Shown here one piece after another: positions 1 to 35,080 of a DNA stretch of 35,080 nucleotides. This DNA is from an uncultured Burkholderiales bacterium (GTDB lineage Bacteria > Pseudomonadota > Gammaproteobacteria > Burkholderiales > Casimicrobiaceae): the NCBI GenBank assembly GCA_937944385.1, contig CALDYQ010000034.1, forward strand, positions 1 through 35,080. The letters are read 5' to 3'. The notes beneath the pieces were generated by a model. The model made no database searches, was not told the DNA's origin, and was given only the letters and a program-made list of their open reading frames with translations. Each line of letters opens with the position of its first letter. Positions within the stretch are counted from its first letter, which is position 1. The position numbers were made by a program, and so were the translations under genes.

Positions 1-246
1 GGCCTCGGCCCGGATCTGCGCGAAGGTCTCGCCGGAGCCCTTGTGCGAGATCGCGACCTTGATGCCGGTCTGCTTCGAAAACTCGTTCGCCGCGAGCTGG
101 CACCACTCGATCTGCATCGAGCAGTAGATGTTCAGGTTGCCCGATTGGGCGAAGGCGGCGGGGGCGAATACGCCAGCCGCTAGCGCAGTAAGCGCGGCGG
201 CCGATGCTTTGAACGCACACCGGCGCTCCAGGGAACTTTGGATCAT
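1..246 (-). CDS. ABC transporter substrate-binding protein, iron(III)-type, N-terminal part (runs off window)
   Basis: This is the first 82 codons of a periplasmic solute-binding protein; the rest lies beyond base 1. The ATG at 246 is preceded by an AGAGG Shine-Dalgarno sequence. A signal peptide is visible: basic residues (ERR), then an Ala/Leu-rich stretch ending in AFA, with cleavage predicted around residue 34. The mature protein starts with NLNIYCSMQIEWCQ and continues into SKQTGIKVAISHKGSGETF, which resembles the N-terminal lobe of family 1 extracellular binding proteins that deliver Fe(III) or phosphonates to an ABC importer. The substrate cannot be decided from this fragment. The permease and ATPase, if adjacent, would lie outside the window. 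The family call is good; the substrate is inference. Confidence 0.8.
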   Translation of the reverse strand, partial: MIQSSLERRCAFKASAAALTALAAGVFAPAAFAQSGNLNIYCSMQIEWCQLAANEFSKQTGIKVAISHKGSGETFAQIRAEA

Positions 247-361
247 GGGAACCTCTTTGGGCGATGGAAAGTACGCGGCACGAGCCCGCAATCTGTCCAT
301 GGTGGCGGCTGGGTGTGCGCCTGACAAGCAAAGGTCTGTGACCGGCTGGGGCCGCGCTGCT

Positions 362-1270
362 TCAGCCCGACTTCCGCCGGGGCGCCGGCGCGTTGCGACC
401 CCACTGGGCAAGCCGCTCCTGGATGACGGGCACGAAGCGACGCCCCGCAACGTGACCAAGCTCGATGAACGTGGCCCGCGCCGCGAAATTCGTGCTCGGG
501 ATCCGGGCGACCTCCGGGCGGATCACGATGTCCGCCTGCTCGGATTCGGCCTTGGCCAGCGCGCGCGACATGATCTCGAAACTCTGCATCACCTGTTCGA
601 AGATGCCGGCTGGGTTGGCATCGAGCGGTGCACTGCTCACATCGACGGCAATCACGACGTCGGCACCCGCCTCGCGCGCCACGCGCACAGGCACGGGGCT
701 CACCAACCCGCCGTCGACCAAATCCATGTCGTTGACGCGTGCCGGGATGAAGACCCCGGGGATGCTCGATGAAGCCCGCACCGCGAGCCCAACCGACCCG
801 CGTCGGAGCGTAACGAGGTCGCCCGTCCTGAGCTGCGTCGCCACGGCGACGAACGGCGTAGGCAACTGCTCGATCGGCCGGCCGCGCATGGCAGCGTCGA
901 TGAGACGCTGCAGCGAATCACCCAGCACCAGACCGCGTTTCGAGCCTTCCTGGAAGTCCAGCACCTCGACGTCGCGGGTGCGAAGTGCGATCTCCTCCAT
1001 CTGCGCCGCCGTGAATCCGGCGGCGGCAAATGCCCCAACCAGTGCACCCGCAGAACTGCCCACGATCAGGTCGGGCTTGATGCGCGCTTCTTCGAGCGCC
1101 TTGATCACGCCGATGTGCGCAAAGCCGCGCGCCGCACCGCTACCGAGCACGAGCGCAATCTTCGGGAGACGCGCGGCACCGGCGGGCGAGCCCGTTTTCG
1201 CCCGCGCGCCGGCGACGGCGATTGCGGACAGCGATAGGCCACCTACGAGCAAGTCGCGACGCCTAATCAT
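362..1270 (-). CDS. Patatin-like phospholipase / RssA-like serine hydrolase, exported
   Basis: 302-residue patatin-family protein, predicted to be a lipid acyl hydrolase. The three hallmarks are present: the oxyanion-hole loop GSGAARG (about 43-49), the nucleophile elbow GSSAG with Ser73, and the catalytic-dyad Asp186 in VDGG. The N-terminus begins MIRRRDLLVGG followed by a hydrophobic stretch to about residue 24, which looks like a twin-arginine or ordinary signal sequence, so the enzyme probably acts in the periplasm. Its ATG overlaps the stop codon of the upstream OmpA-like lipoprotein gene (ATGA), indicating translational coupling and a shared cell-envelope role. The substrate is unknown. 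The reading frame stays open far upstream, but that extension has no homology and the internal ATG fits both the export signal and the coupling. Confidence 0.9.
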   Translation of the reverse strand: MIRRRDLLVGGLSLSAIAVAGARAKTGSPAGAARLPKIALVLGSGAARGFAHIGVIKALEEARIKPDLIVGSSAGALVGAFAAAGFTAAQMEEIALRTRDVEVLDFQEGSKRGLVLGDSLQRLIDAAMRGRPIEQLPTPFVAVATQLRTGDLVTLRRGSVGLAVRASSSIPGVFIPARVNDMDLVDGGLVSPVPVRVAREAGADVVIAVDVSSAPLDANPAGIFEQVMQSFEIMSRALAKAESEQADIVIRPEVARIPSTNFAARATFIELGHVAGRRFVPVIQERLAQWGRNAPAPRRKSG

Positions 1271-1893
1271 TTGCCCCCCCGTCCAGCCTCGAGGATCGTC
1301 CGGATGCGCGCCACGGCATCTTCGAAGGCACCGGCCGGCTCGCCCGCCGTGATCGTCTCCACCTTCTCGTCGAGCACGATGACCTCGGTGCGCCGGTTCA
1401 GGCGCCGACCCGCTTCCAGATCGTTTGGTGCTACCGGCCGCTGGAACCAGAAGCCCTGGCGCGTCATGCGCTCGGACGGCACGCCGCGGTTCGCCAGCGC
1501 GCGCGCCACGGTCTCGGCGCGCTGCTCGGAGAGGCGCCGGTTGAGCTCTGTCGGGCCCTGGTTGTCGGTGTGACCTTCGACTGAAATCCGCTTGGTCGTC
1601 TTCGTCTTGAGCAGATGAGCGATACGGTCGAGGTAGGCGCCGCTCTCGCGCTCGTTCAGGTCGGCCTTGCCAACCTCGAAGAGTACGGTATCGGGCAGAA
1701 CGAACTGAACGCCGCGATCGATCTGCGCGATGGGCAGGCGTACCGGCGGTTGCGCCACGGCGGGCGCCGGCGCAGCGGGTTTGGGCTCGGTCGTGGCACA
1801 ACCGGATGCGAGGATCGACGAGAGGACAACGAGCGCGATGGCAGGGGCGAAGAGACGGCGGCGCGCGCGGTGTGGTGTGTGAATCGGGGGCAT
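1267..1893 (-). CDS. OmpA-family peptidoglycan-binding lipoprotein
   Basis: 208-residue protein with an N-terminal lipoprotein signal: basic residues (HRARRR), a hydrophobic core, and a lipobox LASGC near residue 29. After a Pro/Ala-rich linker comes an OmpA C-terminal domain (about residues 60-165) with the diagnostic region EGHTDNQGPTELNRRLSEQRAE, which in this family binds diaminopimelate-containing peptidoglycan. It is therefore predicted to be a membrane-anchored lipoprotein tethered to the cell wall. The ATG at 1893 was chosen because it gives a correctly placed lipobox; no strong Shine-Dalgarno is visible, and a longer in-frame extension (to 2013) would bury the signal peptide. It is co-transcribed with the patatin-like gene through an ATGA overlap. 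Confidence 0.88.
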   Translation of the reverse strand: MPPIHTPHRARRRLFAPAIALVVLSSILASGCATTEPKPAAPAPAVAQPPVRLPIAQIDRGVQFVLPDTVLFEVGKADLNERESGAYLDRIAHLLKTKTTKRISVEGHTDNQGPTELNRRLSEQRAETVARALANRGVPSERMTRQGFWFQRPVAPNDLEAGRRLNRRTEVIVLDEKVETITAGEPAGAFEDAVARIRTILEAGRGGK

Positions 1894-1937
1894 GGGGGTG
1901 TCGGTTTGGCAGGATGATCGAGGCCGGACGGTCGCGA

Positions 1938-1943
1938 ATGCTA
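1938..1943 (-). promoter_or_regulatory. Possible -10 box (TAGCAT) for the ompA-like/patatin operon
   Basis: Read on the minus strand, TAGCAT lies about 45 nt before the ATG at 1893. It matches the TAnnnT -10-like boxes seen upstream of several other genes in this window. No convincing -35 element was found, so the call is tentative. Confidence 0.3.
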
Positions 1944-2011
1944 GGTCGGTATTGGTGGTCGGCGACGCCCTCGCGCAAAGTTCGGACGACTCCGGGCGTG
2001 GGGCCGTGTTC

Positions 2012-2033
2012 AAACCGGGATCGCGATCGGTTT
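2012..2033. repeat. Interrupted palindrome between guaC and the ompA-like gene
   Basis: AAACCG, two extra G bases, the self-complementary core ATCGCGAT, then CGGTTT. Apart from the GG bulge the element is fully self-complementary. It has no T-run on either side, so it is not a clear terminator; it could be a protein-binding site or an RNA processing hairpin downstream of guaC. Confidence 0.5.
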
Positions 2034-2071
2034 CCCCGGCACCGAGGCAGCCGATCGTTGCAACCCATGCC

Positions 2072-3121
2072 TCAGTCCGCCCGACCGTAGACCTCGTTGA
2101 TCTGTTGCGTCACGCGCACGAAGGTCGTGCACTTGGAGAGGTCCTTGAGCTTTCGCGCGCCAACGTAGGTGCAGGTGGAGCGGAGCCCGCCCAGGATGTC
2201 CTGCACCGTGTTCTCCACCGGCCCGCGGGCGGGCAGGAGCACTTCCTTGCCTTCGCTCGCGCGGTACTTTGCGACACCGCCGGCGTATTTCTTCATCGCC
2301 ACATCGCTCGACATGCCGTAGAAGCGACGGTACGTCCGGCCGTCGCGCTCGACGATCTCGCCGCCGGATTCGTCGTGCGCCGCAAGCATGCCGCCGAGCA
2401 TGACGAAGTCTGCCCCACCACCGAAGGCCTTGGCCACGTCTCCCGGCACCGTGCAGCCGCCGTCGCCACAGATGTGCCCACCCAGGCCGTGGGCGGCATC
2501 GGCGCACTCGATGATCGCCGAGAGCTGCGGGTAGCCCACACCGGTCATCTTGCGCGTGGTGCACACGCTGCCCGGCCCGATGCCGACCTTGACGATGTCG
2601 GCGCCGGCGAGGATGAGTGCCTCGGTGACGTCTGCGGTCACCACGTTGCCGGCCATGATCGTGAGCGTGGGAAATTCATCGCGAAAGCGGCGGACGAAAT
2701 CGATGAAGGTCTCGGTGTAGCCATTGGCCACATCGATGCAGACGAACTCGATCGCCTCGCCCGTGGCACGGCGCACGGCACGGAATTTCTCGAGGTCCGG
2801 CTCGAGGATGCCGAGGGAATAGAACGCCAAACGGTGCGCCTCGCGGTTCGCATCCGAAAAGAAGCGCACGTAGTCCTCGACCGCGTAGTGCTTGTGCAGC
2901 GCCGTGTGCAGGTGGTGTCGAGCCAATGCGGCCGACATCTCGAACGTGCCGACCGTGTCCATGTTCGCCGCCACGATCGGCACGCTCGTGCTCGTGCGCC
3001 CGGAGTGGCGGTAGCGGTATTCGCGCAGCAGCTCGACGTTGGCCCGCGAGCCGAGCGTGGAACGCTTGGGGCGAAAGAGCACGTCCTTGAAATCGAGCTT
3101 GAGGTCTTCTTCGATGCGCAT
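2072..3121 (-). CDS. guaC: GMP reductase
   Basis: 349-residue (beta/alpha)8-barrel enzyme of the IMPDH/GMPR family, converting GMP plus NADPH to IMP plus ammonia in purine salvage. The catalytic-loop motif [20 protein letters not shown] is intact, with Cys187 as the thioimidate nucleophile. The length matches Escherichia coli GuaC (347 residues), and the CBS domains typical of IMP dehydrogenase are absent, which separates the two enzymes. The GGDGG-like phosphate site reads [27 protein letters not shown]. The ATG at 3121 follows an AGGA Shine-Dalgarno with about 7 nt spacing and gives the family-standard N-terminus ([21 protein letters not shown]). Its leader carries a terminator-like hairpin and a competing hairpin (separate entries), suggesting transcription attenuation. 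Confidence 0.97.
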
Positions 3122-3151
3122 GCGTTGGTCCTGCCCGAAAAGTGATGGACG

Positions 3152-3199
3152 AAAAAAAGCGAGAGGTGCGGCCGGATTCAACCTGTCGCAACCTCTCGC
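3152..3199 (-). terminator. Rho-independent terminator hairpin inside the guaC leader (attenuator candidate)
   Basis: On the minus strand GCGAGAGGT (3199-3191) pairs perfectly with ACCTCTCGC (3167-3159) across a 23-nt loop, followed at once by seven T residues (3158-3152). A near-copy of the 5' arm, GCGACAGGT (3189-3181), could serve as an alternative partner with one mismatch. No minus-strand gene lies upstream, so this is not the end of another operon: it sits 30 nt before the guaC start, downstream of a -10-like box, as an attenuator would. Confidence 0.72.
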
Positions 3200-3206
3200 G
3201 GGTTGC
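3188..3206 (-). promoter_or_regulatory. Candidate antiterminator hairpin in the guaC leader
   Basis: On the minus strand GCAACC pairs with GGTTGC around the 7-nt loop CGCGAGA. The 3' half of this hairpin and its loop contain the 5' arm of the guaC terminator, so the two structures cannot form together. It would be the first structure to form, because the inferred transcription start is at about 3204-3206. No known aptamer family was recognised. Confidence 0.5.
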
Positions 3207-3211
3207 AGGGG

Positions 3212-3217
3212 ATTCTA
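3212..3217 (-). promoter_or_regulatory. -10-like box (TAGAAT) of the guaC promoter
   Basis: TAGAAT on the minus strand matches five of six positions of the consensus -10. Transcription would begin near 3205, giving a leader of about 84 nt that starts with the antiterminator-like hairpin. The -35 region is poor. Confidence 0.5.
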
Positions 3218-3240
3218 GGCAGCGGCCGCGCCGGTCTCGA

Positions 3241-3246
3241 TAGACT
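3241..3246 (+). promoter_or_regulatory. -10-like box (TAGACT) of the DUF2891-rmuC-ligase operon
   Basis: TAGACT ends 7 nt before the ATG at 3254, so the transcript would begin at or next to the start codon (leaderless). It is divergent from the guaC promoter 24 bp away. The same spacing recurs at apbC, uvrD, argA and the ATP-grasp gene. Confidence 0.42.
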
Positions 3247-3253
3247 CGGATTC

Positions 3254-4327
3254 ATGTCCGAAAAAAGCGCTCTCCCCGCCGCTGCCATCGCGCCCGGCAA
3301 CGCCGACCTCGCCCGTGTCGCGCTGGCCCATGTCGCGCGGCCATTTCCGTTTCAGTTCACCCATCTCGTGGCCGATGAATCGGAAGGCCACGATCTCGAT
3401 CCGCAGCGACTGCACCCGGTCTTCGGTGGCAGCTACGACTGGCACTCCTCGGTGCACATGCACTGGTCGCTCGCGCGCCTGCTCAACCGTGCGGGCGCCG
3501 GGGTGTCTCCCGACGTTGCGCCCCTCGCACCCGAAATCGTCCAGCGCTTCGACCAGGCCTTCACGCCCGAGCACGTCGGGCGCGAGCTGGCCTATGTTGC
3601 GCGACCGGCGGCGGCGCACTGGGAGCGCCCCTACGGCTGGGCCTGGCTGCTCAAGCTCTATGCAGAACTCGCCGTCTGCGTCCATCCGAACGCGCACGCC
3701 TGGCGCAGCGCGCTCGCGCCGCTCGCTGACCTGCTGGCCGATCGGCTCTACGACTACCTCGGGCGGCTGCCGCATCCGGTGCGTCACGGCGTGCATGGCA
3801 ACACGGCCTTTGCGATGATCCTCGCGCTCCAGTTCGCGAACACCGTGGGGGATGCCGAGTTCGCCGCGCACCTGCGCGAGCGGGCGGGCGTGTTTTTTGG
3901 CGACGACCGGGACTATCGGCTCGCTTTTGATCGCTCGGGGGAGGACTTTCTCTCGCCCGCGCTGACCGAGGCGCTGCTCATGTCGTTCGCCCTGCCGCGG
4001 GCCGAATTTCTCGATTGGTTCGGGGGTTTTCTGCCGGAGGTCGCAGACGCGAATCACCCGTTCTTCGCGCCGGTTTCGGTGGGCGCAGCCAACGAGACCG
4101 ACGCCCGCATCGCACACCTTCACGGGTTGAATCTCTCGCGCACCTGGGCGCTTCGTGGTCTCATGCAGCAGCTCACACCCGGAGAAGATCCCCGCTGGCA
4201 GCGCTTTGGCGAGGCGGCGGGCGCGGCGCTCGCGGTGGCTGCCCCGGCCGTGGTCGGCGGCGACGATGTGAGCACCCACTGGCTCGTCTCGTTCTGGCTC
4301 CTCGCCGAGACGGAGTGGTCGGTATGA
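3254..4327 (+). CDS. DUF2891 family protein
   Basis: 357-residue soluble protein of the DUF2891 family, biochemical function unknown. Recognisable conserved segments are HPVFGGSYDWHSSVHMHW (about residues 57-74), ERPYGWAWLLKLYAEL (about 123-138), and a C-terminal HLHGLNLSRTWALRGL. The many His, Trp and aromatic residues in helix-rich segments suggest an alpha/alpha barrel with a polar pocket; that fold is inference. The ATG at 3254 was chosen over an in-frame upstream start because the conserved region begins shortly after it and a -10-like box lies 7 nt upstream. It is the first gene of a tightly packed operon: its stop overlaps the rmuC start (ATGA). Confidence 0.85.
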   Translation: MSEKSALPAAAIAPGNADLARVALAHVARPFPFQFTHLVADESEGHDLDPQRLHPVFGGSYDWHSSVHMHWSLARLLNRAGAGVSPDVAPLAPEIVQRFDQAFTPEHVGRELAYVARPAAAHWERPYGWAWLLKLYAELAVCVHPNAHAWRSALAPLADLLADRLYDYLGRLPHPVRHGVHGNTAFAMILALQFANTVGDAEFAAHLRERAGVFFGDDRDYRLAFDRSGEDFLSPALTEALLMSFALPRAEFLDWFGGFLPEVADANHPFFAPVSVGAANETDARIAHLHGLNLSRTWALRGLMQQLTPGEDPRWQRFGEAAGAALAVAAPAVVGGDDVSTHWLVSFWLLAETEWSV

Positions 4328-5694
4328 GCCTGATCGAAGGGCTGCTCGTCGCCATCGGGCTCGGACTCGTTTCGCTCATCCTGCTCGTGCTCTGGTCGAC
4401 GGGCCGGCTGAAGCGCGGCCTCGCGCAGGAGTTCTTGGGTACGTTCGAGGCGAAGCACCGCGCGATCACCGCGGATGTCGGGGCGCTCGTCAGTCAGGCG
4501 AGTGAGCGCATGGGGCGCGATCTCGCCCAGGTGGGGGCGAACACGCAGGGCGTCGTGCAGCGGCTCCAGGTCGACGTGGTGCATCACCTTTCGCAGCAGA
4601 CCGAGGCCTCGCTCAGGCAACTGGCCGAACTGCAGCAGGCGCTCACTGCGCGGCAGGACGCGCTCCGCCGCGATGTGCTCGAAGGCATGCTCTCGCGGCT
4701 CGCCGAGCAGACACGGGCCAATCAGGAACTGCTGCAGAACACGCTGCGCTCGATGGCCGGGCAGTTGCGTGAGCAGGCCGAGACGATGACCCGAAGCGTC
4801 GATGCGCGGCTCGAGCAGATCTCCGGCCGGGTCGACGAGCGGCTCGACCAGGGCTTTCAGAAGACGCACGAGACTTTCGCCAACGTCATGGCGCGACTGG
4901 CCGTCATCGACGAGGCGCAAAAGAAGATCGAGGGCCTGACGAGCAACGTCGTCTCACTGCAGCAGGTGCTCTCGGACCGCTCGGCGCGCGGCGCCTTTGG
5001 TGAGGTGCAGCTCGAGGCGCTCGTGCGCGATACGCTGCCGCCGGCGGTCTATGCCTTTCAGGCGCCGGTTGGCGAGGGGCGTGAGCGGGCCGACTGTGTG
5101 CTGACCATGCCTGATGGCGGAACGAAGCTCGCGATCGATTCGAAGTTCCCGCTGTCGAACTATCGCCGCGCAATCGATGCGACGCTACCCGAGGCCGAGC
5201 GACAGGCGGCACGCAAACAGTTCGTCACCGATGTGAAGAAGCATCTGCATGACATTGCGGACAAGTACATCCAACCCGCGGCGGGCGCGGACTCGGCCGT
5301 GATGTTCGTCCCATCGGAGGCGGTGTTCGCCGAAATCGTCGCCCGGCACCCCGAGGTCATCGAGCAGGCGCAGCGTGAGCGGGTGTGGATCACCTCGCCC
5401 ACGACCCTCATGGCGGTGCTGCACAGCGTGCGGGCCGTGCTTCGGGACGCCGAGACGCGCCGCCAAGCCGCGGTCATCAAGACCGAGCTCGACAAGCTGG
5501 CCAAGGACTTCGGACGCTTCCAGGAGCGCATGGACAAGCTCGCACAGCACATCAAGCAAGCGCATGACGACGTCGATCAAGTCGCAATCTCTGCGCGCAA
5601 GATCAGCGGCCGCTTCGAGCGCATTCAGGCGGTCGAGGTGCCTGCGTCCCCGGCCGCAGGCGTGCCGCTGCCCGCCCCCGAGCGCGATGTTTGA
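4324..5694 (+). CDS. rmuC: DNA recombination protein RmuC
   Basis: 456-residue RmuC homologue. One membrane segment (about residues 5-25, SLIEGLLVAIGLGLVSLILLVL) is followed by a long Gln/Arg/Glu-rich coiled coil (about 30-215) and the conserved RmuC domain (about 215-420). That domain contains SARGAFGEVQLEALVRDTLPP, the segment KLAIDSKFPLSNYRRAID with the nuclease-like DSKFP motif, and MFVPSEAVFAEIV. In E. coli RmuC limits recombination at small inverted repeats; a nuclease activity is suspected from the fold. The ATG overlaps the DUF2891 stop, and the 3' end overlaps mtfA by 8 bp. Location next to a DNA ligase and an exonuclease supports a DNA-repair role. Confidence 0.96.
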   Translation: MSLIEGLLVAIGLGLVSLILLVLWSTGRLKRGLAQEFLGTFEAKHRAITADVGALVSQASERMGRDLAQVGANTQGVVQRLQVDVVHHLSQQTEASLRQLAELQQALTARQDALRRDVLEGMLSRLAEQTRANQELLQNTLRSMAGQLREQAETMTRSVDARLEQISGRVDERLDQGFQKTHETFANVMARLAVIDEAQKKIEGLTSNVVSLQQVLSDRSARGAFGEVQLEALVRDTLPPAVYAFQAPVGEGRERADCVLTMPDGGTKLAIDSKFPLSNYRRAIDATLPEAERQAARKQFVTDVKKHLHDIADKYIQPAAGADSAVMFVPSEAVFAEIVARHPEVIEQAQRERVWITSPTTLMAVLHSVRAVLRDAETRRQAAVIKTELDKLAKDFGRFQERMDKLAQHIKQAHDDVDQVAISARKISGRFERIQAVEVPASPAAGVPLPAPERDV

Positions 5695-6499
5695 ATGGCT
5701 CGCGCGGCGGCGGCGCGAACGGGCGCTCGCTAGGCATGCGTTACCGGAGGATGACTGGCAGCGCGCGCTCGACTGTCTGCCGTTCATCTCGCACTACGAC
5801 CAGGCGCTGCTCGAGCGCCTGCGTGAACTCGCGACACTCTTCCTCGTCGAGAAGAGCGTGGTGAGCGGCGCAACCGATGGCGCGCACAGCCTCGAAGTGA
5901 CGCCCTTCATGCGCGTTCTGGTCGCTGCCCAGGCCGCGCTGCTCCTGATCGGGCGCGGTGAGACGGTCGCCGAGGCGATGACCGAATACGACGGCTTCGA
6001 GAACGTCGTCATCCATCCGGACGACTTCCCGCGGACCTATGACTACGAGGACGAGGACGGCGTGGTGCATCAGCTTCACGAACCGATTGCCGGGGAGAGC
6101 TGGGACGGCGGCCCGGTGCTGCTCTCGTGGCCTGCGGTGGAGGCGGGGTATGCCGAGTCCGGCATGGCACTGGTGATCCACGAATTCGCCCACAAGATCG
6201 ATCTCAACGATGGGCTGATCGACGGCATTCCGCCGCTCACGGGTGCTCCACGCGAACGCTTCGCCCGCGTGATCGAGGCGGCCTATACGGATTTCGTCGC
6301 GCGTGTCGAACGCGGTGAGGACACCGCAATCGACCCCTATGCGGCGGAACTCGTCGAGGAGTTCTTCGCGGTGAGTTGTGAAGTCTTTTTCGCCGAGCCC
6401 GAGCTTCTCGCGCGAGAGTACCCGGACTACTTTGGCGAGCTGCGCGCTTGGTTTCAGGTGGACCCGATCGCAGGGCGGCGATGGCAGCCGATGACCTGA
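5687..6499 (+). CDS. mtfA: MtfA-like zinc-dependent peptidase (M90)
   Basis: 270-residue protein close in length to E. coli MtfA (265). The zinc-binding HEXXH motif reads HEFAHKID (residues 165-172), and a downstream Glu-rich helix (ELVEEFFAVSCEVFF) supplies the probable third ligand. In E. coli MtfA is an aminopeptidase that also binds and inactivates the Mlc repressor of glucose uptake; whether Mlc control applies here is unknown. The start at 5687 lies inside the end of rmuC (8-bp overlap), and the C-terminus overlaps the next gene by 19 bp, so the gene is translationally embedded in the operon. Confidence 0.93.
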   Translation: MFEWLARRRRERALARHALPEDDWQRALDCLPFISHYDQALLERLRELATLFLVEKSVVSGATDGAHSLEVTPFMRVLVAAQAALLLIGRGETVAEAMTEYDGFENVVIHPDDFPRTYDYEDEDGVVHQLHEPIAGESWDGGPVLLSWPAVEAGYAESGMALVIHEFAHKIDLNDGLIDGIPPLTGAPRERFARVIEAAYTDFVARVERGEDTAIDPYAAELVEEFFAVSCEVFFAEPELLAREYPDYFGELRAWFQVDPIAGRRWQPMT

Positions 6500-7533
6500 T
6501 CGTCCTTCGGCCCGAGGGGCTTTACTGCCCCGCGGGTGATTTGTTCATCGACCCATGGCGGCCGGTCGAGCGCGCGGTCATCACGCATGCGCACGCCGAC
6601 CATGCCCGGCGCGGACACGCGCGTTACCTCGCCACGCGGGCCGGGGAGAACGTGCTTCGCGCGCGGCTAGGGGACATCACGCTCGAGACGCTCGACTACG
6701 GTGAGCGCCTGCGCATCGGTGAGGCTACGGTGTCGCTCCATCCGGCGGGTCATGTGCTCGGCTCGGCCCAGGTACGCATCGAGCATCGCGGGCAGGTCTG
6801 GGTCGCGAGCGGCGACTACAAGATCGCGCCGGATGCGACCTGCGCCGCCTTCGAGCCCGTGCGCGCCCATGTGTTCGTGACCGAGAGCACGTTCGGCCTG
6901 CCCGTCTACCGCTGGCCGGCGCCCGAGGCGGTGTTCGCCGAGATCAACGCCTGGTGGCGCACGAACGCCGAGGCGGGCCGCGCGAGCGTCATCGCCTGCT
7001 ATGCCTTTGGCAAGGCGCAGCGGATTCTCGCCGGGGTGGACGCCTCGATTGGCCCGATCGTCGTGCATGGTGCGGTGGCCACACTCGACCGCGCGTATGC
7101 GGCGAGCGGAGTCGCGTTGCCGGCGACTCACCTCGCGACCGAGATCGAGCGCGGAGCGCTCGGCCACGCGCTCGTGATCGCCCCGCCCGCGGCGACGTCG
7201 GCCACCTGGATACGCCGCTTCACGACGCGCGCCGGGCCGCCCGAGATCGCCTTCGCGAGCGGCTGGATGCGCCTGCGCGGTGCGCGCCGTCGCGGCGGCT
7301 ACGACCGCGGCTTCGTGCTCTCGGACCATGCGGACTGGCCCGGCCTGCTGAGCGCGATCGAGGCTACAGGCGCCGAGCGCGTGATCGTCACCCATGGTTA
7401 CGAGGCGCCGCTTCGGCGCTATCTCGAGGAGCGCGGCCTGCAAAGCGGACGCTTTGAGACGCAGTTTGGCGGCAGCGAGGAAGAGGCCGCTGAGGGGGAG
7501 GCGCTCGACCATTCGGCCGAGGTTTCGCCGTGA
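6481..7533 (+). CDS. Ligase-associated DNA damage response exonuclease (metallo-beta-lactamase fold)
   Basis: 350-residue beta-CASP-like metallo-beta-lactamase nuclease. The metal-binding motif is HAHADH (residues 36-41), with further ligands in HPAGHVLGSA and SGDYK and a C-terminal SDHADW and THGYE, matching the family usually annotated as the ligase-associated exonuclease (TIGR04122). Such proteins are typically encoded beside an ATP-dependent DNA ligase, as here, and are proposed to process DNA ends before ligation. A good AGGGCGG ribosome binding site precedes the ATG at 6481, which lies in the mtfA 3' end. The stop overlaps the GTG of the ligase (GTGA). The helicase and phosphoesterase partners often found in this module are not in the window. 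Confidence 0.93.
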   Translation: MAADDLIVLRPEGLYCPAGDLFIDPWRPVERAVITHAHADHARRGHARYLATRAGENVLRARLGDITLETLDYGERLRIGEATVSLHPAGHVLGSAQVRIEHRGQVWVASGDYKIAPDATCAAFEPVRAHVFVTESTFGLPVYRWPAPEAVFAEINAWWRTNAEAGRASVIACYAFGKAQRILAGVDASIGPIVVHGAVATLDRAYAASGVALPATHLATEIERGALGHALVIAPPAATSATWIRRFTTRAGPPEIAFASGWMRLRGARRRGGYDRGFVLSDHADWPGLLSAIEATGAERVIVTHGYEAPLRRYLEERGLQSGRFETQFGGSEEEAAEGEALDHSAEVSP

Positions 7534-9266
7534 AGGCGTTTGCAGCACTCTACGCCCGGCTCGATGCCACGACCTCGACCGAGGCCAAGCGCGCGGCACT
7601 GGTCGATTACTTCCAAAGCGCGCCACCTGCGGATGCTGCCTGGGCCGCGTGGTTTCTCGCCGGCGGGCGGCTCGGCGCGCTCGTGCGCACGCGCGAACTA
7701 CGCGAGCTTGGGCAGCAGGCGGCCGGGTTGCCAGAGTGGCTGTTCGAGGAGTGCTACCAGGCGGTGGGCGACCTCGCCGAGACGATCGCCCTCGTCTGGC
7801 CGAGCGTATCCGAGCGAGCCGACACCGATGAGGGGCTCGCGCACTGGGTCGAGGCTGAGCTTCTGCCGCTCGCGAAGGTCGATCACGACGGGCGTGCCGC
7901 GCGTCTGCGCCGGCTCTTCGACCGGCTCGACGAGGCCGGGCGCTTCCTGCTCGTCAAGCTGATTGGCGGTGGCTTTCGCGTGGGCGTGAGCCGACTCATG
8001 GTCGAGCGCGCGCTCGCCGAGGTGGCCGGGCTCGACCCGAAGCGCATCGCCGAGCGCATGATGGGCTACACCGACCGCGCGCGACGACCGACGGCCGAGG
8101 CATTCGCGGCGCTCATCGCTTCGGCTCCCGCGTCGGCGTCAGCTTCATCGGCGCTAGAGCATCCGGGGGAGGCGAGCGGTCAGCCCTATCCGTTCTTCCT
8201 CGCGCATCCGCTCACGGGCGATTCCAGCAGGCTCGCCGAAGTGCTGGGCCCGCGCGAGCATTGGCAGATCGAATGGAAGTTCGACGGCATCCGCGCCCAG
8301 CTCGTGCGACGGGGTGACGGCGTCTGGCTCTGGTCACGTGGCGAAGAACTCGTGACCGAGCGCTTCCCTGAAGTCGCCCAAGCTGCGCGCACGCTACCGC
8401 CCGGCACGGTGCTCGACGGAGAACTGCTCGTGGGCGGCGTCGAACGGCCTGCGCCGTTTGCCGTGCTTCAGACTCGCATCACGCGAAAGCGCCTCACCGC
8501 GCGTTTGCTCTCCGAGACCCCGGTCGTCTTCGTCGCCTACGACCTGCTTGAATCCGATGGCGTCGATCGACGCGAGGAATCGCTCTCGTGTCGCCGGGCA
8601 CGGCTCGAGGCCCTGTTGGCTCACGCCCCCGCAGGACTGGAGATCTCGTCCGTGCTTGCCCCCGAAGCCAACTGGCCGACGCTGGCAGCACTGCGCAACG
8701 AGAGTCGCGCGCGGGGCGTCGAAGGTTTCATGCTGAAAGCGCTCGATTCGCGTTACGGGGCCGGGCGAACCAAGGCCGCGGGGCTTTGGTGGAAGTGGAA
8801 GGTTGATCCGATGAGCGTGGACGCCGTGCTCGTCTATGCTCAGGCTGGGCATGGTCGCCGGGCGAGTCTCTACACCGACTACACCTTCGCTGTCTGGTCG
8901 CGTCCGCCAGCGAACGACGCCGAGGTTGCGAATACCATCGCGGCGATCGAGCGGGGTGAGGTACCCGCTCCCGAGGCGCTCACACTCGTCCCGTTCGCCA
9001 AGGCCTACTCCGGGCTCACGGATGAAGAATTCCGCGAGGTCGATGCGCTCATTCGCAAGCACACGCTGACCCGTTTTGGGCCAGTGCGAGCGGTGCGGCC
9101 CTGCCTCGTGTTCGAAATCGGCTTCGAGGGCATCGCCGCGAGCGCTCGACACAAGAGCGGCATCGCGGTGCGCTTTCCGCGAATGCTCCGTATCCGCCGG
9201 GACAAGCCAATCGGGGAGGCGGACACGCTCGATGCACTGACCGCCTTGCTTCAGCCCATGGACTGA
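7530..9266 (+). CDS. ATP-dependent DNA ligase, ligase-associated repair module type
   Basis: 578-residue ATP-dependent ligase. An N-terminal helical domain (about 1-200) is followed by an Ala/Ser-rich linker, then the nucleotidyltransferase core with the motif I lysine in EWKFDGIRAQ (Lys250 accepts AMP), motif III-like VFVAYDLLESDG, motif IV EGFMLKA, motif V LWWKWK, and a C-terminal OB-fold ending in RFPRMLRIRRDKP. This arrangement matches bacterial accessory ligases (TIGR04120 type) rather than the essential NAD-dependent LigA. It starts with GTG at 7530, overlapping the exonuclease stop. It closes the operon that begins with DUF2891. Predicted role: sealing of processed DNA breaks under damage; the exact pathway is inference. 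Confidence 0.95.
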   Translation: MKAFAALYARLDATTSTEAKRAALVDYFQSAPPADAAWAAWFLAGGRLGALVRTRELRELGQQAAGLPEWLFEECYQAVGDLAETIALVWPSVSERADTDEGLAHWVEAELLPLAKVDHDGRAARLRRLFDRLDEAGRFLLVKLIGGGFRVGVSRLMVERALAEVAGLDPKRIAERMMGYTDRARRPTAEAFAALIASAPASASASSALEHPGEASGQPYPFFLAHPLTGDSSRLAEVLGPREHWQIEWKFDGIRAQLVRRGDGVWLWSRGEELVTERFPEVAQAARTLPPGTVLDGELLVGGVERPAPFAVLQTRITRKRLTARLLSETPVVFVAYDLLESDGVDRREESLSCRRARLEALLAHAPAGLEISSVLAPEANWPTLAALRNESRARGVEGFMLKALDSRYGAGRTKAAGLWWKWKVDPMSVDAVLVYAQAGHGRRASLYTDYTFAVWSRPPANDAEVANTIAAIERGEVPAPEALTLVPFAKAYSGLTDEEFREVDALIRKHTLTRFGPVRAVRPCLVFEIGFEGIAASARHKSGIAVRFPRMLRIRRDKPIGEADTLDALTALLQPMD

Positions 9267-9282
9267 ACGCAAGAAGGGGCTG

Positions 9283-9301
9283 TTCGACATAATGTGTCGA
9301 A
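9283..9301. repeat. Inverted repeat between the ligase operon and the LivK-type gene
   Basis: TTCGACA, five bases (TAATG), TGTCGAA: a perfect 7-bp-arm palindrome 17 bp after the ligase stop and about 90 bp before the next ATG. There is no T-run after it on either strand, so an operator is more likely than a terminator. A CATAAT hexamer lies in its centre. Confidence 0.6.
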
Positions 9302-9389
9302 TAGGTCAACTCTTCTGTCTCAGCGACGTTTCTGAGCGCTGCGGACCGTAGCCCGTGTATCCGCCTACCTTCACTCGTAGAAGACAGTC

Positions 9390-10592
9390 ATGAACTTTCG
9401 ATCATTCCTGCCAGCGCTTTTCGCTGCCTTTGCCGGCAGTGCGACGCTCTCTCAGGCGCAGCCGATCAAGATCGGCGAGATCAACAGCTACAAGGCGCAG
9501 CCGGCCTTCCTCGAGCCCTATCGCAAGGGCTGGGAACTCGCCCAGGAGGAAGTGAATGCCGCAGGCGGCATCAACGGGCGAAAACTCGAAACCGTGTTTC
9601 GGGACGACAACGGCACGCCGGGCGACGCCGTGCGCGCGGCCGAGGAACTCGTCTCGCGCGAACGCGTGGCGCTCATCGCGGGCACCTTCCTCTCGAATGT
9701 CGGGCTGGCCGTGGGTGACTTTGCCAAGCAGCGGCGGGTGCTCTTCGTGGCCTCGGAGCCGCTCTCCGACAAGCTGACCTGGGCGAACGGCAATGACTTC
9801 ACCTTCCGGCTGCGCGCGAGCACCTATATGCAGACGCGGATGCTCGTGCCCGAGGCCGCCAAGCTCAACAAGCGCCGCTGGGGCATCGTCTATCCGAATT
9901 ACGAGTATGGTCAGTCGGCTGCGGCGCATTTCAAGAAGCTCCTGATCGCCGCGCAGCCCGCCGGGGGCGTGGAGTTCGTCGAGCAGGCCACACCACTCGG
10001 GCGCATCGACGCGGGTGCCGTGGTGCAGGCACTTCTCGACGAAAAGGTGGATGCGATCTTCAACGTCACCTTCGGTGCCGATCTCGCCAAGTTCGTGCGG
10101 GAAGGCAACACGCGCGGACTCTTCCGCGGGCGACCGGTGGTGAGTCTGCTCTCGGGGGAACCGGAATACCTCGACCCGCTCCGTGCCGAGACCCCGGAGG
10201 GCTGGATCGTGACCGGCTACCCGTGGCAGGACCTCAACACGCCGGAGCATCGTGCCTTTCGCGAGGCCTACCAGAAGCGCTGGGGCGACTATCCGCGGCT
10301 CGGCTCAGTCGTGGGTTACGCGACCGTGAAGTCGATCGCGGCGATGCTCAAGAAGACCGGAGGCTCGACGGATGTGGCCAAGATGCAGGCGGCACTGCGC
10401 GGGCTCGTCGTGGACACGCCGTTCGGGCGCGTCACGTGGCGGTCGCAGGACCAGCAGTCCACGATGGGGGCTTTCGTCGGTCGCCTCGCCTTGCGTGACG
10501 GCCGGGGCGTGATGGTCGATTGGCGCTACGTCGACGGCCGCGATGTACAGCCGACCGACGAAGAGGTCAAGCGGCTGCGCGCAGCGAAGTAG
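9390..10592 (+). CDS. Branched-chain amino acid-type (LivK-like) ABC transporter substrate-binding protein
   Basis: 400-residue periplasmic-binding-fold protein (type 1, ANF-receptor/LivK group). A signal peptide covers about residues 1-23 (FLPALFAAFAGSATLSQA). The mature protein opens with PIKIGEINSYKAQPAFLEPYRKGWELAQEEVNAAGGINGRKLETVFRDDNGTP, the standard first-lobe pattern, followed by AGTFLSNVGLAVGDFAKQRRVLFVASEP at the ligand cleft. Members bind amino acids, amides, urea or aromatic acids, so the ligand cannot be stated. No permease or ATPase gene is nearby within the window, so it looks like an orphan that would share a transporter encoded elsewhere. Its 3' end overlaps the convergent speDE gene by 26 bp. 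A weak TAGAAG box lies 6 nt before the ATG. Confidence 0.92.
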   Translation: MNFRSFLPALFAAFAGSATLSQAQPIKIGEINSYKAQPAFLEPYRKGWELAQEEVNAAGGINGRKLETVFRDDNGTPGDAVRAAEELVSRERVALIAGTFLSNVGLAVGDFAKQRRVLFVASEPLSDKLTWANGNDFTFRLRASTYMQTRMLVPEAAKLNKRRWGIVYPNYEYGQSAAAHFKKLLIAAQPAGGVEFVEQATPLGRIDAGAVVQALLDEKVDAIFNVTFGADLAKFVREGNTRGLFRGRPVVSLLSGEPEYLDPLRAETPEGWIVTGYPWQDLNTPEHRAFREAYQKRWGDYPRLGSVVGYATVKSIAAMLKKTGGSTDVAKMQAALRGLVVDTPFGRVTWRSQDQQSTMGAFVGRLALRDGRGVMVDWRYVDGRDVQPTDEEVKRLRAAK

Positions 10593-11898
10593 CCGGCGCG
10601 CTCGCTGTCGCCTCGGCGGGATCGACCAGATCCCGCACGTAGCGCGGCAGCGTGAACAGTGCGGGCGTGAGCGCCGGGTAGTAGTAGCGCAGGTTGGACA
10701 GCTTGCGCGCGCTGAAACGCTCTTCGCGCGTGCCGGCATCGATGAGTGGCGAGGCGTCGTTGCTTGCGATCGCCAGGCACCACAGCGAGCCGTAGAGCGG
10801 CATGAACGCGGCGAGCGGATGAACCTCGCGGAAGATGCTGCGCAGAGACGCGACATTGCGCCTCACTGTGTCGGCCTGGTAGACCGGTGAGCCGATGTGC
10901 ATGGTGAGGAAACCGCCTGGAGCGAGCCGGGCCCTGCACATCGACAGGAACTCCGGCGAATAGAGCCGGAACGCCGGCGTGTCAGGATCCGTCAGGTCGA
11001 GCACGATCAGGTCATACTGCGCGGTCGCGTTTTCGACGAAGGTGAAGCCATCGGTGATCACGACCTCGACCTTGGGGTGGTCGAGCGAACCGCGGTGGAT
11101 GCTCGCGAGATGGGCACGGCTCTCTACGACGACATCGCCATCGAGTTCGGCAATCGTGATCGATTCGATGGAGGGATGCTTGAGCACTTCCTCTGCGGTG
11201 CCGCCATCGCCGCCACCGAGAACAAGCACGCGGCGCGGCGCCGGATGCGCGAGCAACGCCGGGTGCGTCATGCACTCGTGGTAGACGAACTCCTCGCCCT
11301 CGGCGGTCATGAACCGACCGTCGAGCCGAAGCATGCGGCCGAACTGGGGTGTGTCGAAGATTTCGAGTCTCTGAAAGCGTGTATCCCTCGCGACCAGCGT
11401 GCGCGTGGAGTTGAAGCCGTAGCCGGCATGCGGATTCAGCCAGTCGAAAACGAGCCGTTCGCCGCCGCCGTTCGCGGTCGACTCGGGCGAAGGCGCATCG
11501 GTCGCGCAGGTTGCGCTGACTGCCGTGAGATCGCCGCGCTGGATCCGGTTGACCACGCGCCGGCTCGGCCGAAAGGCCATCATGAGTGTTTCGAACAACT
11601 GCTCGGCTTTGCCTGAGTTGTCGCCGGTAAAGTTACACACGTAGACATCGAGCGTGACCCCTCGTCGCTCGGGCCACGTATGCACCGCGAGATGGGACTC
11701 GGCGAGGAGCACGGTGCCGGTGATACCCCCCGGCTGTCCCTGCCAATCGGGAAAAACGTGGTACTTTTCGTCGACGATCGTCAGACCTGCGCCGACCGTT
11801 GCCTCACGGCAGAGATTGGAAAGGGGGTCAAGGGCGACGAGAAGCTCGGCACTGCAGTCGCAGTCGAGCAGGTCGCCGGTCAGATGAAGTCCCTGCAT
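10567..11898 (-). CDS. Bifunctional S-adenosylmethionine decarboxylase-spermidine synthase fusion (SpeD-SpeE)
   Basis: 443-residue fusion of two consecutive polyamine enzymes. Residues 1 to about 120 are a short bacterial AdoMet decarboxylase: LAESHLAVHTWPE (65-77) contains the Glu67-Ser68 self-cleavage site that makes the pyruvoyl cofactor, and the catalytic Cys88 lies in DVYVCNF. After a low-complexity linker (about 121-148), residues 149-425 are a spermidine synthase: FDWLNPHAGYGFNSTRTLVA, the nucleotide loop LGGGDGGTAEE (227-237), acidic Glu251, and DLTDPDTPA with Asp301 as the likely catalytic residue. The first half makes decarboxylated AdoMet and the second uses it to aminopropylate putrescine. 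The ATG at 11898 follows a GAGGTG ribosome binding site at 6 nt. Processing would cut the chain at Ser68, so the synthase stays attached to the alpha chain. Confidence 0.93.
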   Translation of the reverse strand: MQGLHLTGDLLDCDCSAELLVALDPLSNLCREATVGAGLTIVDEKYHVFPDWQGQPGGITGTVLLAESHLAVHTWPERRGVTLDVYVCNFTGDNSGKAEQLFETLMMAFRPSRRVVNRIQRGDLTAVSATCATDAPSPESTANGGGERLVFDWLNPHAGYGFNSTRTLVARDTRFQRLEIFDTPQFGRMLRLDGRFMTAEGEEFVYHECMTHPALLAHPAPRRVLVLGGGDGGTAEEVLKHPSIESITIAELDGDVVVESRAHLASIHRGSLDHPKVEVVITDGFTFVENATAQYDLIVLDLTDPDTPAFRLYSPEFLSMCRARLAPGGFLTMHIGSPVYQADTVRRNVASLRSIFREVHPLAAFMPLYGSLWCLAIASNDASPLIDAGTREERFSARKLSNLRYYYPALTPALFTLPRYVRDLVDPAEATASAPATSLRAAA

Positions 11899-11913
11899 GA
11901 TGAACACCTCGAT

Positions 11914-12003
11914 GCCTGCGCTGCAGCAGGCCGAAGGTGTTGGCACGGCCGCAGCATCATGGTTTGCCCGGAGCGGGCAGAGCCACCCTCGACAAAAGGA
12001 GGG
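11914..12003 (-). promoter_or_regulatory. Three consecutive small hairpins in the speDE leader
   Basis: Reading the minus strand 5' to 3': CCCTC/GAGGG with an 8-nt loop (12003-11986), TGCCCG/CGGGCA with a 3-nt loop (11979-11965), and GCCTGC/GCAGGC with a 6-nt loop (11931-11914). The last one ends 8 nt before the GAGGTG ribosome binding site. None has a T-run, so any control would act on translation or stability. No known riboswitch class was recognised. Confidence 0.4.
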
Positions 12004-12080
12004 CATGGGCGACACCGTGTGAGAACCCTGGGCGAGAGCCTTGCTGATGCGTTGGGTCTTACTGACGTGCCGAACCCGAA

Positions 12081-12086
12081 ATTGTA
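12081..12086 (-). promoter_or_regulatory. Possible -10 box (TACAAT) for speDE
   Basis: TACAAT on the minus strand, about 180 nt before the speDE start, matches the -10 sequence used by uvrD and argA in this window. Transcription from here would give a leader of about 175 nt that includes the three hairpins. The -35 region is weak. Bases 11899-12332 contain no gene: they hold this leader and the divergent rpsF leader. Confidence 0.35.
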
Positions 12087-12251
12087 GCAACTGTTTTTCG
12101 GCGTATAGCGCTTCGGCTGATCTCGTGCCATAATTTAAGGCTCTGCTCCACGGCGAACACGTCCTTGAGAGCGGATTGCGCAGGACATGTGTGGTGTGCG
12201 CGATTCGCACCAGAGCGACGAAAACAATTCAGTCCGGGAGTCAGTCGAGCG

Positions 12252-12295
12252 GTCGCGCGCCGTGCCGGTGGTCGTCTTTTCCACCCGAGCGCGAC
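12252..12295 (+). promoter_or_regulatory. Candidate S6:S18-binding autoregulatory leader of the rpsF operon
   Basis: GTCGCGC (12252-12258) pairs with GCGCGAC (12289-12295), enclosing a GTGG/CCAC apical stem, with the unpaired CCGA at 12285-12288 between the two helices. Known rpsF leaders in proteobacteria form a hairpin with a conserved CCG bulge that mimics the S6:S18 site on 16S rRNA. The position, about 35 nt before rpsF, and the CCG bulge agree; the exact fold was not computed. Confidence 0.42.
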
Positions 12296-12332
12296 GACTT
12301 CACTGTCCACAGCAGCGAAAGGTTCAATGGCC

Positions 12333-12713
12333 ATGCGTCATTACGAAATCGTGTTCATCGTCCACCCGGACCAGTCAGAGCAGGTCCCGACGATGGTCGA
12401 GCGCTATCGCGCGCTCGTCACCGGCCGCGGCGGCAAGATCCACCGCCTCGAGGATTGGGGGCGTCGCCAGCTCGCCTACCCGATCGGCAAGATCTACAAG
12501 GCGCATTACGTATGCATGAACATCGAGTGCGACCACGGCACGTTGACCGAACTCGAGACCGCGTTCCGCTTCAATGACGCCGTCCTGCGTCATTTGACCG
12601 TCAAGAAGGATGCGGCCGAGACGGCGCCTTCGCCCATGATGTCTGGCGAAAAGGCACGCAATCTCAACACCCCTGATGCGGCCGAGGCGGCTTCCGCTTC
12701 TGCTCAGGCCTGA
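12333..12713 (+). CDS. rpsF: 30S ribosomal protein S6
   Basis: 126-residue S6, binding S18 on the platform of the small subunit. The N-terminus [19 protein letters not shown] is nearly identical to the proteobacterial consensus, followed by [19 protein letters not shown] and a C-terminal acidic/Ala-rich tail. Two in-frame ATGs lie six bases apart (12327 and 12333). The second gives the classical MRHYE start and 10 nt spacing from AAAGG; the first would add Met-Ala with a spacing of only 4 nt. It is the first gene of rpsF-rpsR-rplI. The gap to rpsR is only 10 bp, and the primosomal gene priB, commonly found here in beta- and gammaproteobacteria, is absent. Confidence 0.96.
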
Positions 12714-12723
12714 GGAGACCACC

Positions 12724-12999
12724 ATGGCATTCGGTAAACCCAAGTTCGGCAACCGCAACCGCCCCAAGCGCGAGGCCAGCCTGTTCAAGCGCAAGAAGTT
12801 CTGCCGCTTCACGGTCGCAGGCGTCAAGGAGATCGACTACAAGGATGTCGAACTCCTCAAGGATTTCATCCAGGAGAACGGCAAGATCCAGCCGGGCCGC
12901 GTTTCGGGCACCAAGGCCCGTTACCAGCGACAGCTCACCACCGCCATCAAGCGCGCCCGCTTCCTGGCCCTCCTGCCCTACTGCGACCAGCACGGCTGA
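12724..12999 (+). CDS. rpsR: 30S ribosomal protein S18
   Basis: 91-residue S18, partner of S6 in the 30S platform. Conserved segments: [36 protein letters not shown] and [29 protein letters not shown]. The single Cys in KKFCRF is typical. The start ATG at 12724 is preceded by a strong GAGGAGA ribosome binding site lying on the rpsF stop codon, so the two genes are translationally linked, which suits the 1:1 S6:S18 complex. The N-terminal extension [18 protein letters not shown] is somewhat longer than in E. coli. Confidence 0.98.
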
Positions 13000-13020
13000 T
13001 CGCGTCACGGAGAAGCACAC

Positions 13021-13473
13021 ATGCAGATCATCCTCATGGAAAAAGTGGCCAAGGTCGGCAACCTTGGCGACATCGTCAAGGTCAAGGACGGCTACGCTCG
13101 CAACTACCTCATCCCGCAGGGCAAGGCCAAGCGGGCCACCGAAGCGAATGTGAAGGAACTCGAGGCGCGTCGCGCCGAGCTCGAAAAGCTCGCTGCCGAG
13201 AAGCTTGCGGCCCAGCAGGCGCTCGGCGAAAAGCTGACCGGCCACGAACTGCGCATGACCCAGAAGGCAGGTGTTGACGGCCGCCTGTTCGGTTCGGTGA
13301 CCAATGCCGACATCGCAGAAGCGTTGAAAGCCCAAGGCTATGAGATCACGAAGGCGATGGTGCAGATGCCTCATGGCCCGATCAAATCGATCGGCGAGAC
13401 GACGGTGAAGCTCCAGCTGCACACCGATGTCACCGCCGAGATCAAGGTGATCGTCGTTGCCGAGAAGGACTGA
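13021..13473 (+). CDS. rplI: 50S ribosomal protein L9
   Basis: 150-residue L9, exactly the usual length. The N-terminal RNA-binding domain [36 protein letters not shown] is near-consensus, followed by the long connecting helix (about 42-75, rich in Glu/Ala/Lys) and the C-terminal domain with [22 protein letters not shown] ribosome binding site precedes the ATG. It is last in the rpsF-rpsR-rplI operon, which ends in a clear intrinsic terminator 25 bp downstream. The common neighbour dnaB does not follow. Confidence 0.98.
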
Positions 13474-13497
13474 ACGCAAGTCGCGCCCGTCCAGAAG

Positions 13498-13524
13498 AGC
13501 CCGCATCATGCGGGCTTTTTCTTT
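13498..13524 (+). terminator. Rho-independent terminator after rplI
   Basis: AGCCCGCA/TGCGGGCT forms an 8-bp stem with a 3-nt loop (13498-13516), continuing into a T-rich run (TTTTTCTTT). It ends the ribosomal protein operon. Confidence 0.9.
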
Positions 13525-13569
13525 GTCGCCTCGGTCTTTCGTTCTGCCCGCTGAAGACGCCCTCCCAAA

Positions 13570-14424
13570 ATGACTGAACTCACGCCCGGTGTGCATGGAG
13601 GCTCGCAGACAAAGCCCGCGCTCGTATTCGCTCATGCGAACGGTTATCCGCCTGGCGTCTACACCCGCTTCCTGAGCGCGCTCGCTGGGCGTCTGCCGCA
13701 GCATCGCATCCAGGCGCCACCGCTTGAAACTCCGCCGGACTTGCGTGCTTCCCGGCGTTGGCCCTGGATGCTGGATCAGCTTGTGCAAACCGTTGCGGCT
13801 TCGGGCGCCGAGATCCTGGTCGGGCACTCGATGGGCGGTTATCTCTGCCTTCAAGCCGCCGTGGCACGCCCCGCGGTTTGCGCCGTGATCCTGATCGACT
13901 CACCCATCCCCACCGGCTGGCGCAGCGCTGTTCTCTCGCTCGCACAACTGACCGGGCTCGCCTATCGCGCCGGTCCAGCACCGATCGCAGCGCGACGCCG
14001 CGATCGCTGGCCCTCGCGGTCCGCGGCAGATGAGCACTTTGCGAGCAAGGCGTTCGTGCAACGTTGGGCCCACGGTGTGCTCGATGACTTCCTCGACCAT
14101 GCGCTCGTGCACGACCATGACGCCGGCCTCCGACTGCGCATTCCGCGCCATGTCGAGCGCGACATCTACGCACACATCGTGCATCGCGCTGCGCGCCGCG
14201 CGTTGACCGCTCTTCGGCGGCGTGGCGTGCCAGTGCATTTCATCGCAGGCGAGCATTCCGAGGAGATCCGTCTCGCCGGCCAGGCCGAGAATCGCCGTCT
14301 GTTCTCGCCTCACTGGCATTCGCTTCCGACCGGGCATCTGATCCCACTCGAGGCCCCGGGCGCTTGCGCCGAACGCATTGCGGAGATCTTGCATACGCAT
14401 AACGCGCGACTCGGCGGCGCGTGA
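13570..14424 (+). CDS. Alpha/beta hydrolase
   Basis: 284-residue alpha/beta hydrolase-fold enzyme. The oxyanion-hole region FAHANGYPPGVY lies near residues 20-31, the nucleophile elbow GHSMGG contains Ser87, and the C-terminal PTGHLIPLEAP supplies the catalytic His. The acid is probably in HFIAGEHSEE. The lid region (about 120-190) is Arg/His-rich and not diagnostic, so the substrate (ester, lactone, thioester or other) cannot be stated. There is no export signal, so it is predicted to be cytoplasmic. Only a weak ribosome binding site is visible before the ATG. It appears monocistronic, with the rplI terminator upstream and its own terminator overlapping its stop codon. Confidence 0.9.
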   Translation: MTELTPGVHGGSQTKPALVFAHANGYPPGVYTRFLSALAGRLPQHRIQAPPLETPPDLRASRRWPWMLDQLVQTVAASGAEILVGHSMGGYLCLQAAVARPAVCAVILIDSPIPTGWRSAVLSLAQLTGLAYRAGPAPIAARRRDRWPSRSAADEHFASKAFVQRWAHGVLDDFLDHALVHDHDAGLRLRIPRHVERDIYAHIVHRAARRALTALRRRGVPVHFIAGEHSEEIRLAGQAENRRLFSPHWHSLPTGHLIPLEAPGACAERIAEILHTHNARLGGA

Positions 14425-14430
14425 TTTTTT
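14402..14430 (+). terminator. Rho-independent terminator overlapping the hydrolase stop codon
   Basis: ACGCGC (14402-14407) pairs with GCGCGT (14417-14422) across a 9-nt loop, followed by GA and six T residues (14425-14430). The stem includes the last codons and part of the TGA stop. Confidence 0.65.
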
Positions 14431-14693
14431 GGTTTCGATGCCGCTTCAGTGCGGGTCAAGATCGCTTCTCAGAGGGTCGCGCCGCATTCGGCACGACTGC
14501 ATGACCTGGGACTTCTGCCAGACTGGCAGGCCGTGGGCGGCGTCGAGGGTTAGCCGCAAGCGCGTGATGAACTCGAGTGCTGGCTCACGGCGAGCGCGCG
14601 GCGTGATGGTGGACTGCGCCTTGCGGCGCTGTGGGCGGGTTGGTCGGCACGGACACCGAGCTGAGCCAGCCATGGCGTCGCCGCCGAGGATGC
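14431..14693. other. Non-coding stretch between the hydrolase and the DUF1330 gene
   Basis: No convincing gene is seen here. A minus-strand open frame (14446-14673, 75 codons) has no recognisable domain, no ribosome binding site and no homologue I can name, so it is not called. The rest of the gap, to 14776, contains short palindromes and a tandem repeat (separate entries). Confidence 0.5.
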
Positions 14694-14704
14694 GCTAGGC
14701 TAGC
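14694..14704. repeat. Short palindrome GCTAG-G-CTAGC
   Basis: Two 5-bp arms around one central base, containing TAGGCT, which fits the TAnnnT -10 pattern of this window. It might mark the promoter of the DUF1330 gene about 75 nt downstream; weak evidence. Confidence 0.3.
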
Positions 14705-14730
14705 CGCGCGCCTTCCGCGTCGTGCGTGCG

Positions 14731-14767
14731 GGCCGCGCGGCCTTTCGAGCCTTTCGAGCCTTTCGAG
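14731..14767 (+). repeat. Perfect 12-bp palindrome followed by three tandem copies of CCTTTCGAG
   Basis: GGCCGCGCGGCC (14731-14742) is self-complementary, and three exact head-to-tail copies of the 9-mer CCTTTCGAG occupy 14741-14767, ending 9 bp before the DUF1330 ATG. The repeat sits where a ribosome binding site would be. In the DUF1330 frame each unit encodes Pro-Phe-Glu, so an alternative upstream start at 14726 would add the stretch PFEPFEPFE. Confidence 0.85.
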
Positions 14768-14776
14768 CCCCCGCCC

Positions 14777-15061
14777 ATGAGCGCCTTCGTCATTGGACAC
14801 ATCCGCATCACCGACACCGCGGCGTGGGAGCGCTACCGAGCGCGCGTGGGTGACACGATCGAGCAGTGGGACGGCGAAATCGTTTTCCGCGGGCGGCGTG
14901 CGCTCGTCTTCGCGGGTGAACCGCCGGCGGATGAAGTCGTGGTCATCCGCTTCTCGTCCATCAGCGCGGCCAGGCGATGGCACGACTCGCCGGAGTATCA
15001 GTCGCTGGTCGCCCTCCGCGAGTCCGCCGCGCATGTCGATCTCATGCTCTACGAAGCATGA
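14777..15061 (+). CDS. DUF1330 family protein
   Basis: 94-residue protein with the small alpha/beta ferredoxin-like (dimeric barrel) DUF1330 domain: MSAFVIGHIRITDTAAWERYRARVGDTIEQWDGEIVFRGRRALVFAGEPPADEVVVIRFSS, then RRWHDSPEYQSLVALRESAAHVDLMLYE, which are family hallmarks (YVIGH-like start and a W..SPEYQ segment). Function is unknown; related folds include monooxygenases and stress proteins. The start at 14777 gives the typical family length of about 95. No Shine-Dalgarno is visible because the tandem CCTTTCGAG repeat occupies the position. An upstream GTG at 14726 would give a 111-residue form beginning with the repeat-encoded PFE units. Confidence 0.87.
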   Translation: MSAFVIGHIRITDTAAWERYRARVGDTIEQWDGEIVFRGRRALVFAGEPPADEVVVIRFSSISAARRWHDSPEYQSLVALRESAAHVDLMLYEA

Positions 15062-15096
15062 TTTCCGCCTGTCGCTCGAGCCTTCGCCAATCCGTC

Positions 15097-15102
15097 TACA
15101 TT
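15097..15102 (+). promoter_or_regulatory. Possible -10 box (TACATT) for the uncharacterised gene at 15154
   Basis: TACATT fits the TAnnnT pattern of other promoters here and lies 51 nt before the ATG, giving a leader of about 45 nt with a GGGAGG ribosome binding site. No clear -35 element. Confidence 0.35.
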
Positions 15103-15153
15103 CGGGTAGGCCTCGGCGCGAGCCGGTGGCCCCCGGACCAGGGAGGCTGAGAG

Positions 15154-15786
15154 ATGGGATGTTTCGTGCGCGGCGGCAGTGTGGGGCTCGTGCCCCCGGA
15201 ACTTGGCACACCGTCACGCTACCCATCGAGTGCATGGCGGCCGGGCGCGTTGTCGGAACTGCCGCAGATCGACGCGCCGCCGCTGGCGCTGCGACTCAAG
15301 GGTGATTTCACGCCGCTCCACTTCATCATCGACCTGAGCACGCCGATCCTCGAGCGAGCGATGGGTTTTCCCGTTGGTCGGCTGCGTTACGGCTACTCGA
15401 TCGTTGCCATGGCCGATGGCCAGAACCTCCGGCCAGGCGATATCGAGGTCGAGCTGCTCGAACGCAGTGCAGGCGTGGGCTTCGATGTCGACGCCGAGGC
15501 GCGATTGGTGCGGCTGGAGCATGGGCCGGCCGGTGGAGTGGAGCCCAGCGCCGGTGTGGGTGCAGGTCGGCAGGCGCTACCACGCGGTCGTGCCGCGATC
15601 GAGGCCATCGAGCGCAAGCTGATCGCTGCGCTGTTCAAGGAAGCGGGTAACGCACCGGCCATGGTGCTCGCGAATCCCCCGCCCGGGGCCAACCGGCACC
15701 GGGGCGAGTCGCGCGAGCGCTTCTCCGTGCCGCAGTACACCTTGCTTGCCGATCGGTACTTCGTCGTCGTGAAGACGATGTTCTGA
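15154..15786 (+). CDS. Hypothetical protein, family not recognised
   Basis: 210-residue protein that I do not recognise. It is supported as a real gene by a strong GGGAGG ribosome binding site (15141-15146) 7 nt before the ATG and a -10-like box further up. Visible features: no signal peptide or membrane segment; a central part with [74 protein letters not shown] that looks like alternating strands; a Gly/Ala-rich middle; a helix [17 protein letters not shown] (about 149-165); and a basic segment [13 protein letters not shown] before a C-terminal strand [12 protein letters not shown]. It lies between the DUF1330 gene and uvrA and has no obvious operon partner. No function is proposed. Confidence 0.72.
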
Positions 15787-15891
15787 CCCCTGCCGGCTGG
15801 CTCCGGGCGGTTGCGCCGCGCGATAATGGCGGGTTGCCCGCGCTTTTCCCGTGCAGTCGCGCGGGCGGGCAGGCACCCGTGGCCCGGTTTG

Positions 15892-18729
15892 ATGAACAAG
15901 CACGCTGATCTGATCCGCATCCGCGGCGCGCGGACACACAACCTCAAGAACATCAGCCTCGACATTCCGAAGCGCGCGCTGGTCGTGGTCACTGGCCTGT
16001 CGGGCTCCGGGAAGAGCTCGCTCGCTTTCGACACGCTCTACGCCGAAGGGCAGCGACGCTATGTCGAATCACTCTCGGCCTACGCTCGGCAGTTCCTGCA
16101 GATGATGGACAAGCCGGAGGTCGATCTGATCGAGGGCCTCTCGCCGGCGATCGCCATCGAGCAGAAGGCGACCAGCCACAATCCGCGCTCGACCGTCGGC
16201 ACGGTGACCGAAACGCACGACTACCTCCGGCTGCTCTATGCGCGCGTGGGCGATCCGCATTGTCCAGATCATCCCGAGCAGAAGCTCGCGGCGCAGACGG
16301 TTTCGCAGATGGTGGACAGTGTGCTGGCCCTGCCGTCCGAGACGCGCATCACGCTGCTCGCGCCCGTGGTGAGCGCGAGGAAGGGTGAGCACACCGAGGT
16401 GTTGGCGGACCTGCGGGCCAAGGGTTTCACGCGGGCGCGCATCGACGGTGCGATCGTCGATCTCGATCCGCTGCCCGCGCTCGCAAAGAGCCACAAGCAC
16501 ACGATCGACGTGGTGGTTGATCGTCTGAAGGTCCGGCCGGATGCGAAGCAACGCCTCGCAGAGAGCTTCGAAACCGCCTGTCGATTGGGCCAGGGGCGTG
16601 CGCTCGTGTTCGACGCGGACAGCGGACGGGAGCAGCTCTTCTCGACCCGGTTTGCCTGTCCGATCTGCGATTACTCCCTGGCCGAACTCGAGCCGCGGCT
16701 CTTCTCCTTCAACTCACCGCTTGGCGCCTGCCCGACCTGCGATGGGCTGGGCGAGATCGACGAATTCGAACCCGCGCGCATCGTGGCGCATCCCGAGCTT
16801 TCGCTCGCCAGTGGCGCGATTCGTGGCTGGGACCGCCGGACGATCTTCTACTTCCAACTGCTCCAGGGGCTCGCGGCGCACTATGGCTTCGATATTGAAA
16901 CGCCGTGGCAAGAGCTCACCGACGAGGCCCGCAATGCCGTGCTCTACGGCAGCGGCGAGGAAGTGATCGAGTTCCCTTACGTGAGCGAGAAGGGCACGGT
17001 CACACTGCGCTCCCATCCATTCGAGGGCGTGATCCCGAACTTTCGGCGGCGCTGGCGCGAGACCGAGTCCTCCGCTGTACGCGAGGAGCTCGGCAAGTAC
17101 ATGAGTCGGCGCCCCTGTCCGAGTTGTCACGGCACGCGACTCCGGCGCGAGGCGCTCCATGTCAAGGTGGGCGGGGTTGGCATTTCCGAAGTGGAGCACT
17201 GGCCATTGTCCAGGGCGCTCGAGCACTTTACGGCGCTCCGCCTCGACGGGGCCAAGGCCCAGATTGCCGAGCGCGTGCTTTGGGAAATCGTCAACCGGCT
17301 TCGCTTTCTCGTCAACGTGGGGCTCGACTACCTGTCGCTCGATCGGCGCGCCGAGACCCTCTCCGGCGGCGAGGCGCAGCGCATCCGGCTCGCCTCCCAG
17401 ATCGGCTCGGGGCTCACGGGCGTGATGTATGTCCTCGACGAGCCCTCGATCGGCCTGCATCAGCGCGACAACGAGCGGTTACTCGCGACACTGCGGCAGC
17501 TCCGGGATCTGGGCAACACGGTGATCGTGGTCGAGCATGACGAGGATGCGATCAACGCGGCCGACCACGTGATCGATCTCGGTCCCGCCGCAGGCGTGAA
17601 TGGCGGCCGGATCGTCGCGCAGGGGACACCGGCCGAGATTCGTGACAGCGCCGACTCCCTCACCGGACTCTACCTCTCGGGGAAGAAACGGATCGAGGTG
17701 CCGAAGCGGCGGCAGAAGCCCTCGCCGGGCAAGGTCATCACGATCAAGGGGGCGCGCGGCAACAATCTCGCCCAAGTCGACGTGTCGATTCCCCTTGGCC
17801 TGTTTGTCTGTGTCACCGGTGTCTCGGGTTCGGGCAAGTCCACCCTGGTCAACGACACGCTCTACCGCGCCGCGGCCAAGGCGATCTACGGCAGTCATGA
17901 CGATCCGGCCCCGCACGCGGCCATCGAGGGGCTTGAACAGATCGACAAGGTGATCAACGTCGACCAAAGCCCGATCGGTCGCACGCCGCGGTCCAACCCC
18001 GCCACCTATACGGGGCTGTTCACGCCGATCCGCGAGCTGTTCGCTCAGACGGCCGCGGCGCGCGAACGTGGCTACGGCAGCGGGCGCTTTTCCTTCAACG
18101 TGAAGGGTGGGCGCTGCGAGGCCTGCGAGGGCGATGGCGTGCGCCGGGTCGAAATGCACTTCCTGCCCGATGTCTACGTGCCCTGCGACGTCTGTCAGGG
18201 CAAGCGCTACAACCGGGAGACGCTCGACATCCACTACCGCGGCCGCTCGATCGCGGACGTGCTCGCGATGACCGTGGCCGAGGCACGCGCGTTCTTCTCG
18301 CCGGTGCCCGCGATCGCCAGCAAGCTCGCGCTCCTGGACGAAGTCGGCCTGGGCTACATCCAGCTCGGGCAATCGGCCACCACGCTCTCCGGCGGCGAGG
18401 CGCAGCGCGTGAAACTCGCGCTCGAACTGTCCAAACGCGATACCGGCAAGACGCTCTACATCCTCGATGAACCGACCACGGGGCTTCACTTCGCGGATAT
18501 CGAATTGCTCCTGCGCGTGCTCTTCCGGCTGCGCGATCATGGCAACACGGTGGTGGTGATCGAGCACAACCTCGACGTCATCAAGACGGCGGACTGGCTG
18601 ATCGACATGGGGCCCGAGGGCGGGGCGGGCGGCGGCCGGGTTGTCGCCGTCGGCACACCCGAGCAGGTCGCCGCGTGCCGAGACTCGCATACCGGACGGT
18701 TCCTCGCGCCGCTGCTCGGACGGCGCTGA
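15892..18729 (+). CDS. uvrA: Excinuclease ABC subunit A (UvrA)
   Basis: 945-residue damage-recognition ATPase of nucleotide excision repair. It has two ABC ATPase modules: the first with Walker A GLSGSGKS (35-42), signature [18 protein letters not shown] and Walker [16 protein letters not shown]; the second with Walker [10 protein letters not shown], signature [18 protein letters not shown] and [13 protein letters not shown]. Zinc modules are visible as CPICDY...CPTC and [27 protein letters not shown]. It aligns end-to-end with E. coli UvrA (940). The ATG at 15892 gives the standard [21 protein letters not shown] start; an in-frame extension upstream has no homology. No LexA-type CTGT-N8-ACAG box is seen in the gap, so SOS control here is doubtful. 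It is convergent with the sulP locus. Confidence 0.98.
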
Positions 18730-18757
18730 AGGCGTGTTTCTGAAACGGCGCGCGACC

Positions 18758-20415
18758 TCAGGCGTGGCCGTCGGCAGCGCTTTGCGCGAGGATTGCCTGC
18801 GCCCGTTCTACAGCGAGGCGCTTCGTGGCCACGAGATTGGCTTGGCCGATCTGTTCGGTCAGGCCGCTGCGATCGAAGAGTGACCTCCCCTGAGCCCCCA
18901 GGCCGTAGACGATCACCGCGCAGCCTGCCCGCTCTAGATCGGCGCACGCCTCGGTCAGTGTCTCGAGCGCGGTGGAGTCGATGTAGATGACCTCCAGCAT
19001 GTCGAGCACGATTGCACGCGTCTCGGACACGGGACGGCGAGCGCCTCGCGGATGCGATCGGCGACCCCAAAGAACAGCGCCCCTCTCAGGCGCACGCCAA
19101 GGCTGCCCGCCGGCAGCGCGAGCGAGGGCGCGTCGGGCTCGCGCGCGAGGTCCTGCACGAATTCGAAGCGCGCAGCCTCGGTGAGCCGCTTGATCAAAAG
19201 GACCGTAGCCAGTAGCAGTCCCACTTCTACGGCCACGGTGAGGTCGAACAAGACCGTGAGCGCAAAGGTCGCAAGCAGGATGAGGTTACGCATCGGCTTG
19301 TAGCGCCCCATCGTCTGAAACGCATGCCATTCACCCATGTTGAAGGCGACCCAGAGCAGGATCGCTGCGAGCGCCGGCAGGGGCACGTGCCGTGCGAGGG
19401 GAGCGGCGATCAGAAGCACGGCGAGGATCGTCAGCGCGTGGACGATACTCGCCACCGGCGTCCTGGCGCCGTTTCGGATGTTCGCACTCGTTCGCGCGAT
19501 GGCGCTCGTGATGGCGAGGCCGCCGAAGAGCGGCGAGACGATGTTGGCGGCGCCTTGGGCCATCAGCTCGGTGTTCGGGTCGTGCCGATCGCGAGTCTGC
19601 TTGTCGGCGACCACTGCACAGAGCAGCGATTCGATGGCCGCGAGCAGCGCGATGGTCATCGCCGGCGCGATCAGCGAGCCGAGTTGCTCCAATGTCACCT
19701 TGGGAATCATCGGTGTCGGCCAGCCTGCATGGATTTCGCCGAAGCGGCTGCCAATCGTGGCGATACCGGTGTCGAAAGATGCGACCGGCAACGTTGCGAG
19801 TACGAGGACCAGGAAGGGGCTGGGAACCCGTTCGCTCCATCGGGGCGGCCACAGCTTGAGGAAGACGAAGCACGCTGCAGTGAGCGCTAGCGAGGACCAG
19901 TGGGTCTGAGGTAGGTTAGCCCACAGGGTCTTTACGATGCCGAAAAACTCGCCGGGCATGCGCTCGATGGGTAACCCGAGTAGGTCTTCGACTTGCGAAA
20001 GCGCGATCAGCACGGCGATGCCGTTGGTAAAGCCCACGATCACCGAATTCGGCACGAACTTGATGAGTCCGCCGAGCCTCAGCGCACCCATCGCGATCAG
20101 AATCGCGCCGGCCATGATGGTGCAGATGACGAGATTGGCCCAGCCAAACTTTGCCAGGATGCCGTAGAGCACGACGATGAAGGCGCCGGTGGGTCCGGCT
20201 ACGCACAGTCGCGTACCGCCGAGCACACCGATCACGACGCCCGCGATCACGCCAGTGACGAGCCCCTGCTCGGGTGAGACGCCGCTCCCGATCGCGAAGG
20301 CCATGGCCAACGGAACCGCGATGATGCCGACCGTCACCCCCGCGAGGACGTCGGCACGAAACTTTTCCAGACTGTAAGTTCGAAGCTCGACGAGCAGGCG
20401 CGGAGAAAACATCAT
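18758..20415 (-). pseudogene. SulP-family anion transporter, interrupted by a frameshift before the STAS domain
   Basis: A SulP/SLC26-type secondary transporter of sulfate, bicarbonate or another anion. The first frame encodes the complete membrane part (about residues 1-440, roughly 10-14 helices) including VTVGIIAVPLAMAFAIGSGVSPEQGL and the ITSAIARTSANIRNGARTPVASIVHA signature, then enters the STAS domain (GVRLRGALFFGVADRIREAL). Near 19028-19036 the homology moves to another frame: 19030-18758 encodes ETRAIVLDMLEVIYIDSTALETLTEACADLERAGC, the rest of STAS. One extra base would restore a 552-residue protein. There is no classical slippery heptamer, so a sequencing error or genuine loss of function is likelier than programmed shifting. 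Two tandem ATGs (20415, 20412) exist; the second is better spaced from AGGG. Convergent with uvrA. Confidence 0.85.
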
Positions 20416-20436
20416 TTACCCTGTTTATAGGGTAAA
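20415..20436 (-). repeat. Inverted repeat spanning the sulP ribosome binding site
   Basis: TTTACCCT, six bases (ATAAAC on the minus strand), AGGGTAAA: perfect 8-bp arms. The right arm contains the AGGG ribosome binding site and ends on the first A of the start codon. It could act as a DNA operator overlapping a TATAAA sequence, or as an RNA hairpin that hides the ribosome binding site. Confidence 0.85.
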
Positions 20437-20507
20437 CCCGGGTCCGTTCGGGGGTCTGTTCCGATTTTCGATGGAGGTGATTGAGGCGGCGGCTGCGTCG
20501 AGCCGCG

Positions 20508-21008
20508 TCAAACGATCAACTTTCGCATGCGAATCGGCTGCACGGCACCCGAGAAGATGGTGCTGAAGGTCCGCTCCGAGTCGATGGAGTAGCCGAGCCG
20601 TTCGAAATAGGCCTTGTGCTGCGGCGAATAGCTGTCGACCGGGATCCGGATCGACTTTACGTTTGCCCGGCGGGCGAGATCCTCGAGCGTGGTGAGCAAA
20701 AGCGTGGTGAAACCGCGACCCGAGAAGCTGCGTGTCACGCCGAGCCGCCGGAGTTCCCAACTGCCGTCGCGTGCCGGCACGTAGGAAAGCGCTGCGACCG
20801 CGACGTTGTGGCGCATCAGCACGAGCCCCCCGCCGCGGCGGAGATCGTCTGCGATCTGGTTGGGGTTGTCATTGACGCGACGTGCCGACACGGCGACACG
20901 CTCCGACCAGTCGCCCTTGGTGAGCGCGGACAGGATCGGCGCATCGTGCGAACGCGCCTTGAGGATCTTGTACTTGTCCTGTTCAAAGACGGTGCGGGTG
21001 CGGAACAT
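20508..21008 (-). CDS. GNAT family N-acetyltransferase
   Basis: 166-residue acetyl-CoA-dependent acyltransferase. The acetyl-CoA pyrophosphate-binding loop is in WELRRLGVTRSFSGRGFTTLLLTTLEDLARR (motif A, with the SGRGF turn), followed by motif B PVDSYSPQHKAYFERLGYS. The acceptor is unknown. The ATG at 21008 overlaps the stop codon of metG (TGATG), so it is translationally coupled to methionyl-tRNA synthetase. An alternative TTG three bases upstream is possible but less likely. The N-terminal 45 residues ([31 protein letters not shown]) are not diagnostic. Confidence 0.88.
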   Translation of the reverse strand: MFRTRTVFEQDKYKILKARSHDAPILSALTKGDWSERVAVSARRVNDNPNQIADDLRRGGGLVLMRHNVAVAALSYVPARDGSWELRRLGVTRSFSGRGFTTLLLTTLEDLARRANVKSIRIPVDSYSPQHKAYFERLGYSIDSERTFSTIFSGAVQPIRMRKLIV

Positions 21009-23125
21009 CAACTGATCTTCATGCCGGGCAAGGCGCCCTCATCCGGGCTGAGTAGGTAGATCCGATTGTCTTCGGATGTTTCGGATGCAGCAAGTACCAT
21101 GCCTTCGGACACGCCGAATTTCATTTTGCGCGGGGCGAGATTGGCCACGACGACGGTGAGTTGGCCCACGAGCGCTTCGGGTGCGTAGGCGGACTGAATC
21201 CCCGAGAAAACCGTTCGAAGACGAGGTTTCCCCTCGTCATTGGTTTCGGCGAGGTCGAGCGTCAGCTTCAGAAGCTTGGTCGAGCCCTCGACCCGTTCGG
21301 CGGCGACGATCCGCGCGATGCGAAGATCGACTTTGGCGAAATCGTCGATCGTGATCGTGCCGGGTGAGCGGTCGTCGGACATTGCCTTTGCGGGCGCGGT
21401 CGTCTTGGGTGCCGACTGGGCCGTGGGCGGAGCCGCCGGAGCGGCGGCGATGCCGAAGAGTGCGTCGATCTGCCGCTCTTCGACCCGGGAGAGCAGATGG
21501 CTGTAGGGCGCGATCGCGTGCCCGGGAGGCAAGGCATCGGTAAGACGCGACCAGGCATCCATTTGCGCGTCGAGCAGGCGGCCTGCCTCCCGCGTGACGG
21601 TCGGCATGACCGGCGCAAGCAGGAGCGCGAGGCGGCGAAACGCCTCGAGCGAGGTGGTGACCACCTCGTGCAGTTCCCGGGCGCGTGCGGGATCTTTCGC
21701 GAGCACCCATGGCGCGCGCTGATCGACGTATTGATTTGCGGCGTCGGCGAGTTCCATGATGCGCCTGACAGCCTTGCCGAATTCGCGCGCCTCGTAGAGC
21801 GCTGCGATCTCGTCAGCCGCTGCCGCGATCTGCCCGAGCATCGCCTCTCCTGCCAGGTCGAAGCGTTCGGCCAGGCGGCCTTCGAAGCGCTTGGCGACGA
21901 AGCCGGCCGCGCGGCTGGCGAGATTGACGAACTTGCCGACCAGGTCTGCGTTCACGCGTGCGATGAAGTCCTCGGGGATGAAGTCGAAGTCCTCGACGTT
22001 GGCATTCAGTTTGGCCGCGATGTAGTAGCGGAGCCAGTCGGGGTGCATCCCGAGTTCGAGGTAGCGCAGCGGATCGAGCCCGGTCCCGCGGCTCTTGCTC
22101 ATCTTCTCGCCGCGCAGCTGGATGAAGCCGTGCACATTCACGCGGTTGGGCACCTTGTAGCCCGAAAAGCGCAGCATCGCCGGCCAGAACAGCACGTGGA
22201 AGTAGACGATGTCCTTGCCGATGAAATGGATCTGCTCGGTGTCGGGTGCGGCGAGGAAGGCTTCGAACGAGCGATCCTCGCCGTTCGCGCGCGCCTTTCC
22301 GCCGTCGAAATAGGCTTTCAGTGAGGCGAGATAGCCGATCGGCGCATCGAGCCAGACGTAGAAGAACTTGCCTGGCGCATCCGGGATCGGGATGCCGAAG
22401 TACGGTGCATCGCGCGAGATGTCCCAATCGGCGAGTCGGTCCGACTCGCCCTCCTTGCCGAGCCATTCCTGCGCTTTGGCGAGCACTTCGGGTTGCAGCG
22501 CGCCGCTCGCCGTCCACTCGCGCAGGAAGGCCACGCACTGCGGATCGGAAAGTCGAAAGAAGAAATGCTCCGATTGCCGAAGCTCGGGCGCGGCACCCGA
22601 GAGCGTCGAGCGCGGCCGGACCAGTTCGGTCGGTGCGTAGACCGCACCGCAGGCCTCGCAGCTGTCGCCGTACTGATCCTCCGCGCCGCACTTCGGGCAG
22701 GTGCCCTTGATGTAGCGATCGGGCAGGAACATGCCCTTGACCGGGTCATAGAACTGCTCGATCGTGCGGGCGGCGATGAAACCGGCGGCCTTGAGCTTCC
22801 GGTAGATATCCTGCGCGAGTGCGGTGTTCTCGGGCGAGTCGGTCGAGTGCCAATGGTCGATCGAGATGGAGAAGCCTTGGAGATAGCGTGAGCGGGTCGC
22901 AGCGACCGCGCGGACGAAAGCCTCCGGTGTCTGCCCCGCTTTTTCGGCGGCGATCATGATCGGCGCGCCGTGCGCATCGTCGGCGCCCATCCAGTGCACC
23001 CGATGGCCCTGCATGCGCATGAAGCGCACCCAGATGTCGGCCTGGATGTACTCCATCATGTGGCCGATGTGGAGCGGGCCGTTGGCGTAGGGCAGGGCAG
23101 TGGTGACGAAGAGGTGGCGCGACAT
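21008..23125 (-). CDS. metG: Methionine-tRNA ligase
   Basis: 705-residue class I aminoacyl-tRNA synthetase that charges tRNA-Met. Signature motifs: HIGHMMEY (the HIGH motif, near residue 20) and GEKMSKSRG (KMSKS). A zinc knuckle is formed by [18 protein letters not shown]. After the anticodon-binding helical domain comes an Ala/Pro-rich linker and a C-terminal EMAPII-like tRNA-binding/dimerisation domain ([33 protein letters not shown] to the end), as in E. coli MetG (677). The ATG at 23125 gives [23 protein letters not shown]; the longer in-frame extension lacks homology. No clear ribosome binding site is present. It is divergent from apbC, sharing a palindromic -10 element, and coupled downstream to a GNAT acetyltransferase. 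Confidence 0.98.
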
Positions 23126-23186
23126 GAGCAGGGTGCGGAAGTCGCTCGAGATGAACGACACCCTCGGCCGGGACAGGGTCTTCTTT

Positions 23187-23198
23187 GATTCTAGAATC
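23187..23198. promoter_or_regulatory. Palindromic bidirectional -10 element between metG and apbC
   Basis: GATTCTAGAATC is a perfect 12-bp palindrome, so TAGAAT is present on both strands. On the plus strand it ends 7 nt before the apbC ATG, with a GGGACA -35-like hexamer 16 bp upstream. On the minus strand it would start the metG transcript near 23181, with a leader of about 56 nt. Confidence 0.6.
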
Positions 23199-23204
23199 CG
23201 CTGC

Positions 23205-24293
23205 ATGGACAAGACGCTCGAAGCCCAAGTCAAGGCCGCACTCGCCGAGTGCATCGATCCGAACACCGGCCGGGACCTCGTGCGTGACCGCGCGGTCAAG
23301 CGCATCGCGGTCGAAGCCGACGAGGTCGCGGTCGATATCGTGCTCGGCTACCCCGCCCGCAGTCGGTACGACGTGATTCGGCGGCTCGTGAGCGAGCGGC
23401 TGCGCGCACTCCCAGGTGTGGGGCGCGTGAACGTGAGCGTGAGCCACAAGATCATCTCGCACGCCGTACAGCGGGGGGTGAAACTCAAGCCTGGCATCCG
23501 CAACATCATCGCGGTGGCCTCCGGCAAAGGCGGTGTGGGCAAGAGCACGACGGCAGTCAACCTCGCGCTTGCGCTTGCGGCCGAGGGGGCGACGGTCGGT
23601 ATCCTCGACGCCGACATCTACGGTCCCTCACTGCCCACGATGCTCGGCATCGTCGGACGCCCCGAGTCCCTCGACGGCAAGACGCTCGAACCGATGGAGG
23701 CGCACGGGTTGCAGGCGATGTCGATCGGTTTTCTGGTCGATCAGGACACGCCGATGGTCTGGCGCGGGCCGATGGTCACTCAGGCGCTCGAGCAGCTGCT
23801 CTCCGATACCAACTGGCGCGATCTCGACTACCTCGTGGTGGACATGCCGCCGGGCACGGGCGACATTCAGCTCACGCTGTCGCAGAAGGTGCCGGTCACC
23901 GGTGCGGTCATCGTGACCACGCCGCAGGAGATCGCGGTCGTCGATGCCCGCAAGGGCCTCAAGATGTTCGAGAAGGTCGGCATCCCGATCGTGGGTATCG
24001 TCGAGAACATGAGCATGCATCGCTGCAGCCAGTGCGGGCACATGGAGCCGATCTTTGGCGAAGGTGGTGCGCAGGCAATGTGCCGTGACTACCAGGTGCC
24101 TTTTCTCGGTGCGTTGCCGCTCGAGCGGATGATCCGCGAGCAGGCCGACGGCGGTCGCCCCACGGTCGTGGCCGATCCGGAGGGGCCGGTCGCCGCGATC
24201 TATCGAGACATCGCGCGCAAGTGCGCAGTGTTCATTGCCCAGCGCTCCGAGGATCACTCGGCCAAGTTCCCCACCATCAAGGTGGTGAACTGA
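23205..24293 (+). CDS. apbC: Iron-sulfur cluster carrier protein ApbC (Mrp/NBP35 family)
   Basis: 362-residue P-loop ATPase that carries Fe-S clusters to apoproteins. An N-terminal MIP18/DUF59 domain (about 1-90: [24 protein letters not shown]) is followed by the deviant Walker [12 protein letters not shown] (106-116), [14 protein letters not shown] and [15 protein letters not shown]. The CxxC motif that binds the bridging cluster is in [15 protein letters not shown]. The ATG at 23205 gives the normal length; it lies just 7 nt after a TAGAAT box with no Shine-Dalgarno, so the transcript may be leaderless. It is divergent from metG, an arrangement also found in E. coli, and lies directly before ispD, whose start is 1 bp after its stop. 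Confidence 0.97.
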
Positions 24294-24294
24294 C

Positions 24295-24999
24295 TTGCCC
24301 GGCGCCCGTTACGGTTGTGTGGCCATCGTGCCGGCGGGGGGCGCCGGCAGCCGCTTTGGCGCCGACAGGCCGAAGCAGTATCTGCCGCTCGGCCGAGACA
24401 CCGTCATGGGCTCGGCCCTGCGGGCGCTGCTCGTCACCCGTGAGATCGAGCATGTTTATGTGAACGTGCAGGCGGGCGATCTCCATGCGCAGGCCGTGAT
24501 CGATGCGCTTGCGCCGGAGGAGAGGGCGCGCGTGAGCCTGCTGCATGTGGCAGGGTCCACTCGGAGCGCAACGGTGCTTGCCGCCCTCGAAGCCGTCCGG
24601 CGCGACGTGCAGACGAACGCCTGGGTGCTCGTGCACGACGCAGCACGTCCGTGTCTGAGCAGGACGGCGCTCGCGCGGTTGCTTGCGGCGCGGTCGGAGG
24701 CCGCGGCCGGCGCGCTTCTCGCGCTGCCGATGGCCGACACGGTCAAGCGGGCGGACGAACGTGGCCACGTCGCCGAGACCGTTCCGCGCGACGCGCTCTG
24801 GCGTGCGCAGACGCCGCAGATGTTCCGCTACGGCGTGTTGCGCGACGCGCTTGGTGCTTGCCCGGATGCCACCGACGAGGCGCAGGCGGTGGAAGCGCTC
24901 GGGCTCGCGCCGCGTCTGGTGCTCGGAGAGGCGCGCAATCTCAAGATCACCCATCCTGAAGACCTCGCGCTCGCCCGCTTTTTCATGGAGAACGCATGA
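24295..24999 (+). CDS. ispD: 2-C-methyl-D-erythritol 4-phosphate cytidylyltransferase
   Basis: 234-residue enzyme of the MEP isoprenoid pathway, transferring CMP from CTP to methylerythritol phosphate. The CTP-binding loop [10 protein letters not shown] (13-22), RPKQYLPL (25-32), HDAARP (114-119) and [11 protein letters not shown] are all present. The G.TR.ATV segment is slightly divergent (usually GG..R..SV). The start is a TTG at 24295, with GGTGG upstream in the end of apbC; a GTG at 24316 is a second candidate and would leave only two residues before the AIVPAGG strand. The stop overlaps the ispF start (ATGA), so the two consecutive-pathway enzymes are coupled. Confidence 0.95.
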
Positions 25000-25493
25000 A
25001 CGTCCGCATTGGCACGGGATTCGATGTGCACGCGCTCGTTCCCGGCCGGCCGTGCATCCTGGGTGGCGTGCACATTCCCCACGAAAAGGGGCCGCTCGGA
25101 CATTCCGATGCAGATGTGCTCCTGCACGCCATCGCTGATGCGCTTTTGGGCGCGGCCGCGCTTGGCGACATCGGGATGCATTTCCCGGACACCGATCCGG
25201 CTTTCAAGGGGGCGGATTCGCGCATGCTGTTACGAACCGTGGTCAGTCGCTTGTTCGATGCCGGGTTTCGCATCGGCAACATCGATGCGACGGTCTTGGC
25301 CCAACGTCCTCGGCTGGCATCCCATGTGCCTGCGATGCGTCAGAACATTGCCGAGGATTGCGCCATCGCGCTCGACTGCGTGAGCATCAAGGCGACCACG
25401 ACCGAACGGCTCGGCTTCGTCGGGCGCGAGGAGGGCATCGCCGCCCAGGCGGTCGTCCTGATCCGCGGCGTGGCTGGCGCCGTCGACACGTAG
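24996..25493 (+). CDS. ispF: 2-C-methyl-D-erythritol 2,4-cyclodiphosphate synthase
   Basis: 165-residue homotrimeric MEP-pathway enzyme. Zinc ligands Asp10 and His12 lie in GFDVH and the third, His44, in [27 protein letters not shown]; the HSDADV loop (36-41) is intact. The C-terminal [25 protein letters not shown] is the substrate-binding signature. Length is standard. It overlaps ispD by 4 bp (ATGA). A TAGAAT box lies on its own stop codon and may start a separate thrB transcript. Confidence 0.98.
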
Positions 25494-25496
25494 AAT
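25491..25496 (+). promoter_or_regulatory. Possible -10 box (TAGAAT) for thrB
   Basis: TAGAAT starts at the ispF stop codon. Transcription would begin near 25503 with a leader of about 90 nt before thrB. The leader contains CGGTGC/GCACCG (6-bp stem, 11-nt loop) and a 22-codon open frame (25556-25624) overlapping the thrB start; neither is clearly functional. Confidence 0.35.
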
Positions 25497-25592
25497 CGTT
25501 CGCACCACGAACCCAGCTACGGTGCGCCCTCTTGCGGCACCGTCAAAGAACCAAGATGACCGGCGGGACGTGGCCTTCCTCGACACCTCTGA

Positions 25593-26546
25593 ATGTCCGT
25601 CTTCACCTCCGTCCAACCCGCTGAAGCTGCGGCTTGGCTCCTCCGTTACAACGTCGGCGACTTGGTCAGCCTCACGCCGATCGGCAGCGGCATCGAGAAC
25701 ACGAACTACTTCCTGTCGACGACTGAGCGCGAGTTCGTCCTCACGCTCTATGAGCGTATTCCGGCCGAGGATCTTCCCTTTTACCTGAATCTCATGGCCC
25801 ATCTCGCGGCCCATGGTGTCGCCGTGCCGCGGCCGGAGCGGGACCGCACCGGGGGGCTCTTTTCGATGCTCAACGGCAAACCGGCTGGGTTGATCTCGCG
25901 GCTGGAGGGCGAGGCCGTGCTCAGGCCCGACGAGTCGCATTGCAGCGCGATCGGCGCCGAGCTCGCACGGCTGCACCTCGCGGGCCGGAGTTTCCGTTCC
26001 CGGCAGACCAACAAGCGGGGCCCAGGCTGGATGCTCGCGACTTCGCGCGCCGTGCGCCGCTTCCTGACCGACGAGCAGAATCAACTGATCGCAGACGAGC
26101 TTCGCTTCCAGCGGGAACGTCGGCAGACACGGCTCCCGATCGGCGCGATCCACGGCGATCTGTTCCGGGACAATGCGCTGTTCGCGGCGGGTGGGCTCAG
26201 CGGCGTGTTCGACTTCGGATTCGCGGCCACCGACGAGCTCGCCTACGACTTGGCCATCGCCGTCAACGACTGGTGCATTGATCTCGCCACCGGTGATCTC
26301 GACCCGCAACGCTTGCTGGCCATGCTCCGGGCCTATGTCGCGATACGACCCCTGACGGTGGCGGAGGCCGAAGCATGGCCCGCGCTCTTGCGGGCGGGCG
26401 CCCTTCGATTCTGGATCTCTCGCCTGTACGACTATCACTTGCCGAGGGCTGCCGAATTGAACATCCCGCATGATCCCGCGCACTTCGAACGCATCCTGCG
26501 CAGCCGGATCGCGCGCCCCGCGTACTGGCCGATGGGGATCGCGTGA
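25593..26546 (+). CDS. thrB: Homoserine kinase, ThrB2 (aminoglycoside-phosphotransferase fold)
   Basis: 317-residue kinase of the choline/aminoglycoside kinase fold, the form of homoserine kinase (TIGR00938 type) found in many alpha-, beta- and some gammaproteobacteria, unrelated to the GHMP-type ThrB of E. coli. It phosphorylates homoserine on the route to threonine. The N-terminus MSVFTSVQPAEAAAWLLRYNVGDLVSLTPIGSGIENTNYF is characteristic; the catalytic loop HGDLFRDN (187-194) and the metal-binding DFGF (207-210) are intact. No strong ribosome binding site is visible before the ATG. The stop codon overlaps the start of the next membrane-protein gene (TGATG). Confidence 0.94.
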   Translation: MSVFTSVQPAEAAAWLLRYNVGDLVSLTPIGSGIENTNYFLSTTEREFVLTLYERIPAEDLPFYLNLMAHLAAHGVAVPRPERDRTGGLFSMLNGKPAGLISRLEGEAVLRPDESHCSAIGAELARLHLAGRSFRSRQTNKRGPGWMLATSRAVRRFLTDEQNQLIADELRFQRERRQTRLPIGAIHGDLFRDNALFAAGGLSGVFDFGFAATDELAYDLAIAVNDWCIDLATGDLDPQRLLAMLRAYVAIRPLTVAEAEAWPALLRAGALRFWISRLYDYHLPRAAELNIPHDPAHFERILRSRIARPAYWPMGIA

Positions 26547-27313
26547 TGGGCATCCCTCCGGCCGCCATCGTCCCGGCGCGAGAGGGCGCGCAATGGGTCG
26601 CCGTCTCGCTTCGGATGTTCCGCCGCCAGTGGCTGCGCTACACCTCGATCGCCGCACTCTTCCTGCTCATCATGCAAGTGCTTTCCATGTTGACCGGCGG
26701 ACTGGCGGTCATGCTCCTGAAACCCATCCTGACCGTGGGTTTTTTGGCTGCGGCATGGCACCACGAGCGGGGTGAACCGCCGGAGCTGCAGCACCTGTTC
26801 GCCGGCTTCCGCTCCAACTGGAAGGCCCTTTTGCCGATGGGCGTCGTCTACCTGCTCGGTGTCATCTTTGCCGCGGCCATCGCGATGACCGTGGCTGGGG
26901 TGGATCTCGAGGCGCTCATGACCGGACAAGGGCCCACGCTCGGCGACCCGGGTGTCTCCGCCTTCATGCTCGTGACCATCGCACTCACCCTCCCCGTGAC
27001 TGCAGCGCTCTGGTTCGCCCCAGCCCTGGTGGTGTTTGCCGACGCGGGTTTCGCGGCTGCGATCCGTCATTCCTTCCAGGCCTGGCTGCGTAACGTGCCC
27101 GCCATGCTCGTCTACGGTCTCACGCTCATGGGTGGGCTGTTCCTAGTCGCGCTCGCGGTCTCGCCGCTACTCATCGTGCTCGGCGAAGGTCGGGCCACGC
27201 TGGTCATCATGCTCCTCGCCCTGCCGGTGACGGCCGTGCTCATGATCAGCGACTATGTCTCTTATCGGGCGGTCTTCCACCGCTTCGAGCAGGTGAAACC
27301 CAGCGGCGACTGA
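26546..27313 (+). CDS. BPSS1780-family membrane protein
   Basis: 255-residue integral membrane protein with about five or six predicted helices (for example YTSIAALFLLIMQVLSML, MGVVYLLGVIFAAAIAMTVAG, FMLVTIALTLPVTAALWFAPALVVF, MLVYGLTLMGGLFLVALAVSPLLIVLG, VIMLLALPVTAVLMIS). The N-terminal PAREGAQWVAVSLRMFRRQWLRY and the ALVVFADAGFAAAIRHSFQAWLRN segment fit the family known in betaproteobacteria as BPSS1780. Function is unknown. The ATG at 26546 overlaps the thrB stop and has GGGG at 8 nt spacing. It ends 12 bp from the convergent uvrD. Confidence 0.86.
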   Translation: MGIPPAAIVPAREGAQWVAVSLRMFRRQWLRYTSIAALFLLIMQVLSMLTGGLAVMLLKPILTVGFLAAAWHHERGEPPELQHLFAGFRSNWKALLPMGVVYLLGVIFAAAIAMTVAGVDLEALMTGQGPTLGDPGVSAFMLVTIALTLPVTAALWFAPALVVFADAGFAAAIRHSFQAWLRNVPAMLVYGLTLMGGLFLVALAVSPLLIVLGEGRATLVIMLLALPVTAVLMISDYVSYRAVFHRFEQVKPSGD

Positions 27314-27325
27314 GCCGCGGGCTCG

Positions 27326-29566
27326 TCACAGCGCCGTCAGCCGCGCGTATTCGAGTGCGAGCCGCTTCAGGCCGTGCTCGGCGAAGTTGACCTCCACCTG
27401 GGCGTTCTTGCCGCTGCCGTCGGCACTCACGATGACCCCGTACCCGAACTTCGCATGGTGGACCTGCTGCCCGATCCGAAAACCGATGTCGTCGCGCAGG
27501 CTGCCGCGAGACTGGCCTGACGACGGCTGACCGGAAAACCCTTCGCGAGCGTCGCGTCGCGTGGCATGCCACGCCGGCATCGGCTCGGCCGCCGAGAGTC
27601 CGCGCGGACGCGCCGACAGCCACTGCGTCAATGTGGGCGGGATCTCGTCGATGAAGCGAGAGGCGACGTTGTAGCGGGTCTGCCCGTGCAGCATGCGCAT
27701 CTGTGCGAAGGACAGGTGCAGGCGCTTTCTCGCCCGCGTGATGGCGACATACATGAGGCGGCGCTCTTCCTCGAGGCCGCTGTCACCGTCGTTGATGGCA
27801 TTTTCATGAGGGAATAGACCCTCCTCGAGGCCGGTGATGAACACGTAGTCGAATTCGAGCCCCTTGGCCGCGTGAACAGTCATCAGCTGTAGCGCGGCCC
27901 GGCCTTCGGCAGCCTGTGTGTCACCCGCCTCCAGCGCAGCGTGGGTCAGGAAGGCGTTGATCGGGTCGGCCGTCGTGCGCTCGCCGCTCGCGGATTCGTC
28001 GAGGATCACCACGCCGCCGGTTTCGCGTAGAAAGCCGTCGGCGGCAGCGACGAGTTCATCGAGGTTCTCGATTCGTTCCTGACCGTCCCTCTCGGCGATG
28101 TAATGGGCGCGTAACCCGCTCGCCTCGATCAGATGCCGCACCGCGTCCGGCAAGGCAAGCGGCGCGAGCGCGACACGCAGGCTTTCGATCACGGCGATGA
28201 ACTGCGCAAGTGCCGCCTGGGCCCGTCCGCCCAGCCCGCCCGCGCAGGCTGCCTGCCAAAGCGATGTTCCCTGGCCTTGGGCCAGGCGCTGCAGGTTTTC
28301 GACCGACTTTGTGCCAATGCCTCGTGGCGGGAAGTTGACCACGCGAAGAAAGGCGTTGTCGTCTTCGGGGTTCGCCACGAGTCGAAGATAGGCCATGGCG
28401 TGCTTGATCTCGGCACGCTCGAAGAAGCGCAAGCCCCCGTAGACGCGATAGGGGATGCGGGCGTTGAACAGCCCGTGCTCGAACAGACGGGACTGCGCAT
28501 TTGAACGGTAGAGGATCGCGATCTGGTCTGCGGGCACACCCTCGGCGAGCGCCGACTTGATGCTCTCGATCACGAACATCGCCTCGTCGCCGTCGGTAAG
28601 CCCCTGGAACAGACGGAGCGGCTCGCCATGGCCGCGATCGGTCCAGAGCTCCTTGCCCAGTCGGCCCGTGTTGTTGCGAATGAGCGCATTCGCCGCATCG
28701 AGGATGTTGCCGTGACTTCGGTAGTTCTGTTCGAGACGGATCAGCCGGACTGGGGCGAAGTCCTGCTCGAAGCGCTGCATGTTGGCCACCTTGGCGCCGC
28801 GGAAGGCATAGATGCTCTGGTCATCGTCGCCCACGGCCATGACGGCGCTGCCCCGCCCGGCGATCAGGCGCAGCCAGCGGTACTGCAGCGTGTTCGTGTC
28901 CTGGAACTCGTCGATCAGCAGGTGACGGAAGCGCGCGTTGTAGTGCTCGCGCAGCGTGTCATGGCGGGAGAGCACCTCGAAGGTGCGCAGGAGCAGTTCA
29001 GCAAAATCGACCACGCCCTCGCGCTGGCACGCGTCGTCGTAGAGCCGGTAGATCTCGACTTGCCGCCGGGTGTAGTCGTCGAAGGCATCCACCGCGTCAG
29101 GTCGCAGACCCTCCTCCTTCGCCGAGGCGATGAACCAGGCGCATTGCTTGGCAGGAAACTTGTCCTCGTCGATGTTGTGGGCCTTGAGCAGGCGCTTGAC
29201 GAGGGCGACCTGCTCCTGCGTGTCGAGGATCGCGAACGACTCGGGCAGTCGTGCCTCGCGCCAGTGCAGGCGCAGAAAGCGGTTGCACAGGCCGTGGAAG
29301 GTGCCGATCCACATGGCGCGTGTGTTGATCGGCACCATCGCGGCGAGCCGCGTTTGCATCTCGCGGGCCGCCTTGTTGGTGAACGTGACGGCCAGGATGC
29401 CCTGAGGCGAGACCTGGCCGGTCGAGAGCAGCCAGGCGATGCGCGTCGTGAGCACGCGCGTCTTTCCCGAGCCGGCGCCGGCAAGGACCAGGGCGGAAAC
29501 ATTCGGGAGCGTGACGGCCGTGCGCTGGGGCTCGTTGAGGCTCGAAAGCAGGTCGGTTGCGGACAT
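27326..29566 (-). CDS. uvrD: UvrD/Rep-type DNA helicase
   Basis: 746-residue superfamily 1A 3'-5' helicase. Motif I LAGAGSGKTRVL (29-40), Ia VTFTNKAAREM, II DEFQDTN, III GDDDQSIYAFRGA, IV RLEQNYRSHGNIL, V LMTVHAAKGLEFDYVFITGLEEGLFP and VI EEERRLMYVAITRARKRL are all present. The C-terminal Tudor-like segment (IGQQVHHAKFGYGVIVSADGSGKNAQVEVNF) is typical of UvrD/PcrA and is used to bind RNA polymerase or other partners. Length is slightly above E. coli UvrD (720). Roles: nucleotide excision and mismatch repair, and removal of RecA. TACAAT ends 6 nt before the ATG, so the transcript is probably leaderless. No LexA box was seen. Confidence 0.96.
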   Translation of the reverse strand: MSATDLLSSLNEPQRTAVTLPNVSALVLAGAGSGKTRVLTTRIAWLLSTGQVSPQGILAVTFTNKAAREMQTRLAAMVPINTRAMWIGTFHGLCNRFLRLHWREARLPESFAILDTQEQVALVKRLLKAHNIDEDKFPAKQCAWFIASAKEEGLRPDAVDAFDDYTRRQVEIYRLYDDACQREGVVDFAELLLRTFEVLSRHDTLREHYNARFRHLLIDEFQDTNTLQYRWLRLIAGRGSAVMAVGDDDQSIYAFRGAKVANMQRFEQDFAPVRLIRLEQNYRSHGNILDAANALIRNNTGRLGKELWTDRGHGEPLRLFQGLTDGDEAMFVIESIKSALAEGVPADQIAILYRSNAQSRLFEHGLFNARIPYRVYGGLRFFERAEIKHAMAYLRLVANPEDDNAFLRVVNFPPRGIGTKSVENLQRLAQGQGTSLWQAACAGGLGGRAQAALAQFIAVIESLRVALAPLALPDAVRHLIEASGLRAHYIAERDGQERIENLDELVAAADGFLRETGGVVILDESASGERTTADPINAFLTHAALEAGDTQAAEGRAALQLMTVHAAKGLEFDYVFITGLEEGLFPHENAINDGDSGLEEERRLMYVAITRARKRLHLSFAQMRMLHGQTRYNVASRFIDEIPPTLTQWLSARPRGLSAAEPMPAWHATRRDAREGFSGQPSSGQSRGSLRDDIGFRIGQQVHHAKFGYGVIVSADGSGKNAQVEVNFAEHGLKRLALEYARLTAL

Positions 29567-29572
29567 TACGGG

Positions 29573-29578
29573 ATTGTA
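29573..29578 (-). promoter_or_regulatory. -10 box (TACAAT) of uvrD, leaderless type
   Basis: TACAAT on the minus strand ends 6 nt before the ATG at 29566, so RNA synthesis would start at or beside the start codon. There is no Shine-Dalgarno sequence. Confidence 0.5.
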
Positions 29579-29614
29579 GGAACCGCACGCCCGTTGGGCG
29601 GTCTGGGCTCGAGC

Positions 29615-29644
29615 GGCAGGTCACAAGCCTTGACACGACCTGCC
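29615..29644. promoter_or_regulatory. Operator-like inverted repeat next to the argA -10 box
   Basis: GGCAGGTC (29615-29622) and GACCTGCC (29637-29644) are perfect 8-bp arms 22 bp apart (start to start), two helical turns. The right arm touches the argA -10 box, and TTGACA lies in the spacer but too close to the -10 to be its -35. This is a good position for a repressor site. Confidence 0.6.
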
Positions 29645-29650
29645 TACAAT
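29645..29650 (+). promoter_or_regulatory. -10 box (TACAAT) of argA, leaderless type
   Basis: TACAAT ends 8 nt before the argA ATG at 29659; no Shine-Dalgarno is visible between them. The surrounding CTACAATCCC is identical on the uvrD side. Confidence 0.5.
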
Positions 29651-29658
29651 CCCCGCCC

Positions 29659-31002
29659 ATGGTGCCTTCTTCCGCCCCGGCCACGAACGGGACCAACGAG
29701 CTCTCGGCCTTCGTGCCCACGTTCCGTGCCTCGGCACCCTACATCCATGCCTTTCGCGGCAAGACGTTCGTGGTGGCCTTTGGCGGTGAGGTGGTGGCCG
29801 ATCCAACCTTCCCGAACTTCATCGCCGATCTCAACCTGCTCGCGAGCCTCGGCATCCGGCTCGTGCTCGTGCACGGCTCGCGACCGCAGGTGGAAAAACT
29901 GCTCGCCCAACGCGGAATGGAAAGTCGGCTGCATCGCGGCGTGCGCATCACCGAAGAGCATCAACTGGGCAGCGTGATTGGCGCCACCGCCCGTGCCCGC
30001 GCCCGCATCGAGGCGGCGCTCTCGCGTGCGCCCCGGACGGGGTCGGTGGCGCCGATGCGCAACCGCGTCACCGGCGGCAACTTCATCGTGGCCAAGCCGC
30101 TCGGCGTGATCGACGGCGTGGACATGAAGTACAGCGGCGAAGTTCGCCGCATCGACGCCGATGCGATCACCGACTGTCTGCACGAGGGCGACATCGTCCT
30201 CATGTCCACTCTCGGCTACTCGCCCTCGGGGGACACCTTCAACCTGACCGTCGAGGAGGTGGCCACGCAGACGGCGATCGCGCTCAAGGCCACGAAGCTC
30301 ATCTTCCTGCTCGACACGCCGGGAGTGCTCGACGAGGGCGGGGAGGTGATCTCGACGCTCTACACACGCGAGGCCTCGGCCATCGCGCAGCGCGCACCAC
30401 AAGCCTCCGACGTGCAGCTCTTCCTTTCGGCGGCGGTCCGCGCGTGTGAGCGGGGCGTGTCGCGGGCCCACCTGATCGGCCGTCACATCGACGGCGCGAT
30501 CCTCCAAGAGCTGTTCACCCGCGATGGCGTAGGCACGATGATCTCAGTGGACAGCCTGGACAATCTGCGCCCGGCCACGATCGACGATGTGGGCGCGCTC
30601 TTGTCGCTGATCGAGCCGCTCGAACGTCAGGGTATCCTCGTGCCGCGGCCTCGCGCACTCATCGAGCGCGAGATCGAGCGCTTCTTCCTCGCGGAGCACG
30701 ACGGGCAGGTGATTGGGTGCGCCGCACTCTATCCCTTCCCGGAGGCCGACAAAGCTGAGCTGGCCTGTCTTGCCGTCAACCCCGACTACCGTCGAGAAGG
30801 CTACGGTGAGCGACTCATGCACGCGGTGGAGAAGGCCGCCCGGGCCCAGGGCATCAGCACGCTGTTCGTCCTGACCACACGAACGGCGCAGTGGTTCACC
30901 GAGCGCGGCTTCGAACCGGCTTCCGTGACGGATCTTCCGGAAAAGAAGCAGGCGCTCTACAACTACGAACGCGCGTCGCACGTCTACATCAAACGTTTGT
31001 AG
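29659..31002 (+). CDS. argA: Amino-acid N-acetyltransferase (N-acetylglutamate synthase)
   Basis: 447-residue ArgA, first step of arginine synthesis (acetyl-CoA + glutamate). An amino-acid-kinase-like regulatory domain (about 15-290: HAFRGKTFVVAFGGEVVAD, LVLVHGSRPQV, KLIFLLDTPGVLDEGGEVIS) is fused to a GNAT domain (about 310-447: LRPATIDDVGALLSLIEPLE, AELACLAVNPDYRREGYGERLM, FVLTTRTAQWFTERGFEPA). This arrangement and length match classical ArgA. The ATG at 29659 is the first that fits; an upstream in-frame start would overlap the divergent promoter. In this family arginine inhibits the enzyme through the kinase-like domain. It heads a plus-strand run with yggX, a peroxidase-related gene and lolCD. 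Confidence 0.96.
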   Translation: MVPSSAPATNGTNELSAFVPTFRASAPYIHAFRGKTFVVAFGGEVVADPTFPNFIADLNLLASLGIRLVLVHGSRPQVEKLLAQRGMESRLHRGVRITEEHQLGSVIGATARARARIEAALSRAPRTGSVAPMRNRVTGGNFIVAKPLGVIDGVDMKYSGEVRRIDADAITDCLHEGDIVLMSTLGYSPSGDTFNLTVEEVATQTAIALKATKLIFLLDTPGVLDEGGEVISTLYTREASAIAQRAPQASDVQLFLSAAVRACERGVSRAHLIGRHIDGAILQELFTRDGVGTMISVDSLDNLRPATIDDVGALLSLIEPLERQGILVPRPRALIEREIERFFLAEHDGQVIGCAALYPFPEADKAELACLAVNPDYRREGYGERLMHAVEKAARAQGISTLFVLTTRTAQWFTERGFEPASVTDLPEKKQALYNYERASHVYIKRL

Positions 31003-31044
31003 ACACCGGCAGCGGTCGGCAGGCATTCATCGAGGAGTCAACGT

Positions 31045-31326
31045 ATGGCGCGCATGGTTCACTGCATCAAGCTCGGTCGTGAGGCCGAAGGGCTCGACTT
31101 CCCGCCCTATCCGGGCGAGCTCGGGCGACGCATCTACGAGAACGTGAGCAAGGAGGCATGGGCCGGCTGGATCCGCCACCAGACCATGCTCATCAACGAA
31201 AACCGGCTCGGGCTCGCCGACCCGCGAGCGCGCAAGTACCTCGCCGAACAGATGGAGAAGTATTTCTTCACCGGCGGTGCCGAGACCGCGAGCGGGTACG
31301 TGCCGCCGGCCAACGAGGATCGCTGA
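31045..31326 (+). CDS. yggX: Oxidative damage protection protein (YggX family, probable Fe(2+) trafficking)
   Basis: 93-residue small protein. [55 protein letters not shown] is the family consensus, with the conserved Cys7. In enterobacteria YggX protects Fe-S enzymes from superoxide and lowers free-iron damage. A GAGGAG ribosome binding site precedes the ATG. It is 42 bp after argA and 2 bp before a peroxidase-related gene, a fitting oxidative-stress pair. Confidence 0.97.
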
Positions 31327-31328
31327 GG

Positions 31329-31931
31329 ATGGACCCGCGGCCGATCTCGCGCTTTCCGGTGCCTGAACTCACTGCCGTGCCGGAGGACATCCGGGGGCGG
31401 ATGCTCGAGGTGCAGGCAAAGGCCGGCTTCATCCCGAACGTGTTTCTCGCCCTGGCCCATCGGCCAGACGAGTGCCGAGCCTTCTTCGCTTATCACGATG
31501 CGCTCATGCTGCGCGAGAGCCCGATGCTCGGCAAGACCGAGCGCGAGATGATCGTTGTGGCGACTTCCGCAAAGAATGATTGCCTGTACTGCGTGGTCGC
31601 CCACGGAGCGATTTTGAGGATCTACAGCAAGAATCCGCGGCTCGCAGACCAGGTGGCGGTCAATCCAAAGAAGGCCGAAGTGACACCTGCGCAGGCGGCG
31701 ATGCTCGACTTCGCGATCAAGATGTGCGTTGACTCCGGGCGCGTGGACGAGGCGGATTTCGAGCGACTTCGTTCGCATGGCTTCACGGAAGACGACATCT
31801 GGGACATCGGTGCCATCACCGCGTTCTTCGGCATGAGCAATCGGCTCGCGAACATGGCGAGCCTGCTGCCCAATGACGAGTTCTATTTGATGGGGCGTGT
31901 ACCACGCGCCGCCAAGGCACCAGCGCAGTGA
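31329..31931 (+). CDS. Peroxidase-related enzyme (carboxymuconolactone decarboxylase/AhpD-like)
   Basis: 200-residue all-helical protein of the AhpD-like superfamily (uncharacterised peroxidase-related family, TIGR01926 type). The redox motif CLYCVVAHG has Cys85, Cys88 and His92, as in AhpD, where the Cys pair reduces peroxides or peroxiredoxin partners. Preceding TKEREMIV-like text (GKTEREMIVVATSAKND) is the family pattern. The start ATG at 31329 is 2 bp after the yggX stop. The stop overlaps the GTG of lolC. Role in oxidative defence is inferred from family and neighbour. Confidence 0.9.
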   Translation: MDPRPISRFPVPELTAVPEDIRGRMLEVQAKAGFIPNVFLALAHRPDECRAFFAYHDALMLRESPMLGKTEREMIVVATSAKNDCLYCVVAHGAILRIYSKNPRLADQVAVNPKKAEVTPAQAAMLDFAIKMCVDSGRVDEADFERLRSHGFTEDDIWDIGAITAFFGMSNRLANMASLLPNDEFYLMGRVPRAAKAPAQ

Positions 31932-33172
31932 TCGGCTTCGAGACCGAGCTCGGTCTGCGCTTCGTCCGGGCCCGCCGACGCAACGGCTTCATCTCGTTCA
32001 TCTCGTCGGTGTCGATGCTCGGTATTGCCTTGGGCGTGGCTGCGCTCATCATCGTGCTCTCCGTGATGAACGGGTTCCAGAGTGAACTGCGCACGCGGAT
32101 GCTCGCCGCGACGGCGCACGTCGAGGTCAAGGGGTTCGATGCACCGCTCAACGACTGGCAGGCCGTGGATCGCCTGCTTCGCCAGCATCCGGAAGTGCGG
32201 GCCACGGCGCCCTACGTCCAGGTGGAAGGGCTCTGGGTCAATGGGGATGTGAACAAGCCGTCGCTCGTGCGTGGCATCCTGCCCGAAGCCGAGGAGGCGA
32301 TCTCCACGCTCCACCGGCACATGAAGGTGGGCCGCGCGAGTGATCTGAGGCCCGGCGAGTGGGGGGTGATCCTCGGCATCGACCTTGCACGGGGTCTGGG
32401 CGTGCGGGTCGGGGAGAAGGTGGCGCTCGTCACGCCGCAGGGTACGGTGACGCCTGCGGGTTCGGTGCCGCGCGTGAAGAGCTTCACGGTCGTGGGGCTG
32501 TTCGAACTCGGCTGGATCGAGGCCGACAGCCGGGTCGCTCTCATTCACATGCAGGACGCTCAGCGGCTATACCAACTCGGAGATGCCGTGACCGGCTTGC
32601 GCGTGACGCTCCTGGATCTGATGCAGGCACGCGCCGTGGCGAGCCAATGGGTCAGCAGCCTCCCTGCCGGGCTTGGGGTTTCGGACTGGACGCAGCAGAA
32701 CGCGAATTTCTTCAAGGCGGTCGAACTCGAAAAGCGCGTGATGTGGATCATTCTCACGCTCATCGTCGCGGTGGCCGCTTTCAACCTCGTGAGCACGCTG
32801 GTCATGGTGGTCACTGACAAGGAGGCCGACATCGCGATCCTGCGCACGCTGGGCGCGTCGGCCGGCAGTGTCATGCAGGTGTTCTTCGTGCAGGGCATGG
32901 TGATTGGGCTCATCGGCACAGCGCTCGGGGTGGTGCTCGGGCTCGTGATCGCGCTCAATCTCGATCACGTGGTGGGCGCGATCGAGTCGGTCTTCAATGT
33001 CACCTTCATCGACAAGACGGTCTACCTCATCACCGAGCTGCCTTCGAAGGTCCTTGTGAGCGACGTGGCGGCCATCGTGGGCACGAGCATCCTGCTCTCG
33101 CTGCTCGCCACGCTCTACCCGAGTTGGCGGGCGAGTCGCCTCAATCCCGCCGAGGCGCTGCGCTATGAGTGA
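31928..33172 (+). CDS. lolC: Lipoprotein-releasing ABC transporter permease LolC/E
   Basis: 414-residue inner-membrane subunit of the Lol machine, which extracts outer-membrane lipoproteins from the inner membrane and hands them to LolA. Topology is the MacB/FtsX type: one helix near the N-terminus (FISFISSVSMLGIALGVAALIIVLSVMNGF), a large periplasmic domain (about 50-265), then three helices (IILTLIVAVAAFNLVSTLVMVV; FVQGMVIGLIGTALGVVLGLVIAL; VAAIVGTSILLSLLATLYPSW). The FtsX-type ending ASRLNPAEALRYE is intact. It starts with GTG at 31928, overlapping the previous stop (GTGA), and overlaps lolD by 8 bp. No separate lolE is present, so a homodimer is expected. Confidence 0.95.
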   Translation: MIGFETELGLRFVRARRRNGFISFISSVSMLGIALGVAALIIVLSVMNGFQSELRTRMLAATAHVEVKGFDAPLNDWQAVDRLLRQHPEVRATAPYVQVEGLWVNGDVNKPSLVRGILPEAEEAISTLHRHMKVGRASDLRPGEWGVILGIDLARGLGVRVGEKVALVTPQGTVTPAGSVPRVKSFTVVGLFELGWIEADSRVALIHMQDAQRLYQLGDAVTGLRVTLLDLMQARAVASQWVSSLPAGLGVSDWTQQNANFFKAVELEKRVMWIILTLIVAVAAFNLVSTLVMVVTDKEADIAILRTLGASAGSVMQVFFVQGMVIGLIGTALGVVLGLVIALNLDHVVGAIESVFNVTFIDKTVYLITELPSKVLVSDVAAIVGTSILLSLLATLYPSWRASRLNPAEALRYE

Positions 33173-33860
33173 GCGGGGCTCGACAGCTGCCGTGATCGAG
33201 GCATCGAACCTCGGCAAGACCTATCGCAGCGGCGAGATCGAGGTGACCGCGCTCACGGGGGTGAGTCTTACTGTGGCGCGTGGGGAGACGCTCGCGATCG
33301 TCGGTGCTTCAGGTTCGGGCAAGAGCACGCTCTTGCATCTCCTGGGCGGACTCGACGTGCCGACCGAAGGCGAGGTGCGACTCCTCGGGCAGCCGCTCGC
33401 ACGGCTCTCCGACCGGGCCCGTAGCGCCTTGCGCAACCAGGCGCTCGGCTTTGTCTATCAGTTCCACCACCTGCTCGCCGAGCTCACCGCGGCCGAGAAC
33501 GTGGCCTTGGGCTTGCGGATTCGCCGTATGGACAAGGGCGAGGCGCTCGCGCGCGCCGCCCGGCTGCTCGAGCAGGTGGGCCTGGGCGGGCGCATCCGGC
33601 ATCGCCCCGGCGAGCTGTCCGGCGGCGAGCGTCAACGCGTGGCCATCGGCCGGGCGCTCGCGACCGACCCGGTGTGCATCCTTGCCGATGAGCCGACAGG
33701 CAATCTCGACCGGGAGAACGGCGAGCGCGTCTTTGACTTGCTGGTCGAGACGGCCCGTTCGCGGGGGACGGCACTCGTGATCGTCACGCACGACGAGTCG
33801 CTCGCGGCGCGCTGTGATCGCCGCATCACCCTCGACTCGGGGCGGTTGAATCTCCCTTGA
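33165..33860 (+). CDS. lolD: Lipoprotein-releasing ABC transporter ATP-binding protein LolD
   Basis: 231-residue ATPase energising lipoprotein release. Walker A GASGSGKST (47-55), Q-loop region LGFVYQFHHLLAELTAAENV (the HHLL pattern is typical of LolD), signature LSGGERQRVAIGRAL, Walker B CILADEPTGNLD, and the H-loop VTHDESLA are all in place. The start overlaps the lolC 3' end by 8 bp. The 3' end overlaps the convergent PAS gene by 35 bp. Confidence 0.97.
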   Translation: MSERGSTAAVIEASNLGKTYRSGEIEVTALTGVSLTVARGETLAIVGASGSGKSTLLHLLGGLDVPTEGEVRLLGQPLARLSDRARSALRNQALGFVYQFHHLLAELTAAENVALGLRIRRMDKGEALARAARLLEQVGLGGRIRHRPGELSGGERQRVAIGRALATDPVCILADEPTGNLDRENGERVFDLLVETARSRGTALVIVTHDESLAARCDRRITLDSGRLNLP

Positions 33861-34698
33861 GGGACCGCCACCCCGGCAGCTTGTCGCAGAAGACGTCGGC
33901 AGGAAGCGCTTCCGAAAGATGGAATCCCTGCGCCTCGCCGCAGGCCATGCCGCGTAGCGCCTGACGCTGGGTGGCGCGCTCCTCGGCCTTGCGGTACTCG
34001 GTCAGATCGCGCACGAGGATCACGCGCTCGACCTGCTCGCGCCAGGTCAGGGTTCCCACCCGGTACTCGACCGGGATGATCTCGCCGTTCAGGCGCACCG
34101 CGTAGCTTTCGCAGGCCACGTCGCGCCCCGACGCGAGGGCGGCAAGTACGCGTGCGTGCTCGGCCGGTGGCACGAACTCGATCGTCCGGTGCCCGATCAT
34201 CTGCGCGGCGTCATCGCCGAGCATCCGGAGCAGGGAGGGGTTGACGTCCGTGCTGATGCCGTCGACGTGAAAGGCGATGCCCTCGGTGCTGGCTGACATG
34301 AACGTGCCCAGCCGGTCGGCCGCTGCGCCGCTCAGGTTTGCCAGCTCGGAGACCGCGATCAGGAGGAAGTCGCGGGTGACTGGGTGGGATCGATCGAAGA
34401 TCACATGGCCGATACGCGCTGTGCCCTGCGCACCGCCATCTGCGGGCAGGGCACCGATGCACGCGTACGGTACGCCCGAAGATGAGGCTTCCATGATCGC
34501 AGCCCAGAGCGGTTCGCTGTTTGCACCGAACACGTCATCGAACGTAAGGCCCTGCACATCCGGATCCGCATCGGATGCGGCGAGACATTGACCGCTCGAC
34601 GCATCGAATCGCCACCATGGCCCGGTGGGGCGCCCAGTCACCGGGGGTACCCGGCGGTCTCTGGTGTCGGCATCATCATGCAGAGTATTCTGGAGCAA
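33826..34698 (-). CDS. PAS-domain protein with only the C-terminal tail of an EAL domain
   Basis: 290-residue protein. An N-terminal PAS-like region (about 28-110) is followed by a PAS domain (about 128-240: STEGIAFHVDGISTDVNPSLLRMLGDDAAQMIGHRTIEFV) with the PAC ending RVILVRDLTEYRKAEERA. Immediately after, residues 249-277 read RGMACGEAQGFHLSEALPADVFCDKLPGW, which matches the very end of EAL phosphodiesterase domains (the GCdxxQGf..s.Plpa segment). The rest of EAL, and any GGDEF, is missing: no EAL or DDFGTG-type motifs are present, so no c-di-GMP turnover is expected. The start is uncertain: TTG at 34698 or GTG at 34641. It is divergent from the ATP-grasp gene. Confidence 0.75.
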   Translation of the reverse strand: MLQNTLHDDADTRDRRVPPVTGRPTGPWWRFDASSGQCLAASDADPDVQGLTFDDVFGANSEPLWAAIMEASSSGVPYACIGALPADGGAQGTARIGHVIFDRSHPVTRDFLLIAVSELANLSGAAADRLGTFMSASTEGIAFHVDGISTDVNPSLLRMLGDDAAQMIGHRTIEFVPPAEHARVLAALASGRDVACESYAVRLNGEIIPVEYRVGTLTWREQVERVILVRDLTEYRKAEERATQRQALRGMACGEAQGFHLSEALPADVFCDKLPGWRSLKGDSTAPSRG

Positions 34699-34781
34699 AT
34701 GTGGAGGCCGCCCGACGACCGTTTGGATGACATCTCACCCGGTGTCCCGCGTCCTCGGATCGAGCGTAGGGTGTCGCCTCC

Positions 34782-34787
34782 TAGCAT
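34782..34787 (+). promoter_or_regulatory. -10-like box (TAGCAT) of the ATP-grasp gene, leaderless type
   Basis: TAGCAT ends 6 nt before the ATG at 34794 with no Shine-Dalgarno in between, repeating the spacing seen for uvrD, apbC, argA and DUF2891. Confidence 0.4.
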
Positions 34788-34793
34788 CCGTCC

Positions 34794-35080
34794 ATGACCG
34801 ATGCCGTTCTCCGCGCCCCCGACGTCGCCTGCCGGGAGTGGCCGGGTGGCCTGGTGGGCGATCTCAGCGATCGGGCGCCGTCGGGACATCTCGACGCCAT
34901 GTTTTCGTCGTCCGGCGGAGCCGCGGGGCTGGCACCGCCCTGGCGGACCTTCTGGCGGCTCGCGTGCATGGGGCCGGGCGGAGACGCCCTCGCACGGAGT
35001 GAATTGATCGCCAGGCTCGACGAGCTTCAGCTCGCGCTCGAGCGGCGGCTCGACGACAACGGCGTCACCTACAACCTCTA
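34794..35080 (+). CDS. Circularly permuted type 2 ATP-grasp protein, N-terminal part (runs off window)
   Basis: The first 95 codons of a protein that continues past the window. GHLDAMFSSSGGAAGLAPPWRTFWRL and later SELIARLDELQLALERRLDDNGVTYNL match the start of circularly permuted ATP-grasp proteins (DUF404/DUF407 type), where a PPW..F segment and a final NGVTYN.Y are diagnostic. Members are often encoded with alpha-E and transglutaminase-like proteins and probably form amide bonds on peptides; that context lies outside the window. Length and catalytic residues cannot be judged. Confidence 0.78.
   Translation, partial: MTDAVLRAPDVACREWPGGLVGDLSDRAPSGHLDAMFSSSGGAAGLAPPWRTFWRLACMGPGGDALARSELIARLDELQLALERRLDDNGVTYNL

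Follow-up and report, generated by a model that had tools for sequence, protein, structure and literature searches.

GMP reductase, encoded by guaC, acts as a valve through which guanine nucleotides return to adenine nucleotides. At pyrC, codBA and upp of E. coli and Salmonella, nucleotide-sensitive selection of the transcription start site responds to pyrimidine pools, at pyrC with an effect via translation. Reiterative initiation at pyrG of B. subtilis is said to have been described by Meng in 2004. Published passages on this gene state that CTP-sensitive reiterative initiation governs attenuation and that non-templated extra G residues prevent it (PMC4448216). The ilvB uORF motif is portrayed in excerpts of another study as a leader-peptide type of element in which a P1 antiterminator overlaps a P2 intrinsic terminator (PMC11109978).

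The guaC leaders analyzed here share features with each of these systems. As in the account of pyrG given by those passages, the nucleotide pool at the 5'-end of the transcript would decide between terminator and readthrough of a gene of nucleotide metabolism. Unlike pyrG as described there, most lineages lack a homopolymer at the predicted start of guaC, and the hairpin arm itself consists of templated first bases. Alternative starts a few bases apart that alter a 5'-hairpin would be a feature in common with pyrC, codBA and upp, start switching at guaC being our proposal, whereas at guaC and purA purine genes and a terminator are involved. The leaders of the genus studied here resemble the excerpted ilvB uORF motif in having an antiterminator that overlaps a terminator, but the predicted transcript has neither RNA upstream of the first hairpin nor room for a uORF. 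Purine-sensing riboswitches, as they are generally known, likewise combine a purine gene with a terminator; in contrast, no aptamer was detected at guaC and there was no Rfam match. By analogy, the guaC element would work like nucleotide-sensing initiation, as at pyrC or pyrG, joined to a terminator. At the level of titles and abstracts, the open-licence PMC literature yielded no description of an attenuator or riboswitch at a proteobacterial guaC gene.

The guaC leader of the window

The window, i.e. the whole stretch of DNA analyzed, comprises 35,080 nucleotides from an uncultured bacterium of the Burkholderiales. The product of its guaC gene scored above the cut-off of NCBIfam PRK05096 (582 bits) and TIGR01305 (553 bits) and contains the Pfam IMPDH/GMP reductase domain. 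The gene and the elements of its leader are the following:

2072..3121, minus strand: guaC, GMP reductase (349 aa plus stop), from NCBIfam and Pfam
3152..3158, minus strand: run of seven T residues; elsewhere in the genus the leaders have T-runs of at least five
3159..3167, minus strand: 3'-arm of the putative terminator (hairpin 2), ACCTCTCGC
3188..3193, minus strand: 3'-arm of the putative antiterminator (hairpin 1), GGTTGC, paired in 84 of 84 cells in 14 leaders
3191..3199, minus strand: 5'-arm of the putative terminator (hairpin 2), GCGAGAGGT, within the loop and 3'-arm of the antiterminator
3201..3206, minus strand: 5'-arm of the putative antiterminator (hairpin 1), GCAACC; G6 and A8 after the -10 box are both pyrimidine-purine candidate starts, given the start range in passages of PMC5730371
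3207..3211, minus strand: discriminator CCCCT of 5 nt, a length fixed in the genus of the window
3212..3217, minus strand: -10 box TAGAAT of the predicted guaC promoter; all 14 leaders of the genus have TA...T in this position
3235..3240, minus strand: TCGAGA, a weak -35-like hexamer with a spacer of 17 nt to the -10 box, from a consensus scan, low confidence

The start codon of guaC lies at 3121, 30 nt past the T-run. The first-pass annotation had placed both hairpins, the TAGAAT box, the seven T residues and the distance to the ATG correctly, on the minus strand, and both hairpins proved to be conserved in the genus. A near-copy of the terminator 5'-arm (GCGACAGGT, 3189-3181), to which it had also given a role, was absent from the other 13 leaders in alignment A2 and thus probably occurs by chance. 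TAGAAT together with the weak TCGAGA (spacer 17) was the sole promoter-like site found in 1800-4400. With -24.3 kcal/mol, the fold of the 57-nt leader was better than all of 200 dinucleotide shuffles (mean -13.9, z -4.15). With 13 extra 5'-bases z was -3.0 and 1 of 200 shuffles was equally good, and extension of the stretch to the start codon gave a z of only -1.4 with 16 of 200 shuffles as good. Hairpin 2 was not listed by a simple terminator scan, whose permitted loops were restricted to 3-8 nt.

The divergent gene on the plus strand encodes a DUF2891 protein (Pfam PF11199). At 3241-3256 a -10-like TAGACT precedes its ATG by only 7 nt and its mRNA is therefore probably leaderless. This box abuts the -35-like hexamer of guaC, and its complement AGTCTA is retained in those 12 relatives within the genus that were displayed with the leader.

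Conservation within the genus

Full upstream sequence was available for 14 guaC loci of the genus (L002-L015), with the element of L013, located about 355 nt upstream, being read in its duplicate L058. Two genomes were left out, one with guaC cut by a contig end (G006) and one holding a distant relative only (G014). All 14 leaders showed TA...T followed after exactly 5 nt by a GCAAYC-type arm, a loop, GGTTGY and an overlapping terminator. The arm reads GCAACC apart from the one-base variants GCAACT (L004) and GCAATC (L012). A 15th leader was located on a small contig ending before guaC. The overlap of the terminator 5'-arm with the 3'-arm of hairpin 1 measures 3 nt in 12 leaders, 2 nt in L003 and 8 nt in L013. 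The predicted promoter, the putative intrinsic terminator and the conserved, mutually exclusive antiterminator together give these leaders the anatomy of a transcription attenuator, as far as can be judged from sequence.

Complete pairing of hairpin 1 was accompanied by six one-sided and no two-sided changes, which leaves its covariation unproven. The bases G6, C7, A8 and A9 were identical in all 14 leaders. In the terminator of the genus the outer pairs vary, e.g. G-C versus A-T, and the stretch between its arms shows no conservation, being as short as 13 nt in L003. Scanning the genus, 17 genomes in all, with a sequence pattern resulted in 30 matches. Half of these were guaC leaders, found in 14 genomes, and the remaining 15 did not exceed the reversed control (21 matches).

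guaC leaders of other families

In total 171 guaC leaders were read, near-duplicates included, of which 162 were distinct by their last 100 nt. Rows with a cut gene (L025, L026, L039, L159) and those belonging to other IMP dehydrogenase-like genes (L027-L031) were dropped. A blind search for terminators within 200 nt of the ATG covered the first 137 leaders and found 47 guaC terminators. In 23 of these a -10 box ended 4-7 nt ahead of the hairpin, and in 19 the distance was exactly 5 nt. In contrast, spacing was flat for 560 other terminators of the same loci (43 at 4-7 nt, 13 at 5 nt). Ignoring species relatedness, the enrichment of the 5-nt gap corresponds to a Fisher odds ratio of 28.6; this control is too strict, since 5 of its 43 matching rows, some of them among the 13 at 5 nt, are themselves guaC leaders. 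That the guaC hairpin is the terminator of the upstream gene is unlikely, given that the 560 other terminators lack a preferred -10 spacing.

Across all 171 leaders there were 55 that matched. From the 48 distinct matches, 8 were dropped by eye as spurious, being AT-rich or coding, and 40 were kept as leaders of a second kind; L016, with its leader about 370 nt upstream of the ATG, is not among them. The terminator's own 5'-arm begins at the predicted first transcribed nucleotide in these leaders, with a distance from the -10 box of 5 nt in 27 and of 4-8 nt in all 40. Position 5 is a pyrimidine in 33, position 7 an A in 38 and position 9 a G in 34 of them, and 28 carry AACG at positions 6-9. 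They originate from the Burkholderiales families f1 and f20, Zobellella, Oceanimonas, Aeromonas and one gammaproteobacterial MAG. Within family f20 the layout was present in 27 of 41 genomes with an uncut guaC and absent from the other 14. The leaders of Zobellella, Oceanimonas and Aeromonas have a different stem (AAACCGG...). After removal of spurious matches, the layout was absent from the enterobacterial (ten), Bacteroidota and alphaproteobacterial guaC leaders examined. None of the 40 leaders, all outside the genus of the window, contained the antiterminator. Since ACG occurs near the base of the terminator arm in 7 of the 14 leaders of the genus, the layout of the genus resembles that of the relatives with GCAACC prefixed.

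A conserved YG or YCYG motif following the T-run was considered as a GTP pause signal and dropped. TCTG is commonly found behind the T-run of intrinsic terminators, and the tails of the control terminators stood in a different register.

Several records deserve mention on their own. In L099 and L124 a -10 box is followed after 4 nt by AAAACCGGT and a distant ACCGGTT without a T-run, about 125 nt before guaC; these leaders are perhaps a decayed or translation-acting version. Records named Marinobacter nauticus DP3N21-5 and Ferrimonas balearica DP5N7-6 share near-identical guaC leaders, and several Chryseobacterium have a GuaC 63-64% identical to that of the window. Horizontal transfer or a mislabelled record are possible explanations for this set (L099, L124 and L112-L132).

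Helix covariation

Alignment A3 combined 26 rows, i.e. 22 guaC leaders chosen from the 28 with AACG and 4 leaders of hisZ-purA. Its helix was 92% paired and 8 of 12 pairs changed on both sides. Two-sided changes amounted to 50 cells compared to 16.2 +- 3.8 in shuffles and 6-17 when slid, with species relatedness ignored here as in the spacing statistics. The outer AACG/CGUU is invariant, in part because rows were chosen for AACG. Of the two stems for which the first-pass annotation had suggested a check of conservation and covariation in relatives, the terminator is conserved and covaries, and the antiterminator is conserved in its pairing with covariation unproven. Its view of attenuation by mutually exclusive hairpins is supported by all 14 genus leaders with full upstream sequence and by the covarying guaC terminator of other families.

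A covariance model of guaC and hisZ-purA leaders, searched against 250 genomes, ranked 5 guaC and 4 hisZ-purA leaders as its nine best matches, followed by one occurrence before an rlmL-like gene. This ranking is not independent, because at least 8 of the 26 model rows were taken from these very places. Matches with E values of about 1e-4 and above resembled ordinary terminators, often on both strands.

Occurrence before hisZ-purA and other genes

A pattern derived from guaC leaders alone was searched in 399 genomes of the order and matched 38 places in 34 of them. Four of these places were guaC, and 12 of the 38 were examined. A layout like that of guaC was thereby found before hisZ-purA in five genomes of one genus (g66, L236-L240). 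Both hisZ and purA follow the leader in each of the five, and NCBIfam confirmed HisZ and PurA in one. PurA opens the branch from IMP to AMP and GuaC supplies IMP from GMP, both being steps towards AMP. The number of pattern matches did not exceed background, the reversed control having matched about 70 genomes by hand count, i.e. about twice as many; the case for hisZ-purA thus rests on the perfect TATAAT, the varying but paired stem and the recurrence in five genomes. In 40 other hisZ upstream regions, taken from 234 genomes with hisZ, no -10 box was found 4-8 nt before a hairpin. The element was likewise absent from the 13 purA upstream regions scanned in the genus of the window, in which 16 purA loci were found.

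Two further matches concern other genes. In one genome (L295:1501-1540, plus strand) TACAAT is followed after 5 nt by AACGGTGCGA..TCGCGCCGTT and a T-run directly before the gene for the rlmL-like rRNA methyltransferase. Two species that share a genus (L229, L230) have TATAAT, 5 nt, AACGCCGCAG..CTGCGGCGTT and a short T-run ahead of an MFS transporter gene; this hairpin may be the terminator of the upstream gene.

Possible mechanisms of regulation

Comparison of the leaders supports their anatomy well, with conserved elements, a fixed spacing from the -10 box and the pairing; it is that of an attenuator pinned to the predicted transcription start, with termination in the cell likewise predicted. 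The predicted transcript, with its start deduced from the -10 box, begins at the hairpin and offers no upstream RNA for a uORF. Hence neither a leader peptide nor an aptamer would fit upstream of the first arm, and the start itself, the speed of the polymerase or a trans-acting factor remain as inputs. Among the options named by the first-pass annotation, the anatomy favours the third, nucleotide-sensing initiation, and its interpretation as a whole is partly supported. Reiterative initiation in the manner of pyrBI or pyrG would need a homopolymer at the start, and the transcripts are predicted to begin with GCAA in the genus and with AACG in 28 of the 40 relatives; AAA or AAAA is found at the start in Zobellella, Oceanimonas and Aeromonas.

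The explanation that we favour as a whole, tentatively and with chances somewhat below even, is an attenuator that folds from the first transcribed bases while RNA polymerase reads the purine NTP pools. In the genus the first six transcribed bases GCAACC would form the antiterminator that blocks the terminator, whereas in the relatives the first bases, mostly AACG, would themselves be the terminator 5'-arm. As no leader RNA would precede them, the input would most likely be read by RNA polymerase from the purine NTP pools. A start with G at high GTP would complete the antiterminator in the genus and truncate the terminator in the relatives, so that guaC is read, and a start with A at high ATP would lead to termination. 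Two opposite layouts, antiterminator first with a G in front and terminator first with an A in front, would in this way follow one rule, and GTP-on/ATP-off would suit an enzyme draining guanine nucleotides.

According to passages of PMC5730371, transcription starts 6-9 nt after the -10 box, most often at 7, and pyrimidines at discriminator positions 1-2 favour starts further downstream. Both candidate starts G6 and A8 are pyrimidine-purine steps inside this range, and pyrimidine5-G6 as well as C7-A8 were present in 15 of 15 leaders of the genus. Positions 1-2 were pyrimidines in 27 of 30 cells of these leaders compared to 34 of 80 among the relatives. Because of these pyrimidines, the conditional start in the genus would be G6. 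In the relatives the terminator would be shortened if transcription began at G9.

With the start at A8 rather than G6, the calculated energy of the antiterminator hairpin was -0.7..-5.1 kcal/mol in place of -5.5..-8.9 kcal/mol (13 arms), and in 12 of the 13 arms most of the stability was lost. For the relatives, moving the start from A6 to G9 as a rule took only about 3 kcal/mol from the terminator, which kept -6.7 to -24.7 kcal/mol, so that the choice of start would by itself switch these leaders only weakly. Evidence against start choice also comes from the leaders of Zobellella, Oceanimonas and Aeromonas, which lack a G at positions 6-9. In the genus all 14 leaders were more stable when folded as the terminator, irrespective of the start. 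The barrier out of the antiterminator was higher for the G start by at least 0.7 kcal/mol in 8 of 14 leaders and within 0.6 kcal/mol of equal in the other 6, the leader of the window included. Start choice as the trigger, with a GTP start switching guaC on and an ATP start switching it off, is put forward as a hypothesis that is rather unlikely to hold. Similarly, a switch without a separate sensor, in which the polymerase is the sensor and GTP or ATP as first nucleotide decides whether a terminator or antiterminator at +1 is complete, is conceivable, if on the unlikely side. Our best guess is that readthrough is set by purine-NTP-dependent initiation or elongation speed, which the energy calculations support in part.

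The stability of the relatives' terminator irrespective of the start, and the preference for the terminator fold in all genus leaders, would equally suit an unregulated throttle, in which a constitutive promoter-proximal terminator keeps guaC expression low and the 5'-terminal hairpin stabilizes the mRNA that escapes. 5'-terminal hairpins do protect mRNA, and a sensor is not visible. A throttle needs no antiterminator, yet one is conserved in 14 of 14 genus leaders, and the layout recurs before a second AMP-forming operon. We regard this explanation as possible and somewhat unlikely.

Elongation rate may be the input even if starts are uniform. A slow polymerase at low GTP would allow refolding to the terminator and a fast one would read through. 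The computed refolding barriers of 4.0-12.3 kcal/mol would reach the range that competes with transcription time, and since no G start is needed, such an attenuator also fits Zobellella and Aeromonas, with the same physiological sign as the explanation favoured above. However, it offers no explanation for the fixed position of the arm at the first nucleotides, and the relatives have no antiterminator to refold from. We regard it as an unlikely alternative.

A trans-acting protein or small RNA that binds the nascent hairpin and controls termination is improbable. Such a factor could act on any hairpin and the frequent AACG/CGUU base (28 of 40) might be its binding site, but neither the length nor the sequence of the loops is conserved, and the stems differ by group (AACGCCGG versus AAACCGGGGG).

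The metabolite-binding riboswitch considered by the first-pass annotation, to which two exclusive hairpins before a purine gene would point, is highly improbable: the window and 12 relative loci gave no Rfam match at the gathering score and, at E up to 10, just two plus-strand matches at chance level, no conserved aptamer was found, the variable stretch between the arms together with the lack of an Rfam match makes an aptamer unlikely, and outside the genus no aptamer-sized RNA precedes the terminator.

Conclusions

An attenuator could hardly be smaller than a terminator that starts at the first transcribed base, which leaves little as input beyond the polymerase and the supply of NTPs. The guaC leader would thus be a clean system for studying how transcription reads the purine balance. 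If the favoured explanation is true, AMP-forming genes, i.e. guaC and in one genus purA, would be read at a high ratio of GTP to ATP. How copying starts or proceeds, and not a separate sensor, may then set the amount of enzyme.
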